A stretch of 64,000 bases of DNA, from positions 620,001-684,000 of the forward strand of contig AP021858.1 of NCBI GenBank assembly GCA_017347465.1, given 5' to 3'. The translations under genes and the position numbers were made by a program. This DNA is from Candidatus Nitrosymbiomonas proteolyticus. Its GTDB lineage: Bacteria > Armatimonadota > Fimbriimonadia > Fimbriimonadales > Fimbriimonadaceae. The first letter of the stretch is position 1, and every line of letters begins with the position of its first letter. Positions 1-64,000 of the stretch are shown here, piece after piece. The notes beneath the pieces were generated by a model, which was not told where the DNA came from, did not search any database, and worked only from the letters and a program-made list of their open reading frames with translations.

Positions 1-8
1 CCATACCT

Positions 9-1070
9 TCATCGTCGTACCGTCAGTTCGCCAGGCTCTCCCAACCCGCCCCGAAGCGTTATGTGGATTGGAAGAAACTGCTTGATGACCCAAACCATCG
101 TTTGGAGCCTTTGCGTCACGCGGTGGAGCCGCAACGCCGAATCCCCTTCGGCGAACGCCAGAGCGACGAGCACTTGGTCCGCCAAGAACTCGTCGACCGT
201 CGAACCCGAAGAGTACCACTCCAAGAACGCGCCAAACGCGCTTTGCACGACCGACTCGACGCGAATCCCCCTTTCGCCCTTTGCCGTCGCGCCGCCCCTC
301 GCCGTTGCAAACTGGCCCCAAACCGTTACGAACACGCCCGGATTGACCGAAGGCACGACCTCGTACTCCACATGGAGTTCGATTCCCGCGCCCCGCGCGA
401 GCCTCTCGAAGTGAGCCACGCCGCGCTCTCCGATCCCCTCCGACACCTCGGAGAGGGCGATCCGTGCAAACGCGCCTTCGAAGGGGCCACGTTCCGCCCA
501 ATCGATGCCGTGAGGAACGCTCGGCTCGACGTCGAGTTCGACCGTGCCGCGGGCCCCCTTCCCATACCCCGCCACGATTAGGTGAGGATACGCATGAACG
601 CCCATCGCCCGATACGCCGATAACGCCACCTGCTCGTAGTAGTCATAGGTTAGGATCCGGTGGCCGTACGTCTCGCCCTCGGCGACCACGGTCGAATACG
701 CCTTGGTCTGACAAAGCACGGGCAACAGGGCGTTGAGAACCACCATCGCAGCGACCGAGGGGTCTGACTCGGGGACGTTCGAGTGCGAGATTGGCTCCTT
801 TAGGGCATGGGGCCGTCCCTGAGGAACGAACGAGAACTCCCTCGAACGGAACTCAGCGCCCGACACTTCCGCGTCGCAACAAGAGCCGAGGGCAGAAAGG
901 AGCGTGAGGTCTTCGGCGGCGAGCCCCCCTTGCCGCATCGCCCCCCGGACGTTCTGGACGGTCACCGGAGTTTGGGTGAGCGCCGACATCACGAGGGCGG
1001 TCCGAACGAGAGAGGCTCCCCCTTCGCCGTAAGCTCCATCCAAGGTGAGCGGCCGAGTCGTAAGGGGCAT
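9..1070 (-). CDS. RNA 3'-terminal phosphate cyclase family protein (RtcA-like), probably altered activity
   Basis: The 353-residue protein aligns along its whole length with RtcA, which converts RNA 3'-phosphates to 2',3'-cyclic phosphates through a covalent histidine-AMP. The N-terminal GAYGEGG (near residues 12-18) matches the family GAxGEGGGQ motif but continues AS instead of GQ, and the C-terminal WVIKQFLP matches VVERFLP of E. coli RtcA. In E. coli the catalytic His309 lies in SCHLLTN just before that block. Here the equivalent stretch reads TQRLQTM, with Arg (about residue 321) in place of His. The fold is therefore well supported but the classical activity is doubtful, as in eukaryotic Rcl1. 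The ATG at 1070 overlaps the stop of the upstream membrane-protein gene (TGATG), implying coupled translation; a GTG at 1073 is an alternative. No rtcB is in view. Another minus-strand gene may begin at position 4. Confidence 0.82.
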   Translation of the reverse strand: MPLTTRPLTLDGAYGEGGASLVRTALVMSALTQTPVTVQNVRGAMRQGGLAAEDLTLLSALGSCCDAEVSGAEFRSREFSFVPQGRPHALKEPISHSNVPESDPSVAAMVVLNALLPVLCQTKAYSTVVAEGETYGHRILTYDYYEQVALSAYRAMGVHAYPHLIVAGYGKGARGTVELDVEPSVPHGIDWAERGPFEGAFARIALSEVSEGIGERGVAHFERLARGAGIELHVEYEVVPSVNPGVFVTVWGQFATARGGATAKGERGIRVESVVQSAFGAFLEWYSSGSTVDEFLADQVLVALAFAEGDSALRLHRVTQRLQTMVWVIKQFLPIHITLRGGLGEPGELTVRR

Positions 1071-2170
1071 CACACCTTTAGCTTGAAGATCAGAAATTCG
1101 ACGAGCTTGAGCACGTACGTGAACACGATCAAGCTGAGGCAGATTAGAAGGACCTCTTGGAAGTGCATTCCGGAGTCCGTGATCTGCTGCGCCACGTTCG
1201 CATCGCTGCGGAAGGTAGCGCGCCCGATCATCCTGTCGATCGTGACCAGCAATTGGCTCGTCATCTCCAGCAGCGGCCCCCGGAACAGAAGATACAGTCC
1301 GACGAACACAGCCGTAGCCACGGGCAGAATGAGCTTGTACTTGTGCTTCTGATGCTCGTTATAGATCACGCATTGCCGGCAGCGCTCTTGCTTTTGCGAA
1401 GGGGTCAGTTTGTTGTTGATCGGGATAAACTTGGCGGCTTGCACCGCGTCCTTGGGGATGACTTTCCCCGACATCGCGTCGCGGATGACCTGCTCCTCGC
1501 ACATGCACCCGACCTGCTCCCGCCAACAAGTTCGCCGAGAGTGGTAAATCGGGCATCGCTCCCGGACGAACTTCCTGCAAAACGGAAGCTGCCAACACTT
1601 CCCCATGAAGACGTCTTGGATGTCCTTCTCTTCTTTGATGCCCTTGCCGTATTTGAGCTGGTCCGCGCGCGCCCCCTGTTGCGAGCGGAGTTGGATGCGC
1701 TGGATGATGTCGATGATCGTGACCGCGATCGCGACGAGCCCGAAAATCCCTCCGGCGAACTGCATCGCCGCCAGGGCCTCTGCGGAAACAGGCGTCGGCG
1801 TTTGGCCCCCGGCGAGAACCATCGGGAGGTAGATCGGGGCGAAGAACAGAGCGCCTGCGCCGAGCAATTGGAGAAAGCCCAGCACCTCCTCGCCCCAAAA
1901 CGTGAAAGTCGCTCCCACGGAAAGCGCCAACACGCCCGCGAGCAGGATGTTCTTGAAAAGCCCTATGTTGCTCAGCGCCAGGTCCTGGTTCAGTCCCGCT
2001 CCCCCGCTCATGAACGTCTGGAACGTGTAGATCAGAAAGCCCAGAGAAATGAGCGTGGCGACCGTTCCCGCCCAGAACAGGAATCGCGCAACGGAATCCA
2101 AGAACTGTACAAAGGCGTCCTTGGGGTCAATGATTGGGGCGGGGGACGGTTGAGGCGTCGGCTTACTCAT
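1070..2170 (-). CDS. multispanning membrane protein with cysteine-rich (two-CW-like) cytosolic segment
   Basis: A 366-residue protein of unknown function. Roughly four hydrophobic segments lie in residues 25-165 and two more at about 280-300 and 340-362. Between them is a hydrophilic region with at least nine cysteines, including CWQLPFC, RCPIYH, TCWRE, GCMCEE and CRQC. The CW...C...CPxY...CW...C spacing resembles the two-CW cysteine motif recalled from other bacterial proteins and suggests a metal or Fe-S site; this is inference. Its stop overlaps the start of the RtcA-like gene, so the two are probably made together. The upstream neighbour is efp, about 65 bases away. It could be a redox or metal sensor at the membrane, but nothing in the sequence fixes a role. 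Confidence 0.7.
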   Translation of the reverse strand: MSKPTPQPSPAPIIDPKDAFVQFLDSVARFLFWAGTVATLISLGFLIYTFQTFMSGGAGLNQDLALSNIGLFKNILLAGVLALSVGATFTFWGEEVLGFLQLLGAGALFFAPIYLPMVLAGGQTPTPVSAEALAAMQFAGGIFGLVAIAVTIIDIIQRIQLRSQQGARADQLKYGKGIKEEKDIQDVFMGKCWQLPFCRKFVRERCPIYHSRRTCWREQVGCMCEEQVIRDAMSGKVIPKDAVQAAKFIPINNKLTPSQKQERCRQCVIYNEHQKHKYKLILPVATAVFVGLYLLFRGPLLEMTSQLLVTIDRMIGRATFRSDANVAQQITDSGMHFQEVLLICLSLIVFTYVLKLVEFLIFKLKV

Positions 2171-2235
2171 CGACTCGTCTCGTTGCTGCTTTCAAAGACG
2201 TTCGTTGCGCCCCCATTGATGGCTGCGTCGCGAAC

Positions 2236-2805
2236 TTACTTTTTGACGCGCTCCAAATAGGTGTCCGTTCGAGTATCGACTTTGACCACATCGCCTTCGC
2301 TGATATGATAGGGAACCTGGATCATCGCGCCGGACGCCAGTTTGGCCGGCTTGCTGCTGCTCCCGCTCACGGTGTCGCCCTTATACCCAGGGTCCGTTTC
2401 AACGACCTCCAATTCGACGAAGGTCGGAATCTCGTACCCCATCACTTGTCCGTCGACTTCGAGGCACGTGACCTCCATTTCTTCGATCAGGTACTTCAGG
2501 GCCTCACCGAACGCCTGCGCCGAAACCGGTACCTGTTCGAACGAATCGAGGTCCATCAAGACGAGGTCGTCTCCCTGCCGATAGAGGAACTGCAGCGCCT
2601 TTCGTTCGAGATACGCCGGGTCGAACCGCTCCCCCGCTCGGAAGGTCTTTTCCAGCGTAGCGCCGGACTTTAGCTTGCGCAGCTTCGTGCGGACGAACGC
2701 TCCGCCCTTACCCGGCTTCACGTGCTGAAACTCGACGATCGTAAACACCTCGCCATCGAGGTAGATGTGCATTCCGTTCTTGAAGTCGCTCGTATCGACA
2801 GACAA
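2236..2805 (-). CDS. efp: elongation factor P
   Basis: EF-P (189 aa from the chosen start; the family is about 185) enters the ribosomal E site and relieves stalling at polyproline. The N-terminal KOW-like domain contains FQHVKPGKGGAF, whose lysine is the residue modified in EF-P proteins that carry a modification. The C-terminal OB domain has the SGSSSKPAKLASGA-type signature and ends in a normal basic tail. The start is decided by the sequence: an AAGGAGA Shine-Dalgarno sits 9-10 bases before a TTG at 2805. An in-frame TTG at 2835 lies upstream of that ribosome site and would add ten atypical residues. Lysine-modifying enzymes (EpmA/EpmB or relatives) are not seen in the window. The gene lies between a J-domain protein and the Cys-rich membrane protein, all in the same direction. 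Confidence 0.96.
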   Translation of the reverse strand: MSVDTSDFKNGMHIYLDGEVFTIVEFQHVKPGKGGAFVRTKLRKLKSGATLEKTFRAGERFDPAYLERKALQFLYRQGDDLVLMDLDSFEQVPVSAQAFGEALKYLIEEMEVTCLEVDGQVMGYEIPTFVELEVVETDPGYKGDTVSGSSSKPAKLASGAMIQVPYHISEGDVVKVDTRTDTYLERVKK

Positions 2806-2886
2806 ACCCTGATTCTCCTTGACCGTTGAGGCCAATCGTACCGCAAGACTCCCCTCCGGATGCCGAGCCGGTCGAGGATTCCCCGG

Positions 2887-3981
2887 TCAGCGGGCACCCA
2901 GCGCGTCGGCGACCATCCAGCCGCATACCGCTCCCACATAGCTGACGTTGCCGCCCCAAAGGAAAACCTGCAAGGGGTCGAGCTGCCTAGATACCAGCGC
3001 GGACAGGCTGAGAAAGGCGATCACTCCTCCGACGGCAGCCAAAAGGCGTGACGTGGAGCTATCGAAGACCCTCTGGACCGAACTCACCACCAGAAACAGG
3101 AAGCACGAGGCCCAGAAATTGATGACTGCGACGAACATCAGCGCGACCCAAGGGGTGATCCGACCCATCGTCGTCGCGCCCGTAGCGTCGAACCGGTCCA
3201 CAAGTCGGGCGATACTGAGCGCCGAGCCCACCGCGACCCCGCAAAGCGCGAGGACGGCCAGCAGACCCACGGTCCAGGTATCGACCGGCGTCACCCCTGC
3301 CAGCGCGGACTTCTCTGGGCTCGTCGCAACGAACATCCCGGCGAGCAACACCGAGACGACACCGATGAGAAAGGCCGCTGCTTTTGAACCGGACGACCCC
3401 GATCCCGAAGCCGATCGCGTCCGTTGGTTGAGGATGCCCAGCGTTTCCAAATGCCGGGTGAGGTAATGGGCGTTGCCCGGCTCCATCTGGAGGGCGAAAG
3501 CGTACATCTTCGAAGCGCGGGGATAGTCGCCGCGGGTGCGGGCGATGTCGCCCAAAACCCCGTACGCAAAGCCGCTCTTCGGGTCCTCGCGCAGGACCTC
3601 GTTCGCCGTGATCTCAGCCTCGAACAGCTTCCCTCGCCGGAGTTGCTCTCGCAGCCTTTCGACCGCGTCAGACGTCGGAGCTTGCCGCGCCCGCGACGAC
3701 GACGAAGCTGCGGAACTCCTTGGGGCGGAAGGGCGCGCCGTCGGCCGGCTGGGTTGCGTCGAGAGCTGAAGCAGCCGGTCGTAATTCGCCTTCCGCTCGG
3801 GGTCGGAAAGGACCTCGTAGGCCGCGGTGATGCGCATGAACGTATCGACGGTCTTGGGGTCCTTCGACCGATCCGGGTGGTACTTCAACACCAGCTTGCG
3901 AAACGCCGATCGAATCTGCTCGGGGGTGCTGTCGCGAGCGATCCCGAGCGCCCTGTAATGATCAGGTTGAAGCGTCGGCAC
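2887..3981 (-). CDS. membrane-anchored J-domain/TPR protein
   Basis: Residues 5-70 form a J domain with the diagnostic HPD tripeptide at 35-37 and a helix IV pattern (AAYEVLSDPERKANYD), so it should stimulate an Hsp70 ATPase. A Pro/Ser/Arg-rich linker follows (about 75-110). Next is a helical segment resembling TPR repeats (RGKLFEAEITANEVLREDP, GDYPRASKMYAFALQMEP; about 110-175). The C-terminal half is hydrophobic with about five predicted membrane segments. There is no Gly/Phe-rich or zinc-finger region, so it is not DnaJ itself but a class III J protein fixed to the membrane. It starts with GTG five bases after the stop of a GspF gene, so it probably belongs to that transcription unit and may help pilus or secretion proteins. 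That role is inferred from position only. Confidence 0.85.
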   Translation of the reverse strand: MPTLQPDHYRALGIARDSTPEQIRSAFRKLVLKYHPDRSKDPKTVDTFMRITAAYEVLSDPERKANYDRLLQLSTQPSRPTARPSAPRSSAASSSSRARQAPTSDAVERLREQLRRGKLFEAEITANEVLREDPKSGFAYGVLGDIARTRGDYPRASKMYAFALQMEPGNAHYLTRHLETLGILNQRTRSASGSGSSGSKAAAFLIGVVSVLLAGMFVATSPEKSALAGVTPVDTWTVGLLAVLALCGVAVGSALSIARLVDRFDATGATTMGRITPWVALMFVAVINFWASCFLFLVVSSVQRVFDSSTSRLLAAVGGVIAFLSLSALVSRQLDPLQVFLWGGNVSYVGAVCGWMVADALGAR

Positions 3982-3985
3982 GATC

Positions 3986-5248
3986 CTAAGCTCCGCTCAC
4001 CGCGCCGGTGGCATAGCCGACCCAAAACGTGATCACCACGTACGCGACGTAGACCGCGACGATGAGCAGGGCGATCACGCCCAACACATAGCCCATCTGA
4101 ATCGCGCGCGTCTTGGAGTCATCTTCGTAATAGTCCGCAAGCTTGAGCAGCATCTGGTCGAGGTTGCCAGTCGTCTCGCCCGTGCGCGTCATGTCGAGCA
4201 CGATCGGCGAAAACGCCCCGGTTCCCGCGAAGACCTCCGTGATCGACTCGCCGTTTTCGAGTTGCTTCACCGCCGGGTACATCCGCTCTCTCAGGTATTC
4301 GTTGCCGCATGCGTCGGCGGCGAGTTGAAACGCCCGAGGCAAGGCAACTCCGGCACCATAAAGCGCCCCGAACGCCCGCCCGAACTTCGCCATCGAGAGT
4401 TGGCGAAGGGTCGTGCCGAGATAGGGCATCGTGCTCGTGAGCAGGTCGTACGTCCTTCGAACCTCCCGGTTCTTAGTCCCCACACGAAAGAACAAGAACA
4501 TGAGAACGAGAAGCGGACCGAGGAACAACCAAGTCACCGGGCTCGTGAGCGGAGAAGCGATTCCTCCGGTCTTTCCGAAGTAGCCGATGATCCAGTTCGT
4601 GGCGAGGATGATCACGATCGAGGAACCGATGACAAGCTTGGGGTACAGCGTGACCCTCCGATAGAGGTTTCGCAGCTCGATTTCCTGCTCGATGTAGTGG
4701 GCGACGAGCCCCAGGGCCTTGTCGAGCGTGCCCGTCTCTTCCCCGACACGAACGAGGTTGAGCATGACAGGAGGGAAGACTTCGGGATACCGCTCGAGCC
4801 CCACCGAGATCGGCCTTCCCTGCTCGGCGTGAACCTTGAGTTCGGCCACGATGGGCCTGAGTGTGGCGTTCGGGGTCTGGGTGGAAAGCGTGTGGAGCGA
4901 TTGCACGACGCCAACGCCTGCAGAGACCATCGACCCTAGCTGTCGGAAAAAGAAAAGCAGGGCCGAAAGCGGGACCGGCGAAACCAGCGGTGCGACGACT
5001 TCGGACATCCACCGCGAGCGAGCTTCGAGCGTGGGGTCGCGAGGGGGCGCTTCGGGAGTTCGGGGGCTCTCCACGCGCCGAACGGGCTCAGCGAGAGGAT
5101 CGTTCGGCATCGAGGATTCGCCCAAATGCGCAACGCGCACTCCCCGCTTGGAAAGGTCGTCGGCTACCGACGCCATCGAAGGGCCGATCACCGTGCCGGT
5201 GACGGGTTTGCCTTCTGAGTCGTGCCCCTTGTATTCGAAAATCGCCAT
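3986..5248 (-). CDS. type II secretion/type IV pilus inner-membrane platform protein (GspF/PilC family), copy 1
   Basis: A 420-residue GspF/PilC protein, which forms the inner-membrane platform that couples the assembly ATPase to pilin polymerisation. The N-terminus has the typical MxxFxYKGxDxxGKPVxG pattern. Two GspF domains follow, each with the family glycine-glutamate signature: RVGEETGTLDKALG near residue 175 and RTGETTGNLDQMLLKLADYYE near residue 365. Three membrane segments are visible, at about 200-225, 240-260 and 385-410. A linker at about 45-90 is rich in Pro and Arg. A second, more divergent paralogue lies immediately upstream with a 38-base gap. No pilin, PilB or PilT gene is in the window, so the rest of the machine is encoded elsewhere. 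Confidence 0.93.
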   Translation of the reverse strand: MAIFEYKGHDSEGKPVTGTVIGPSMASVADDLSKRGVRVAHLGESSMPNDPLAEPVRRVESPRTPEAPPRDPTLEARSRWMSEVVAPLVSPVPLSALLFFFRQLGSMVSAGVGVVQSLHTLSTQTPNATLRPIVAELKVHAEQGRPISVGLERYPEVFPPVMLNLVRVGEETGTLDKALGLVAHYIEQEIELRNLYRRVTLYPKLVIGSSIVIILATNWIIGYFGKTGGIASPLTSPVTWLFLGPLLVLMFLFFRVGTKNREVRRTYDLLTSTMPYLGTTLRQLSMAKFGRAFGALYGAGVALPRAFQLAADACGNEYLRERMYPAVKQLENGESITEVFAGTGAFSPIVLDMTRTGETTGNLDQMLLKLADYYEDDSKTRAIQMGYVLGVIALLIVAVYVAYVVITFWVGYATGAVSGA

Positions 5249-5286
5249 CGAACGGCCCTACTTCTCCTCATTGTCGTCGGAATCGG

Positions 5287-6543
5287 TCACTCTCCCAAGA
5301 GCACTCGCATCAATACGGGATAGAAGACCCCATATAGGAAATACGACGCGATGAGCGTTCCCATCAAGTAGATCAAGAGAACCCAGCATCCGATTCGGCT
5401 CTTGAGCGCGGTCGTGTGGAACTCGGACTCCGACCGCGCCGATTCGACGGCGAAGCGCATTTGCGAGCCTATGTCGCCGGTCATTTCGCCCGTCGCGATG
5501 AGGGGGACAAGCTCTGGGGGCAGCCACCTGATCTCCTTCAGATTCTCGGAGATGGGCGACTTATCGGTCATGCGACTCGCGACCGCTTCGAAGTCCTTGA
5601 GCAGCCATAGGTTCGGAATTGCGTTCATCGCCTCGACGAAGGCGGTTCGAGGGGCGAGGGCGGCCCGTGACACATGCGCGAGAGCCCAAGAAAACGACTC
5701 GATCGCCTCGCTTCGAGTCCGGGCGCCGACGAGGGGCGCCCACGTCACCGCGCGGTGCCGGTTCGCCCGAAACCGCATCGAACGCCAATACTGCCTGAGC
5801 CCCAATATCCCGAAGAGAGCCAGCGCGACCGCGAGACCCGGAACCCCGAAGATCGTCTCACGAAGCGCGTCTGCGATGGCGTCGGCCGGGCGCGGAGAGC
5901 TTCCTTGGGTTCCTTGAATCTCGACCGACCTCGCGAGCGCGACGACGATCACGTAACCGATCGGCGAAGCCACCACCGTGCCCCAAGCCAAGAGCGAAAT
6001 CCACCAGAACATCCGACGTAGCCCAGAGGCCTTTTGGGACTGTTCGGCGATCCGGTCGCATGCCTCCGGCAGAACGCCCGCAAGCTCACCGACCCGTACC
6101 GTGCCGATGACATGAGGCGGGAAGAGGTAGGGCCAGCGAGCCATCGCGGTCGAAAGCCCTCGGCCTTCGGCAGCAAAGCGGGACATCTCCTCCAAGGCGC
6201 GAGCGTAGTCCTTCCGCGGGGCGCGAAGCGACAGGTTGTGGCACGCTTCCGCGGGGTTGATGCCTGAGCGGATGTGCGCCCCAAGTTGGCTGAAGAGGAA
6301 CATCAGGTCGTCCTCCGTGCCCCAATCGGTGCGCTCGCCGGGAGCGCTCGGAGCGACTTGCGCCGGGGTGGGCGCGGGCCGGTGGGCGGGTGAAGCCGCG
6401 CGGGAAGCCGGGTCTTGAAACAGAACCGATTGAAAGCCGCGTTGCGACAAGGTGTCTCGGGCCGACTGCGCCGAGGCAGCATGGATCGTCCCGTCTACGC
6501 GGCGACCCGTTGAATCTGTAGCCTCATAACGGAAGTAAGGCAT
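5287..6543 (-). CDS. type II secretion/type IV pilus platform protein (GspF/PilC family), copy 2
   Basis: A 418-residue paralogue of the next gene with the same N-terminal pattern (YFRYEATDSTGRRVDG) and two GspF domains. It is more diverged: the first repeat has RVGELAGVLPEACDRIAEQ and the second ATGEMTGDIGSQMRFAVES, each keeping the G-E-x-x-G core. Membrane segments are predicted near 180-205, 230-250 and 390-412. The start at 6543 lies inside the end of folK (20-base overlap), so folK, this gene and copy 1 are probably cotranscribed. Two adjacent platform genes suggest either a heteromeric platform or two machines that share other parts. Confidence 0.9.
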   Translation of the reverse strand: MPYFRYEATDSTGRRVDGTIHAASAQSARDTLSQRGFQSVLFQDPASRAASPAHRPAPTPAQVAPSAPGERTDWGTEDDLMFLFSQLGAHIRSGINPAEACHNLSLRAPRKDYARALEEMSRFAAEGRGLSTAMARWPYLFPPHVIGTVRVGELAGVLPEACDRIAEQSQKASGLRRMFWWISLLAWGTVVASPIGYVIVVALARSVEIQGTQGSSPRPADAIADALRETIFGVPGLAVALALFGILGLRQYWRSMRFRANRHRAVTWAPLVGARTRSEAIESFSWALAHVSRAALAPRTAFVEAMNAIPNLWLLKDFEAVASRMTDKSPISENLKEIRWLPPELVPLIATGEMTGDIGSQMRFAVESARSESEFHTTALKSRIGCWVLLIYLMGTLIASYFLYGVFYPVLMRVLLGE

Positions 6544-7036
6544 CGCTCAATGGCTGGACGCGAAAACGGGAGTCTTTCGTCGCTCCCAATAGGTCTCGAA
6601 CCCGTCCAAGCCCCGGCAGAACGAACTCAGGGGCTAAATCGGCGAACGGTTCCAGGACGAACCTACGCTCTGAGAGCCGCGAATGAGGGATTTCGAGGGT
6701 CGTCTCGCCGCGAACCCTCGATCGCAGCCGAAGCGATCCATAAGCGACGATGTCGATGTCGATTCGCCTCGGGCCGTAGCGCTCACCGGACCGCGGCCCG
6801 ATCTCGGCCTCGATCCTCTTGGCCGTCCGAAGCAGTTCGAGCGGTCCCTCGGACGTCGTGATCTCGACCACCGCGTTGAGGAAAGCGGGTTGGTCCTCTT
6901 TGTACATTGCGTCCGTCTCGTAGATCCTCGAACTCCTCAGGCAATCAAAGGCGTGCACGATCGCCGCCGTCGCCTCGCGCAAGTTTCGCAAACGGTCATC
7001 GACGTTGGATCCCAGGGCCAGGAACACTTGGACCAC
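6524..7036 (-). CDS. folK: 2-amino-4-hydroxy-6-hydroxymethyldihydropteridine pyrophosphokinase
   Basis: HPPK transfers pyrophosphate from ATP to 6-hydroxymethyl-7,8-dihydropterin in folate synthesis. The 170-residue protein begins with the family motif FLALGSNVDDRLRNL. It has FLNAVVEI, the EAEIGR-type element EAEIGPRSGERYGPRRIDIDI with its two metal-binding aspartates, and IPHSRLSERRFVLEPFADLAP. The size is normal. It starts with GTG; the Shine-Dalgarno is weak. It is the first gene of the minus-strand run and overlaps the downstream gspF gene by 20 bases. No folP or folB is adjacent. Confidence 0.95.
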   Translation of the reverse strand: MVQVFLALGSNVDDRLRNLREATAAIVHAFDCLRSSRIYETDAMYKEDQPAFLNAVVEITTSEGPLELLRTAKRIEAEIGPRSGERYGPRRIDIDIVAYGSLRLRSRVRGETTLEIPHSRLSERRFVLEPFADLAPEFVLPGLGRVRDLLGATKDSRFRVQPLSDALLPL

Positions 7037-7110
7037 CTGGCGGGTTTACCCCGTTGGACCTTGTCCGTTGACAGAAACTTCCGACTTCTGGAACAATTCG
7101 GACCTCCCTC

Positions 7111-7187
7111 GGCGGGAGTAGCTCAGTGGTTAGAGCGCCTGACTGTGGCTCAGGAGGTCGCGGGTTCGATCCCCGTTTCCCGCCCCA
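7111..7187 (+). tRNA. tRNA-His (anticodon GTG)
   Basis: The sequence folds into a full cloverleaf. The acceptor stem GCGGGAG (7112-7118) pairs with TTCCCGC (7177-7183), with one G-U pair next to the T arm. The anticodon loop ACTGTGGCT carries GTG, and the T loop is TTCGATC. The extra G at 7111 (position -1) faces C73 at 7184, the histidine-specific identity pair, and CCA (7185-7187) is encoded. It sits between the divergent folK and the DUF6785-type gene. Confidence 0.97.
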
Positions 7188-7241
7188 TTCCCCGATGAGG
7201 GGAGGATTTCCGCTTCTGTCCGACGAACCCCAGTTTCGTTC

Positions 7242-9200
7242 ATGGGGGAGCCTGTGCCCGATATCTCCGCGAAAGAGCCCAGCGGGCCAAGTCCCGTGCG
7301 GGGAAGGGCCGTTCTCGCTTCGGCCCTCTTACTCCTCCCCGTCGTCTACGCGAGCGCGAACGCCCAAGTGTCGTCTATGTTCTCGCTCTTGGTTCCGCCG
7401 GTCGGAGCGCTGCTTTTCCTCATCGCCCTCAACGCGGTCCTGAGAAAGGGCGCACCGAAGGCCGAGCTGTCGCAAGCCGACCTGATCGTCACGTTCGCAT
7501 TCCTTTCGGTGGCAAGTGCAATCGCCTCCGAATGGGCGTGGGTCGGTCACTCCGCGCTCCACATGTTCCCGATCCTCGCCGAATCGAACCCGACCGTGCG
7601 CGATGTGATCTTGCCGAACATGCCCGATTGGCTCGCGGCCAAAGACATCGAGTCGGTTCGAGACCTCACCACAGGCGGGCACAACCTCTCCTACGTCGTC
7701 GGCAAGTTGCCCCTGTTCCTACCGAAATACCTCGCCTGGGCGGCGTTGGTGGGTTCGCTCTTCTTCGCGTGCCTCTGCATCAACAGCCTCATGCGAGACG
7801 CTTGGTGCCGACGGGAGCGGCTTGCGTTTCCGATCATCCAATTGCCGGTCGCTCTCGCTGAGAAGGGGGGGCGCGGGGCGGTGTTCCGAAGCCCCTACAC
7901 CTGGATCGCCCTGGCGATCATGTTCTCCATCGATATGCTCAACGGGTTCAGCTACCTGTTCCCCAACGTCCCCAATATCCCCGTCAAAGACCTCGTCAAC
8001 CTTCAGGACCTCTTCGCCGAGCCTCCGCTGAGCCAGATCGGGTTCTTTCCCCTGGCCATTTATCCCTTCATGGCCGCCATCGGGTTGTTCGTTCCGAGCG
8101 ACCTATTGCTCAGCATGATCGTGTTCTTCCTGCTTCGAAAGCTCACTCACCTCGTTCTTGCGGCAAATGGTATCCCCCAAAGCACCTTCTCCGGCACCTT
8201 CCTCGCCCCGGGGCCGCCCTATTTCGACGAGCAGACATGGGGCGCGGTGCTCGCCCTTTTTGTGGGGGCGGTGTGGGTGGCTCGGCCTTGCCTTCGGGAG
8301 GTCTGGCAGAGCATTCGAACCGGCAAGCGAGAGGAAGACGGCGGCATCCCCCATCGGTGGGCCTTTGTGGGGTTGGTGGGGTCGTTCTTCGCCGTGTTGG
8401 CCTTTGGAATGGCCGGGACCCTGCCCGTGATCTTCCTCGTCCCGTACGTGGCCCTATTCCTGATCTTCAGCGTCGTGGTGACTCGCCTGCGAGCGCAACT
8501 GGGGCCCCCGACTCACGAGTTCGCCTTTTTTGGGCCCAACAGCATCATGCAGCGGTTTTTCGGTACGCGTTGGCTCAGTCCCAGACAAATCGTTTGGGTG
8601 AATCAAGTGTTCATCGTGATGAACCGAATCCACCGCACTCACCCGATGCCGTACCAACTCGAGGGAATGAAGATGGGTGCGCTCTCGAACGTGCGCCAAT
8701 CCCACCTCTTCTGGGGAATGGCGGCGGTAGCGCTCGTTGGGTTCGTCGCCGCCTACTTCTTCCTGCACGTCTACGCCTACCGCACGGGCCAGGTCGCGCG
8801 GTGGTCGGAGAGCCTGATGTACGTGCAGACCATGGTGGGCACGCAAAGAGGTCCAGACTTCGTCGGAATCCTGATGACCGCCTTTGGCTTCGGAGTCGTC
8901 GTGGGCCTCGATGCGATCCGGTTTCGGGTACCGGGGTTTCCGCTTCACCCTGCGGGGTACCTTCTGTCCTCCAACTTTGGAGTCGATTACTATTGGTTCG
9001 GGCTTCTAGTGGCGCTGCTCATCAAGAACTTCGTGCAGCGGTACTATGGACACTCCGGCTACGGCAAGCTGCGCAACGTCGCCTTCGGGATTCTGATCGC
9101 CGAGTACGCAGCGGAGACGATTTGGATGACCGTCGCACTCGTTACCCACCAAAGCACGTACACGATCAGCTTCAATGAAAGGAGCCTTGGACTCCAGTGA
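7242..9200 (+). CDS. polytopic membrane protein of the DUF6785/OPT-like type
   Basis: A 652-residue integral membrane protein with about 14 hydrophobic segments spread over the whole length. WCRRERLAFPIIQLPVAL near residue 190 and the loop LDAIRFRVPGFPLHPAGYL near residue 560 match what I recall of DUF6785-type proteins of Armatimonadota and Planctomycetota, which resemble oligopeptide (OPT) transporters. The substrate is unknown. Its stop overlaps the GTG start of the CPBP protease gene by four bases (GTGA), so both are translated together. A second protein of the same general architecture is encoded at 32088-34070. Confidence 0.72.
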   Translation: MGEPVPDISAKEPSGPSPVRGRAVLASALLLLPVVYASANAQVSSMFSLLVPPVGALLFLIALNAVLRKGAPKAELSQADLIVTFAFLSVASAIASEWAWVGHSALHMFPILAESNPTVRDVILPNMPDWLAAKDIESVRDLTTGGHNLSYVVGKLPLFLPKYLAWAALVGSLFFACLCINSLMRDAWCRRERLAFPIIQLPVALAEKGGRGAVFRSPYTWIALAIMFSIDMLNGFSYLFPNVPNIPVKDLVNLQDLFAEPPLSQIGFFPLAIYPFMAAIGLFVPSDLLLSMIVFFLLRKLTHLVLAANGIPQSTFSGTFLAPGPPYFDEQTWGAVLALFVGAVWVARPCLREVWQSIRTGKREEDGGIPHRWAFVGLVGSFFAVLAFGMAGTLPVIFLVPYVALFLIFSVVVTRLRAQLGPPTHEFAFFGPNSIMQRFFGTRWLSPRQIVWVNQVFIVMNRIHRTHPMPYQLEGMKMGALSNVRQSHLFWGMAAVALVGFVAAYFFLHVYAYRTGQVARWSESLMYVQTMVGTQRGPDFVGILMTAFGFGVVVGLDAIRFRVPGFPLHPAGYLLSSNFGVDYYWFGLLVALLIKNFVQRYYGHSGYGKLRNVAFGILIAEYAAETIWMTVALVTHQSTYTISFNERSLGLQ

Positions 9201-10585
9201 GCGAACCTGGCTCAGAACCTCGCTCCTCGGAGCCGGCCGCTCCGAGGCTTCGCCTTGGCTGGGTGGTTTTCTGGCTGCTGCTGGGTTCTTGGATCGGCGG
9301 CAGTCTGTATACGTACCTCACTCGGGACTCGGACCCGGAGCAGAAGTTGGAACAGGTCTCGCGCGAGATCGAAACCGAACTCCGGTCGCACGAACTCTCC
9401 AAGAGACTCCTTTCGCAAGCCGGCTCGACGACGGCCCCGCCCGCCGCATTATCCACGCTCGACCCGCTGGTGTCCCGGCTCGCCGACGAGCGCGCATCCG
9501 ACCCGGAGGCGGCCTTCCTCTACACGGTCATCCGGGTGGAGCAGGGTTACGATCCCGACCCTGAAGACTTGGAGCGCCTTCGGCTCAGTGAAGACCGTCA
9601 ACTCAGGGCTGTGGCCGCGCTCTATGCTTACAGGGGGGTTTCGGAATCGGTCGCTTTTGATCTTGCGGACGAACTGCCCGACGCGCCGTTTGCCTTCCGA
9701 TTGGCCAAGGCGCAAGGGTTGGAGCGGGCCGGAGTCGCGGATTCCCGAGACGGATTGATTCCGACCCAAGCCCTCACATCGCTCCAGCGAGCGGCGATGC
9801 TGATAGGGTTCTTCTGCTTTGCCTGTCCCCTCGTGTTCGTCGTCTACATCTTGCTCAAGCTCCGAGGAAGCCTGCCTTCAGCGGGGTTCCCTGTAGGCGC
9901 GATCGACGACGACGCGGCGGAATCTTTGGCGCTCAGGACGACGCAAATGTTCGCCCTGTACTTTGGTGTCGGCGTCGTGAGCGGGATGGTGGGAGGGCAG
10001 GCGCTCTCGACCGCGGAGGGCGGGGCCCTATTTGGCTCGCTCGGGGTTGTTTCGGTGGTGATCCTAAGCCGGTGCCCGGTTTTGGGCCTCGATTGGAGCT
10101 TGTCGAAGCTGGGCCTGAACCTCAAGAACTTCAAGATCAATCTGATCTGGGGGGTGGGGGCGGCGATCGTCGAGCTACCGGTCTCGGTGATGATGGGCTA
10201 CCTCGGTTCGCGGCTCCTCCAGGGCCTTCCGAATCCCGAACACCCCATTTCCCCCGAACTCGCAAAGGCGAAGTCGCCGTGGGAGGTGCTTCTCTTCATC
10301 TTCATGCTCGTCATCATCGCTCCGGTCTTCGAGGAGATCTGCTTCCGCGGCGCGATGCTGCCGGCGATGGCGCGGTTGATGAAGAGCCCGGCCATCGGGA
10401 TCCTCGCAACGAGCCTCCTCTTCGCTGCGATTCACCCGACCGGGATCCCCGCTTGGCTCGCCCTCGCTACGACGGGGGCTTTCGCGGCGATCACTGTGCA
10501 TCAGACCGGCTCTCTAGTCCCGGCGATCGTCCTGCACGGGATTCACAACGGCATGATTTACTTGATGAGTTCTGGACTCGGCTAA
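9197..10585 (+). CDS. CPBP-family intramembrane glutamic protease
   Basis: A 462-residue membrane protein whose C-terminal third holds the three CPBP (Rce1/Abi) motifs: EEICFRG (EExxxR), FAAIHPTG (FxxxH) and HGIHNG (HxxxN/B). These supply the catalytic glutamate and metal-site residues of this family. It has an N-terminal membrane anchor, an extra-membrane helical region of about 150 residues that is not part of the family core, and then about eight membrane helices. It starts with GTG overlapping the stop of the upstream transporter-like gene, so the protease may act on, or together with, that protein. That link rests only on operon structure. It converges with the SpoIIM-family gene, overlapping by 4 bases. 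Confidence 0.88.
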   Translation: MSEPGSEPRSSEPAAPRLRLGWVVFWLLLGSWIGGSLYTYLTRDSDPEQKLEQVSREIETELRSHELSKRLLSQAGSTTAPPAALSTLDPLVSRLADERASDPEAAFLYTVIRVEQGYDPDPEDLERLRLSEDRQLRAVAALYAYRGVSESVAFDLADELPDAPFAFRLAKAQGLERAGVADSRDGLIPTQALTSLQRAAMLIGFFCFACPLVFVVYILLKLRGSLPSAGFPVGAIDDDAAESLALRTTQMFALYFGVGVVSGMVGGQALSTAEGGALFGSLGVVSVVILSRCPVLGLDWSLSKLGLNLKNFKINLIWGVGAAIVELPVSVMMGYLGSRLLQGLPNPEHPISPELAKAKSPWEVLLFIFMLVIIAPVFEEICFRGAMLPAMARLMKSPAIGILATSLLFAAIHPTGIPAWLALATTGAFAAITVHQTGSLVPAIVLHGIHNGMIYLMSSGLG

Positions 10586-11586
10586 CGCAGGGCGGTCGGC
10601 AGTCGGCTTTCGGTGGCTTCCCGGCTATCGAAGTCCCTCGCGAAACCCATCCAAAAGGCGCCCCACCCGAACGCGGTCCCGAAGATAAGGACGGCCCGAA
10701 ACTCATTCGGTACCGCCGCGTTGAAACTCACGAACCCTTCGATCGGTGCAGCGATAAACATAAGAACCACCGCCGTCACAAGGAGCACCAGCGCGTCCTT
10801 TCCGGCCTCCCGAAGAGCATCGGCGCGCCGCCTTCGTCCCGGGTGAATCAGCGCCCACGCCATGAGGAAACCTGCGCCCCCGCTCACAATGATCCCGCTG
10901 AGCTCGGTAACCCCGTGCGGCATCACGTGGAGCAGCAGGAACCCGAGCTTCCCAACCGATGCCATTTCGTGCGACAACGTACCCAGCATCAGGCCGTTGC
11001 TGTAGAGAATGCTCGCCGTGCCTACGCCGAACGTCGCTGCGGCGATGCTCGACGCCAGAATCGACACCGTTGGGTTGTTGCTCGCGTAGAACGCGGATGC
11101 GCCCACAGAGTCCAGGCCGCTCTGCTCCTGCATTTCTCCTTGCTTCCATTCCTCGACGAGGCCCTCGAACTCGGGCGGAACGAGCACGTCGCGCGAGCCG
11201 GGAACGTAAATCAAGCACGCATAGGCGAAAAGGGCCGAACCCAGAAAGACCCCCGCGCTGAGGGCTATCGCGCCGATCCGACGCCGGACGGTCGAGGCGC
11301 TGAGAGCGATAGCGTGAATTAGGACGGCTCCGAGAGGACGGTGCGTCGTGCGATAGATCATCGAATAAGCCCGTGCGCACAGCGCGTTCAAAAACGTAGC
11401 CAGATCGTCGTTGGTGGACTCGGTCCGAACCAACGCGAGGTCGTCGCACGCGCGGCGGTAGAGCCGGACGAACTCCGCCAAGTCCTCGGGCTTGAGTTGC
11501 GAAACGCTGGCATCGGCCTTGTCGGAAAGCTGCGTCAGCCGCTTCCAATCGGGTTCTCGCTGCTTCAAAAAAAGGAGTTCGTTCAT
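10582..11586 (-). CDS. SpoIIM-family (stage II sporulation protein M-like) membrane protein
   Basis: A 334-residue protein. Residues 1-100 are helical and charged, with the RPEWxxLxxL-like opening REPDWKRLTQL and YRRACDDLALVR, typical of the soluble head of bacterial SpoIIM/DUF95 proteins. The rest has about six membrane helices, including LLHVMPHGVTELSGIIVSGGAG, a conserved SpoIIM stretch. Non-sporulating bacteria carry this family widely, often beside RDD and MoxR/DUF58 genes; none of those are here. It is transcribed divergently from an exported-protein gene. Function in this organism is unknown. Confidence 0.85.
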   Translation of the reverse strand: MNELLFLKQREPDWKRLTQLSDKADASVSQLKPEDLAEFVRLYRRACDDLALVRTESTNDDLATFLNALCARAYSMIYRTTHRPLGAVLIHAIALSASTVRRRIGAIALSAGVFLGSALFAYACLIYVPGSRDVLVPPEFEGLVEEWKQGEMQEQSGLDSVGASAFYASNNPTVSILASSIAAATFGVGTASILYSNGLMLGTLSHEMASVGKLGFLLLHVMPHGVTELSGIIVSGGAGFLMAWALIHPGRRRRADALREAGKDALVLLVTAVVLMFIAAPIEGFVSFNAAVPNEFRAVLIFGTAFGWGAFWMGFARDFDSREATESRLPTALR

Positions 11587-11668
11587 GCTTCGTCAAACAT
11601 CCCTGTATTCCGAATGCTACTCCACATCGTCACTGGACGAGGTGGGGAGGACCTTGGGGGGTTCGAAA

Positions 11669-12565
11669 GTGAAACTGGGATGGGCCATTGCGATGCTGTT
11701 GGGTCTTGCCCCGCTGATGAGCGCGAAGACCTTGGTGACGCAGGCGAAGATCGTTGGGGTTGACGCGCGAGGGTTTGACTTACGCGTCGGAACGGAGACC
11801 CTTCGCGCCGAGGACGGAGTGAAGTGTCGCTTCTGGAGAAACTACGGGCGTTCCGATCGGGCGGCCTTTGCGTCAGGCGACGAGGTAGTCGTCCGCCTCG
11901 ACATCGGCTCCGATCCCGCCGACCTTCGAGAAATGGCGGAAGCGAAGACCGGTGAATGGCTCGCTCAAATCCGCTCCAAGCCGCAGGAATGCGTCGTCGA
12001 GAAGATTGAAAACGGCGACATGGCCGTCGTCCTCGCCGAAAGTCGCAAGTTCACCTACCGCGTCTCCGACAAGAGCGAAATCCAGCTCAAGGGACGAACG
12101 GACGCCAAGCTGCACCACCTGGAAAAGGGCGCCAAGGTCTGGGTGAAGGGTCGGCTCCTTCCCACGCTCGACACCTGGGTCGTCTTGATCTCCGACCAGC
12201 CTCTCGAAGACCCCGACGAGAAAAAACCGGCAAAAAAACCTGACACTCCGGAGAGAACCAAGTCAGCCATCCCCGCACTGCCCAACTCGGGCAAGCTCGA
12301 AGCCAAGTTCCTGGCGTGTCTTTTGACCCTCTCGATGATCGATGTCGTCTCAGGTTCGAAAACGTTCCACATCACGTTCACGCGAGAAACGAAGTTCGTC
12401 ATGCAAGGCAAGTCGGTGTCCCCGAACCAAGTTCCGAAGGGAACCGACTGCGTCATCACCTACAAGCGCGACTCGCAAGGTAGAATCATTGCCTCAAAGG
12501 TCGAGTTCTTCCCGCCAAGGGGGATCGAGACAGAACACGGTACGTTCAACAGGCGTCTCTATTAG
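11669..12565 (+). CDS. exported protein of unknown function
   Basis: The 298-residue reading begins at a GTG followed by a signal peptide (KLGWAIAMLLGLAPLMSA). An in-frame ATG at 11585 would put about 28 uncharacteristic residues in front, so the GTG is preferred, though a GGGGGG tract is its only ribosome-site candidate. The mature part has two or three short beta-rich segments that look like DUF5666/OB-type repeats (KIVGVDARGFDLRVGTETL, VEKIENGDMAVVLAESRKF, KVWVKGRLLPTLDTWVVL). A Lys/Pro-rich linker and a final beta-rich domain follow. No catalytic motif is visible. The sigma-factor gene begins about 130 bases downstream in the same direction. Confidence 0.65.
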   Translation: MKLGWAIAMLLGLAPLMSAKTLVTQAKIVGVDARGFDLRVGTETLRAEDGVKCRFWRNYGRSDRAAFASGDEVVVRLDIGSDPADLREMAEAKTGEWLAQIRSKPQECVVEKIENGDMAVVLAESRKFTYRVSDKSEIQLKGRTDAKLHHLEKGAKVWVKGRLLPTLDTWVVLISDQPLEDPDEKKPAKKPDTPERTKSAIPALPNSGKLEAKFLACLLTLSMIDVVSGSKTFHITFTRETKFVMQGKSVSPNQVPKGTDCVITYKRDSQGRIIASKVEFFPPRGIETEHGTFNRRLY

Positions 12566-12692
12566 AGTCGGAGCACTTATACCCATCGGACGCCTGGATT
12601 GGCATGGAGTTTGCCCATCCCCTCGAAACGGAAGGCGATAGCCCGCCGCAATGCATTGCGGATTCGGGTTTCGGCAGCGGGACGGACAATCT

Positions 12693-13550
12693 ATGGCCGA
12701 CGGCGAAAACTATATGGATCACGAAGAGAGCGTACCGAGCTATCTGAATCGGCTTACGCGAACTCCGCTTCTGACTCCAGAAGAGGAGGTGGAGCTCACG
12801 CGTGCCGTCCAGAAAGGCGACGAGCGGGCGCGCATGCGGCTCATCGAATCCAACATGCGCCTCGTCATCAACATCGCCAAGAGCTATCGGAACCGGTCAA
12901 TCCCGCTCGAAGATCTGATTCAAGAAGGGGCAATCGGGCTCATGCAGGCGGCGGAGAGGTTCGATCCCGACAAGGGATACCGGTTTTCCACCTACGCCAC
13001 CCACTGGATTCGTCAGGCGATCGGGAGGGCCATCGACAACAAGAGCAAGGCGATCCGGCTCCCGGCGCACGTCTCCCAATCCCTTCGAAAAATCGAGCGG
13101 GAGCGGCTCCGACTCGCGCGTGAACTCGGCAAAGATCCCTCGCTCGACCAGCTCGCGACCGCCCTCGGCCTCACGGCCAAAAAGCTGACGACGCTCATTC
13201 AATCATCTCAAGAGCTTCTGAGCCTCGACGCGGCGATCGGGGAGACTCCAGGCACCACCCTGGGCGGCTTGATCCGAGACAACCGCACGACCGACCCGGA
13301 AACCCTCGCCCTGAACCGAGAGCTCGTCAGCGAACTCACCCAAATCCTTGAGAGCCTGAACGACCGCGAACAGAAGGTGATGCGAATGCGATTTCACCTC
13401 GAAGGGTCGAGCGAGGCGCACGCGCAAGACGCCGCCAGCTCCGAAGGAGGGCTCTCCAAAGAGCGGATCCGCCAGATTGAAGTGCAGGCGATCAAGAAGC
13501 TGCGGTTGCTCGCCCAGCGGCGCAAGTTCCGCGAGATGCTGAGCCCCTAG
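12693..13550 (+). CDS. RNA polymerase sigma-70 family factor (RpoD/RpoS-like, no region 1.1)
   Basis: About 285 residues with regions 1.2 to 4. Region 1.2 is YLNRLTRTPLLTPEEEVEL. Region 2 is clear (RLIESNMRLVINIAKSY, DLIQEGAIGLMQAAERFD, FSTYATHWIRQAIGRAI). Region 3 begins at RLPAHV. Region 4 has LNDREQKVMRMRF and LSKERIRQIEVQAIKKLR. It lacks region 1.1 and is short, so it may be a group 2 sigma rather than the primary one. Region 4.2 is odd: where RpoD has TLEEVGKQFDV leading into the recognition helix, this protein has an Ala/Ser/Gly-rich stretch of similar length with no recognisable first helix. ATG 12693 is chosen; an in-frame ATG at 12651 adds 14 residues. Confidence 0.92.
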   Translation: MADGENYMDHEESVPSYLNRLTRTPLLTPEEEVELTRAVQKGDERARMRLIESNMRLVINIAKSYRNRSIPLEDLIQEGAIGLMQAAERFDPDKGYRFSTYATHWIRQAIGRAIDNKSKAIRLPAHVSQSLRKIERERLRLARELGKDPSLDQLATALGLTAKKLTTLIQSSQELLSLDAAIGETPGTTLGGLIRDNRTTDPETLALNRELVSELTQILESLNDREQKVMRMRFHLEGSSEAHAQDAASSEGGLSKERIRQIEVQAIKKLRLLAQRRKFREMLSP

Positions 13551-13773
13551 TTGGCGCCCAGCGCCGAATCAACCTCGCGGAACGAGGGCAGGGCGCCGAT
13601 TCCCTCCGATCGCGGCGGGGCGAGTTATGACCGATATCATGGAATCCTAACCCCTAGTTGCAGCCATACTCAAACTGTTTCGTACGCTCAGTCCGGCCGG
13701 GAAGTCGAGAGGGCAATTCCTGTTTGCGACGAGTTCCCGCCATGGACGGAGAGACCTTCCAAGGAGGAAACTT

Positions 13774-14979
13774 ATGAGTAGGTTAATCTCAGGTCTGGTC
13801 GCCAGCGCACTGGCCGCCGCGCCTGCAATCGTCTTACTGCTTGCGCCTTCATCGGCATCCGCCGTTCCCGCCTGGTCTCGGAAGTACCAGATGGCCTGCA
13901 CGGTCTGCCACTTTGGCGGAACGAACAAGCTGACCCCCTTCGGGCGGGACTTCCTCTGGCGTGGCCAGCGGATGCAAGGAAGCGGCGACGAGGAGATGTC
14001 GGACAGCGATTTCAAAATGGCCGACTACATGTCCTTTGCCTCCAAAGTTCGACTGATGTCGGAAAAGGACGCAAGCCCCAGTACGGAGTTCGATGTGGAG
14101 GCCCTGTCGATTTATTCCGGCGGCCCCGTCGACAAGAACTTCAGCTACTTCTTCGAGTTCTACCTGCATGAGCGAGGTAAGGAGTCCAATAGCGGAGGCA
14201 CGGGTACCGTCGATACGGCCACCCGCGAGAAGCTGGCGGAGGCCTATCTGTTCTACAACAGCGACCCCGATGCCGATACCTATTGGTTCGCAAGAGCGGG
14301 CTCCTGGACTCCTCGCGTGATTCACACCGCGAGCACGGGCGGCCGACTTAGCGTCAGCCGGCCGAACATCCTCAACGATAACGCCGGCGGGAACCTGTAC
14401 ACCCCGAGGGACCGCTTCTATGGCGCGACCGTCGGGTTTGTCAGCAAGGGCAAGGTGTTTTCTGAGTTCGGGGTCACGAACGGCGGCGGAGGTAACGCTC
14501 GGCCGAACCAACCCGAGAATAACCAGCCCAAGGACTTCTTCGGCACGGTTGAGACGGTGCTGGACGACGAGGGCAGTACGCTGGGATTCTACGCCTATTC
14601 GGGCGAATATCCTGTGACGACTCCCACCGCGTTCAGCGACAAGTTCACGCGCTACGGATTCGTGGGCGCGCTGAACCGCGAAAACCACGTCCTGAGCGGA
14701 GGCTACTTCTTCGGAGAAAACGATCTCTCGGGCGGCGGAAACCGCCAGCCGAGCGGATACTTCATCGAAGGGGGGATCAACTCCAACCCTGAAACGACCT
14801 GGTTCGGGAGGTACGACTACACCGACTTCGATCTCGGCACAACCAAGAAGGGATTCACCGTAGGTGTGTCCCGAAGGTTGAGCAACGTGGGTCGATTCGT
14901 GGTTGAAGTATCGGACATGAAGGTCTCAGGGAGTTCCAACACTCAGAAGCTGACCTTCGAACTCAACTGGCTCTTCTAA
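13774..14979 (+). CDS. outer-membrane-type beta-barrel protein with N-terminal haem-c motif
   Basis: A 401-residue exported protein with a strong Shine-Dalgarno (AAGGAGG) seven bases before the ATG. A signal peptide ends near residue 35. The mature N-terminus reads PAWSRKYQMACTVCHFGG, containing one CxxCH haem-c site, then LTPFGRDF. This PxxxxxxxxxCxxCH...LTPFGRxF pattern recurs in bacterial exported proteins annotated as cytochromes. The remaining 330 residues are alternating aromatic/polar beta-strand-like stretches ending in FELNWLF, with the terminal aromatic of an outer-membrane barrel. It could be a porin-cytochrome for electron transfer across the outer membrane, or a barrel carrying a structural haem. 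No multihaem cytochrome or cytochrome-maturation gene is nearby. A terminator follows at 15004. Confidence 0.75.
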   Translation: MSRLISGLVASALAAAPAIVLLLAPSSASAVPAWSRKYQMACTVCHFGGTNKLTPFGRDFLWRGQRMQGSGDEEMSDSDFKMADYMSFASKVRLMSEKDASPSTEFDVEALSIYSGGPVDKNFSYFFEFYLHERGKESNSGGTGTVDTATREKLAEAYLFYNSDPDADTYWFARAGSWTPRVIHTASTGGRLSVSRPNILNDNAGGNLYTPRDRFYGATVGFVSKGKVFSEFGVTNGGGGNARPNQPENNQPKDFFGTVETVLDDEGSTLGFYAYSGEYPVTTPTAFSDKFTRYGFVGALNRENHVLSGGYFFGENDLSGGGNRQPSGYFIEGGINSNPETTWFGRYDYTDFDLGTTKKGFTVGVSRRLSNVGRFVVEVSDMKVSGSSNTQKLTFELNWLF

Positions 14980-15003
14980 CGACAAGGTTGGGTTTGTACC
15001 CAA

Positions 15004-15047
15004 GGCGAGGCTCTCCTTCGGGCAGGGGCCTCGCCGCTTTATTTTTC
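15004..15047 (+). terminator. intrinsic terminator after the haem-barrel gene
   Basis: GGCGAGGC pairs with GCCTCGCC around a 15-16 base apical region that itself contains a TTCG turn, followed by GCTTTATTTTT. It lies 25 bases after the stop at 14979 and separates this gene from the convergent argH. Confidence 0.85.
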
Positions 15048-15061
15048 CTGGGGCTCTGCCC

Positions 15062-16453
15062 CTATGTCAGCCTTGCAAAGCCCACAGCGCGGTGCAGCTT
15101 CGCCGCGTGGCGCAACTGCTGCGCCATCGCTTGTGGGCCGGTGCCCCCTTCCGACTCTCTTCGACGAACGGATCCCCTCGCGTCGAGGAGCTTCTCGGCT
15201 GCGGCGAGCGCTTCTTGGGTGAGCAGTCCAGCCAGGTGCTGGTTGAGGCTCTCCCGCGTGAATCGGCCCTTCTCGCGGCAATCTCTCACCATCCTCCCCA
15301 CGATCTCATGCGCCTCGCGGAAAGGGATGCCTTGCTCGGCGAGCAGGTCGGCGATGTCGGTTGCGACCGTGAAGCCCTGCCTTGCCGCGGCAGCCATCTT
15401 GCGCGCGTCCCATTCGGCCTCCGAGATCATGAGCGAAACGAGCCTCAGCGAATCTCGCGCGAGGTCGAGCGATTCAAAGAGAGGCGGTTTGTCGTCTTGC
15501 GTGTCGCGGTTGTATCCCAGCGGAAGAGCTTTGAGCGTCGCTGCGAGCGCGGTCCAGTTGCCGATCGCCCTTCCTGCGCGTCCGCGAATCAACTCGGCCA
15601 TATCGGGGTTTCGTTTCTGGGGCATGATGCTGGAGCCCGTGGTCACCCGGTCGCTGAGCCGAACGAAGCCAAATTCCTGAGTCGACCAAAGGATCAGCTC
15701 CTGGCACATTCGGCTCAGATGAATCATCAGCAGCGCGCAATTATGGAGCGCGTCCAAGACATAAGAGCGATCGGATACAGCGTCGAGCGCGTTGGGGATG
15801 GGGGCGGTGAACCCAAGCTCCGAACTCGTCATGCGGCGGTCGATGGGGAAGCCGGTACCCGCGAGCGCCGCCGCGCCCAAGGGGCAATAGTTCGCCGCAT
15901 CGAAGAGCCTCTCAGCGCGCCAGCCGTGCCGCTGCATGGCCCAAAAGTGAGCCAGCATCAAGAACCCCAGCGTAATCGGTTGGGCGGGTTGCATGTGCGT
16001 GTACCCCGGCATCAGCGTGTGGCGGTGCTTTCGGGCGACCTCCAACAACACTGCCTGAAGCGACTTCAATTCCCTTAGCAGGTGAACCAATTCGTTGTGC
16101 AAGTACAAGCGGGTGTCGGTGGCGACCTGGTCGTTGCGGCTTCGGGCGGTGTGGAGCTTCTTGGCGACCTCGCCGACGATCTCCCCGAGGCGAACCTCGA
16201 TCGCGGTATGGATGTCTTCGACGTCGAGCGGCAGTGAGTCGGGCCCAGCTTCGTGAATCTCTTCGAGCCCCTCGATCAGCTTCTTCGACTCTTCGGCAGA
16301 GAGGACCCCCACTTTGCCGAGCATCCGGGCGTGCGCGACACTCCCGATGAGGTCCTCTTGCCAAAACCTGAGGTCCGAGGCGATGCTCTGCCCGAACCGA
16401 TCCACCAGCGCGTCGGTCGTCTCTCCAAACGCGCCGCCCCACATTTTTCGCAT
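15062..16453 (-). CDS. argH: argininosuccinate lyase
   Basis: ArgH splits argininosuccinate into arginine and fumarate, the last arginine step. The 463-residue protein has normal length and the fumarase/aspartase superfamily signature GSSIMPQKRNP near residues 270-280. It also has the substrate-binding elements HTARSRNDQVATD near residue 105 and GYTHMQPAQP near residue 160, whose His is a catalytic residue. It is the last gene in the minus-strand order argDF, PEP-CTERM gene, argG, argH, about 100 bases behind argG. Confidence 0.97.
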   Translation of the reverse strand: MRKMWGGAFGETTDALVDRFGQSIASDLRFWQEDLIGSVAHARMLGKVGVLSAEESKKLIEGLEEIHEAGPDSLPLDVEDIHTAIEVRLGEIVGEVAKKLHTARSRNDQVATDTRLYLHNELVHLLRELKSLQAVLLEVARKHRHTLMPGYTHMQPAQPITLGFLMLAHFWAMQRHGWRAERLFDAANYCPLGAAALAGTGFPIDRRMTSSELGFTAPIPNALDAVSDRSYVLDALHNCALLMIHLSRMCQELILWSTQEFGFVRLSDRVTTGSSIMPQKRNPDMAELIRGRAGRAIGNWTALAATLKALPLGYNRDTQDDKPPLFESLDLARDSLRLVSLMISEAEWDARKMAAAARQGFTVATDIADLLAEQGIPFREAHEIVGRMVRDCREKGRFTRESLNQHLAGLLTQEALAAAEKLLDARGSVRRRESEGGTGPQAMAQQLRHAAKLHRAVGFARLT

Positions 16454-16555
16454 GGCTGATGTTAGCCGATTCGATGCTGCGAGAGCGAAGGCCCGCCCCG
16501 TTCGTCAGCTCCGAATCCGCTCGATGCGCGGCCTAGCTCGTCCCGACGAGCCTCT

Positions 16556-17749
16556 TCATCTTGGGTTCTTGAGCCTGAGGTACAGCAAGCTCTCCATCCC
16601 GTGAGTCTGAACCATCCCGGTCATGAGGCTCTGCTCCAGTTCCGCGGTGTCGTCGAACGAGGCCGCCGCTTCGCTGTAGAGCGCCCAAGGGGAGCTTCGA
16701 CTGACGACTTGCAGGGAACTCTTGAAGAGCCGAACTCGAACCGCACCCGTCACGCGCCGCTGCACGCTCGACAGGAAGGCGTTGAGGTCCTCCATCAGGG
16801 GGTCCCACCAGAGTCCCCGATACGCAAGCTCGGCCCACCGCTGATCGACCAGCGCCTTGAAGCTGCGCTCCTCGTGCGTCATCACGAGGCTCTCAAGGGC
16901 CCGGTGCGCCGCGATCAGGAGCGCCGCGCCGGGACATTCGTAGTTTTCGCGAACCTTCAGGCCGATCAGACGATCCTCCATGACGTCGATACGGCCCACC
17001 CCGTGCGCTCCAGCCACGCGGTTGGACTCGAGAATGACCTCCAGCGGCGAGCCTGCTATCGCACCTGTCCGAATAGGAACCCCTTCTACGAACTCGATTT
17101 CGATCGTCTCGGGACCAGGCAGTGCGCTTTCCAGCGAAGCTGTCCACTGAAAGATCTCCTCGGGCGGGGCATACGAGGGGTCTTCGAGGCGCCCGCCCTC
17201 GATCGACCGACCCCAAAGGTTCTCGTCGATCGACCAAATCTTCTGTTTGCTTTGGCCTATGGGGGCCCCCACACGCTCCGCGTATTCGATCTCCCAGCTG
17301 CGCGTGAGGTTCCGCTCCCGGACAGGCGCGCGAATCGGGATGTCGGGGGCGAACGCGCGGAGCCCGAACTCGATCCGGAACTGATCGTTGCCTTTGCCGG
17401 TGCAGCCGTGTACGAACGCGTCCACGTCGCCCATTTGAAGGGCCAACTCCGCGGCGGTTCGAGCGATCAAGGGCCGAGCGATCGCGGTCGAGAGTGGGTA
17501 GCCGAAGTAATCGGCGTTTGCGGCGAGCGCTCTCATGCAGTACTCGCGAGCGAACTCCTCCTTCACGTCCGCGACGTGGTGGTCGGTCCCGAGAATCGCC
17601 GCGCGTTCCGTAGCCTGCTCGATGTCCTCGGCGGGCTGGCCGACGTCGACGGTAACGGTCGAAATCGAGTCGTAACCCTCTTCGCGAAGGAGCGGAACGC
17701 AAACCGTCGTATCGAGCCCGCCCGAATAGATAACCAGCGCCTTTTTCAT
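16556..17749 (-). CDS. argG: argininosuccinate synthase
   Basis: ArgG joins citrulline and aspartate using ATP. The 397-residue protein opens with KALVIYSGGLDTTVCVPLL, the SGGLDT P-loop of the N-type ATP pyrophosphatases. It carries HGCTGKGNDQFRIE, APVRERNLTR and the GRIDVMEDRLIGLKVRENYE block of the family. Length is typical. It is 102 bases upstream of argH in the same direction. Its own upstream neighbour is the PEP-CTERM gene, with a T-poor hairpin between them (17840-17869). Confidence 0.97.
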   Translation of the reverse strand: MKKALVIYSGGLDTTVCVPLLREEGYDSISTVTVDVGQPAEDIEQATERAAILGTDHHVADVKEEFAREYCMRALAANADYFGYPLSTAIARPLIARTAAELALQMGDVDAFVHGCTGKGNDQFRIEFGLRAFAPDIPIRAPVRERNLTRSWEIEYAERVGAPIGQSKQKIWSIDENLWGRSIEGGRLEDPSYAPPEEIFQWTASLESALPGPETIEIEFVEGVPIRTGAIAGSPLEVILESNRVAGAHGVGRIDVMEDRLIGLKVRENYECPGAALLIAAHRALESLVMTHEERSFKALVDQRWAELAYRGLWWDPLMEDLNAFLSSVQRRVTGAVRVRLFKSSLQVVSRSSPWALYSEAAASFDDTAELEQSLMTGMVQTHGMESLLYLRLKNPR

Positions 17750-17839
17750 GGTTGACGAGCGATCATTTTGGCAGGTTTTTGGCTCCGCGACCCGGCGGCA
17801 ACGGGACCCGGAGCGGCCAAAGGGAGTTGCTGAAAGTGG

Positions 17840-17869
17840 AACGCCCCGTGCCTTCCGGCACAGGGCGTT
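17840..17869 (-). terminator. hairpin after the PEP-CTERM gene
   Basis: On the minus strand AACGCCC-T-GTGCC pairs with GGCAC-G-GGGCGTT over 13 positions (one T-G pair) around a GGAA tetraloop, 25 bases after the PEP-CTERM stop. No long T tract follows (only CCACTTTC), so it may attenuate or protect the 3' end rather than terminate fully. Confidence 0.6.
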
Positions 17870-17893
17870 CTTGGAACAGGCTCCAGAGGAGTC

Positions 17894-18613
17894 TTAGGAT
17901 CGTCGGCGTCGGATGAGGCCGATTGCTCCGAGAGCGAGGGCCGCCATCGTCGCGGGCTCAGGGACGGCCGCAAGGTTCGTCGAACCCGCAGTGTTTAGCG
18001 CCTCTCCAACATCAGGCGTACCTGTAAATCCAGGAAACCCTTCGCCGTCGAAGTCGTTCCTCATCCAGTCGGCGGTCGTGTCCGTATCCACACCGTTCGG
18101 GATTCGGGAGGCTCCTCCGGGACGGAAAGAATTGCCATCGTATCCGGGGCCCAAGACTACGCTTGAGTAGTTGACATCGCTCGCTCCACCATCGGTAACT
18201 CCGACCGAGTCGACGATAGAGGTCCATGGAGTCACGTCGAACACACCGTCATTGTCGACGTCCAGGTCTAGTCCGACAACGACGCCCGAAAGGTCGGTGA
18301 CCAGGAGCAAAGTTATCGTTCCGTTCTCGAGCATTCCGGCAGAATAGGGCGTTACCCAAAAACCGCCGGCGTCAGTGGTTCCAACCTGAATGATCTCGTC
18401 TAGAACACCGGCTCCGGTGCTATCGCCTTCGATTTCCAGAACGAAATAGTTGGAGAGGTCGGAGTTTGCAGACCCAAAGACCTCGACAAACTCATTCGTA
18501 TCGGATCCGGTGTGGTCGGCGACGAACTCGTTGATGACGGGAAAGGCTTGCGAATTGGCGAAAGCCGTGAGCAGGCCAAAAGCGCCCGCAACGGCCAGAA
18601 TGCGATTCTTCAT
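17894..18613 (-). CDS. PEP-CTERM-anchored exported protein with lamin-tail-like domain
   Basis: A 239-residue secreted protein. The start is chosen at the ATG preceded by AGGAG; upstream in-frame codons give no signal peptide. A signal peptide (ILAVAGAFGLLTAFANSQA) is followed by PVINEFVADHTGSDTNEFVEVFG, which resembles the opening of lamin-tail (LTD) domains. A Gly/Asp/Ser-rich beta region follows. The C-terminus is a classic PEP-CTERM sorting signal: VPEPATMAALALGAIGLIRRRR, that is, a PEP motif, a hydrophobic helix and an arginine cluster. Such signals are processed by an exosortase; none is in this window. A plausible promoter lies at 18676-18704. The gene interrupts the arginine-gene series, with no functional link apparent. 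Confidence 0.85.
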   Translation of the reverse strand: MKNRILAVAGAFGLLTAFANSQAFPVINEFVADHTGSDTNEFVEVFGSANSDLSNYFVLEIEGDSTGAGVLDEIIQVGTTDAGGFWVTPYSAGMLENGTITLLLVTDLSGVVVGLDLDVDNDGVFDVTPWTSIVDSVGVTDGGASDVNYSSVVLGPGYDGNSFRPGGASRIPNGVDTDTTADWMRNDFDGEGFPGFTGTPDVGEALNTAGSTNLAAVPEPATMAALALGAIGLIRRRRS

Positions 18614-18675
18614 TTCTTGATGATCTCCTCTTGAGCAACGGTCAGATGATATCTGAACGATCCTTGGATGCCCAA

Positions 18676-18704
18676 AGAATAGCACCTCGGTTTTTGAAGT
18701 TGAA
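18676..18704 (-). promoter_or_regulatory. predicted promoter of the PEP-CTERM gene
   Basis: On the minus strand TTCAAC (18704-18699), a 17-base spacer, and TATTCT (18681-18676) with a TGC extended -10 just ahead of it. It lies 63 bases upstream of the chosen start at 18613 and would separate this gene from argDF transcription. Confidence 0.5.
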
Positions 18705-18749
18705 GCTCGTTAACTTAGCCTTTACGCAGAACAGGCAAAAGTACCTGCA

Positions 18750-20852
18750 TCAAGCTTCAACCCCCAGTACCTTCGACAGGAGCGCCTTCTGCGCATAGAG
18801 TCGGTTTTCGGCTTGATCGACCACTCGGCTCTGCGGCCCGTCGATCACCTCATCGACCACTTCGAAGCCCCGACGCGCCGGGAGACAATGCAGGAAGATC
18901 GCATCGCTCGACGCCATCGACATCACGCGCTGATCGACCTGGTACGCCTCGAACACCTTGAGCCTGTGCTCTTGCTCGTGCTCGTCGCCCATGCTGATCC
19001 AAACGTCGGTATAGACGGCCTTGGCTCCGGCGAGGCCCTCTTCGAGCGAGGCCGTTTGCAGGAGCCCCGGCGCGGGATCGAGCCAGAAGTTCTCCGGGCC
19101 GACGACCGCAAACTCGTACCCAAGCTGAAGGGCCAGCTTCGAAAGACTGCGGGCCACGTTGTTGCCATCGCCCACATAAGCGATCTTGACCTTCTCGGAG
19201 CCGAAATTCTCCTGAATCGTCAGCATGTCCGCGAGCGCTTGACACGGGTGTTCGAGTTCGGTAAGCGCATTGATGACCGGCGCATCGGAGTAATGCGCCA
19301 ATTCGAGCAAGTGCCGGTGCCAGAACAACCTCGCCACGAGAGCCGAGCACCATCGGGAAAGGTTCGACGCGACGTCTTTGATCGCCTCGCGCTTGCCCAT
19401 ATCGATATCGTTCCGAGTGAGATAAACCGGGTGGCCTCCAAGGTCACGAATCGCCGCCTCAAACGTCACGCGGGTTCGGAGCGAGGCCTTTTCGAAGACG
19501 AGCGCGACGGTTCTGCCGACGACCGGACGGACCGGTTCGGGCGCCCCCTTGCTGCGGCTCTTGAGGGAGCGGGCCAGCGCGAGAACCTCAGCCGCCTGAT
19601 CTGCCGAGAGGTCCTCCATAGCAAGAACGTCGTGGAGCTTCGCGGGTTCGGCGTGGGGGCTGGTTCGGACCGGCTGACGCTCCTCCAGCGCTGCGCGAAG
19701 CCGCTCGACCGCCTCCCCTGCTTGTTCCTGAGTGACGATCAGGGGCGGGACGAGTCTGAGGGTGAACTCGTCGGGTGCGTTGACGATCAAGCCATGATCG
19801 AGAGCGCGGAGGACGGTCTCCTTGGCGATAGGCCGCGAAAGCCGCACACCGAGCATCAGACCCGATCCTCGAACCTCTACGACGGGATCGCCGAGGCCGA
19901 GAAGCCTTTGCCGCAGAACATCGCCGACGGCGATCGCGTTTTCTATCAGCCGTTCGTCTTCGAGGGTCTGAAGGACTTCGAGCGCGACTCCACACATCAG
20001 AGCGCTCCCGCCGAACGTGGTCCCGTGTTCGCCGAGTGAGAGAACCTCCGCGGCCTCCCCACGAGCAAGACACGCTCCGATCGGCATCCCCCCTCCGAGG
20101 CCCTTGGCCAGAGTAAGGAGGTCCGGCAAGAACCCGTGCTGCTGGAAGTTGAACCAAGTTCCAGTCCGTCCGATCCCGGTTTGGATCTCGTCGAGAATCA
20201 GGAGCGCGCCGTGGCGGTCGCACAGGGCCCTTACCTCGCGCAAATAATCCGTACTCAGCGGAATCACCCCCGCCTCACCCTGAATCGGCTCCAGGGTGAT
20301 CGCCGCCGTGCTTTCGGAAAAGGCCCCCCGAAGAGCCTCGACGTCGCCGCGAGGCAGAAAACGAACGCCAGGAACCAGGTCGCCGAACGGTTCCCGGTAT
20401 TTGGGGTTGTATGTTACAGAGAGCGCACCGGCGGTTCTCCCGTGGAAGCCGCCTTCAAGGGCCAAGATTTCGGCCTTGCCGAGCGACTTACCGCGCTTCT
20501 TGGCGATCTTGAGTGCTGTTTCGTTAGCCGTCCCGCCGCAACTTGTGAAGAACACCCTCTCCATGCCCGAGAGCCGGCAAAGCCGTTCGGCGAGCCGAGC
20601 CGGAGGAGCCGTCAAGAGAAAGTTGGAGACGTGGGCTACGGTCGATGCCTGTCGGTTGATCGCCGAGACGAATCGCGGGTGGGCATGGCCCAAACAGCAG
20701 ACGGCGATTCCGGCCAAAAAATCGAGGTAGCGTCGGCCTTCGGTGTCCCACACCTCGCATCCAGAGCCCCTTTCGATTGCGAGGGGCAGCCGCGCGTACG
20801 TGGCGATCGCGTAGGTCGAGTCAAGTTCAAAGAGGTTGACGTTGGTGTTCAT
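18750..20852 (-). CDS. bifunctional acetylornithine aminotransferase / ornithine carbamoyltransferase (ArgD-ArgF fusion)
   Basis: One uninterrupted 700-residue reading frame with two complete enzymes. Residues 1 to about 395 are a class-III PLP aminotransferase of the ArgD type (GIAVCCLGHAHP, LILDEIQTGIGRTG, TLAKGLGGGMPIGA with the PLP lysine near 248, HGTTFGGSALMCG). After a short linker, residues about 405-700 are an ornithine carbamoyltransferase. It has a carbamoyl-phosphate loop SLRTR (usually STRTR), HPCQALADM, DVWISMGDE (the ornithine-binding SMG loop, which argues against acetylornithine carbamoyltransferase) and FLHCLPA. In the pathway these enzymes are separated by deacetylation of acetylornithine (ArgJ or ArgE), so the fusion skips one step. 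argG and argH follow downstream. A 5-bp GC hairpin (20863-20877) sits just before the start and no clear Shine-Dalgarno is seen. Confidence 0.93.
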   Translation of the reverse strand: MNTNVNLFELDSTYAIATYARLPLAIERGSGCEVWDTEGRRYLDFLAGIAVCCLGHAHPRFVSAINRQASTVAHVSNFLLTAPPARLAERLCRLSGMERVFFTSCGGTANETALKIAKKRGKSLGKAEILALEGGFHGRTAGALSVTYNPKYREPFGDLVPGVRFLPRGDVEALRGAFSESTAAITLEPIQGEAGVIPLSTDYLREVRALCDRHGALLILDEIQTGIGRTGTWFNFQQHGFLPDLLTLAKGLGGGMPIGACLARGEAAEVLSLGEHGTTFGGSALMCGVALEVLQTLEDERLIENAIAVGDVLRQRLLGLGDPVVEVRGSGLMLGVRLSRPIAKETVLRALDHGLIVNAPDEFTLRLVPPLIVTQEQAGEAVERLRAALEERQPVRTSPHAEPAKLHDVLAMEDLSADQAAEVLALARSLKSRSKGAPEPVRPVVGRTVALVFEKASLRTRVTFEAAIRDLGGHPVYLTRNDIDMGKREAIKDVASNLSRWCSALVARLFWHRHLLELAHYSDAPVINALTELEHPCQALADMLTIQENFGSEKVKIAYVGDGNNVARSLSKLALQLGYEFAVVGPENFWLDPAPGLLQTASLEEGLAGAKAVYTDVWISMGDEHEQEHRLKVFEAYQVDQRVMSMASSDAIFLHCLPARRGFEVVDEVIDGPQSRVVDQAENRLYAQKALLSKVLGVEA

Positions 20853-20961
20853 CGCCGTGGAGCCCGCAGAAAGCGGGGCCTCGCTGCCTCGTCCTGGGGA
20901 GACTTTAGGTTACCTCAGCACGATTCTTTTGGAGAAATGGACCGTTCCCGGCGGAAAAGCC

Positions 20962-20990
20962 TTGTCAGAATCGAAAAGAGCGCATATAAT
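20962..20990 (+). promoter_or_regulatory. strong sigma-70 promoter upstream of the small lipoprotein gene (P1)
   Basis: TTGTCA (20962-20967), a 17-base spacer and a perfect TATAAT (20985-20990). Transcription should begin near 20997, giving a leader of about 105 bases before the ATG at 21104. A second promoter-like pair lies downstream at 21035-21064. Confidence 0.82.
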
Positions 20991-21034
20991 TGGGATGCGA
21001 CCTCGTCCGCTTGGGTTCAAACCGGGTGGCGGTG

Positions 21035-21064
21035 TTGCGTTCTGGCGAAAAGTCAGGTTACAAT
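21035..21064 (+). promoter_or_regulatory. possible second promoter for the small lipoprotein gene (P2)
   Basis: TTGCGT (21035-21040), an 18-base spacer and TACAAT (21059-21064). Transcription from here would start near 21070, which would put the 21068-21083 hairpin at or next to the 5' end of the message. Confidence 0.5.
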
Positions 21065-21067
21065 CAA

Positions 21068-21083
21068 CCACCCTTCGGGGTGG
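21068..21083 (+). promoter_or_regulatory. 5'-leader hairpin with UUCG tetraloop
   Basis: CCACCC-TTCG-GGGTGG is a perfect 6-bp stem capped by the very stable UUCG loop, ending seven bases before the GGAGGT ribosome site of the small lipoprotein gene. With no T tract after it, a role in 5'-end stabilisation or in setting ribosome access is more likely than termination. Confidence 0.7.
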
Positions 21084-21103
21084 AAACAATGGAGGTGTCT
21101 CGT

Positions 21104-21235
21104 ATGTTCAAGAAGCTTATTGCGATTTTGTTTGTGGTTAGCGCTATCGGCGTGGTGACCGCAGGATGTTCCGGCGGCGACGCGGCCGATGGTGAGGGGG
21201 CGACTACCCCAGCTGCAACCGAAGAAGGCAGCTAG
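21104..21235 (+). CDS. very small lipoprotein (43 aa)
   Basis: MFKKLIAILFVVSAIGVVTAGC is a lipoprotein signal peptide with lipobox VTAGC. The mature part is only about 22 residues, acidic and Ala/Thr/Gly-rich, with no fold expected. GGAGGT lies 8 bases before the ATG; upstream in-frame starts lack a ribosome site. The gene is a self-contained unit: tandem promoters, a stable leader hairpin and a strong terminator at 21259, which suggests high expression. A similar but longer tiny lipoprotein is encoded at 62153. Its role is unknown; small lipoproteins of this kind can be abundant envelope components or signal peptides in other senses. Confidence 0.8.
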   Translation: MFKKLIAILFVVSAIGVVTAGCSGGDAADGEGATTPAATEEGS

Positions 21236-21258
21236 TCCCTTCCCAGGCAATGCCACGA

Positions 21259-21297
21259 GCCTCCTGCCGGTCGCCGGTAGGAGGCTTTGGTGTTTTT
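21259..21297 (+). terminator. intrinsic terminator of the small lipoprotein gene
   Basis: GCCTCCTGCCGG pairs with CCGGTAGGAGGC around a TCG triloop (12 pairs, one G-T), followed by TTTGGTGTTTTT. It starts 24 bases after the stop and also faces the end of the convergent lipoprotein gene. Confidence 0.92.
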
Positions 21298-21310
21298 GGG
21301 GTGGCCCGGT

Positions 21311-21904
21311 CTACGCTTTGCCTTCGAGGCTCGCTTGAAGTCGCAATTTGGCGTTTTCATAGGCTCGCTCAGCCGCGCTTAGCTGGTCATCCAGAGCCCG
21401 AACGGTCTCGTCCCGCTCCCTGAGCTTCTTTCTCGCTTCGGCAAGGTCCTTGAGGCCGATCCGATATCTCTTCGCGCCTTCTTCGAGGGCCACCCGCCAC
21501 TGAGCCTTGATCTCCTGGACCAAGAGAGCGGCGTCGATCCGTTCGATTTCGTGCCGCAACTCCGCAAGCTGCTCCAACTGGTCGGGAGTCGGCTTGGCGA
21601 CCTCCGAGAGCCTCCCCACCGCGTCCGACAACGCCATCTTCGCCGAGGCGAGCGCCTCAGAGCCCGAACGTAGCGAAACTTGCGTTGCCTTTTCTTTGGC
21701 CTGAGCGCAGGCTACCGCGAGCGCAGCCTGCAAGTCCCTCGCTTGGACTTCTAAGGATGTCTGCGGCGAAGGACCCGGCTCCGTCGGCTCCGGTCCGCAC
21801 CCCAGGATCGACCCCAGAAGAGCCCCGAACACCAGAACCGTCGAAGCCCGGACGAGCCGACCCGCCCTACTCTTGGAGCGCCGAAGCATTGACGCCATAC
21901 CCAT
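21311..21904 (-). CDS. coiled-coil lipoprotein of unknown function
   Basis: A 197-residue lipoprotein. A basic N-terminus and hydrophobic stretch end in the lipobox LGSILGC near residue 36. A Pro-rich spacer (PEPTEPGPSPQ) follows. The rest is almost entirely helical with heptad character and many Ala, Glu, Lys and Gln (for example IERIDAALLVQEIKAQWRVALEEG and DDQLSAAERAYENAKLRLQ), so a long coiled coil in the periplasm is expected. It lies 40 bases downstream of the sugar-nucleotide transferase gene on the same strand. No family recognised. Confidence 0.72.
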   Translation of the reverse strand: MGMASMLRRSKSRAGRLVRASTVLVFGALLGSILGCGPEPTEPGPSPQTSLEVQARDLQAALAVACAQAKEKATQVSLRSGSEALASAKMALSDAVGRLSEVAKPTPDQLEQLAELRHEIERIDAALLVQEIKAQWRVALEEGAKRYRIGLKDLAEARKKLRERDETVRALDDQLSAAERAYENAKLRLQASLEGKA

Positions 21905-21944
21905 TACTTTACGCCTTTCGGCCGGTCCTGCGTGGCGGAACGCC

Positions 21945-22874
21945 TCAATTCGGGACCGCTTCGCTCAAGATTTCGGAGTTGATCTGGCCGGTCCGCCGAT
22001 GGCCGCCCGCGATCAGGCAGCCAGAAAAGCTCCCGCCCTCGACCCTCGCGCCAGCGAAGACGACCGTGTTCTCCAGCTTCTCGGCCTTGACCCGCGCGCC
22101 CGGCCCGACCACCACATTGGGACCCAACTCGCAATCGACCGCCGCCGCCGGGTCGATCAACGCTCCTCCGCCCACCAAGTACGCCGAGGTGCTGAGAAAC
22201 GATTCGAGAGTGCCGGTGTCAAACCAATCGCCTTCGAAGACGCCCGCGCGGACGTCATTCCCCTGCGAAACCAGGGCTTGGATCGCGTCTGTGATTTCAA
22301 ACTCCCCCCGAGCGCTAGGCTGAAGCGTCGGCAAGACCTTCCAAATCGCCTCGCGAAAAAAGTACATCCCCGCCATTGCGTAGTTCGACTCAGGGTTTGC
22401 GGGTTTCTCGACGAGCTTCACGATCCGGTCCCCATCGAGGTTGGCTACCCCGAACCTGCGCGGGTCCTCGACCCACTTGACGATATTAAGATTCGCGCAG
22501 TCGGAATCGAGAAACCGCTCGGCGTGGCGCTGAAAATCCTCCGAATACACAACGTCGCCCAGATACAAAACAAACGGGGCGCCCGATACGAACTCCTCGG
22601 CAAACGAGAGGGCATGAGCGAGTCCTTTGGGCTCGGTCTGGCGCGCATAGGAGAGCCGGAGACCGAACTGCCTGCCGCCGCCCAACGCCCCGCGAATCTG
22701 CGGCTCATTCTCACCAACCACCACGCAAACCTCATCGATCCCCATCGATCGGAACTGATCGAAGGCGTATTCGAGCGTGGGACGGTTCGCTAACGGCAGG
22801 AGGGGTTTGGCGATTTGGTGGGTAATCGGATACAGACGGGTGCCTTTACCAGCGGCGAGAACGACGCCCTTCAT
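21945..22874 (-). CDS. sugar-1-phosphate nucleotidyltransferase (RmlA-like) with C-terminal left-handed beta-helix
   Basis: MKGVVLAAGKGTRLYPITHQIAKPLLPLANRP is the nucleotidyltransferase signature (GxGTRL...PKPLLP type). Conserved blocks include LYLGDVVY and VEDPRRFGVANLD. Residues about 240-309 switch to hexapeptide repeats (AVDCELGPNVVVGPGARVKAEKL), the beta-helix found in long RmlA-type and GlmU-like enzymes. The likely reaction is glucose-1-phosphate plus dTTP to dTDP-glucose; the exact sugar and nucleotide cannot be read from sequence. The ATG at 22874 is chosen because the motif begins there; a longer frame to 23084 runs through the divergent gene and has no family match. Confidence 0.88.
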   Translation of the reverse strand: MKGVVLAAGKGTRLYPITHQIAKPLLPLANRPTLEYAFDQFRSMGIDEVCVVVGENEPQIRGALGGGRQFGLRLSYARQTEPKGLAHALSFAEEFVSGAPFVLYLGDVVYSEDFQRHAERFLDSDCANLNIVKWVEDPRRFGVANLDGDRIVKLVEKPANPESNYAMAGMYFFREAIWKVLPTLQPSARGEFEITDAIQALVSQGNDVRAGVFEGDWFDTGTLESFLSTSAYLVGGGALIDPAAAVDCELGPNVVVGPGARVKAEKLENTVVFAGARVEGGSFSGCLIAGGHRRTGQINSEILSEAVPN

Positions 22875-22929
22875 CCCGGCAAGGATAGCACACCTCTTTA
22901 TGCTAAAATCGTGCGTGGGAGACCGCGCC

Positions 22930-24150
22930 ATGGAAGGTCGGGTCAAGTTCGCTCTATTCGTCGTGATCGTTGCCGGGGGCTGCGCAAAAGCCCCGCCTCC
23001 GACGTTCGATATCTGGAGCAACAAGCTCGGAGCGCCGACGCAGGCACGTTCGCGAACGTTCGAGGAGTACGTCCGCGCGGCCAACGTCGCCGAAAAACTG
23101 TTTCCGGAGTACGTGAACCGCGTTCATTTCACTCCGGGCATCCAGAAGCAGATCGTCGACGGGCTCGCTCCTACCCTCGAACGGCTCGCCAAGCAAACCG
23201 CCGAGCCCTGTGAGTTCGCCTTTCAACCGCTCGGACCGTTCGAGGCTCCGCCGCATCAACAGGGCTGGCGGCTGATCGGGCGCGCTCTCGCGTTCCGGAT
23301 TCAAACCTCCCTGCTCGAGGGGCGGGGCGAGGAGGCCGTCCGCGACCTCCTGCTTGCCACAAGGTTCGGTTTCGACATCTGCTCGGGCTCGGCCACCGAC
23401 GCTTCCTTGGGTCTAACCATCGTCGACGACGCGCGCCGGGCGTTCTTGCCCCACCTGCATCAACTCGGCGCGGAGCAACTGGAGCGGCTTTCTGCCGGAC
23501 TCAAGGGCGAACTCGACCGGCGACGCTCGCTTTCGACGGCGATCCACAACGAACACCTCAACATGCGCGAGGCCATTCAATTCGTTCAGGATAGCTTCCG
23601 AAAGGGCGAAGCGAGCCTCCTTTCGGAGAGGCTCGGACTCGACGTACAAGATGCCGTTCAATACCTCGACCAGCTTCGAGGCAAATCCGGGGAGGAACAG
23701 GTTGCGTACTTCAGCGGGTTTGGCAAGGAGGCGGACCTGATTCGCGAGTACGAGATGGGTCGCGCCGACCTCAACGCAAGGCAACGAGACAGCCTGAAGC
23801 CGCTCTCTCTCCCCGAGCCCAGGCCCTGGTGGAGGCTGTCGAAGCACCTTTTCTTCACCTTCGACTCGCTCCTGGAGGCTCGCGATCGAACGGTCGCCCG
23901 AACCCGGCTTCTGGCCGTCGAGGCGAGCGTCCTTGCTTCCGTCAAGAACTCGGGCCAAGCCCCGAGGGACCTCAACTCGCTTGCCGAGTCTTTGGTGATC
24001 GACCCCTATACCGGTCAAAAGCTCCTCTATCGAGCGAGCGGCGCAACGTACCGACTGTATAGCGTGGGCGCGAATCTTGCCGACGATGGCGGAGACACCA
24101 ACGAAGAACACGCTGAGCCCGACCTAACCCTCGAAGACTTCGGTCCTTGA
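22930..24150 (+). CDS. lipoprotein of unknown function
   Basis: A 406-residue lipoprotein: signal EGRVKFALFVVIVAGGC with the cysteine near residue 18. GGGAG lies about 8 bases before the chosen ATG; in-frame codons upstream would extend into the divergent nucleotidyltransferase gene. The mature part is mostly helical (FEEYVRAANVAEKLFPEYVNR, LLEGRGEEAVRDLLLATRFG). A C-terminal segment, ASGATYRLYSVGANLADDGGDTN, resembles the last part of prepilin-like or general secretion pseudopilin proteins, where YxLYSxGxNxxDDGG is common. Whether this is homology or chance is unclear. The next gene, DAHP synthase, is 45 bases away. Confidence 0.7.
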   Translation: MEGRVKFALFVVIVAGGCAKAPPPTFDIWSNKLGAPTQARSRTFEEYVRAANVAEKLFPEYVNRVHFTPGIQKQIVDGLAPTLERLAKQTAEPCEFAFQPLGPFEAPPHQQGWRLIGRALAFRIQTSLLEGRGEEAVRDLLLATRFGFDICSGSATDASLGLTIVDDARRAFLPHLHQLGAEQLERLSAGLKGELDRRRSLSTAIHNEHLNMREAIQFVQDSFRKGEASLLSERLGLDVQDAVQYLDQLRGKSGEEQVAYFSGFGKEADLIREYEMGRADLNARQRDSLKPLSLPEPRPWWRLSKHLFFTFDSLLEARDRTVARTRLLAVEASVLASVKNSGQAPRDLNSLAESLVIDPYTGQKLLYRASGATYRLYSVGANLADDGGDTNEEHAEPDLTLEDFGP

Positions 24151-24194
24151 GCGGAACCCCCGAAGGACAAAGGTAACCTCACACTCTAACCGAC

Positions 24195-25241
24195 ATGATC
24201 GTTTTGATGCAGTTCGACGCGACGGCGGATCAAGCAGAAGCCGTCGCTCAGGCGATTCGCGAGTTCAAGCTGGATGCACTGATCCTTCCGGGCGCGCAGA
24301 CGGCGATCGGCATCCCCAGCGCCATCCCTCAGGAGTTGAGGGAGTCCCTCGCCTCCGCGCTGGGCAGCCTTCCAGGTGTCAGCAAGGTCACCCATGTCAG
24401 CCGCCCGTACAAGCTCGCATCGCTGGAGTGGCGAAAGGAACCTACCGTCTTTCAGGTCCGGGATGTGACCCTTGGCCGCGGCCATTTCGCTACGATCGGA
24501 GGACCGTGTTCGATCGAGTCGTACGAGCAACTCCTCGACGCGGCGCAGATCGTCAAGGACGCGGGCGCGGAGATTCTCCGGGGCGGCGCGTTCAAGCCCA
24601 GAACCTCTCCATATTCGTTTCAGGGCCTGGCTGAAGAGGGTCTGAAGATCATGAAGGCGGTCGGCGAGGAGACCGGGCTTCTGACGATCACCGAGGTGAT
24701 GAGCGCCGAAATGGTCAGCGTGGTGGGAGAGCACGTCGATATCCTGCAAATTGGGGCGCGGTCCATGCAGAACTTCCCGCTGCTGATCGAAGCCGGTAGG
24801 AGCGGCAAGCCCGTCTTTTTGAAGAGAGCGCCGTCGGCGACGATCGACGAGTTTCTGTTAGCAGCGGAGTACATCCTCAATCAAGGCAACTCCCGGTTGA
24901 TGCTCTGTGAACGAGGGATCGTCCCCTTGGACCGGGACTACACGCGGAACACCCTCGACCTGGCTTCCGTCCAAGTCCTTCACGATTTCAGCCACTTGCC
25001 GGTTTTCGTCGATCCTTCGCACGGCACGGGCGTCGCGCGATACGTGTCAGCGATGGCGATTGCAGCCGTTTGCGCCGGCGCGGACGGTCTGATGGTCGAG
25101 ATGCACCCGAACCCCAAAGCTGCCCTCAGCGATGGTTCGCAAGCCCTCACCCCGGCGTTGTTCCGCGAGTTGATGGACCACATCCGGCAAGTTCGGTCGA
25201 TTCTGGAGAGCTGGGACGCCGCAGGATCGCTTTCTCCCTAA
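24195..25241 (+). CDS. aroF: 3-deoxy-7-phosphoheptulonate synthase (DAHP synthase, type I-beta)
   Basis: This enzyme condenses phosphoenolpyruvate and erythrose-4-phosphate, the first step of aromatic amino-acid synthesis. Residues 1-70 are the small N-terminal regulatory (ferredoxin-like) domain of Thermotoga-type enzymes. The barrel follows with IGGPCSIES, LRGGAFKPRTSPYSFQG (KPRTSP substrate site), QIGARSMQNF, FLKRAPSATIDEF, MLCERGI and VDPSHGTG, whose residues bind metal and substrate. Length 348 is typical. The N-terminal domain mediates allosteric feedback in Thermotoga enzymes, so inhibition by an aromatic amino acid is likely here but not proven. The gene stands alone between a lipoprotein gene and a convergent exported-protein gene. 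Confidence 0.95.
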   Translation: MIVLMQFDATADQAEAVAQAIREFKLDALILPGAQTAIGIPSAIPQELRESLASALGSLPGVSKVTHVSRPYKLASLEWRKEPTVFQVRDVTLGRGHFATIGGPCSIESYEQLLDAAQIVKDAGAEILRGGAFKPRTSPYSFQGLAEEGLKIMKAVGEETGLLTITEVMSAEMVSVVGEHVDILQIGARSMQNFPLLIEAGRSGKPVFLKRAPSATIDEFLLAAEYILNQGNSRLMLCERGIVPLDRDYTRNTLDLASVQVLHDFSHLPVFVDPSHGTGVARYVSAMAIAAVCAGADGLMVEMHPNPKAALSDGSQALTPALFRELMDHIRQVRSILESWDAAGSLSP

Positions 25242-25296
25242 CGCAATCGGGCCAGCCCAACGGCCAGCCCGGTTCTAGCTTTGCTCTCGATCGAGG

Positions 25297-25731
25297 TCAG
25301 AGCTTGATGTCTACAATGCCGCTCACTCCCACGTGCTCGACGGCTCGGATGTCCTTCAGGACGTCCTTGCTGGAGACTGGAATGAGGGCCTTCATGCGGA
25401 GTTCGCGTCCCAAGAGTTGGGCTTCGGGTTGCGCTACGGCCACAACCTTATCGACTTGATGGGGCGGTCCCATAACTTGCGCCGCACCGACGGCGGTCGA
25501 GGAGTTGATTCCGACGGAGAGGATCGGCACCACTTTGGTTTTGACTTCCCAAGTGTCTTGCCGGCCCCACAGCTTGTTGATGCCTTCGTTCATCTGCTTG
25601 CCCATAGCGTTGACGATCGCCACGACACCTCCAAGCTTGAGGAGCTTGTCCAACTGCGGCGCGCCGATCGCGGCAAGCGCAAGAACAGCGGCCATCACGA
25701 ACGAAATCTTTCTCAGCCCAAGTTTCTTCAT
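25297..25731 (-). CDS. small exported protein, function unknown
   Basis: A 144-residue protein starting MKKLGLRKISFVMAAVLALAAIGA, a signal peptide or membrane anchor. The body (KLGGVVAIVNAMGKQMNEGINKLWG, VPILSVGINSSTAVGAAQVMGP, VDKVVAVAQPEAQLLGRELRMKALIP) is well structured and beta/alpha in pattern but matches no family I can name. It lies 157 bases downstream of the SLH-porin gene and its terminator, so it probably has its own promoter there. It converges with DAHP synthase. Confidence 0.68.
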   Translation of the reverse strand: MKKLGLRKISFVMAAVLALAAIGAPQLDKLLKLGGVVAIVNAMGKQMNEGINKLWGRQDTWEVKTKVVPILSVGINSSTAVGAAQVMGPPHQVDKVVAVAQPEAQLLGRELRMKALIPVSSKDVLKDIRAVEHVGVSGIVDIKL

Positions 25732-25829
25732 TGATTCACCTCATACGATTCGGTCTTCATTGGACGCCCCGAAGCCTCAATGAGGTCGGGTCGTTAGGTC
25801 GAACAACCTAATCGTACCAAGTTTGGAAA

Positions 25830-25865
25830 GAAAAAACGGGACCCCGTGCGTTGGCACGGAGCCCC
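25830..25865 (-). terminator. intrinsic terminator after the SLH-porin gene
   Basis: On the minus strand GGGGCTCCGTGC pairs with GCACGGGGTCCC around CAAC (12 pairs with two G-T), followed by GTTTTTT. It begins 24 bases after the stop at 25889. Confidence 0.9.
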
Positions 25866-25888
25866 GATTGCGTTTCGGATACCGGAAC

Positions 25889-27928
25889 TTAGAACCGGAA
25901 GCCGACTTGCGAGGTGAAGAGACCACCGGTCGCGCGCGTTGCGGACGAACCGAACGGCGTGAATCCGGAGACTCCCTTCGAGTCGTAGTCGCTCATCTCC
26001 CAGTTGAAGCCCCACCAGGCGTTCTCGCCCAATCGGTACTTCGCACCGATCCAGTACCAGCGCTCTTCCGGCTTGCCGCCAGAGAAGCTGGTTCGGGAAG
26101 CAAGGTCCCAATCGACGAACTCGGCGCCCGCATGGACGTTCCACGCGTCGTTGAGCTTGTACATGACCTTACCGGAGATGTGGCGCAACTCATCGCTCTC
26201 AGTCATACCGCTCACACCGCCGAGGGTCGTGCCGGTACCTTCATAGATACCCACGCCGACCTTTGCGGCCAAGCGGTCGCTGAAGTCGAAGCTGACTCCA
26301 CCGTTGAAGCCCTTGATGTTCGTCGGGTTCTGCCAGATGCCGATCCTGCCCCAGTCGCCCGGAGCATAGAACTGCGGCTCGATCTCGCGGTAGCCCGCGT
26401 AGAACGAAGCGTTCCCGGTGTTGAACTTAATGCCGGCCCACCAAGCGGTGTTGTCTTTGTCGACGACCGAAGAGTCGTTGTAGTTGAGGTTGGTCTGCGA
26501 GAAGCCGCCGCTGAGCGACAGGTTGTCGTTCAGGTCGAACATGGCCTCACCGCCGAACACGATCGCGCGATTGATGGCCATCAGCGGCGAAGAGCTGAGG
26601 ACCGTGGTCGCGTTCTGATCGAGGATCAGGTAGTTGAGGTTGATCTTCCCGCGCTCCATCAACGGAATGCCGACGCTCGCACCGAGGTGCTGGTCGACCA
26701 TGATTCCGGTGTGGAAACCGTAACCCCGGGGGCGCTCGGTGATTCCGCTGGTCTCAGGGTCCCAAAGGTGGCCATATTGACCGGCGAACATCGGGTTGAG
26801 TTCGACTCCATTGGTTGAGAGCCTGTTGCTTTGGCGTCCGCCAAAGATGTCGAGGTTCACATTGCCAAAGTTGAAGTCGAAGTTCGCGCCGTCGAAGTAC
26901 CACTTTCCGTCGTCCCAGTACTGCGACCAGTAGTACGGCGTGGTGTCCGGGCGGCGGAAGAAGTACCCGCCGAGCTTCTTGCCTTGTCGTCCAATCGTCG
27001 CGTTGAAGTCCTGACCCAGGAAGCTGGTGTTGAACTTCACGTTGAGCTCTTGGAAGTAGACGTCGGTCGAGGGCTCGCCGTAGGGGATTCCCGAAGGAAT
27101 CGCCGAAAGGTCGCCGAATGCGAACTCGGTGTTGAAAGCGGAGCTCAAGTAGGAGCTGCCTCCGAACAGGTTGTGCACGGCGAGCACGGCGTTGAGCTTG
27201 GGACCGTCTTCGTCGTTGTTGGTGATCTTGAAGGTGCCCTCGTGGTACATCGAGAGGTCTTCGGTCATTCCGGCCGGACCAAAGCTACCGTCGCGGCTGA
27301 CGCCGGTCGGGCGGCCCGATCGATCGATACCGAATCGGCCATCTTCGCTGTAACCCGCGAACACCGCGAGGTTCACGTCGCCCGTGATCGAAATGGGCAT
27401 CTTGCGCCCTTCGAGCTTGGAGACGCGATCGGCGAGTTCGCTGAGGCCCCGCTTCATGGCTTCGATGTCGACGCCCATCGATGCGAGTTCTCGCTCGAAC
27501 GTCGACGCCATGCGCTTCAGGCTGGCGATGTCGTCGCCCCAAGACTTCATGCCGTTGATGCTGGTCTGCAAAGCAGCCATCGCATCGCGGACGGCCTGAA
27601 GTTCGGCCTTGGTGGCGAACCCTTCGGTGGTCATGCCATCGACTTTGCGAGACAGAGCGTCGTGCTGCTGCTCGAGTCCGTCGACGAGATTGCGAAGGTG
27701 CATGTACGTGGCATGCACGGCGACTGCGAGCTCGTAGCGGCTAGCCGGGCGGCTGCCGCGGAAGAGCCCGTCCGGATAACCGACCAAGAGGCCGGCTCGC
27801 TTCATGTTCGCCAGCGCCTCGTAGGCCCAATGGTTATCTGGAGTGTCGGGGAAGGCATCCTGCGAGAACGCAGGAGCCGCCATTGCGCCGAGCACTGCGC
27901 TCAACGCATAGGTAAGCGTTCGCTTCAT
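25889..27928 (-). CDS. SLH-domain outer-membrane porin
   Basis: A 679-residue exported protein. After a signal peptide (cut near residue 22) come one S-layer homology domain (FPDTPDNHWAYEALANMKRAGLLVGYPDG...ASRYELAVAVH, residues about 27-75) and a coiled coil (to about 170). A large beta-rich C-terminal region ends in VGFRF, a typical barrel terminus with a final Phe. This SLH, coiled coil and barrel order is that of the SlpA/Omp-alpha-beta type proteins of Deinococcus-Thermus, Negativicutes and cyanobacteria, in which the SLH domain grips peptidoglycan and tethers the outer membrane. GAAGGAACA precedes the ATG. A strong terminator follows, so it is monocistronic and probably abundant. Confidence 0.88.
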   Translation of the reverse strand: MKRTLTYALSAVLGAMAAPAFSQDAFPDTPDNHWAYEALANMKRAGLLVGYPDGLFRGSRPASRYELAVAVHATYMHLRNLVDGLEQQHDALSRKVDGMTTEGFATKAELQAVRDAMAALQTSINGMKSWGDDIASLKRMASTFERELASMGVDIEAMKRGLSELADRVSKLEGRKMPISITGDVNLAVFAGYSEDGRFGIDRSGRPTGVSRDGSFGPAGMTEDLSMYHEGTFKITNNDEDGPKLNAVLAVHNLFGGSSYLSSAFNTEFAFGDLSAIPSGIPYGEPSTDVYFQELNVKFNTSFLGQDFNATIGRQGKKLGGYFFRRPDTTPYYWSQYWDDGKWYFDGANFDFNFGNVNLDIFGGRQSNRLSTNGVELNPMFAGQYGHLWDPETSGITERPRGYGFHTGIMVDQHLGASVGIPLMERGKINLNYLILDQNATTVLSSSPLMAINRAIVFGGEAMFDLNDNLSLSGGFSQTNLNYNDSSVVDKDNTAWWAGIKFNTGNASFYAGYREIEPQFYAPGDWGRIGIWQNPTNIKGFNGGVSFDFSDRLAAKVGVGIYEGTGTTLGGVSGMTESDELRHISGKVMYKLNDAWNVHAGAEFVDWDLASRTSFSGGKPEERWYWIGAKYRLGENAWWGFNWEMSDYDSKGVSGFTPFGSSATRATGGLFTSQVGFRF

Positions 27929-30457
<2,529 letters not shown>

Positions 30458-30478
30458 GTCGCTCCAAATCAAGGTATC

Positions 30479-32152
30479 TTGTCACGCGTGAGGGTCCTTG
30501 CTGCTTGGGCGCTGGTGTGCGTTGCGTCGTGGGCAGTCGCGGAGCGCATCCTGCTCATTCCCCTCGATAGCCGTCCCGCCGCGGGCCACTTCGCGCAGAT
30601 GATCGGCCGGATGGCAAGTGTCGAAGTTACCCTGCCGCCGATCGAGCACTTGGGACGCTTCACCGATCCCGGCAATCCAGAGAGGATCATCGAATGGCTT
30701 CGCGACGAGGATTACTCGGATGTTCTCGCCGTCATCGTCAGCACGGACATGGTCGCTTTCGGCGGGTTGATCGAAAGCCGCGTCGACTCCGTGCCGTATG
30801 AGACCGCGGCGTACCGGATGAAGAGGGTGGGGTTCATCCGGCAACGGCACCCCCAGGTTCCTTTTTACGCATTCTCGGCCATTATGCGAATCCAGCCGAC
30901 CGCGACCCTCGCCAACGCCTCGTGGAGGATGCAGCTCAGCAAGTACGTCGAGCTGCAGGATCGCTACCGACGAACCCAGCGCAGCGAGTACGCGCAGAGC
31001 ATGAGAAACCTCTTGGCGCGGGTTCCCCCGGTCGAACTCAACCGGTACGAGCGCACCAGGGCGAGGAACCACAGCCTCCAGCTTCACCTGCTGCAAATGG
31101 TGAAGGACTCGCTGTTCGACTACGTGATTTTGGGGCAGGACGACGCGCAGCCCTATGGACCTCACATCCCCGACCAAGAGGCGCTCAGGCGACGGATCGC
31201 CCAATTGGGAGTCGCTTCAAGGGTCTACATCTGTGAAGGGATCGATCAGCATTCGAACGTCTTGGTGAGTCGGGCCTTACTGAGAGCGCATGACTGGATG
31301 CCCCGCGTTCGGGTGGCTTTCTCGGACGATGCCGGGCGGCGCAAAATCGCGAGCTACGAGTCAAAGAACGTCGAGTTGAGCCTCCAGGACCAACTCCTTG
31401 CGAGCGGAGCCAGGCCCGTCTTCAGGGACGGCGACCACGATTACTCGCTCTTCCTCAACGTGCCGGACCCGCGCGATCCGCTGTTCGAGGGCTTCTTGCA
31501 GGTGCTGATTCAAGATATCGAACAGGGGTTTCCCATCGCCGTCGCCGACATCAACCTCGCCAAGAACGGCACGGGCGACCCTCGGCTCTTCCAGGCGCTT
31601 TGGGAGAACCACCGGATGCAGCGGATGCTCTCTTATGCGGGCTGGAACACGGCCGGCAACACGATGGGGACGGCCATCCCAGCCGCCAACGTTTATCTCC
31701 TCGCTCGAAAGATCGGCGTCGATCCTCTCCAGCGAGAACTCGCGCTCAGGGAGTTCATCCTGCATCGGTTCGTGAACGATTTCGCCTATCACTCGTTCAC
31801 TCGGCCCAAAGCGTACGAACTGATCGACTCGATGTCCCGCGCCAGCCGTGAAGAAACCTACGGCGCCGAGTTCGAACGGGTCAACACGCTCGTGCAGGTC
31901 GATCTGGCCGGATACCTCGACCGGTACTTCCGCGAGCAGTTCCTCGGCCAAAAGTTCTTTGCGGGCACCGAGCAGTACGAAATCACGAGCTTGAACGACG
32001 TGAGAATCGAGCTTCCGTGGCCGAGGGCGTATGAGGTGCGGCTGCAGTTTTGGATTGGGACTTCGTCCGTCTCCCAATTGGAACCCGCTAATAGGGCAAG
32101 TGGGATACCGCCTTCGCAATCAGGGCGAGCGAGATACTTGCCATCGCCGTGA
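30479..32152 (+). CDS. DUF4127 family exported protein
   Basis: A 557-residue protein with a signal peptide (VRVLAAWALVCVASWAVA) and DUF4127 hallmarks: ILLIPLDSRPA at the mature N-terminus, STDMVAFGGLIESR, YVILGQDDAQPYGPH, ICEGIDQHSNVLVSR, VADINLAKNGTGD and YAGWNTAGNTMGTAIP. The family is uncharacterised; the DSRP...D...GG...D-D pattern suggests a hydrolase. The start may be TTG at 30479 or GTG at 30488. The 3' end overlaps the convergent transporter-like gene by 65 bases; both C-termini look genuine. Confidence 0.88.
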   Translation: MSRVRVLAAWALVCVASWAVAERILLIPLDSRPAAGHFAQMIGRMASVEVTLPPIEHLGRFTDPGNPERIIEWLRDEDYSDVLAVIVSTDMVAFGGLIESRVDSVPYETAAYRMKRVGFIRQRHPQVPFYAFSAIMRIQPTATLANASWRMQLSKYVELQDRYRRTQRSEYAQSMRNLLARVPPVELNRYERTRARNHSLQLHLLQMVKDSLFDYVILGQDDAQPYGPHIPDQEALRRRIAQLGVASRVYICEGIDQHSNVLVSRALLRAHDWMPRVRVAFSDDAGRRKIASYESKNVELSLQDQLLASGARPVFRDGDHDYSLFLNVPDPRDPLFEGFLQVLIQDIEQGFPIAVADINLAKNGTGDPRLFQALWENHRMQRMLSYAGWNTAGNTMGTAIPAANVYLLARKIGVDPLQRELALREFILHRFVNDFAYHSFTRPKAYELIDSMSRASREETYGAEFERVNTLVQVDLAGYLDRYFREQFLGQKFFAGTEQYEITSLNDVRIELPWPRAYEVRLQFWIGTSSVSQLEPANRASGIPPSQSGRARYLPSP

Positions 32153-34070
32153 GGCCCGTTCCGCAACTGAATCCGGCCAGCAGCACGGGCGCGTACTGCC
32201 GCCACTCCGATTGGCCGTACCGTTTTTCCATCACCCTTTTGCCAAAGACCGCCCCCACCAATTGGGGGATGGTGTTGGCGGGAAACAGCCCCAACCCGCC
32301 CGCGAAGCCGTAGAAGAACAGCATCGGCAGCTTCAGGAGTGAGAACAACCCATAAAGCCCCAATCCGCCCGCCGTGCCCAAGGCGATGTAGTCGAACCGG
32401 ATCGCGCGAAGGAACCAGCTCGTGTCCCCCCCTTCACGCGGAAGGTTGACTTGCTGAATGGCCGACTGGAGAGTCGCCTCGACCGGCCAGAACTTCTGCG
32501 CGAAGGGAAACTGGGTCGAAGGAACTTGGCTGGAGTGCCAAAAGAAGCTCCAAAACGCGAAACTTGCGACCAGCACGACGGGAAACATGAACGCCTCCGC
32601 GCGGAGGACGCTCGTGAACCTCGTTCCCGTAAGCTCGACCTCGCGGAATCTCTGGGCGGCCCACCCGTGGTCATAAAGCGGAAGCGGAGCGTACCAGGCG
32701 TCCACGCGTTGGTAGCCTGAGGCGATGACGGAGGCCTCTCGCAAGTAAGGAAACGAAACGCCTCGGCCTGTGAGCCCGTGCATTCGCGCAGAAATGTAAC
32801 TGTTGAGCGGGCTCCACAGAAACCCGAACCCGAGCAGAAGCCACGAAGGAAACCCCGGAATCAACCACCGGCACAGAAGCACCAGCAACCCGGTGGAAAG
32901 CGCCCAAGCGCAAACGGCGATCCAGAGGGGAATGTCGCCTCTTCCTGTGGGCGGCGCAAGGCTGAACTGCCGTTCGATGCGGTACTTCCTCGCCTGCGCG
33001 ACCGCTTTTGCGACCAATGCGATCCCGAGAATGCCCACAGAGACGTTCACTCCGATCCCGATGGAAAGCCAGAAGTCCATGTCGGCCGCCAACTTGGTCA
33101 TGAACGCATCCGAACCGAACCGGTAGCTCGGTAAGAGGCCAGCATGAAACAGGATCGGGTTCAACACGATCATCGCCAGGACGCTTGCGACGGTCGCCCC
33201 CAAAACGATCTCGAACGGAAGCACGAATCCGACCAGCACGTTGCCCAAGCTGAAGCTGATGCCGACGATGGCCGCCGGCAAGAGGTTTTCGATCCCGACC
33301 GTATAGTCGGCAAACGGGATCGGAAGCGCCTGCACGGGATGGCCGAGAAGGACCCCCGTGATCACCGGAAGGGCGATGTAGACCAGTCCGAACAGCATCC
33401 CAACGATTGCCCCGGTTGAAAAAACCCTCCACCGCCAGCCTTCTTGGCCTGCTTCCGCAAGCGCGGTCGCGCCCGATGCGGCCACAGGCGCATAGGGAAA
33501 CGGGAGCCGCTCGACGTCGCTGGTCACCCGAAAAAGCCCATACCCCATGCTCATCCAACCCAATCGGCCACAGGCCTCCGTCGCCACGAGGAGAAGCAAA
33601 GGGGTCCACCAAGCGGGATGCCAAAGCTGCCGCTCGACAACCGCCGCCGACTCAGGACCCGGAACGGCCCAGCTAGGGATTTGGGAGGCGATGGGAGCAG
33701 CGGACTCCGATTGAACGAAGTACGCGTTCCAAATCAACCCAGAAAGGGGGCCGCCATAGAGTCCACGGTTCACGTTGATGGCTGAAGTCAGGCCCGCAGC
33801 CATGTAAAAAAGGATGTAGATTTCCTGCCGCCGGAGCGAGTGGAAGCTCCTTCGCGCAACTTCGGCAAACAGCACGATCGTGACCCACTCCGCAGCTTCG
33901 CCGATTCCATAACCGGCGACCAACCCCAGGTAGATCCCGCCCGGCAGCATGAAGAGCGCAATGAAGAGCCCTCCAAGAACCGTCCGCAAGGTGAACCCCT
34001 CTTGGAACTCCTGAGGGGCGAGCGGCTCGTCGGCCCTCGTTTCCGGCTGCGGGGAGTCGGCGTGCGCCAT
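32088..34070 (-). CDS. OPT/DUF6785-like polytopic membrane protein
   Basis: A 660-residue protein with about 15 hydrophobic segments. LRTVLGGLFIALFMLPGGIYLGLVAGYGIGEAAEWVTI near the start resembles oligopeptide-transporter-like proteins, and the size and layout match the gene at 7242. The substrate is unknown. GGAGG lies four bases before the chosen ATG; the frame runs on upstream without signal. It follows the YncE/phosphoesterase gene by about 55 bases and is probably cotranscribed with it. Its 3' end runs 65 bases into the convergent DUF4127 gene. Confidence 0.72.
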   Translation of the reverse strand: MAHADSPQPETRADEPLAPQEFQEGFTLRTVLGGLFIALFMLPGGIYLGLVAGYGIGEAAEWVTIVLFAEVARRSFHSLRRQEIYILFYMAAGLTSAINVNRGLYGGPLSGLIWNAYFVQSESAAPIASQIPSWAVPGPESAAVVERQLWHPAWWTPLLLLVATEACGRLGWMSMGYGLFRVTSDVERLPFPYAPVAASGATALAEAGQEGWRWRVFSTGAIVGMLFGLVYIALPVITGVLLGHPVQALPIPFADYTVGIENLLPAAIVGISFSLGNVLVGFVLPFEIVLGATVASVLAMIVLNPILFHAGLLPSYRFGSDAFMTKLAADMDFWLSIGIGVNVSVGILGIALVAKAVAQARKYRIERQFSLAPPTGRGDIPLWIAVCAWALSTGLLVLLCRWLIPGFPSWLLLGFGFLWSPLNSYISARMHGLTGRGVSFPYLREASVIASGYQRVDAWYAPLPLYDHGWAAQRFREVELTGTRFTSVLRAEAFMFPVVLVASFAFWSFFWHSSQVPSTQFPFAQKFWPVEATLQSAIQQVNLPREGGDTSWFLRAIRFDYIALGTAGGLGLYGLFSLLKLPMLFFYGFAGGLGLFPANTIPQLVGAVFGKRVMEKRYGQSEWRQYAPVLLAGFSCGTGLTAMASISLALIAKAVSHLPY

Positions 34071-34125
34071 CGATCCTCCGATTCGAGATCGCCTGGGCCG
34101 AGTCCTTCGAGGGGAAACGAGTTCG

Positions 34126-36720
34126 TCAGTCCTCGTCAGAGTTCGAGTCCAGCAACAACCCGCGACCCTTAAGGCCCCTTCCATGAGCGCCGGCGAATCG
34201 CTCCGGGTAAGGCGTCGCATACCCCTTGGTAGCGTGCCAGAGGATGCGATTGAGGTTGTCTTCGTCTTGCACCGACTTCAGCCCCGTCCGATGCATCGGG
34301 ATTTGCGCGCTGATTCGGCCCCATTTCAGGTCGTTTCCCGATCTCTGGGCCAGCGAGCCGTTGAGTTCGTCGAGCGCCCAACCGGCCGGCCTCGCTTGGT
34401 AAGCCGAGAAATCTGGCTTCGGGGCAAAGCATGCCGCCATTAGATTGGATGCGGCATCTTGCTGATTCAGGGGGGGCAGACCCAGAATGTGGAGCATCGT
34501 TCGGACCACCGAGGACTGGTTATAGAACTCGCTGACCACCCCTCGGTTTCGGCTGTAGGGGCTCACGACGAAGCAGATCGACCGGTGGCCGTCCACATGG
34601 TCGTAGCCGTTCTGAGGGTCGTCCTCGTTGATGAAGAGAACGGTCTTCGGCCAGAACTTGCTTTTCGAGACGGCTTCCACGAGGCGGCCTAACGCCAGGT
34701 CGTTATCGGCCATGTGAGCCCTCGGCGTCGGCATCCCTTCGGTCGTGCCCGAAAGGTGGTCCTGCGGGAGGTACACGATCACGAAGTTGGGGAAGTCTCC
34801 GCTCTTCTCGAACTCTCGAAACTCCTCCAAGAATCGATCGACCCGAAGCACGTCGGGGATGTTCATGTTCCAGCCCGGGTAGTCGCGGCAACTGTACCTC
34901 TTGACCCGCTCCACCCCGATTTCGAGCCGAAAGTCGACCCTCTGGCCGGATTTGTGAGCTTGATAGACCTCTTTGAAGCCCATCCCTTGGGGCGGCTCGG
35001 AGTAGTTGAACTCGCCATAGTTGCGAAACGAAAGGCCGGCTGCCAGCACGGCGTCCCAAATGAACCCCGACGAGGAGTACGTGAGCGGGTCGTCTCCGAA
35101 GGTGTAACTCCGCGTGAAGCCTCCGAACATGCGTTCCAAGTAGGGGGTCACGTTCGATTCGGTCGCCCACGAGTGCCCATCCGCCGAAAGCACCCCGTTG
35201 CAGTAGTAGTTGTCGAGCAGCACGAATTCCTTGGCCAAGGCGTGATGGTTGGGAGAAAGGGGCTCCGGGAAGTTGCAGAGGTTGGGGTCGCCATCGCCCT
35301 CAGGCAAGTCGCCGAGCACTTGATCGTACGTGCGATTCTCCTTGATCACATAGATCACATGCTCGAACACGGAAGGCTCGCCCAATTTCGCCGGGACGGG
35401 CGTCGGGCCGACGTTTGAGCGGATGGAACGCTCGTAAGCGCGCAGAACCGAGGTCGACTTGGCTAGCGTCGTCACCTTCCGGCTCAGTTCGGCGAACCTC
35501 GCGGGCGTCGGGGTGGAAAACGCTTGGATCGATCCGCGGTGGTCGTGAGAGTTCCGACCCTTCTCCTCAGGCCGATTCCTCGTGCGCGAACCGACGCCTT
35601 TGTTGTTGGCAACATAAACGCGCCCCTCATCGGCAAGGACCGATGACGGATACCAACCCGTGGGTACAAGCCCCCTGAGACTGAATTCGCCGTTGGGTTC
35701 CCGCTCCAAGCAGCCCACCGCGTTGTTGCCCGCAAGCGCGACCCACACCTTCCCTTCTTCGTCGACGCAAAGAGCGTTGGGCATCGAACCAAAGGGCAGG
35801 TCCCGCACAGGATGGGTGTCGATCTCTTGAACCTTCGCCTTGCGCGAGCACTCGATCACGGTCACCTCGTCCGAATTGGCGTTGGCGACAAGAACGAGGT
35901 CCCCCGCTGGATGGTAGGCGAGCGCGCAGGGGTGGAGTCCGACGCTAATCTCCGCCTCCACTTTCTCAAGATCGCTCGAGATCACGCTCACCGATCCAGA
36001 CTTCGCAACACCCCTCTCGTCGACCGCTACGTCGGTTCCAGCGCTTGGCGCGCGCTTCTCGCTGCGCTGGGGCCTGGGGCCGCCGTAGTTCGTCACCCAC
36101 AGTTGCCGGGTCTTCGGGTGAATCAGGACAGCATAAGGCGCGACGCCCGTCGGGATCGACTTTCGCACCTCACCCGACGTAAGGTCGATGCAAAGAAGTG
36201 CGTTGGACCTCGATGCGCAAACATAAAGCACGTTCCTGTCTTCGTCGAGGGCGAGTCCGGTCGGGTAGGCATGGCCTCCGATCTCCGGCGCAGGGAGGGT
36301 GTAGCCCCCTTCGAGTTTGAACTTCCCCTCGGGCGTTCGTACGTACCGATGAACCCGGCTTTCCGCGTTGGAGAGGTACACCGTACTCCCGTCGCGAGTG
36401 ACCGCAAGGCCGTACTGGGAGGTTCCTCCTGGGCTGGGAATCGATTGAGAGGCGTCCAACGTATCGGCAGCGAACACCTGGAGCCCAGAGTTGTCCTTCA
36501 CGAACAGCCACTTTCCGTCGGGGCTTCGGACCATGTCGACCGGGCGTCCCGCAAACTCCGCAGTCTTTCCTTCTGGCTGAATCCAGTGTCCCGTCGGCAG
36601 CAAAGCCGACCCCTCGAGGTCCTTGACCTGCTCCGGCCCTTGGCAGCCGAACGCCGCGAGCCCCAGCGCGAAGAACCCGATTAGGACCCGTTGCTCTAGC
36701 GAGACCGTACAGCGAACCAC
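34126..36720 (-). CDS. lipoprotein fusing a YncE-type beta-propeller to an acid-phosphatase-like phosphoesterase
   Basis: An 864-residue lipoprotein (signal IGFFALGLAAFGC). Residues about 40-400 are a beta-propeller of the YncE/cytochrome-cd1 type with repeated SPDGKWLFV, DGSTVYLSNAES, YHPAGDLVLVANANSDEVTVIE units. Residues about 440-840 are a phosphoesterase of the phospholipase C/acid phosphatase superfamily: FEHVIYVIKENRTYDQVLGD opens the domain with the metal-binding Glu-Asn, followed by LLDNYYCNGVLSADGHSW, VIVYLPQDHLSG and VLFINEDDPQNGYDHVDGHR. This architecture is annotated elsewhere as bifunctional YncE/alkaline-phosphatase family protein. It is an extracytoplasmic enzyme, with the propeller perhaps binding substrate or cell surface. 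Start GTG; exact site uncertain. The OPT-like gene follows. Confidence 0.87.
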   Translation of the reverse strand: MVRCTVSLEQRVLIGFFALGLAAFGCQGPEQVKDLEGSALLPTGHWIQPEGKTAEFAGRPVDMVRSPDGKWLFVKDNSGLQVFAADTLDASQSIPSPGGTSQYGLAVTRDGSTVYLSNAESRVHRYVRTPEGKFKLEGGYTLPAPEIGGHAYPTGLALDEDRNVLYVCASRSNALLCIDLTSGEVRKSIPTGVAPYAVLIHPKTRQLWVTNYGGPRPQRSEKRAPSAGTDVAVDERGVAKSGSVSVISSDLEKVEAEISVGLHPCALAYHPAGDLVLVANANSDEVTVIECSRKAKVQEIDTHPVRDLPFGSMPNALCVDEEGKVWVALAGNNAVGCLEREPNGEFSLRGLVPTGWYPSSVLADEGRVYVANNKGVGSRTRNRPEEKGRNSHDHRGSIQAFSTPTPARFAELSRKVTTLAKSTSVLRAYERSIRSNVGPTPVPAKLGEPSVFEHVIYVIKENRTYDQVLGDLPEGDGDPNLCNFPEPLSPNHHALAKEFVLLDNYYCNGVLSADGHSWATESNVTPYLERMFGGFTRSYTFGDDPLTYSSSGFIWDAVLAAGLSFRNYGEFNYSEPPQGMGFKEVYQAHKSGQRVDFRLEIGVERVKRYSCRDYPGWNMNIPDVLRVDRFLEEFREFEKSGDFPNFVIVYLPQDHLSGTTEGMPTPRAHMADNDLALGRLVEAVSKSKFWPKTVLFINEDDPQNGYDHVDGHRSICFVVSPYSRNRGVVSEFYNQSSVVRTMLHILGLPPLNQQDAASNLMAACFAPKPDFSAYQARPAGWALDELNGSLAQRSGNDLKWGRISAQIPMHRTGLKSVQDEDNLNRILWHATKGYATPYPERFAGAHGRGLKGRGLLLDSNSDED

Positions 36721-36799
36721 GCCCTCATTCTGTAACCCAAGAGCCCTGCATTCCTCCTAGATTGGCGTTTTTTTTGGGAGGGATTCCCGGAATTCATCG

Positions 36800-36935
36800 T
36801 ATCTTAATCCTGACAAGCCATCTTGTAGCCGCAGAGTCTCCAAGAGAAGTCTGCGGTGAGCGTTATGGTTTGATTCATTTGCCCTAATTGATGATCTTGG
36901 CGGCTCTGGGAATCCGGGGCCGCTTTTCTTTTTTG
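36800..36935 (+). ncRNA. candidate structured small RNA with its own terminator
   Basis: On the plus strand, between two minus-strand genes, three stem-loops lie in series. They are ACAAG-CCAT-CTTGT (36813-36826); CCGCAGA...TCTGCGG with an inner TCTC/GAGA pair (36829-36856); and the terminator at 36900-36934. A 43-base unpaired stretch separates the second from the terminator. There is no plus-strand gene before it for the terminator to serve, so an independent transcript is inferred. TATCTT at 36800-36805 is a possible -10, but no good -35 at normal spacing is seen; the 5' end is a guess. Confidence 0.5.
36900..36934 (+). terminator. intrinsic terminator without an upstream protein gene
   Basis: GCGGCTCTGG pairs with CCGGGGCCGC around GAAT (10 pairs, two T-G), followed by TTTTCTTTTTT. 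Read on the minus strand there is no T tract after the stem, so it does not serve the gene that starts at 36720 or the one that ends at 36955 in that direction. Confidence 0.85.
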
Positions 36936-36954
36936 CCCGCCAGCGATTGAAGCC

Positions 36955-37671
36955 CTACCAGCGATACTTGGAGGGAAGCGACGCCTTCAACGCCTCTTCG
37001 ACCGAGGTAGCGATCGCCCGGACCCTCGTTTCGTCCACCGCCTTGCCTTCGTGGACGGAAAACGCTCGCATGGCCTGCGCCAACCCCTGATGCTTCGCCG
37101 CTTCAGGCCTTTCGGCATGCTCTCGGCACGACTTCACTGCGCGTTGTATCCATTCGAGCAAGATCGGCTGCTTGGGTGATATGTGCCAAACCGTAAGGTG
37201 CGCCGAAGCCTCGCCTAAGGCCGCGCCCGCCATATAGCGCCATCGATCGCTTTCGGAGACCTCACCCAACAAGAACTTGCGATTCAGCCCGCCTTCGGCA
37301 GACCAAGCGGCGATGATCGCTTCTCGCTCGTCCTCGGTCAGCGAATCGAAGTCCTTGGGGCCCTGCTTGATTCGATCGGTGGCTTTGGCAACGGCGGCGG
37401 CGAGCTTGGGGTCGAACAGTTGAAGAACCACGCCCGAGAGACCCATCTGAGCTGCCGTGTACCGTGTGTGGAGCAGCGGCGCGAGCGCCTTCGCACGGAA
37501 GCCGAAGTACCCGGCCATGAACGGATCGGGCACGCTCAAAGCCTCCGGTTCGTCCTGCACTTGCTTGAGAAAGGCCTTGGCGTATTCGACGGTTCGATCA
37601 TCGACGGGGCGGATGCCGTCGATGACCTGGGGTAGGGCGACGGCGCCCGCGACTAACAGAGGCAGCAGCAT
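36955..37671 (-). CDS. exported protein of unknown function
   Basis: A 238-residue protein with a signal peptide (LLPLLVAGAVALP) and a helical mature part (VEYAKAFLKQVQDEPEALSV, LAAAVAKATDRIKQG, LTEDEREAIIAAWSAEGG, EHAERPEAAKHQGLAQAM). The longer frame to 38364 is in the shadow of the PD-(D/E)XK gene and has no signal peptide, so the ATG at 37671 (or TTG at 37674) is preferred. About 60 bases separate it from the nuclease gene upstream. I recognise no family. Confidence 0.65.
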   Translation of the reverse strand: MLLPLLVAGAVALPQVIDGIRPVDDRTVEYAKAFLKQVQDEPEALSVPDPFMAGYFGFRAKALAPLLHTRYTAAQMGLSGVVLQLFDPKLAAAVAKATDRIKQGPKDFDSLTEDEREAIIAAWSAEGGLNRKFLLGEVSESDRWRYMAGAALGEASAHLTVWHISPKQPILLEWIQRAVKSCREHAERPEAAKHQGLAQAMRAFSVHEGKAVDETRVRAIATSVEEALKASLPSKYRW

Positions 37672-37730
37672 CAAGGTTGGGACGAATCGGTCTCGCCGCG
37701 GGGTTCTCCGATCCCGGCACTGGGCAGGTT

Positions 37731-38405
37731 TTACGAGCCGGAGGCCGGTTCCGGGGCCCTCCCTCGATAGGCGCAATACGCGCAACCCGGCGCAGATGCG
37801 GGTTCCGGGCCAGAGACGACGTCCAAAACGCGAGTGAGGAACGCGAGGAACTCGCCCTCGTCGTACCTCATAGGCACCCATTCCAAAGCGCCGCCCAGCG
37901 ATGCGCCCTGCGAAGTAGGCTCCATTCGGTGGGGCTCGTACACGATCAGCCCGACCGTGACGATGGGACTGAGCGCAGCCGCGCGAGGGGCAGGGTGCTC
38001 CAGAGCATAAGCGTACGCTCCGAGTTGCCTCTGGTAAAGCGGCACGTGCTCGCTTCGAACGTGGGAGGTCTTGTAGTCGACGATGCCATAACCCGATTCG
38101 GTCGCGACGACGCAATCGTAAATGCCGCGGACGAAGCAGGTTCTTTCGTGGCGCCCGGTGGCGACGGGGTTGGACTCGACCCAGCCATCCTGCGCGTGAA
38201 TCCTCATCGAAGGCGCGTTGGGGACAATGTCCCTCACGTCGCGGTGAGCGAACAGCGCCTTCATTTGCAGGTCGATCGCGGTGAATATCTTGGGCATCGG
38301 TGAAAATGGGCGCGATTCCTGGAGGACCGCCTTGCGCCAAAAACACCGCTTGCACTCCTCCCAAAGGAAGGCGAAGTCGGAGGGGCTCAATTTGATCGGC
38401 GCCAT
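37731..38405 (-). CDS. PD-(D/E)XK nuclease family protein (RecB/Cas4-like)
   Basis: A 224-residue protein. The N-terminus LSPSDFAFLWEECKRCFWRK matches the LSxSxxxxfxxCPrCFWl opening of RecB-type nuclease domains. The catalytic core is visible as FVRGIYDCVV...YGIVDYKTS, with the Asp and the D-x-K of motifs II-III, then YQRQLGAYAYALE, the downstream QxxxY helix. The C-terminus has CAYCAYRG. The two cysteine pairs (CKRC and CAYC) could hold an Fe-S cluster as in Cas4/AddB-type proteins, but there is no CRISPR array or cas gene nearby, so a DNA-repair role is as likely. The start at 38405 is uncertain; 38480 is possible. Confidence 0.82.
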   Translation of the reverse strand: MAPIKLSPSDFAFLWEECKRCFWRKAVLQESRPFSPMPKIFTAIDLQMKALFAHRDVRDIVPNAPSMRIHAQDGWVESNPVATGRHERTCFVRGIYDCVVATESGYGIVDYKTSHVRSEHVPLYQRQLGAYAYALEHPAPRAAALSPIVTVGLIVYEPHRMEPTSQGASLGGALEWVPMRYDEGEFLAFLTRVLDVVSGPEPASAPGCAYCAYRGRAPEPASGS

Positions 38406-38534
38406 GAGGAAGGAGTTACCCGATTTGCGGCGCCCTAGTGGCTGCCCGAAGCCTCGAACCCGGTCGAACAAGACTGCCACTCGAGGCCGCAGAATCGTCG
38501 CCGTTGAACCTCATCAAAAAAACCGCAAAAAAAG

Positions 38535-38690
38535 TTGTCACGAAATGTCGGGCTCGTGCGGATATACATGTAGAAGCAAGCAAAGGCTGCCCTTGAGAGC
38601 AAGCCAAGCGAAGCGAACCAAGCAAAGAACACCAACTATCGGCCTGGGCAGGCTCTCCTCCTTCTCTCCTGCCCGGGCACTTTTTTTGTA
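38535..38690 (+). ncRNA. candidate small RNA with anti-Shine-Dalgarno terminator loop
   Basis: On the plus strand, between the nuclease gene start and the lpxC stop (both minus strand), there are A-tracts (38515-38533), TTGTCA (38535-38540) and TATACA (38563-38568). Their 22-base spacing is too long for a standard promoter. Next comes a purine-rich stretch with six AAGC repeats (38573-38627) and a strong terminator (38642-38687). The terminator loop is CTCTCCTCCTTCTCT, complementary to AGGAGG-type ribosome sites. No plus-strand protein gene precedes it. The 5' end is not fixed; a transcript of about 110-125 nucleotides from near 38570 is the simplest reading. Confidence 0.55.
38642..38687 (+). 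terminator. intrinsic terminator with pyrimidine-rich loop
   Basis: GCCTGGGCAGG (38642-38652) pairs with CCTGCCCGGGC (38668-38678) over 11 positions, one T-G, around a 15-base all-pyrimidine loop; T7 follows at 38681. On the minus strand the same stem is followed by no T tract, so it is not the lpxC terminator. Confidence 0.88.
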
Positions 38691-38702
38691 CTTGGGCTCC
38701 GA

Positions 38703-39518
38703 TCACGGATAGGACTCCGTGCGCGAAAGCGCGTGGCGCAGCCTCCTCGCCGCCTCCACATGGGCCCTGTGGCCCGATCGGCACGCCGACACGTTTAGCT
38801 GCCGAATCGGGAATCCCGCGAGATAGAGGTCGCCAATGAGGTCGAGGAGCTTGTGGCGCGCCGGCTCGTCTGGGAATCGCACTTCGTTCACATAACCCTG
38901 CTTCCCGAGAATTACAGCCGAAGTCGCATCGAGGCCTCTCCCCAATCCAAGCTGCTCGATCGCCAGTAGCTCATGCTCGAAGGCCCAAGTCCTCGCTGGG
39001 GCGATCTCCTCGCGAAACTCTCCAACGATGTCGATGGATTCGAACTCCTGCTCGAACGGCCATGCGTCAGATGAAAAACCGTATCGCCAAACGCCCCTCC
39101 CTGAGCTCACCGCCACCTTGATCGATTCCTCTTGCACGAACACGCGCTCGAACAGCGGCTCGCGCTCCACCGTCCCGACGCTTGCGAGTCCCACGTCCAA
39201 CAACCCTTCGACGTACTCTTTCGAGCTTCCATCCAAGCCGGGAAGCTCGCCGCCCTGGACCTCGATCTCGGCGTCCGTGACTTCGAGTCCCGCGAGCGCC
39301 GACATCAAATGCTCGATGGTCCGCGCGACGGGGAGAGAGGTGCACCGAGACGTATCTGCAACGTTCTCCGGGATCGCTTCGAGCGAAGCTCCGCCCGCAC
39401 GAAACCAAATCCCGCGGTCGCCTGGGTGAACGGTGACTCGAACGGCCTGACCTCCGTGCAAGCCTTTGCCGGACCAACTTACGCTCTCGGCAACCGTTCG
39501 CCTCTCCTGGACTATCAA
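38703..39518 (-). CDS. lpxC: UDP-3-O-acyl-N-acetylglucosamine deacetylase
   Basis: LpxC performs the committed deacetylation of lipid A synthesis and is a zinc enzyme. The 271-residue protein has TIEHLMSALAG (first zinc His near residue 70), GLGRGLDATSAVIL, PARHKLLDLIGDLYL (second His and the Asp), and GHRAH (catalytic His). It is slightly shorter than the usual 300, mainly in the loops and tail. Its start overlaps the stop of lpxD by four bases (ATGA), so both are translated together. Its presence shows the organism makes lipid A or a relative. Confidence 0.95.
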   Translation of the reverse strand: MIVQERRTVAESVSWSGKGLHGGQAVRVTVHPGDRGIWFRAGGASLEAIPENVADTSRCTSLPVARTIEHLMSALAGLEVTDAEIEVQGGELPGLDGSSKEYVEGLLDVGLASVGTVEREPLFERVFVQEESIKVAVSSGRGVWRYGFSSDAWPFEQEFESIDIVGEFREEIAPARTWAFEHELLAIEQLGLGRGLDATSAVILGKQGYVNEVRFPDEPARHKLLDLIGDLYLAGFPIRQLNVSACRSGHRAHVEAARRLRHALSRTESYP

Positions 39519-40573
39519 TCCGTGCCCTTCTCCTCCAATTGAGCCTGAAGCGCACGGACCGTTCGTTCGAGATCACGAATCCTGGAGTGCATTTCGGGCA
39601 GTTTGAGAGAAAGAATCATCGCTTTGGCGGCCTCGCGAATCGGCCTCGCGGGAATCCCCAAGTACTCCCCCGGCTCAGTCAGGTCGGTGTCCACCGCGCT
39701 GCGGCCTCCCAGCGAGATGTTGTCTCCGATGGAGACGTGATCGCGCAGCCCCACAGCGCCCCCCATGACCACGTTGTCCCCGACCTTGCACGTGCCCGCG
39801 ATCCCGGACTGGGCGGCGATCGCCCCGTTCTTGCCGATCTTCACGTTGTGAGCCACCTGCACCAAGTTGTCGATCTTGGTTCCGTCGCCAATCTCGGTGT
39901 TGCCCGCCATCGAGCGATCGACCGCGCAATTGGAGCCAAGCTCCACATCATTCCCAAGGGAGACTCCTCCCGAATGGGGGACCTTGATCCTCTGCGCTCC
40001 GTCCCAGACAAACCCGAACCCATCGGCTCCGATCACGCATCCGCTATGAATGAGGGTGTTCTCTCCGATCGTGACGTCTTGGATCAGGACGACCTGCGGC
40101 CGGAGTTCCGAGCCGGCTCCGATCTTACAGTTCTCACCCACGTAGCACTGCGCATGGACCTTGGCGCCTGGACCTACCCATGCCCCGCGCTCCACGACCG
40201 TAAACGGCCCGATCGAGGCGCTGGAGTCGATGGCGGCGCTGGGATCGATCAGCGCGGTCGGGTGGATTCCTGGAGCGAGAGGAATCGGGCGCACGCAGAA
40301 GTGCAAGAGGATCCCAAATGCCCGCTTGGCGTCAGGAACCCGAATCGACGGCTTGCTCGACGCAAACATCTGATCCTGCAAGATCACCGCGCCCACCCCA
40401 GAAGCCTCGACTTTCTCCAAATAGGCGCGGGAAACTGCAAAGGTGATGCCTTCGGGATCGTCGCTTCCGACCAGAACGGGCCGCTGGATCACAAGGTCTT
40501 CGGGGCCATCGATCTCACCACCTACCAACGCGGCGAGGGTCTTCAGGGTCCAAGGCGGCGCGACTTTCTCCAT
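39515..40573 (-). CDS. lpxD: UDP-3-O-acylglucosamine N-acyltransferase
   Basis: LpxD adds the second acyl chain in lipid A synthesis. The 352-residue protein has the N-terminal uridine-binding domain (TLKTLAALVGGEIDG), then a left-handed beta-helix of hexapeptide repeats (about residues 100-300). The catalytic histidine lies in VQVAHNVKIG, followed by a short C-terminal helix (ILSLKLPEMHSRIRDLERTV). The ATG at 40573 is chosen because the domain starts there; the frame continues into the upstream lipoprotein gene without homology. It overlaps that gene by 31 bases and lpxC by 4. In many bacteria lpxD is followed by fabZ or lpxA; here lpxC follows directly. Confidence 0.95.
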   Translation of the reverse strand: MEKVAPPWTLKTLAALVGGEIDGPEDLVIQRPVLVGSDDPEGITFAVSRAYLEKVEASGVGAVILQDQMFASSKPSIRVPDAKRAFGILLHFCVRPIPLAPGIHPTALIDPSAAIDSSASIGPFTVVERGAWVGPGAKVHAQCYVGENCKIGAGSELRPQVVLIQDVTIGENTLIHSGCVIGADGFGFVWDGAQRIKVPHSGGVSLGNDVELGSNCAVDRSMAGNTEIGDGTKIDNLVQVAHNVKIGKNGAIAAQSGIAGTCKVGDNVVMGGAVGLRDHVSIGDNISLGGRSAVDTDLTEPGEYLGIPARPIREAAKAMILSLKLPEMHSRIRDLERTVRALQAQLEEKGTD

Positions 40574-41553
40574 TCCAAGAACTCGGTGGTTGCGTTTCGA
40601 CCCTCGCGTGGGTTCGACACGAGTCGAAAACCCCTGAGTCGAGCCCAGATACTGAGGTCGTGATCCAACTCTTCGCGCGGGTCTCGTTGCGATGTTACCG
40701 GTTCTCGGCCCCACCGAGGAACGGTCGAGGGGTTAGTGGATTCCAGGCGAACGGTCCCCGTGGGCAACTGAGGGAAGGGCAGAACGCTGGATTCGGCGAG
40801 TCGGCTCTCAAAGTCGTGCGCGGTCGATTGGAACGCGACGCTCGCCTTCGAACGGGCCCGCTCCTGATACAACGACGTCTGTTCGGTTAGCCGCACGCTT
40901 TGTGCAAGTCTCTTGGCGTCCAGTTGCTCTTCCATCCACCCTTCGATGCGTTCCACGTCCTGCAAAAAGCCCTCTTCGAGGCGCTTCATCAAGTCGAACT
41001 TGAACCTCGCCTCCTCGATACGCATTCTCGCCCAAACGCGCTCAATCGGAGGATCCGGCAACGCGGCGACATCGGGCAACGGGAATCGAGTGAGAAACGC
41101 CACGCGGGCCAGGAGCGGTCCGTTGGCAAATCCGTACTGTTCGAACCTTGCCCGCAGGTCCGAATCAGCTTGGAGGGTTACGCTCTCGACCCATTCCGCC
41201 CACTCCTGCGCCTGCTCGGCCGCCAGCCCATCGAGCTCGCGCTGGTACGAGCGAAACAGCCGGTCCTCCAGGCCCCGCAGGGCGCGAGCTCGGTTGTCTT
41301 CCAGATCGGCCCTCGCCGACACAAGCCGCTCCAAGGGCACGCCTTGCTCTTCTAAGTTCCCGGCGAACGGCCGCAGCGAAGCTTGGTACTCAGAGACTGC
41401 GCCTGTCGAAAGAACTCCCTCCGTCCCCGACTGTACGGCCGCAGGAGGGAGCGCTTCGACTCGGCTGAGATCGACGAAAACAGCAGGTTGCCGAGCGGCA
41501 CACCCGGCACATATCCAAGCGGCAATGGCGAGACTTACGCTATTTCTTGGCAT
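40543..41553 (-). CDS. helical lipoprotein of unknown function in the outer-membrane biogenesis operon
   Basis: A 336-residue lipoprotein: signal RNSVSLAIAAWICAGC with a good lipobox. The mature part is mainly long amphipathic helix rich in Glu, Arg, Leu and Ala (ERLVSARADLEDNRARALRGLEDRL, DLMKRLEEGFLQDVERIEGWMEEQL), so an elongated helical or coiled-coil structure is likely. It overlaps the Skp-like gene by 14 bases and lpxD by 31 bases. Being locked between a Skp-like chaperone and lpxD, downstream of tamB and bamA, it is a good candidate for an outer-membrane assembly factor. That role is inferred from position. No family recognised. Confidence 0.75.
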   Translation of the reverse strand: MPRNSVSLAIAAWICAGCAARQPAVFVDLSRVEALPPAAVQSGTEGVLSTGAVSEYQASLRPFAGNLEEQGVPLERLVSARADLEDNRARALRGLEDRLFRSYQRELDGLAAEQAQEWAEWVESVTLQADSDLRARFEQYGFANGPLLARVAFLTRFPLPDVAALPDPPIERVWARMRIEEARFKFDLMKRLEEGFLQDVERIEGWMEEQLDAKRLAQSVRLTEQTSLYQERARSKASVAFQSTAHDFESRLAESSVLPFPQLPTGTVRLESTNPSTVPRWGREPVTSQRDPREELDHDLSIWARLRGFRLVSNPREGRNATTEFLEWRKSRRLGP

Positions 41554-42169
41554 TCATTGCCTTGAGGGCGGCATCCGTGATGTCGTTAGCGCCGTAGGGC
41601 GCAACGTCCGAACGCAGAACCACCGTGTAGCCTTGAGCCTTGGCCACTTGGTTGATGGCCTCCCGAGCGCGGTCGATCGTGTCGTTGCGGACTTTGGCGA
41701 AGCGCGATTGAAGTTCGCCTTCGAACTCTTGCTGCCACCTCGGAATCAACTCGTCAGTTGCCTGTCGTCGGGAAGCGAGTTCGCGCAGCTTCTGCGTCTC
41801 GTCGGCCGTGTGAGTGCTCTTCAGCGTGAGTTCTTTCCACGTCTTGTCCGACCCCATCACGGCGTCCTTGATCTGCTGCATCTCGGTCTTTTCGGCGGCC
41901 GTCGGCGCGTCCTTGACCGTCAGCTCTTTCAGCCGCGTTGCCTGTTCCATCGTCGCAGCCTTATAGGTGAAGAGGAACTCGAGCAGCCCTTCGCGCACTA
42001 CCTTCATTTGTTCCAGTTGATCGCTGTTCTGCTTATAGAAATCGCACTTTTCGATGATCCCCGAAAAGTCGACGACGCCGATCTTCGAATCCTGTCCCTG
42101 AAATCCGACGATCGCCGCCACAAGCGCCAGAATGGCCAATCCCAGTCCAAACCCATTGAGTTTCGTCAT
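41540..42169 (-). CDS. OmpH/Skp-like periplasmic chaperone
   Basis: A 209-residue protein with an N-terminal signal or anchor (FGLGLAILALVAAIVGFQGQ) followed by KIGVVDFSGIIEKCD, the family opening IGVVDxxxI. A long helical, highly charged region of coiled-coil type follows, then a C-terminal beta segment GYTVVLRSDVAPYGANDITDAALKAM, which matches the YxxVLxxxxxxYGxxDITxxVLxxL end of OmpH proteins. Skp holds unfolded outer-membrane proteins in the periplasm. It lies 40 bases downstream of bamA and overlaps the next lipoprotein gene by 14 bases. Confidence 0.88.
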   Translation of the reverse strand: MTKLNGFGLGLAILALVAAIVGFQGQDSKIGVVDFSGIIEKCDFYKQNSDQLEQMKVVREGLLEFLFTYKAATMEQATRLKELTVKDAPTAAEKTEMQQIKDAVMGSDKTWKELTLKSTHTADETQKLRELASRRQATDELIPRWQQEFEGELQSRFAKVRNDTIDRAREAINQVAKAQGYTVVLRSDVAPYGANDITDAALKAMNAKK

Positions 42170-42209
42170 TTTGTGTGTTGTTGCTCCAGTAGTTACTACG
42201 AACGTCCAC

Positions 42210-44021
42210 TTAGAAAGACGTTCCGATGAGAAAGTGCGTCCGGCTTCCCCCGTCCTGGTTCCAGCCGAAATCGAGCCGAATGGGGCCCAGCGGAGTGCGG
42301 AAGCTGAATCCTAGCCCGTACCCCAACTTAAACTGAGCGCTCTTCGATTGAGTGAACTCGTTGACGGTACCGAATCCGCCCCAAGCGCCGCCGTAGTCCA
42401 CGAACGCAATCGCGTTGAACGACTTCTGAACGGGATGGCGGTACTCGAGAGTGACGGCCGCCATGTTCTTACCCCAAAAGCGGTCTTCGGGATAACCGCG
42501 CAGCGTATCCGATCCGCCAACAAAGAACTGTTCAAAGAACGGGACCGTACCTGCAACTAATCCCGCCTTTGCGCGGAACGCCACGACCCTTCGTGGCGCG
42601 TCCAACTCCCGCCCGCGGGGAGGCTGATTCGTGAAGTAGTGGCGGTACTCGATCCCGGTTCTCACAAACGTGTGCGAACCCAGAATGTCGTCTCCACCCG
42701 CATCTCCGCCGACTTTGGTGATTCGGGTGTATCCGGGCTCCAGCGATAACCGGATCCAGTTGCCCCGAGAAGGCTCGATGTCGACGTCGCGCCGGTTGAT
42801 CGTGAGGGCACCGGAGATCGAGGCAACGTCGCCGTCCTGCTGAATGAACCCAGTTGTTGACGATGTGTCTAGCTCTGACGTCTTAATGTTCTCAAAGCGA
42901 ACACCAGTCGAAAGGAACGTGTCGCGCTTCACGGTTCGCGTCATTCCCACAATCGCGCCGGTCCGACGCTCGAAGTACCGGGAATCTTCGGTGGGAATCT
43001 GATTGCCGCCGAAGCTGGTCCCCATGAATCTATATACGATTTGACTGAAAACAGACACGTTGAGCGCGGTCCCACGGTCGTCGAAGATCGGGTTTCCGTA
43101 GTCGAGATTGACGCTTGTTCCGCCTCCCGACGTGCCCTGAAGGAAGTTGAGCCGAACCGACTGCCCAGTTCCCCGGAAATTGCTGTCCGAAAAACTCAGC
43201 AGACCCGCAACGCTGCTTCGAGGGTCGACCTGCACTCCGACGTTGAACATCCCCGTCCGAGCCTCTTTCACGTTGACGACGAGCGCGATCTTGGCGATGT
43301 CGTCGGTTTCCCGCTGCAGCGGTTCCACGGTCTCAAACCACTGCGTGTTGTAGATCCGTCTAAGATCATCGGTCCAGGTTTGTAGATTGAACGCCTCTCC
43401 CGGTTTGGTGCGGATCAGGCGCTGGAACACATACGGTCGGGTTCGGGTCGCGCCTTGGATCGCCACACTGTCGACGACGAGCTCGAGAATGGAAACCGTG
43501 ATGGTCTCGGGCGAACCTGGCATCGGCCCAAACTCGGCGAACTGGGCGAAGTAACCCCGGTCGGAATACAACTTAGAGATCGCATCTGTACAGGCTCGCT
43601 CCCCGTTTAAGTTGTACACATATCCCGGCGCGATCGGAAGACTGGGAACCTCTCGCAGAATGCGCTCGATCTCTTCGGTGGATACTACCGAGTTCCCGAT
43701 GATCCTGAGTTCCTTGATCACGGGGAACTCGACGACCTCGATGACGATCTTCCAGTTCTTGTCCGGCAACTCCTCAGCTCGCGCGTCCACGGCCTGGAAG
43801 AACCCGATCTCTTCGACCGAACGCCGGTCCTGGTCAAGCTGAACTTGAGTGTAGGGCTGCCCTACCTTGAGCCGCAAAGAAGCCATGATCGGCTCTTGAT
43901 TCACGTTCTTGAGGCCGCGAATCTCGATTTCGGCCACCATCCCTTGGCCCATAGCCAGCGCGAAACTCAGCATCAAACAGAGCGCGATGCCAAGCCGAAC
44001 GATTTTTCCCTCACGTATCAT
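42210..44021 (-). CDS. bamA: outer-membrane protein assembly factor BamA
   Basis: BamA inserts beta-barrel proteins into the outer membrane. The 603-residue protein has a signal peptide (cut near residue 26) and about three POTRA domains (EIEIRGLKNVNQEPI..., KELRIIGNSVVSTEEIERIL..., VDSVAIQGATRTRPYVFQRLIRTKPGEAFNL...) up to about residue 255. An Omp85 barrel follows with the conserved GSDTLRGYPEDRFWG lid-loop motif (R-G of RGxxxR/FxG) and ends GTSF. It is shorter than E. coli BamA (810) because it has fewer POTRA domains. tamB lies upstream, skp downstream, all minus strand. Confidence 0.94.
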   Translation of the reverse strand: MIREGKIVRLGIALCLMLSFALAMGQGMVAEIEIRGLKNVNQEPIMASLRLKVGQPYTQVQLDQDRRSVEEIGFFQAVDARAEELPDKNWKIVIEVVEFPVIKELRIIGNSVVSTEEIERILREVPSLPIAPGYVYNLNGERACTDAISKLYSDRGYFAQFAEFGPMPGSPETITVSILELVVDSVAIQGATRTRPYVFQRLIRTKPGEAFNLQTWTDDLRRIYNTQWFETVEPLQRETDDIAKIALVVNVKEARTGMFNVGVQVDPRSSVAGLLSFSDSNFRGTGQSVRLNFLQGTSGGGTSVNLDYGNPIFDDRGTALNVSVFSQIVYRFMGTSFGGNQIPTEDSRYFERRTGAIVGMTRTVKRDTFLSTGVRFENIKTSELDTSSTTGFIQQDGDVASISGALTINRRDVDIEPSRGNWIRLSLEPGYTRITKVGGDAGGDDILGSHTFVRTGIEYRHYFTNQPPRGRELDAPRRVVAFRAKAGLVAGTVPFFEQFFVGGSDTLRGYPEDRFWGKNMAAVTLEYRHPVQKSFNAIAFVDYGGAWGGFGTVNEFTQSKSAQFKLGYGLGFSFRTPLGPIRLDFGWNQDGGSRTHFLIGTSF

Positions 44022-44254
44022 GACGTCCTTGCCTTATCTGACCCCGGCCCAAGCGCCGGTCGTCTTCCGTGTCTCAAGTCCAACTGCGATTCAGCCTCTG
44101 CCGGCCCTCGACGGAAACCCCGCAGGATTCCGGTAGTTTACGCAAGACCGTGGCGCGTGTCACGCCCGATTTCTTTCGCAATCCCCATTTTCCTGTGGGA
44201 AAGTCCGCTTGTTTGACTTCCGGAATCCCCAAGCGTTTCAGCGGATTCGAGCCG

Positions 44255-47200
44255 CTAGAACCTTCGTCCGTACTCGATCGCGAACTTGTAAGGTGTGACC
44301 TCGTCCATCCCCAGACTCAAGAACACGTTTTGCCAGAAGCCCTTTTGCCAACGCGGGCGGTAGGTGAGCCGCAAATCATAGCGGATCGGACCGTCGACGG
44401 GGTCGGTAAGCTGGCGGCGGTACTGGAGCATCAAGCCCTTGCCCAGCCATTTCGCGGCCGAAACCGTGGGGCCCTCGAAGGCGGAGTATTCGAAGCTGAG
44501 GTACTCAAGGCCGAACTCGCTGGCAAGCCGTTCCGTGAGCGGATCCACGATCGAGGGCAGCGCAAACCCCGCAATGCCTAGGACCTGCTTGTTCCAGTCG
44601 AGCCCTCCAATGACGTTTGCGCCCAATCCCTCAATCAGGTCGGCTTGGCCTAAGAGCTGGAGGATGCGCTGTTGAGAAATGTCGGGCGGATCGGCCGAAG
44701 CGGTGATTAGCTGCTGGTTAGGGTCGAGCAGATTGCCCCTCATTTGAAGCCGCACTTCGTACCGTTGCACAAGTCCGCCGAATCGAAGCGCCGTCAGACT
44801 CGTGCGGCCCTCGAGGTCGATATCAACGCGCGTTTCCGATTCAAGTTGTCCGCGGCCAGTATGAAGGACGCGCAAGTCGCCGCCCTCTTCGATAGCGATC
44901 CGGGCGTTAGGCAGCCGGATCAGCCCTTCTGCGACCCGCAGGTTCGCCACAAGTTCCGGGCGGACGAGATCGCCTGTCAGTTGCCCCGTTCCGGTAAGCC
45001 CAAACGAGCCGTTGGAGATCTTCAGCGATGCCGGCCGGCCGGACTCTGCGACTCGAAACGTGAGGTCGAACCGGGGGACGACCGCTCCCTCGGCGGGTTC
45101 GCCAGCCGGCTCGAACTCGTCGGGCGCCCTCGCGACGATCTGGGTGAGGGAAATCGGCTGATCGGAACGGAGGAGCGGCGACTTCAAAGTCCCGAGTACT
45201 TGGACCTCGCCGTCGACCTTCATTTGGGCCGCGCCTTTCGCCCCCCAATCTTCGGCCGCCTCGAATCCCTTGACGCTCATCGAGCCAGAAAGCGGCAAGG
45301 AAAGTACCTGGCTGAAGGCATCTGACTTGGACCAATCGATGTCCTCCAGTATCCCTACGACTTCCGCCTCCACCGATCCGCCGAGCGACCCGTTCGCCGT
45401 CACGGTGAGCTTGGCCTCGTTCTGGGTGGTCACGACTCGCATCCCCACGTCGCTCAGTGCCGTCTGAACACCGTCGACGGCCAGACTCGAACCCTCGACG
45501 TCGAACTTCCCTTCCCACCGCAGGTCATCCCGCGTCCCGGAAAGAGCGAACGAGCCGTAAACAACTCCCTCGGTCCGCTCGATATCGAGTAGGGGCAACA
45601 GTTCTTCAAGCTCGACGAGCGGGCGCCTGTTGATCGTTAGGCGCCCCTTTACTGGCTGTTCCTTGTCGATATCGAACGGGTAGTGAAACGGAAGTTCACC
45701 TTCGATCTCGCCTTGGAAGCCGCGAAACCGGAAGTCCCCTTGCAGGGTCAGCAAGCCTTCTTGGACCCGGATCGGAATCAGGTTCAAGTGAAGCCGGGGG
45801 TCTTGGGTGCGCGAAATTCCGGCCGACCCTGCGCCTTGCTCGAACAGCGTCGCATCGAGGCTCGCCTCCAAGAGCGGCGACTCCACGGGGCCCGAAGCCA
45901 AGATGTAGGCGTTCGCGGTTCCCTTCACTTGCGCGAGCGCCGGAATCCACCGACCCAATTCAGCGACCACGAAATTGTTGAGGTTGGCGTCCACATTCAC
46001 TTCGCCGTGCTCGTCGATGACCCCCTTCGCGACTGCAGTGGTGGGGCCGTTTTCCCAGCGCACCTCGTTGATCGTCCAGATGCCCCCTTGCCGGTCCCCC
46101 GAAGCGCGAACTGCGCCGACGGGTTCCTCGAATCGCCGAATCGCCTTGGCCTCCAGGGTCTGAATCTGAAGTCGTGGGTCCTTCGAGGTCCCTTCCACCG
46201 TCACCCACGCGTCGACTTGCGCCGTAAGCGCGCTGAGTTCTTCGACGACCGCGGGCGGAAGTTCTAGAACAGGCTCCCTTCCCGAATCCGGATCGAGCTC
46301 GATGGACGTCCGGAGCGCGCGGAAGACATCTTCGAACAGGACGTTGAAAACCACCAACTCGCCCGAAATCTCATCGGACTGTACGTCCCAGTTCTTCAAT
46401 GACGCCTGCACATATCGATCCGGCTGTCCGACCTGAACTTCCCCGGACCACTTGCCAGCTTCGAAGTGAGCGTTCGCGAACCCGCTACCCACGTAAGTGG
46501 GGTTGACTTGAACGTCCCTCAGCCTGAAATCGGAGGTCAAACTTGAGAAAACTGCGGACTCAAACCCGACGCGCACCTCGCCTGAGACGGTTCCGGCGAG
46601 GGTAACCCCTCCGGGAAGCTTCGGGGCGATCGAGGCGATGGAAAGCTCCTCGATCGAGGCCGAAACGCTCGAGGACTGCGAGTCGATGTCGTATTCGCCT
46701 AGGGCAGTGACCCGTCCCTCGCCTAAGACGGCTTCGCCCTCGTTCAGGCTCAGTTTTCCCTCACGATAGGCGACCTGCGCCGACAAAGAATCGATCCGCG
46801 TACCCCTCGCCACGAGGTTGCGACCCGCGAGTGAACCGGAGACCGCGGGCGAATCCAACGTGCCCGAAATCGAGCCCGACACCAGCATCAATGCCCCTGA
46901 ATAGTCCGGCCCGAGAAGGTCGCCCACCTCGAGCGAAGGCCCTCGCATCGCCCCGCTGACCTGCCGCGAATCGAAGTCAAGAACCAAGTCGCCCTCCAAT
47001 CGACTCGCCCCCCGCAGAACCGTCCAACTCTTGGCCCTTAACGTTCCAAGATCGCCTTCGATGTCCGCCGAGATCAGCGGCGCCCCCTGGTCCGCGAACT
47101 CTGTGGAAAACGCCTCCAGCCGACCCCGATACTGAGGATCGTCCAACGTGCCCGAGATTTCCAGGAGCGAAGAGGCCGTGCCCGAAAGGCCCTCATACAG

Positions 47201-48799
47201 CACCGAGATGTCGACTCCGGAAGCCAACAGCGTGCCCGAGATCGACCCGTCCGACAGGCCGATGCGCCCGGTTGCAGAGAACACGCCAAACCCGTCGGCC
47301 GCGAGAAACCGATCGATTCGGATGCGATCCCCCTGATAGGTTCCGGCCAACTGCACCGCGCCCATCCGAACCGAAGTGCTTGAGAGCGTCAAGCCAAGGA
47401 GCCCTTCTGAACGCACGCTCACCACGGGAGCCTCGATCGTGCCGCTGAGTAGCCCCTCCGAATCGACCGACCCGAACACATCTTCAACGCCGTGGAGGGC
47501 AGGGACCCGTGCCAGGTCCAAACCGGCCAGCTTGAACCCGCCGGAAATCGCACGGCTCGTGGCGTCGAAATCGGCGCGGCCCTCCAACTTCGCCCCCTCG
47601 ACCGAGCCTGAAGACACCCGCAGAGCCCACTTGTCGATTGCGGCGCTGAGTTGAAGGCGCAGGTCGGCAGCATCGACGTCGCCGACAGCAAACTGCCGAA
47701 CCTCGGCCTCGCCCCCTGCGTGCAATCCCTCGCGATCCGTCCAGACAACGGGGCCACGAAACACCGCGCCCTGGAACGACCACCCGCCTGGAACGTGTCT
47801 CGCCAAGAAGGGAGGAAGCGAAGCAGAGTCGCTCAGGGACGCCTTCCCCCAGAATTGCAGCCGGGGCTCCTCACCCCAACTCAGCTCGATTCGACCCTCG
47901 GACGATGCGCCGCGAGACCGGGCGGTAGCGTAGCCCGCCGCACCGCTCTCTCCTATGCTCCCGCGAAACGTCAGGCGGTCGAGTCCATACTCCTGCCAAA
48001 CCGGTTGCTCTCCGATGAGGTCGCCCACGAAGGAAGCCGATGGGTCTTCTCCGAAGGCCAGATTCAGGTCCCCGTCCGCCACCAAGCGACCTACTTGAAA
48101 GCCCCGAAGGAGGTCGAATTCCGCGAGTTCGGGCGTGACTTGCAGCCTCCGGATCACCTCGCTGAGTTCGACTTGCCTCAATTGCGCCGAAGCGAGGACC
48201 TTCCCCGGAGCCCCGGAACGGACCTTGGCGAGGAACGAGCCTGAGCTCCCTTCGATGGCGATCTCTCCCACCGCAACGAATAGGTCTCCCACGCCCTCGG
48301 CATCAAGATTCGAGACTCGTACCGTACGCGACCAGACCTCTCCGCCAGCCCGGTCCGTCAGGCCGACGTTCAACTCATCCACGCGCACTCGGTAGGCTTG
48401 GTCGCTGGGCTCGTCCGTGGGTTCGGGCAGGTAATCGAGGAAGCTGAAATGACCCTCGGAATCGCGCTCCAGCCCTACCCAAACGCCCCTCGCCCAAGCG
48501 TCCCATACGGGACCCTTCGAGGCGGGATTGTAAGGGAATCCGACCCGGAGTTCCTCGGCCGAGGCCATGAGATCCCCAGCCTCTCCACGGACCTTTACGT
48601 CTTTGACGATGACGTAACCCAGCCAGGGGTCGAAGGAGTACGGTCCGGTCGTGACGCGGAGATCGCCCGACCGCCCCTCGACGCGGAAAGTGAGTCCGGC
48701 TCCCGGAGAGGTGAGGTAGTTGAAGCAGTCGGCCAGGTAGACGCCAGCGAGCAACGCCATCAGGCCCAAAGGACCCCAAAGCGTCACAAGGCTCAGCAC
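44255..48799 (-). CDS. tamB: TamB/DUF490 family translocation-assembly protein
   Basis: A 1514-residue protein with an N-terminal membrane anchor (LVTLWGPLGLMALLAGVYL) and a long beta-rich body of repeating short strands. The C-terminal DUF490/TamB domain shows RVDIDLEGRTSLTALRFGG, the LxLLG-like ILQLLGQADLIEGL, LTERLASEFGLEYLSFEYS and a barrel-partner terminus YKFAIEYGRRF. TamB-family proteins form a hydrophobic groove spanning the periplasm and move lipids or outer-membrane proteins. Size is typical. The start is a GTG with a weak ribosome site. It is 233 bases upstream of bamA on the same strand and follows lipA. This bamA neighbourhood without tamA suggests TamB works with BamA here. Confidence 0.9.
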   Translation of the reverse strand: MLSLVTLWGPLGLMALLAGVYLADCFNYLTSPGAGLTFRVEGRSGDLRVTTGPYSFDPWLGYVIVKDVKVRGEAGDLMASAEELRVGFPYNPASKGPVWDAWARGVWVGLERDSEGHFSFLDYLPEPTDEPSDQAYRVRVDELNVGLTDRAGGEVWSRTVRVSNLDAEGVGDLFVAVGEIAIEGSSGSFLAKVRSGAPGKVLASAQLRQVELSEVIRRLQVTPELAEFDLLRGFQVGRLVADGDLNLAFGEDPSASFVGDLIGEQPVWQEYGLDRLTFRGSIGESGAAGYATARSRGASSEGRIELSWGEEPRLQFWGKASLSDSASLPPFLARHVPGGWSFQGAVFRGPVVWTDREGLHAGGEAEVRQFAVGDVDAADLRLQLSAAIDKWALRVSSGSVEGAKLEGRADFDATSRAISGGFKLAGLDLARVPALHGVEDVFGSVDSEGLLSGTIEAPVVSVRSEGLLGLTLSSTSVRMGAVQLAGTYQGDRIRIDRFLAADGFGVFSATGRIGLSDGSISGTLLASGVDISVLYEGLSGTASSLLEISGTLDDPQYRGRLEAFSTEFADQGAPLISADIEGDLGTLRAKSWTVLRGASRLEGDLVLDFDSRQVSGAMRGPSLEVGDLLGPDYSGALMLVSGSISGTLDSPAVSGSLAGRNLVARGTRIDSLSAQVAYREGKLSLNEGEAVLGEGRVTALGEYDIDSQSSSVSASIEELSIASIAPKLPGGVTLAGTVSGEVRVGFESAVFSSLTSDFRLRDVQVNPTYVGSGFANAHFEAGKWSGEVQVGQPDRYVQASLKNWDVQSDEISGELVVFNVLFEDVFRALRTSIELDPDSGREPVLELPPAVVEELSALTAQVDAWVTVEGTSKDPRLQIQTLEAKAIRRFEEPVGAVRASGDRQGGIWTINEVRWENGPTTAVAKGVIDEHGEVNVDANLNNFVVAELGRWIPALAQVKGTANAYILASGPVESPLLEASLDATLFEQGAGSAGISRTQDPRLHLNLIPIRVQEGLLTLQGDFRFRGFQGEIEGELPFHYPFDIDKEQPVKGRLTINRRPLVELEELLPLLDIERTEGVVYGSFALSGTRDDLRWEGKFDVEGSSLAVDGVQTALSDVGMRVVTTQNEAKLTVTANGSLGGSVEAEVVGILEDIDWSKSDAFSQVLSLPLSGSMSVKGFEAAEDWGAKGAAQMKVDGEVQVLGTLKSPLLRSDQPISLTQIVARAPDEFEPAGEPAEGAVVPRFDLTFRVAESGRPASLKISNGSFGLTGTGQLTGDLVRPELVANLRVAEGLIRLPNARIAIEEGGDLRVLHTGRGQLESETRVDIDLEGRTSLTALRFGGLVQRYEVRLQMRGNLLDPNQQLITASADPPDISQQRILQLLGQADLIEGLGANVIGGLDWNKQVLGIAGFALPSIVDPLTERLASEFGLEYLSFEYSAFEGPTVSAAKWLGKGLMLQYRRQLTDPVDGPIRYDLRLTYRPRWQKGFWQNVFLSLGMDEVTPYKFAIEYGRRF

Positions 48800-48901
48800 T
48801 CGCTCGACCGTTCGGATGTGCGCGACCTCCTCATGCCAAGAGACGAGCGAGCGAGACGGGCTGTTTGCCCAAAGCGAATTCCCACGTTCGAAGCGAAGGG
48901 C

Positions 48902-49792
48902 CTACGCATCGCGGGAGGCCGCGGCCAGACGCTCCGACATCACCTTTTTGCTGAAATCGATCGCGTTGTACGAACTGCGAACAAACGGCGCGCTCGCAAC
49001 GAACGCGAACCCCAACTCCTCGCCGATGCGGGCGTACTCTTGGAACTCCTCGGGGTGGACAAAGGTGTGAACCGGCAGGTGCTTCATGGTCGGCCTAAGG
49101 TATTGGCCGATCGTAACCGCGTCGACCCCGGCATTCCGCAGGTCGCGAAGCGTCTGCACAACCTCGTCCCGCGTCTCGCCCAAACCGAGCATGACTCCAG
49201 ATTTCGTATATATCGATGGGTCGATTTCTTTGACTTTTCGAAGCACGTCCAGCGAGCGAGCGTAACGCGCCTGGGGGCGAACGATCTTCTGCAGTCGGGC
49301 GACTGTTTCGACGTTGTGGTTGTAGATTTCGGGGTGGGCGTCGGTTACGATTCGAATCAGATCGGGTTTCGCTTTGAAATCGGGCGTCAGAACCTCGACA
49401 ATCGCGTGAGGGAGTTGGTGGTGGAGCGCCCGAATCGTCCGCGCGAACTGCTCGGCCCCTTCGTCGGGAAGGTCGTCGCGAGCGACGCTCGTAACGACGA
49501 TGTGCTTGAGCCCTAAGTCCGCAGAGACTTTGGCGACGTTGGCCGGCTCAAACAGATCGACCTCCTCGCCCTTGCCCACCTTGATCGCACAGAACCCACA
49601 CGATCTCGTGCAAGTATCGCCCAAAATCATAAACGTAGCCGTACGTTTGCTCCAACACTCCGGCAGATTGGGGCATCGAGCGCTTTCGCACACTGTGTGC
49701 AAGTTCTTTGCTCGCATCATGCCCTTAACTTCGGTGATCGTTTCAGGGCGAGGCAACCGGATCGTGAGCCAATCCGGCAATCGCTGGGTCAT
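48902..49792 (-). CDS. lipA: lipoyl synthase
   Basis: LipA inserts two sulphurs into octanoyl groups on lipoyl domains using radical SAM chemistry. The 296-residue protein has the auxiliary Fe-S cysteines C35, C40 and C46 (CESARCPNLPEC), the radical SAM CxxxCxxC at C61, C65, C68 (CTRSCGFC), and the final RSSY motif that supplies the cluster serine. The length is typical. It is divergent from the response-regulator gene; both promoters must lie in the 106-base gap. No lipB is in view. Confidence 0.97.
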   Translation of the reverse strand: MTQRLPDWLTIRLPRPETITEVKGMMRAKNLHTVCESARCPNLPECWSKRTATFMILGDTCTRSCGFCAIKVGKGEEVDLFEPANVAKVSADLGLKHIVVTSVARDDLPDEGAEQFARTIRALHHQLPHAIVEVLTPDFKAKPDLIRIVTDAHPEIYNHNVETVARLQKIVRPQARYARSLDVLRKVKEIDPSIYTKSGVMLGLGETRDEVVQTLRDLRNAGVDAVTIGQYLRPTMKHLPVHTFVHPEEFQEYARIGEELGFAFVASAPFVRSSYNAIDFSKKVMSERLAAASRDA

Positions 49793-49898
49793 AGTGCGAT
49801 TATGGCACGGCGAGGGCGCCGCCGCTCAGGCCCACCGGGCGGCTTGCTCAGGATTCCCTCATGCGTTTCCAGTAGAGTACACAGAGCGGCGAGCGGCC

Positions 49899-50585
49899 AT
49901 GCGGATTCTCCTCATCGAAGACGACGAAGTGATCGCGGAACGAGTCAAGAACGGACTCGAACGGGAGGGTTATGGAGTCGACGTGGAGTTCGACGGGGTC
50001 GCGGGGTTCGAACGGGCGCTGCAAGGAGTTCATGGGATCATCCTGCTCGACGTGATGTTGCCGAGGTTGGCGGGCTGGGAGGTCTGCCGGAAACTTCGGG
50101 CCTCGGGAATCACGACTCCCGTGCTGATGCTTACCGCGCGGGACATGATCGAGGATCGGGTGGAGGGGCTCGACACCGGCGCGGACGACTACTTGCCGAA
50201 GCCTTTTGACTTTCGGGAGTTGCTTGCCCGAATTCGCGCTCTCGTGCGAAGAACCGCAGCCATCAAGTCGTCCAGAATCCTGGTCGCCGACCTTGAAATC
50301 GACACGCTCGCCCGAACGGTTCGCCGCGCGGGGCAGGACATCCAACTCACGCCACACCAGTATTCGCTCCTCGAAGCGCTTGCTCGAAACGCAGGCCGCA
50401 CCCTGACCCGCGACCTCATCCTGGACTCCGTTTGGGGCGACGAGGACCGAATCTCCAACACGGTTGAGTTCCATGTCGCGGCGCTGCGGAAGAAACTCGA
50501 CGCGCCTTTCCCGAAAAAACTCATCCATACAGTGCATGGCGTCGGCTATGTGCTGAGGTCGCCGAACTCAGACGCCGAACCATGA
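49899..50585 (+). CDS. OmpR/PhoB-type response regulator
   Basis: A 228-residue two-domain regulator. The receiver domain has the acidic pocket IEDDE, phosphoacceptor Asp51 in LLDVMLP, the switch Thr in LMLTARD and Lys in LPKPFDF. The winged-helix DNA-binding domain follows (LTPHQYSLLEALARNAGRTLTRDLILDSVWG, NTVEFHVAALRKKL, IHTVHGVGYVLR). The ATG at 49899 is chosen because the receiver begins there. It overlaps the histidine-kinase gene by four bases (ATGA), so the pair is cotranslated. Layout matches CusR/QseB-type regulators. Targets are unknown. Confidence 0.94.
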   Translation: MRILLIEDDEVIAERVKNGLEREGYGVDVEFDGVAGFERALQGVHGIILLDVMLPRLAGWEVCRKLRASGITTPVLMLTARDMIEDRVEGLDTGADDYLPKPFDFRELLARIRALVRRTAAIKSSRILVADLEIDTLARTVRRAGQDIQLTPHQYSLLEALARNAGRTLTRDLILDSVWGDEDRISNTVEFHVAALRKKLDAPFPKKLIHTVHGVGYVLRSPNSDAEP

Positions 50586-52165
50586 AGCTCACCCTTCGCG
50601 CTCGCTTGACGCTCCTCAACACCCTCGTCCTTGGGGCGGTGATGTGCGGATTTGGGCTGGCGCTTTTTTACAGCCTCCAAAGCAGCTTGTTGCGGAGCGT
50701 GGACGAGGGCTTGCGGGAACGGGCGCTCGCTTCGGTCGGACTTCGGCCGGGGCCACCTTTTGGACCCATGGGGAATCTTCCCGAGGGAAGGGGAATTCTC
50801 CAAGGTCCGGGTCCGATGGGGCCGGGGCGACTCCGCCAGGGTATGCCGAGCGACCCGCCTGGCCCTGCGCCAAACTCCCAAGAAGCCACCCCGAGCCAAC
50901 CGCCCCAAGGCGAGCCGCGATTGGTTCCACCCGAGGCCGGGCCTATGCCGCCGCCGTTTGAGTTCGAGGGCGACCGTCTGAGATTCATTAGGAGACCTAG
51001 GCTTTTAGGGCTCGATGGCTTCACGATTCTCGACGGTGTGCGAATGGGGCCTTGGAGCGCAACGGCGTTTTCTCAATCGCTCCAAGGACAGACCGTATCC
51101 CGAACGATCTCCTGGCAAAACGAGCCCGTCAGGGTGTATTCGATGCCTCACGTCGTGGACGGGCGGATCGTGGGCGTAGTGCAGGTCGCCCGTGAGCTTT
51201 CCGACATCGACCAGCTTTGGGGAGGCCATCTGCGGGCCTTTCTCGCCCTGCTTCCGCTTGGCCTCGTCGTGGTCGGATTCGGCGCGTGGTTTCTCACCTC
51301 GCGCGCGCTTCGCCCCGTCGGCGAACTGGCGCGAGCCGCCGAGCGCATCGGCCAACACGAACTCTCCGAGAGGATTCCCGTGACCGGGGACGATGAGCTA
51401 GGCAACCTAGCTAATACGTTCAACCGAATGCTCGAGCGATTGGAAACGGCATTCTCGGAGCAGAAAAGCGCCTTTGTGAAGTTGGAAGAGCAATACGAAT
51501 TGCAACGCAGATTCACCGCGGACGCCTCTCACGAACTTCGGACTCCTTTGACCCGAATCAAGGTCTCCGCCAGTTCGGCCTTGGGCGGCACAGAGGGCGA
51601 GTCCGATCTGAAGCGCGCTCTGGAAATTGTCGACCGCTCCGCCGACGACATGGATCGCCTGATCCGGCGGCTCCTCTTGCTGGCTCGTTCTGACGCGGGG
51701 CAACTGATCCAGGGGAGCCAGGACGTGGACCTGGTAGACCTTTGCGCCGAGTTCCAGAAGCCCGCAGCTGACGGGGAACCTGCGGTCCAAATCGATGCGC
51801 CTGAGGGCCCGCTTTTCGTCTTTGGCGATCTCGATCTGCTCTCGCGTGCTATCGGAAACCTCGTCGAGAACGCCGTTCGCCACACCCCTTCTTCCGGACA
51901 CGTGACGTTGCGGCTCGCTTCGGATTCGGATGAAGTTAGGGTGACGGTCGAAGACGACGGCGAAGGGATTCCGCCCGAGGCTCTTCCTCACGTGTTCGAG
52001 AGGTTCTTCCGAGTCGACTCCGCCCGTTCGAGGTCGGAAGGCGGGGCGGGGCTTGGCCTAGCCATCGTCAAGAGCGTCGCACAGGCGCACGGAGGGTCGG
52101 TCGCCATCGATAGCGAGTTGGGCAAGGGAACGAAGGTCACTCTGCGGCTCCCTCACAAACGCTAG
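50582..52165 (+). CDS. sensor histidine kinase with Pro/Gly-rich periplasmic segment
   Basis: A 527-residue kinase. Membrane helix 1 (LNTLVLGAVMCGFGLALFYSLQ) is followed by a 180-residue exported sensor region, helix 2 (FLALLPLGLVVVGFGAWFL) and HAMP. The dimerisation domain has phospho-His in ASHELRTPLTRIK (about residue 317). The ATPase domain has NLVENAVRHT, DDGEGIPPEALPHVFERFF and GGAGLGLAIV. The sensor region contains a stretch of about 80 residues made mostly of Pro and Gly (LRPGPPFGPMGNLPEGRG and similar, residues about 55-125), which is unusual for this family. It acts with the regulator encoded just upstream. Confidence 0.92.
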   Translation: MKLTLRARLTLLNTLVLGAVMCGFGLALFYSLQSSLLRSVDEGLRERALASVGLRPGPPFGPMGNLPEGRGILQGPGPMGPGRLRQGMPSDPPGPAPNSQEATPSQPPQGEPRLVPPEAGPMPPPFEFEGDRLRFIRRPRLLGLDGFTILDGVRMGPWSATAFSQSLQGQTVSRTISWQNEPVRVYSMPHVVDGRIVGVVQVARELSDIDQLWGGHLRAFLALLPLGLVVVGFGAWFLTSRALRPVGELARAAERIGQHELSERIPVTGDDELGNLANTFNRMLERLETAFSEQKSAFVKLEEQYELQRRFTADASHELRTPLTRIKVSASSALGGTEGESDLKRALEIVDRSADDMDRLIRRLLLLARSDAGQLIQGSQDVDLVDLCAEFQKPAADGEPAVQIDAPEGPLFVFGDLDLLSRAIGNLVENAVRHTPSSGHVTLRLASDSDEVRVTVEDDGEGIPPEALPHVFERFFRVDSARSRSEGGAGLGLAIVKSVAQAHGGSVAIDSELGKGTKVTLRLPHKR

Positions 52166-52170
52166 GGTGC

Positions 52171-53154
52171 CTAGTAAACGACCTCAACCGGACTTCCCGA
52201 CCGAGCGCTCTCGTAGGCCGCAAGGGCTAGGGCGACCGCATTCCAGCCTGAATCCCTCGAGATCGGGGGAGTCGATCCCGTCCGAACGCACGACACGAAC
52301 TCCGAGACCAGCCCAAGGTCCAGGTCGCTGCCGTAACTGGCGACGCCATGCCTCATCGCTGAGTTGGCATAGACGTCGAACGCTTGCGCGAACATGTCCA
52401 TTTCGATCACACCCCGCTCGCCGACCACGTTCATCGTCACATCGCCCCAGGTCTTGTAGCTCTTGGGTCGCGACCAACTGGAGTCGAGGGTCGCGAACAG
52501 CCCGTCGTCGTACTCCATCGTGAGAAGGGCCGAGTCTTCCCAACTCTCACCGTACATACGATTCCCCATAAAGGAGGTGACCCGCCGAGGAAGTCGGCCC
52601 GTGAAGACGCTCAGCAAGTCGGCAACGTGGACGACGTGATCGATCGCCGCGCCGCCGCCGGATTGAGCCGTCTCGACGAACCACCCGAACGGGCAGGTTC
52701 CTCGGTTCGTCGCGCAAATCCCCACGATCGGCCCGATCTCGTCCGCGCGAACTCTCTGGAGAAGCCTCTGGAACGCGGGCGAAAACCGAGTCGGAAATGC
52801 CGTCATCACCCAGGTCCCCCCACGATCGACCGCCTCGAACATCCGATCTCGCTCGTCTCGGGTGGCCACGAGGGGCTTTTCACACAGGGAGGGCAACCCG
52901 AATTCCGCCGCAAGTGCGACGTGATCGGCGTGCTTTCGGTTCTCGCTGGCAACAATCACCGCCTCGCATTGAGAAAGGAGGTCGCTGGGCTGAGCGAAGA
53001 CTTCGCCCCCCCACTTGGCGGCAAACTCGCGGGCTCGGGCCACGTCGTCGTCCCACAACCCCACGAACTCGCACCCTTCTATGCGGCGTAGCGCGGAGAT
53101 GTAGCCCGCGGCATGAAGGTGGGCCGAACTCAAAAGTCCGATTCGGGTAGGCAT
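52171..53154 (-). CDS. Gfo/Idh/MocA family oxidoreductase
   Basis: A 327-residue NAD(P)-dependent sugar dehydrogenase-type protein. The N-terminal Rossmann part (IGLLSSAHLHAAGYISALRRI) lacks a perfect GxGxxG, which is common in distant members. CEKPLVAT is the family EKP motif with the nicotinamide-site lysine, and GGGAAIDHVVHVADLL matches the GGxxxDxGxHxxD metal/catalytic stretch. The substrate cannot be assigned. It ends only a few bases from the convergent kinase gene and precedes nothing else in an obvious pathway. Confidence 0.88.
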   Translation of the reverse strand: MPTRIGLLSSAHLHAAGYISALRRIEGCEFVGLWDDDVARAREFAAKWGGEVFAQPSDLLSQCEAVIVASENRKHADHVALAAEFGLPSLCEKPLVATRDERDRMFEAVDRGGTWVMTAFPTRFSPAFQRLLQRVRADEIGPIVGICATNRGTCPFGWFVETAQSGGGAAIDHVVHVADLLSVFTGRLPRRVTSFMGNRMYGESWEDSALLTMEYDDGLFATLDSSWSRPKSYKTWGDVTMNVVGERGVIEMDMFAQAFDVYANSAMRHGVASYGSDLDLGLVSEFVSCVRTGSTPPISRDSGWNAVALALAAYESARSGSPVEVVY

Positions 53155-53165
53155 GTGGCCCGATT

Positions 53166-53579
53166 CTACTCAGCGACGCCGATCCGCGACACATCGACGC
53201 TTCGGCCTCCCTCGACGAACGAGAATCGGAGCAGCCAAGCTCCCTCCTCTTCGAGAAGCTCTGGCGCGCGCTCTGGCCACTCCACGATCACCAAATGAGT
53301 GGCCCGGTAGTCCTCGATCCCGATGTTTTGCGCGGAAGAGAGGCGGTAAAGGTCGACATGCGCGATCGGAGGATCGGTAGGAAGCGCTTGGATGAGCGTG
53401 AACGTGGGCGACCGGACCGGCCCTTCGAAGCCCAAGGCGTCCGCGACGTATCGCACGAAAGTCGTCTTGCCCACGCCCAGGGGACCCTGAAGCAACACCA
53501 AGTCCCCGGCGCGCCACAAGGGAGCGTAGGTTCGCGCGAGTTCGAACGTGCCCGCTTCAGTGGCGAGGAATTGCGACAC
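53166..53579 (-). CDS. tsaE: tRNA threonylcarbamoyladenosine biosynthesis ATPase
   Basis: TsaE is the small ATPase that works with TsaB, TsaC and TsaD to make t6A in ANN-decoding tRNAs. The 137-residue protein has a Walker A GPLGVGKTTF, then SPTFTLI and HVDLYRLSS, and DLVLLQGPLG before the loop. Length is typical. It starts with GTG three bases after the stop of the VOC gene. None of the other tsa genes is in the window. Confidence 0.92.
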   Translation of the reverse strand: MSQFLATEAGTFELARTYAPLWRAGDLVLLQGPLGVGKTTFVRYVADALGFEGPVRSPTFTLIQALPTDPPIAHVDLYRLSSAQNIGIEDYRATHLVIVEWPERAPELLEEEGAWLLRFSFVEGGRSVDVSRIGVAE

Positions 53580-53582
53580 GGC

Positions 53583-53957
53583 TTAGGCGAGGTCCTTGGC
53601 TTGGACGCCGAGTTGAATCGCCTGGAGGGGGTTGCCGTCGGGGTCCGCGAACGCGAGAATTGCCCCTGACGGCGTATCGTGAAACTCGCGCTCGAGTCGT
53701 ACACCGGCAGCTTCCACTCGCTCGCGGAGCAACCTCAAATCATCGCACTCAAAGCAGGGAACCCAGCCGGTTGGGCCGCTCTTGGCCGTTGACTCCGGAG
53801 ACGAAAGATGCAAGGCGACCCTTAGCCCCCCGGCCAAGAATTCCGTCCAATGGGAAGACTCGAAGGCGGGCTCGGTCTCCATGAGCGACCGATAGAACGA
53901 GACAGCGCGGGGCATGTCGGTGACGAAGCAGAAGACGACGTTGACGCGGCCGATCAT
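53583..53957 (-). CDS. VOC (glyoxalase/bleomycin-resistance-like) family protein
   Basis: A 124-residue single VOC module: VNVVFCFVTDMPRAVSFYRSLM at the start and FADPDGNPLQAIQL near the end, the two conserved halves of the fold. It binds a metal through the family's strand-end residues, but substrate and even enzymatic activity cannot be inferred. It sits between pspA and tsaE on the same strand with very short gaps (18 and 3 bases), likely one transcript. Confidence 0.85.
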   Translation of the reverse strand: MIGRVNVVFCFVTDMPRAVSFYRSLMETEPAFESSHWTEFLAGGLRVALHLSSPESTAKSGPTGWVPCFECDDLRLLRERVEAAGVRLEREFHDTPSGAILAFADPDGNPLQAIQLGVQAKDLA

Positions 53958-53975
53958 GGGAAACGCTCGCTCCCG

Positions 53976-54773
53976 CTACCCGCCGGGGTTGATGCGCTTC
54001 TCCAACTCGTCGAGTTGCTGATCGATCTCAGAAGGCGGCGCCTCGACTGGGGCGGTCGCATCGCCCTGCCCGACTTTCACCTCTTGCGTGTCCGCCGTGG
54101 CGGTCTTGCTCTCCCCTAATCCAAGCCGCTCTTCGAGCTTCTTGAGTTCCTCTTCAGCTTCGTAATCGAGCGCCTTGTCTTCCATGTCCATGATCTTGCC
54201 TTGGATGCTGGTACCAAACATCTCCTGGCGCGCGGCAGCTTCGGCTTGCATGTTCTGAATGCGCTCTTTGGCGGCTCCGAAGGACTCGAACTGGTTTTCA
54301 AAGGTCAGACCTTCCAGCGCCTTGGTGATGCTGTTTTGAATCTGAGCTTGCTTCCACTGCGCCTTCATGGCGAGGGCTTCAGCCGTCTTGCGGCGGACCT
54401 CTTCTTCTTGGCGCTTGACGGCGACCTTGACCGACTCGACCGCAGCGGACGCCTGCGCATAGGACTGGTCGAGTTGCCCGATGACGGCATCGTTATTGGC
54501 TCGTTCGCGCACGAACGACCGGGCAAGCTCCCGATTGCCCTGCTTGAGGGCCATGATGGCTTTGCTTTCGAGTTCCTGAGACTTGCGCCGCGCGTCGTTC
54601 AACATGTTCTCCAAGCGGTTCTTCTGCGTGATCGCCTGAACGGCTTTCTCGCGGTTCTCCGTAAGAGCCTGTTGCATATCGCGACGAGCCTGATCCAGCA
54701 TCATCTCCGGATCTTCAAGCTTGTCCATCGTGCGGTGGAAAAGTCCCACTAGCCAGCGCCAAAAGCGTCTCAT
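53976..54773 (-). CDS. pspA: PspA/IM30 family membrane-stress protein
   Basis: A 265-residue ESCRT-III-like protein that coats and protects the inner membrane. It shows the family start (RRFWRWLVGLFHRTMDKLEDPEMML) with the amphipathic first helix and the DPxxML element, then a long coiled coil (about residues 25-205). A Glu-, Pro- and Gln-rich tail to residue 265 is longer than in E. coli PspA (222). No pspB, pspC or pspF gene is adjacent, as is common outside proteobacteria; the regulatory input is unknown. Confidence 0.92.
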   Translation of the reverse strand: MRRFWRWLVGLFHRTMDKLEDPEMMLDQARRDMQQALTENREKAVQAITQKNRLENMLNDARRKSQELESKAIMALKQGNRELARSFVRERANNDAVIGQLDQSYAQASAAVESVKVAVKRQEEEVRRKTAEALAMKAQWKQAQIQNSITKALEGLTFENQFESFGAAKERIQNMQAEAAARQEMFGTSIQGKIMDMEDKALDYEAEEELKKLEERLGLGESKTATADTQEVKVGQGDATAPVEAPPSEIDQQLDELEKRINPGG

Positions 54774-54858
54774 TCTAACCCCTGAATTCGGTCAACGGAC
54801 ATTATACATAACCGAACGGCATCCCAAGTGGGTTTACCGAAACCGACCCCAACCCGGA

Positions 54859-56832
54859 TCATCGAACCGGGAACACCGCCTTGAGGATCAGGCGCCTTTG
54901 GAAGCTGTCTGCGTTCGGATCGCCCAGAACAAGGTAGTACTCGACTCCAAGGTTGCCTGAGTATCGGAAGGACAGGTAGCCGCTCCACTTGTCGTCGCGC
55001 ACGACCGCCCTGCCCGAAATCGAGCGGTACCGATCGACTTCGTAGCTGGCCCCCAGAATGTGCTGGGTGCGAGTCGTCGACCCTTCTCGCTCGAATTGCA
55101 GGAACGGACCGACCGTGATGCGGTTCGAGAATCGCTTTTGCAGCCCAAGAGACACCAAGGAATAGTCCTCTCCCTCAACGTCGCCGAAGAGGTAGCCGAA
55201 GCTCATTCGATGGTAGGGATTCGAATCGGGGTAGGAAAGTTCGAAGCCCCCAAGGGTCGCGACTTCCCCTCGGAAGTCCTCACGTACGGCGAACGTCTCG
55301 ACGTTCAGGTCCGACCTCGTCGTAAACTCGACGCCCGCTTCGATCCCCCTCAAATAGACCCCGCTTCCGTCCAGCGCCTGTGTATCGCGAAAACCAAGGG
55401 CAAAACCGAGTTCGGAGAGCGGCCCGGCGGTGTAGGAGCGCTGATCCTCGAGGAAGCCGTTCCAGCCCCGAAAGCCGACGCGGGGCGAAAACCCGATGCG
55501 AGGCAGGAAGTTCTCGTCGATATGTTGGTAACCCACCTGGCCATATACCGAGCCGTGCCTGTAGAGAAGGTCGGCGTCGTATCGGTGTGCGGTCCCCAGG
55601 TCGGAATCATGGGTCGTGTTATACAGCAGGGCCATTCCGACGGGCCCCTCGAGCTGAGTGAGTTCGAGCGCGGCGGCTGTGTTCGTCAGATTGTCGTCCG
55701 GGTCGTCGAAGTGGACCGCGCCCGCAGTGAGTGAGCTCTGCGTGCCCCAACTCAGCCTGTAACGAGCCGCAGCCGCGCTTTCGTGGCCGAATCGGGTCGT
55801 GGCGAGCGCTCCCACGAGCGCCCGGTCGCTGACCTTGCCGAAGACTTTCGCTCCGAAGTCGAACTGACGGATCCTCTGAGGGGCGAACAAGGACGCTGAC
55901 ATTCCCCCCATCCGGAAGGCGCTGCTTCCCTCGACGAAAAACGGCCGCCGCTCTTCGGCAAGGCGTTCGAACCTTGAAAACTCAAGGCTCAGCACCGACC
56001 CTTCGATGTTTCGGAAATCAGGATTGATCGAGGCGAGGCTCGTGAGCTGAGGGTTGATGTCGTACCGAATGTCGAGTCCGGTATCCAGCACTTCCGCCCG
56101 CTGCTCGTCGTCGTAGCCTATCGTTTGGTAGCCGAGAACGAGCAGGGGATTGGGCTCGGAAAGCTCCGGGACCGCGACGTCCAGCCAGAACCCATTGAAC
56201 TTCCTTTGCTCCTGGGGGCCGAGATCACACCAAGCGACGGTCAACTGTTCGCGAGGGATCTCCCGGCCAAAATTGACCTCCAGATTCCTGACTCCCGCAG
56301 GGGGCAGCCTCAGGATTTTCCAGGGGATTCGGATCTCGCACTCCCAGCCGGCGTCGGTGATGCGAGTGCGTGCTTGCCATTCGCCTTCCCATTCGCGCTT
56401 CGAGGCCCGACCGCCCGCAAATTCCGCCCGGGTTCCTCCGCCCGCCGAGACCTTGAACTCGTTCGTATCGCTTTCTTGGTGGGTTGCGAACGGGTTGACC
56501 AGGACGATAACGTTGTCGTTGCCATTGAGCGAAACGTTGCGGCGGTACTCGGTTGCGCGAATCAGATCAGGCCGGGGATCGGGGCAGAAGAACGCGAAGT
56601 AAAGGGCTTGCTCGTCGTACCCCGCATACAACTCGCAATCGTACGAGGTTCTTTGCCCGGTCGCGAGGTGGACGAACTGGCCGGACTTTTCCGCCTGACC
56701 CCACTCGTACGCGTCGATGACTCCGTCGATGACGGGCGGAGAATCGAGTTTTTTGCCTGGAAGCATTCGGTTTCGCTCCGCCAGGGCCCAGGTGGAACAG
56801 AGCAATAAGGCTGTGACGACAATCCCTCGCAT
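54859..56832 (-). CDS. DUF5916 family protein: CBM9-like domain plus outer-membrane barrel
   Basis: A 657-residue exported protein (signal GIVVTALLLCSTWALA). Residues about 30-190 match the carbohydrate-binding family 9-type domain that opens DUF5916 proteins (PPVIDGVIDAYEWGQA, YAGYDEQALYFAFFCPDPRPD, WECEIRIPWKILRL). The rest is a large barrel-like region (INPDFRNIEGS, RRPFFVEGS, then many alternating strands) ending RRLILKAVFPVR. Family members are thought to sit in the outer membrane; substrate unknown. The ATG at 56832 is preferred because the signal peptide begins there. It is not obviously in an operon. Confidence 0.85.
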   Translation of the reverse strand: MRGIVVTALLLCSTWALAERNRMLPGKKLDSPPVIDGVIDAYEWGQAEKSGQFVHLATGQRTSYDCELYAGYDEQALYFAFFCPDPRPDLIRATEYRRNVSLNGNDNVIVLVNPFATHQESDTNEFKVSAGGGTRAEFAGGRASKREWEGEWQARTRITDAGWECEIRIPWKILRLPPAGVRNLEVNFGREIPREQLTVAWCDLGPQEQRKFNGFWLDVAVPELSEPNPLLVLGYQTIGYDDEQRAEVLDTGLDIRYDINPQLTSLASINPDFRNIEGSVLSLEFSRFERLAEERRPFFVEGSSAFRMGGMSASLFAPQRIRQFDFGAKVFGKVSDRALVGALATTRFGHESAAAARYRLSWGTQSSLTAGAVHFDDPDDNLTNTAAALELTQLEGPVGMALLYNTTHDSDLGTAHRYDADLLYRHGSVYGQVGYQHIDENFLPRIGFSPRVGFRGWNGFLEDQRSYTAGPLSELGFALGFRDTQALDGSGVYLRGIEAGVEFTTRSDLNVETFAVREDFRGEVATLGGFELSYPDSNPYHRMSFGYLFGDVEGEDYSLVSLGLQKRFSNRITVGPFLQFEREGSTTRTQHILGASYEVDRYRSISGRAVVRDDKWSGYLSFRYSGNLGVEYYLVLGDPNADSFQRRLILKAVFPVR

Positions 56833-56912
56833 GGTGAGGTAGTCGTTATGGCATATCGCGAGGTTGCAGGTCTGCCGCAAAGGACCCAGAATCTTGCCCG
56901 AACGGCCCAGTT

Positions 56913-57827
56913 CTACCGGCTTCGCATGAGCTGTTCGACTTCGTCAGGGCTTCGCCGACGGTCGAATCCGTGCGGATCGCGGAACTGGTAGGGCAACCCC
57001 TCCAGTTTGCGAGCGACGAATTCGGGGTCGAGGGGAGGACTCTCGACGACATCAATCTCAGGCAACCGGCTCCGGGCGACTTCCGCAAAGCCCGGATGGA
57101 TGTCATAGCCGACCGCAAAACGCCCCCATTCCGAAGCCGCCTTGAGCGTCGTTCCGCTCCCCGCGAAGGGGTCGAGCACGGTCTCACCTGGAAACGAAAA
57201 CATGCGGAGCAGCCTCGCGGGCACTTCGACCGGAAACGCTGCCGGATGAGACGAGCCCTTTTCTCCGGGAATGCTCCAGTGGCCGGCGAAAAACGTATTC
57301 CACTCCTCCGCTGTAAGAGTCGCGGCCACCTTCTGATCCTGCGAGACTGTCGGAGGTTTGCCGAGCTTCTTGAAGAGCAGGATGTACTCGAAATCGACCT
57401 TGATCATCCCGTTGCGGGGACGCGGGTACGAACCCATAATGACCGCGCCCCCGGTCGTTCGCATCGAGGTGACCTTGCGCCAAATGATCGTGCCCATGTA
57501 GTCCATCCCCAAGGTCTCGCAACAGCGAATCACCTCGGACTGGAGCGAAATGAGCTTGTATCGGCCATACGCCGCCGCGCGGGCGAACTGATCGCCCACA
57601 TTGACGCAGAGTCGGCAGCCTGGGTGAAGCACCCTCTCGCACTCCGACCAAACGAGGTTCAGGTGGTTGATAAACGACTCGTACGACTCGGAAAAGCCCA
57701 CTTGCGAGGCGTGGCCATAGTCCTTGATCTGCCAATAGGGCGGAGAGGTCACGATGAGGTGAACCGAGTTCGATTCAAGGTCGGCCAAGTGGCGGGAGTC
57801 ACCTATTATCCAGCGAAGTCGGCTCAT
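56913..57827 (-). CDS. orphan DNA methyltransferase (beta class, N4-cytosine or N6-adenine)
   Basis: A 304-residue site-specific methyltransferase. The catalytic motif IV TSPPYWQIKDYG comes before the AdoMet-binding motif I DPFAGSGTTLKAA, the order of the beta class; SPPY is more usual for N4-cytosine enzymes but also occurs in N6-adenine ones. Further motifs: RVLHPGCRLCVNVGD and FAVGYDIHPGF. No restriction nuclease or specificity subunit lies next to it, so it acts alone, for example in regulation or protection. The recognition sequence cannot be read from the protein. It is divergent from the epimerase-like gene. Confidence 0.9.
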   Translation of the reverse strand: MSRLRWIIGDSRHLADLESNSVHLIVTSPPYWQIKDYGHASQVGFSESYESFINHLNLVWSECERVLHPGCRLCVNVGDQFARAAAYGRYKLISLQSEVIRCCETLGMDYMGTIIWRKVTSMRTTGGAVIMGSYPRPRNGMIKVDFEYILLFKKLGKPPTVSQDQKVAATLTAEEWNTFFAGHWSIPGEKGSSHPAAFPVEVPARLLRMFSFPGETVLDPFAGSGTTLKAASEWGRFAVGYDIHPGFAEVARSRLPEIDVVESPPLDPEFVARKLEGLPYQFRDPHGFDRRRSPDEVEQLMRSR

Positions 57828-57932
57828 CGTTGCGGCACTTTATCAGACGCTTGCAACCGGTCGATCGGAGTAGTCATGCTCCGGTTTCGGGTACACATCA
57901 TCCCGCTGGCATTGGGTCTACGAAGGTTTTGC

Positions 57933-58985
57933 ATGGCCGACTTTTCCTTTCGACGTCTTTCCCTCAAAAAGCTGTTTCCCCTCGCTATTAGTCGCGGTGT
58001 GAGCACCGGATCGGAAAACCTGTTCGTTTTCGCGTCGGACGGGACTCATGTGGGCATCGGAGAGGCCTCGCCGAGCACGGGAACCGAAAACGTCACGGCG
58101 GGGCGGGGCGAACAGCAACTCGCAGAATTCCTAACTCCCGAGATCGCCTCGCTTTCGCGCACGGAAGTCTGGGACCGCATGCGAGAGGCGGGGATCGATC
58201 CGCCCGCGATGGCCGCCGTCGATGTCGCCCTCTGGGACCTCTTCGCGAAGCAATGCGGGAAGCCGCTCTATGAGGTGTTCGGCTTGCCCAAGCCCACCGT
58301 GCCGACGAGCGTGACCATCGGAATCAACCCACCTGAGGTCGTGAGGGAGCGCGTGCCGAAGATTCTTTCGATGACGGGCGCGAAGTGCCTCAAGGTGAAG
58401 CTCGGGTCGAAGGAGGGCATCGAAGCCGATCAAGTAAGTTTCTTGGCGACTCTGGAGGCAGCCGCGCCGTTCGCGCCCAAGCTGCGAGTCGACGCCAATG
58501 GGGGCTGGAGCTTATCGGACGCGAAGGTCATGCTCCGCTGGCTCGCCGAACGGGGGGTCGATTACGTGGAGCAGCCACTCGTCGAAGGGGCCGAAGATCA
58601 GCTACCCCAGTTGTTCGCGGGCCGCCCCCTGCCCCTCTACGTCGATGAATCGTGCCGGTTCGCCAAAGACGTTCCGAGGTTGGCAGGCGGAGCCGACGGA
58701 GTCAACCTCAAGCTGATGAAGTGCGGCGGGATCACGGAGGCGCTGCGGATCATCGCAGCCGCCCGGGCGCACGGCATGGGGACGATGATCGGCTGCATGA
58801 GCGAATCCTCCATCGCCATCGCGGCGGGGGCTGCGCTCGGCGCATGTTTCGATCACATCGATCTCGACAGCCATCTCAACCTTGACCCGGACCCTGCCGA
58901 GGGCCTCGGGTTCGTCGAGGGCGTGGTGATGCCGCCTGACGCTCCCGGCCACGGCGCAAGCCTCAAGCCCGAATTCGCGAGTTGA
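57933..58985 (+). CDS. enolase-superfamily racemase (dipeptide epimerase / DgcA-like N-acetyl-D-glutamate racemase)
   Basis: A 350-residue member of the mandelate-racemase group of the enolase superfamily. The N-terminal capping domain is followed by a barrel with KCLKVKLGS (K-x-K base), RVDANGGW (first metal Asp), DYVEQPL (Glu), YVDESC (third metal ligand, Asp) and NLKLMKCGG (opposite lysine), the layout of L-Ala-D/L-Glu epimerases. The next gene is a DUF1611 protein overlapping or touching it. That pairing is the one reported for DgcA/DgcN in D-glutamate catabolism, where the epimerase-like enzyme racemises N-acetyl-D-glutamate. The specific substrate is therefore inferred from the neighbour. 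Confidence 0.85.
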   Translation: MADFSFRRLSLKKLFPLAISRGVSTGSENLFVFASDGTHVGIGEASPSTGTENVTAGRGEQQLAEFLTPEIASLSRTEVWDRMREAGIDPPAMAAVDVALWDLFAKQCGKPLYEVFGLPKPTVPTSVTIGINPPEVVRERVPKILSMTGAKCLKVKLGSKEGIEADQVSFLATLEAAAPFAPKLRVDANGGWSLSDAKVMLRWLAERGVDYVEQPLVEGAEDQLPQLFAGRPLPLYVDESCRFAKDVPRLAGGADGVNLKLMKCGGITEALRIIAAARAHGMGTMIGCMSESSIAIAAGAALGACFDHIDLDSHLNLDPDPAEGLGFVEGVVMPPDAPGHGASLKPEFAS

Positions 58986-58993
58986 GGACGGAA

Positions 58994-60049
58994 ATGCTGC
59001 GAACCGATCACAAGCTCGCCCTCTTCATGGAGGGCGCTCTGGGCGAAGACACCGGCAAGATGGGGCTCGCGGTCTTGCGATACTCGCCGAACCCGGTGGC
59101 GTGCGTCATCGACTCCTGCCATGTCGGCGCGGACCTGCGCGGATTGGTGAAGGTCGATCGGAGCCCGCCCATCGTCGGTACGGTCAGAGAGGCTGCGGCG
59201 CTCGGAGCGGAGGTGCTCGTGCTGGGGATCGCTCCCCCCGGAGGATTGATTCCCGAACGGTGGTGGGCCTGCATCGATGAGGCGGTCGAACTCGGATTGA
59301 GCGTGGTCAACGGACTCCATGACCACCTGGCAGAGAGGTACCGCGATCTGCGCGAGGGGCAATGGGTGTGGGACGTTCGGGTCGAGCCTAAGGGCCTCAA
59401 ACCGGGCGAAGGTCTTGCTCGAACGCTCTCCAACCGGCGCGTGCTGATGGTCGGGACCGACATGAGCGTCGGCAAGATGACTTCGGGCCTCGAAGTCCAT
59501 TTCGAGATGCTTCGGCGAGGGGTGAAGTCCGCGTTCGTGGCGACCGGCCAAGTGGGCATTACCGTGATGGGTTCGGGTGTGCCTCTCGACGCGGTGCGGC
59601 TCGACTTCGCTTCTGGAGCGATCGAAAGAGAGGTGATGGCCGCAAGGGACGCCGATGTTGTGGTCGTCGAAGGCCAAGGCGCGCTCTTGCACCCAGGTAG
59701 CAGCGCGACCCTCCCCCTAATGCGAGGGACGATCCCCACTGACCTTATCATGTGTACTCGGGCGAACCAGCCGACGCTTCGCAGGGTTCCTTGGGTTCGA
59801 GTGCCCAGCCTGAAGGAGTACATCGCGCTCTACGAGAGCCTGGCGAGCACCTTGGGAACGTTCCCCTCGCCCAAGACACTGGGGCTTTGTGTGATTACGG
59901 CGAGTCTCGAAGAAGGCGCGGCGCTCGACGAGTGCAAGAGGATCGAAGATGAAACCGGCTTGCCTACCGTCGACCCGATCCGTCATGGGGTTTCGAGATT
60001 GGTGGATTCCTTGCTCGGGACACCTCCCATATTGCGACCGGTATCATAG
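58994..60049 (+). CDS. DUF1611 family protein (DgcN-like D-glutamate N-acetyltransferase)
   Basis: A 351-residue DUF1611 protein. The C-terminal half has a P-loop-type motif GTDMSVGKMT (about residue 150) and VVVEGQGALLHPG; the N-terminal half is a Rossmann-like region (LVLGIAPPGG). GAGG lies about seven bases before the ATG at 58994; an in-frame TTG at 58982 would overlap the stop of the racemase gene. In marine bacteria DgcN acetylates D-glutamate and DgcA converts the product to N-acetyl-L-glutamate. The close coupling to an epimerase-like gene supports the same role here, but this is not proven. N-acetyl-L-glutamate is also the first arginine intermediate. Confidence 0.8.
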   Translation: MLRTDHKLALFMEGALGEDTGKMGLAVLRYSPNPVACVIDSCHVGADLRGLVKVDRSPPIVGTVREAAALGAEVLVLGIAPPGGLIPERWWACIDEAVELGLSVVNGLHDHLAERYRDLREGQWVWDVRVEPKGLKPGEGLARTLSNRRVLMVGTDMSVGKMTSGLEVHFEMLRRGVKSAFVATGQVGITVMGSGVPLDAVRLDFASGAIEREVMAARDADVVVVEGQGALLHPGSSATLPLMRGTIPTDLIMCTRANQPTLRRVPWVRVPSLKEYIALYESLASTLGTFPSPKTLGLCVITASLEEGAALDECKRIEDETGLPTVDPIRHGVSRLVDSLLGTPPILRPVS

Positions 60050-60120
60050 ACCATCGACTCCGCCCCACCCAAGGCGTGCAATCCGGTTCGGCCGAAGAGG
60101 GCAAAGCGAGGCTCCGTGTC

Positions 60121-60585
60121 ATGAGCAAACCAACCAGCTACGACCTGACGCGAGTCGCAGGCGACACGGCTCTGCTGGCCTTCGTGGCGGGCGCGGGGAC
60201 GGCCATCGTCGCCAACCTTCCGCTCAGCCGATACGACGTGCCGGGCTGGACGCTCCTCTTAAGCCCCCTCGCAGGCGCGAGCGTCGTTCTCGCCGTTTTG
60301 ATCCGGTTCATTTCGGGCTTGGTCCCTCTCAAGGGTTCGAGGTTCCCCAGCAACCTCACCTTGCCCGTCCTTCACCTCGCGATCGTGCTTGTGATCGTGG
60401 TTTTGGTCACCACCAAGCCGACGGGCATCCAGCGCCCCGCGGAGTCGTTCGCGGTTCTCGAGTACTGGCTGCGGCCCGCGAGCCTACTCCTTGTCGCAGG
60501 GGGCGAAATGGCGATTATGACGGCCTTCGCCATGGTGCAGGCCCGAGCCTCTCGCAATCAGGACGCCGAGGAGTCGAATCTGTGA
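60121..60585 (+). CDS. small membrane protein, function unknown
   Basis: A 154-residue protein with about four membrane segments (TALLAFVAGAGTAIVANL, LLLSPLAGASVVLAVLIRFI, LTLPVLHLAIVLVIVVLV, LLLVAGGEMAIMTAFAMV). Starts at ATG 60121; an upstream ATG at 60076 would add 15 residues with no hydrophobic character. No family recognised. Its stop overlaps the GTG of ribF (GTGA), so the two are cotranslated; a role in flavin transport would be guesswork. Confidence 0.7.
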   Translation: MSKPTSYDLTRVAGDTALLAFVAGAGTAIVANLPLSRYDVPGWTLLLSPLAGASVVLAVLIRFISGLVPLKGSRFPSNLTLPVLHLAIVLVIVVLVTTKPTGIQRPAESFAVLEYWLRPASLLLVAGGEMAIMTAFAMVQARASRNQDAEESNL

Positions 60586-61520
60586 CGAGCGAAAGTCCGC
60601 CCTCGCGCATGGAGATCCGGTTCGGCATCGAGGGCGATTCCCCGAAGTTGCCCGGCTCGATCGTCTGCGTCGGCACGTTCGACGGCGTTCATTTGGGACA
60701 TCAGGCGGTGATTGGGCAATGCGTGAAGGCCGCTCGCGAAGCCGGGCTGCCCGCCGTACTCGTTACGTTCGATCGGCATCCCGCAGCGACGCTTGCGCCC
60801 GATCGAGTTCCTTACTCCATCGGCACCCTTGCCCTCAACATCGAGCGCATCGCCGGACTCGGAATCGACTTGGCCGTCCTGCTGCCCTTCACTCTCGCCT
60901 TCAGCCAAAGGTCCGCCACCGAGTTCTTCGAGGAGGTGCTGGTCGATAGCCTCAATTCCAGGACCGTTGTGATCGGTTCGGACTTCGGATTCGGCAGGGG
61001 ACGCGAGGGCAATGCGACGTTTCTTCAGGAGCGGATCGATACGCACGTCGTCGAACCCGTATCTTCGAACGGAGAAAGGATCAGTTCGAGTCGAATTCGT
61101 AGGTTGCTCGCGGGTGGGGCAGTCGCCGAAGCTGCGACCTTGCTGGGCAGGCCGTTCGAATACGTCGGGGTTGCAGTGAAGGGCGCGGGCATGGGCGCGC
61201 GGCTCGGGTTCCCGACGGCCAACCTTGCTCCCCTCGACCGCCAAGCGCTCCCGCCGGACGGGGTGTATGCGGGTTCGTGCTTGACTCCAAAGGGCGAGTA
61301 TCGTGCCGCTATCAGCATCGGAAGCCGGCCGACGGTGGGAGGGACCGCGCCCGCGACCGAGGCCTTCTTGCTCGACTACCCAGGGGGGGACCTATATGGC
61401 GCAGTACTGCGGCTGCGCTTCGACGCCCGGCTCAGGGATCAGCAGAAATTCGCTTCGCTGGACGAACTGATCGAACAGATGCGCGCAGACGTAGAACGGA
61501 TCACGAGTGGAGAATTCTGA
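60582..61520 (+). CDS. ribF: bifunctional riboflavin kinase/FAD synthetase
   Basis: RibF phosphorylates riboflavin to FMN and adenylylates FMN to FAD. The 312-residue protein has the nucleotidyltransferase domain with VGTFDGVHLGHQ and ERISSSRIRRLL (ISSTxIR motif), then the kinase domain with GARLGFPTANL and DGVYAG, and a C-terminal LRFDARLRDQQKFASLDELIEQM. GTG 60582 overlaps the previous stop; ATG 60609 is also possible. The next gene starts in its stop codon (TGATG). Confidence 0.94.
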   Translation: MTSESPPSRMEIRFGIEGDSPKLPGSIVCVGTFDGVHLGHQAVIGQCVKAAREAGLPAVLVTFDRHPAATLAPDRVPYSIGTLALNIERIAGLGIDLAVLLPFTLAFSQRSATEFFEEVLVDSLNSRTVVIGSDFGFGRGREGNATFLQERIDTHVVEPVSSNGERISSSRIRRLLAGGAVAEAATLLGRPFEYVGVAVKGAGMGARLGFPTANLAPLDRQALPPDGVYAGSCLTPKGEYRAAISIGSRPTVGGTAPATEAFLLDYPGGDLYGAVLRLRFDARLRDQQKFASLDELIEQMRADVERITSGEF

Positions 61521-62032
61521 TGAACCCCAAGCTGCGAATCGGGATCCTGTTCCTGTCCGGTGCGCTCCTCGCGGCCGTAATCCGTCTAGTGCTCTTCGCC
61601 AACGAGCCCTCCGACCAAGCTCTCATCAAAGCGGCGCTCGAAGATTCGCTTCAAGCAAGCAAAGAAGGCCGTCCCGGAGGAGTACTGGAGCTTCTGAGCA
61701 ACCAGTTCTCCGTGAACGAGACGCTTTCGCCGAGCCACCGAGACATCTCGCGATACGTCCGGGACTTTCGTCCTGACATCGAAATCGTCCAATGGAACCC
61801 GGACGTTCGCTCAGATTCAGCAAGCGTGCGTTCGCCAGCGATTGTCAAGTTCGGCTTCCCCGTCAACCAAGAGGTTCGAATCTCTGAAGTGGAGCTGGGG
61901 TTTGAAAAGGAGAGCGGCGTCAAGTGGCTCCTGATCCCCACAAAGGAGTGGAAGCTGACGAGCGTTACGATCCCCCAGGAGGCGCTTCAAGAACTCGTTT
62001 CCAATTTCCCTGCGTCGCAATTCGGGTTCTGA
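61520..62032 (+). CDS. membrane-anchored protein of unknown function
   Basis: A 170-residue protein with one N-terminal anchor (RIGILFLSGALLAAVIRLVLF). The rest is soluble: a helical part (ALIKAALEDSLQASKEGRPGGVLELLS) and beta strands (AIVKFGFPVNQEVRISEVELGFEKESGVKWLLIP), resembling a small NTF2-like or SnoaL-like domain. This resemblance is by pattern only. It starts inside the ribF stop codon, so it is cotranslated with ribF. Confidence 0.68.
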   Translation: MNPKLRIGILFLSGALLAAVIRLVLFANEPSDQALIKAALEDSLQASKEGRPGGVLELLSNQFSVNETLSPSHRDISRYVRDFRPDIEIVQWNPDVRSDSASVRSPAIVKFGFPVNQEVRISEVELGFEKESGVKWLLIPTKEWKLTSVTIPQEALQELVSNFPASQFGF

Positions 62033-62059
62033 GGCCACAAATCGCCTTTCGGGAACGTC

Positions 62060-62068
62060 TGGTATGAT
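62060..62068 (+). promoter_or_regulatory. extended -10 promoter upstream of the repeat-bearing lipoprotein gene
   Basis: TGG-TATGAT (62060-62068) is an extended -10 element; no good -35 is present. It lies about 85 bases before the start at 62153. Confidence 0.5.
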
Positions 62069-62152
62069 TGCGACGTTTTGCCCTAGGTGCGAGGGAATAT
62101 CTCGCGCAACGCCGAAAGGCAAATCTCGCTCACAACAGGAGGTATTGGAGAA

Positions 62153-62449
62153 ATGAAGACTTGGATTGCACTGCTTTTTGCAGGCATTCTCGTGGGAGGG
62201 GCCATGATTGGTTGCGCTCCCAAGGAAGACGCCGGAGCCGGAGACACCGCCGCGCCCACTACGGACACCAACCCGCCAGCTGAGGCCCCCGATTCGGGCG
62301 GCACGACCGACGGCGGCACGACCGACGGCGGAACGACCGACGCTGGTGGCACGACCGATGCCGGTGGCGCGACCGATGCCGGTGGCACGACCGATGCCGG
62401 TGGCACGACCGATGCCGGTGGCGGCGAAGCGGCCGGTTCGGGCCAGTAA
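62153..62449 (+). CDS. small lipoprotein with Thr-Asp-Gly repeats
   Basis: A 98-residue lipoprotein (signal KTWIALLFAGILVGGAMIGC) with AGGAGGT 12 bases before the ATG. The mature part is acidic and low in complexity: a Pro/Thr-rich start, then TDGG and TDAGG repeats to the end. At DNA level three near-15-base units (GGCACGACCGACGGC type) lead into four tandem 18-base units (about 62340-62420). It resembles the 43-residue lipoprotein at 21104 in layout but is longer. No fold or function is predicted. Confidence 0.8.
   Translation: MKTWIALLFAGILVGGAMIGCAPKEDAGAGDTAAPTTDTNPPAEAPDSGGTTDGGTTDGGTTDAGGTTDAGGATDAGGTTDAGGTTDAGGGEAAGSGQ
62340..62422 (+). repeat. 18-base tandem repeat in the small lipoprotein gene
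   Basis: About four and a half copies of GGTGGCACGACCGATGCC, encoding TDAGG plus one residue each, with one copy differing by A to G (GCG for ACG). The preceding 15-base units show the same core. Being in frame, copy-number change alters tail length without breaking the gene. Confidence 0.85.
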
Positions 62450-62493
62450 CTTCACTTTAGCCGCCGCGTAAGCGGCAGGCGACGACGAACGAG

Positions 62494-62524
62494 GGGCGTT
62501 TGGCTTTGGAGTCCGACGCCCTTT
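62494..62524 (+). terminator. possible terminator after the repeat-bearing lipoprotein gene
   Basis: GGGCGT (62494-62499) pairs with ACGCCC (62516-62521) around a loop with extra TGG/CCG pairing, followed by a short TTT. It is weaker than the other terminators in this window. Confidence 0.4.
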
Positions 62525-62563
62525 CTGCTATTTCCAGACTCGGATAGGTAACCTCCTACCACC

Positions 62564-63685
62564 ATGCTCGATCCTCGCGTTACAAAGCTGGCCGAACTCT
62601 TGGCCACGCATTCCACCGAACTCGGACCCGACGACGCCGTGCTGATCCACACCTTCGACATCCCCGACGAGGTGACCGCCGAATGCGTACGGGTCGTGCA
62701 GTCGAAGGGCGCGAAGGCGGTACTGCGACGGGAAAGCAGCCTCGTCCGAAGGCAGCTTCTCCTCGGTCTCGACGAAGCCGGCACCGAACTCATCGCCGAT
62801 GTTGAAAAGTACGAGATGACGAAGATGACCGCATACTGGTCGCTCAGAGGCTCGCACAACATCGGGGAGAACTCGGACGTTCCGAGCGAGAAGCTCTCAA
62901 TGTGGCAACGACTCTACGCGACGCCGGTCGTGTTCGAAGTTCGAGTCCCGAATACCAAATGGGTCGCGCTCCGCTGGCCGACGCCGAGCATGGCGCAGCA
63001 AGCGAACGCTTCGACGCAGGCGTTCGAGGACTTCTACTTCAGGGTCTGCACGCTCGACTACTCCAAGATGGAGAAGGCGGTCGCTCCCCTCGTCGACCTC
63101 ATGAACGCGACCGATCAAGTCCGAATCGTCGGGCCCGGAACGGAGTTTGAGTTTTCGATCAAGGACATCGGCGCCGTTCCTTGCATCGGCAAGCGAAACA
63201 TCCCCGATGGCGAGTGCTTTTCTTGCCCCGTCAAGGATTCGGCGAACGGGGTCGTTCAATACAACACCTCGTCGCTGTATCAAGGGACCGTGTTCAAGGA
63301 CGTCCGCTATGTGGTGAAGAACGGCAAGATCGTCGAGGCGGAAGCTGGGGCGCAGACCGAGAAGCTCAACGAGATCCTCGACACCGATGAAGGCGCGCGG
63401 TACTTTGGGGAGTGGTCGCTGGGCTTCAACCCCTATGTGCTCGACCCGATGCTCGACACGCTGTTCGATGAGAAGATCGCGGGCTCGTTCCACCTCACGC
63501 CCGGAAACGCCTACCCGCCCCCTGGCGGCAACGGCAACAAGTCGGCGATCCACTGGGATAAGGTCGTGATCCAACGCCCCGAATATGGAGGGGGCGAAAT
63601 CCGGTTCGATGGCAAGCTGATCCGCAAGGATGGCTTGTTCGTCGTTCCGCAACTCGAGGGCCTGAACCCTGCAAGCCTCGCCTAG
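62564..63685 (+). CDS. M29 family aminopeptidase
   Basis: A 373-residue metallopeptidase of the thermophilic aminopeptidase (AmpS/PepS, M29) type. Metal ligands by family alignment: Glu in IPDGECFSCP, Glu in FGEWSLGFNP, His in GSFHLTPGNAYP, and His and Asp in AIHWDKVV. It removes N-terminal residues from peptides in the cytoplasm. It is slightly shorter than the usual 400. GGTAACC lies ahead of the ATG; no strong Shine-Dalgarno is seen. The DedA gene begins 36 bases after. Confidence 0.9.
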   Translation: MLDPRVTKLAELLATHSTELGPDDAVLIHTFDIPDEVTAECVRVVQSKGAKAVLRRESSLVRRQLLLGLDEAGTELIADVEKYEMTKMTAYWSLRGSHNIGENSDVPSEKLSMWQRLYATPVVFEVRVPNTKWVALRWPTPSMAQQANASTQAFEDFYFRVCTLDYSKMEKAVAPLVDLMNATDQVRIVGPGTEFEFSIKDIGAVPCIGKRNIPDGECFSCPVKDSANGVVQYNTSSLYQGTVFKDVRYVVKNGKIVEAEAGAQTEKLNEILDTDEGARYFGEWSLGFNPYVLDPMLDTLFDEKIAGSFHLTPGNAYPPPGGNGNKSAIHWDKVVIQRPEYGGGEIRFDGKLIRKDGLFVVPQLEGLNPASLA

Positions 63686-63721
63686 CCCGTTTCACGACCC
63701 GCGCTTCTTGGGAAACCCGCT

Positions 63722-64000
63722 TTGATCGACCTGTTGCTAAACCTCGACTCCCACCTCGAGGGCGTGATCGCTCAGTACGGCCCTTGGGTGTACGGAATCC
63801 TGTTCGCGATCGTGTTCATGGAGACGGGGCTTGTCGTGACGCCGTTCTTGCCGGGCGACACGCTGTTGTTTGCCGCGGGAATCTTCAGCCAACCCGATGG
63901 AGGGCTCAATTTGTGGCTGGTGGCCCTGACGTTTCTATTTGCGGCCCTGGCGGGCGACAATGTGAATTACCAAATCGGACGGCTGCTGGGGCGTCGGCTC
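63722..64000 (+). CDS. DedA family membrane protein (truncated by window end)
   Basis: The first 93 codons of a DedA/SNARE-associated (VTT) protein: TTG start, [35 protein letters not shown] with the FxExxxxxxPxPGD-like signature of the family, then [18 protein letters not shown]. DedA proteins act in lipid (undecaprenyl-phosphate or phospholipid) translocation across the inner membrane. The 3' part lies outside the window, and the weak ribosome site leaves the start uncertain. Confidence 0.85.

Follow-up and report, generated by a model that had tools for sequence, protein, structure and literature searches.

The argD-argF gene and its two halves

The window, i.e., the whole stretch of 64,000 nucleotides that was analysed, carries on its minus strand, at positions 18750-20852, an argD-argF fusion gene coding for a protein of 700 amino acids, which was delineated as an open reading frame and by family and Pfam profiles. 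The frame starts with ATG and runs for 700 codons without an internal stop or frameshift. Its first part, residues 14-392 (19677-20813, minus strand), is an acetylornithine aminotransferase (ArgD), scoring 488.2 bits against the NCBIfam acetylornithine transaminase model NF002874 (cut-off 457) and 443.9 against TIGR00707 (cut-off 410.05). The second part, residues 405-696 (18765-19640, minus strand), is an ornithine carbamoyltransferase (OTC, or ArgF) with NCBIfam scores of 314.7 bits for TIGR00658 (cut-off 280.85) and 353.2 bits for NF001986 (cut-off 306), and Pfam agrees with NCBIfam on both halves. The nearest solved structures are ArgDs of Corynebacterium, Thermotoga and Mycobacterium for one half and classical OTCs for the other.

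The ArgD half possesses the class-III active-site motifs, including the PLP lysine K250 in LAKGLGGG, FHGRT, DE-I/V-Q and HGTTFGG. Its PLP-phosphate loop reads CGGTANE, whereas most ArgDs have SGxEANE; the loop form C-G-[AGT]-[TS]-A is common to the listed fused relatives in the family and to a few unfused proteins, and, judging by this sequence difference, the kinetics of the ArgD half could differ from the usual. All OTC motifs are present as well, namely SxRTR (here SLRTR), HPCQ, DxxxSMG (here DVWISMG), HCLP and ENRxxAQKA, and the first four are nearly invariant across the fused relatives; SLRTR is also the usual form in unfused Armatimonadota OTCs. Profiles and motifs thus agree with the earlier note, which had described a complete ArgD followed by a complete ArgF in one 700-residue frame with both catalytic sets visible.

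Two other identities were considered for the halves and rejected. For N-acetylornithine carbamoyltransferase (AOTC), an identity that would make the fused reactions consecutive, the OTC half scores only 138.4 against a cut-off of 288 (NF003384), and the motifs also speak against it; by profile and motif, this half is a genuine OTC. The ArgD half falls below the cut-off of the ornithine--oxo-acid aminotransferase model (TIGR01885, 306.7 against 378.4). The gene product would then be an ordinary ArgD joined to an ordinary OTC, both predicted to be catalytically active. The claim that their reactions are not consecutive holds under this family assignment: N-acetylornithine must be processed by ArgJ before OTC can act, and a search of the window genome with the NF003384 profile found no AOTC.

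The halves are separated by a linker of about residues 393-409 (19626-19676, minus strand), delimited by pLDDT values, which are below 50 at residues 393-409 of the predicted structure, and by the linker sequences of fused relatives, which vary in length and sequence and share no conserved motif. The only start codon in frame around the joint is an ATG at residue 412, without an obvious Shine-Dalgarno sequence. The predicted structure of the fusion, built from 20 sequences, is of moderate quality (pLDDT 73, pTM 0.53) and leaves the arrangement of the halves unsettled; the low confidence of the model at the linker, together with the linker's variability, is as expected if the linker is a flexible tether. 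ArgD enzymes form dimers. Since transcarbamylases are trimers (PMC4581275), the fused chain should build a larger assembly, and we infer that some higher-order arrangement is needed, e.g., two trimers bridged by three dimers.

Downstream of the fusion gene and on the same strand lie argG (16556-17749) and then argH (15062-16453), both recognised as open reading frames with homologues, and a gene for a PEP-CTERM protein (17894-18685, minus strand) is found between the fusion and argG. The earlier note took the coupling to argG and argH to suggest an arginine-synthesis assembly. The neighbourhood does exist in the window genome and in a same-species relative, but the PEP-CTERM frame interrupts it and it is not conserved across the family; because of this lack of conservation, the case for such an assembly is weak. 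Upstream lies a nucleotidyl transferase gene (21945-23084, minus strand; Pfam PF00483 and synteny), which is not part of the enzyme and which marks the same locus in relatives, even in those with a single half.

Spread and origin of the fusion

Fimbriimonadaceae, referred to below as family f1, are soil and water bacteria. The search covered 291 genomes of the phylum Armatimonadota, 85 of them from this family. Mapping the phylogenetic spread of the two domains, as the earlier note had proposed, revealed an unbroken fusion in 30 of the 85 family genomes, carriers including by name Fimbriimonadaceae and Fimbriimonas MAGs, and a second fusion in two genomes, G011 and G014, of another family of the phylum. 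The window itself comes from a finished, single-contig family f1 genome of 2.81 Mb; a 98%-identical copy is present in CP054189.1, a single-contig Chthonomonadaceae genome assembled from a metagenome, and the 5.23-Mb single-contig genome G080 carries the same uninterrupted join. A scan of 84,980 genomes for exact peptides used the window protein only, and the absence of matches elsewhere in it is weak evidence. The earlier note gave this fusion as not known to be described, and likewise no published description was found in the literature searched, the coverage of which was partial; the genome paper of Fimbriimonas ginsengisoli Gsoil 348 (PMC4072686) mentions neither ornithine nor a fusion.

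A 31st copy in the family, in the draft genome G087 (L051:7525), is interrupted by an in-frame TAG in its OTC half, which may represent decay or an assembly error; ArgJ was not found in this genome. Several matches that resembled interrupted or additional fusions were set aside. The full-length matches with one stop in G219, G007, G005, G057, G045 and G056 are adjacent separate genes, and the stop seen in G139-G141 is the terminator. The Myxococcota matches checked are separate genes, too, with L054 consisting of two overlapping genes.

The outgroups point to how the fusion could have arisen. At outgroup loci such as L058, L064 and L074, the gene order is argC-argJ-argB-argD-argF-argG-argH: the same two enzymes are encoded in the same order and next to each other but as two separate proteins. 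Six outgroup pairs have both genes in the same reading frame, argD first and just one stop codon before argF, and this one-stop, in-frame arrangement is also seen in the Myxococcota argD-argF pairs examined. Loss of this stop codon explains the fusion and is its most likely origin. In family f1, the operon has been broken up, with argCJB lying 447 kb from the fusion in the window genome, while in two relatives argC and argJ are found a few kilobases downstream of it.

The OTC halves of the family f1 fusions form a clade with support of 100/100, the G011 and G014 fusion groups in the trees with its own family, apart from the f1 clade, and a topology that unites all fused ArgDs in one clade is rejected (p-AU 0.013). 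On the strength of these trees, the fusion arose twice independently. In a relative of the second lineage (L076:3839-5278, minus strand), an OTC is preceded in frame by a Clp_N domain.

The halves also occur alone. G102 has a lone OTC half that falls inside the fused OTC clade and is encoded directly after the nucleotidyl transferase gene, which stands before the fusion in the window and in many relatives. G122 has a lone ArgD half at the fusion locus, and its AOTC cluster is devoid of an aminotransferase gene; G130 and G131 likewise have a lone ArgD of the fused type. The lone ArgDs of these three genomes nest within the fused clade and, from their position in the tree, likely descend from the fusion, although the test does not reject a topology in which the fused ArgDs of f1 all form one group (p-AU 0.18). 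The occurrence of halves alone suggests that neither depends on its partner to work and that an N-acylated ornithine is the product of the ArgD half.

ArgJ and AOTC in the window genome and in the family

The pathway genes of the window genome were located by family search. The earlier note had called for a check of whether argJ exists in the genome, and it does: an argC-argJ-argB cluster lies at G000:C1 1084912-1088017, each gene scoring over its own family cut-off, with argJ at G000:C1:1085769-1086914. With these three genes present and argG and argH in the window, the route through ornithine is complete. The sole other carbamoyltransferase found in the genome matches both the OTC and AOTC models weakly and is probably pyrB, and the other close aminotransferase, which most closely resembles putrescine aminotransferase, falls below the ArgD cut-offs.

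Within family f1, ArgJ was found in 30 of the 31 genomes with a fusion gene versus 2 of the 54 without it, and AOTC in none of the 31 versus 34 of the 54 (33 over the cut-off and one partial copy); the two enzymes never occur in the same family genome. The Fisher values for these patterns, 2e-19 and 8e-10, are descriptive and do not constitute tests since the genomes are related. AOTC takes N-acetylated ornithine as its substrate and thereby bypasses ArgJ. The pattern is consistent with an OTC half that depends on the ornithine released by ArgJ. The fusion is real and old, and it is inherited together with ArgJ, the enzyme of the missing middle step. The ArgJ match in G080 (G080:C1:2278602-2279792) is in two pieces within one open frame, which suggests an insert in this ArgJ.

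At the AOTC loci examined (e.g., L112, L107, L110 and L114), the cluster reads argG-x-argC-aminotransferase-AOTC-argB-M20 peptidase-argH. Its proteins share only about 30-40% identity with those of the window, and this low identity suggests that the arginine pathway was replaced from outside, as is apparently the case in these relatives. At two further loci, L119 (7747-12552) and L123, an OTC is encoded beside argG and argH in genomes without ArgJ, and the L119 cluster also has an ornithine aminotransferase scoring above its cut-off; these two loci and L118 may represent a third, acetyl-free route to arginine.

Proposed working of the enzyme and its known counterparts

We propose that the fusion is probably a bifunctional enzyme of arginine synthesis in which steps 4 and 6 are tethered while step 5 is left to a separate ArgJ, and that it originated by stop loss. 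The ArgD half would make N-acetylornithine (step 4), the separate ArgJ would turn it into ornithine, recycling the acetyl group (step 5), and the OTC half, held to the ArgD half by the flexible linker, would make citrulline from ornithine (step 6). Such a gene would have been born from an ancestral argCJBDFGH operon when the single stop between the in-frame neighbours was lost. The benefit most likely consists of fixed 1:1 production and co-assembly of the two enzymes after the breakup of the operon and not of direct hand-over between active sites, and, as the fusion has persisted across the family, tethering could have a role beyond setting the stoichiometry.

It is conceivable, though unlikely, that the fusion serves as a scaffold, with ArgJ bound either between the two halves or at their side, and that a single assembly of three enzymes produces acetylornithine, ornithine and citrulline. 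The two fused steps exactly flank the step of ArgJ, and the same pair has been fused twice; the nearly constant company of ArgJ (30 of 31 genomes) could be read in the same way, but shared membership in the pathway predicts this co-occurrence equally well. The linker is variable and thus offers no docking motif, although ArgJ might contact the domain surfaces. In the window genome, argJ is 447 kb from the fusion, in the cluster with argC and argB, and shows no sign of co-translation, and the outgroups use separate enzymes for the same pathway. A more elaborate arrangement is doubtful: the fusion would be the core of an arginine assembly, a cage-like hexamer built of ArgD dimers and OTC trimers, and ArgJ would dock into it, so that the enzymes flanking the missing step are held around that step. 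If true, this would be a new metabolon design, with the flanking enzymes fused and the middle one recruited.

We also think it improbable that stop loss produced the join as a neutral accident, working and harmless, and kept because splitting the gene again would require a stop, a ribosome site and a start to be created anew. In-frame pairs one stop apart are common in Armatimonadota and Myxococcota, the linkers are unconserved, and the halves have been lost separately in relatives, all of which such an accident would explain. Nevertheless, no ArgJ-bearing genome of the family has an intact two-gene version despite divergence to about 56-64% identity, but with so sparse a tree this absence cannot be called selection.

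The earlier note's alternative, direct production of ornithine by the ArgD half, would start from glutamate semialdehyde and render the fused reactions consecutive, and the ornithine aminotransferase beside OTC, argG and argH at locus L119 of an ArgJ-less relative offers a parallel. We find it very hard to reconcile with the scores of the ArgD half (307 bits against 378 for ornithine aminotransferase, 488 against 457 for acetylornithine transaminase), with the window genome keeping the acetylated route of argC, argJ and argB and nearly all fusion genomes having ArgJ, or with the close relatives of this half that stand alone in AOTC genomes. That the fusion is an assembly or frameshift artefact is next to impossible: the window gives no sign of it, one relative, G087, has the TAG in the OTC half, and an error at about residues 395-410, which the note had named as a possible refutation, is ruled out by the same join being uninterrupted in 30 separately assembled family genomes, to which the second lineage adds its own uninterrupted frame.

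The tethered enzyme of steps 4 and 6 that we favour enlarges the small set of known arginine-synthesis fusions by a full-length two-enzyme chain with non-consecutive steps. The principle is not new: argH(A) of Moritella, Vibrio and Alteromonas-like marine bacteria, in which ArgH is joined to a short N-acetylglutamate synthase domain, is a precedent for fusing non-consecutive activities (the last and the first steps) in a single lineage, and it has been explained by operon adjacency and co-regulation (PMC1382215). It differs from ArgD-ArgF in its enzymes and in that one partner is not of full size but a small acetyltransferase domain; argH(A) has also been shown to complement an E. coli argA mutant (PMC1382215). 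The N-acetylglutamate synthase-kinase of Xanthomonas campestris also combines two arginine enzymes in one chain, but their reactions, steps 1 and 2, are consecutive (PMC1865377).

Family f1 amounts to a natural experiment, as its related genomes have the fusion with ArgJ, have an AOTC cluster in its place, or have lost one half or the whole pathway, and this variety allows fusions of neighbouring operon genes to be tested for channelling, scaffolding or mere co-expression. As for the expected architecture, E. coli aspartate transcarbamylase (ATCase) consists of two trimers with three regulatory dimers, and it, the Aquifex ATCase-dihydroorotase and animal CAD all place a transcarbamylase trimer in a larger assembly, as is expected of ArgD-ArgF; unlike ArgD-ArgF, these assemblies belong to the pyrimidine pathway, have known quaternary structures and involve partners unrelated to ArgD (PMC4581275).
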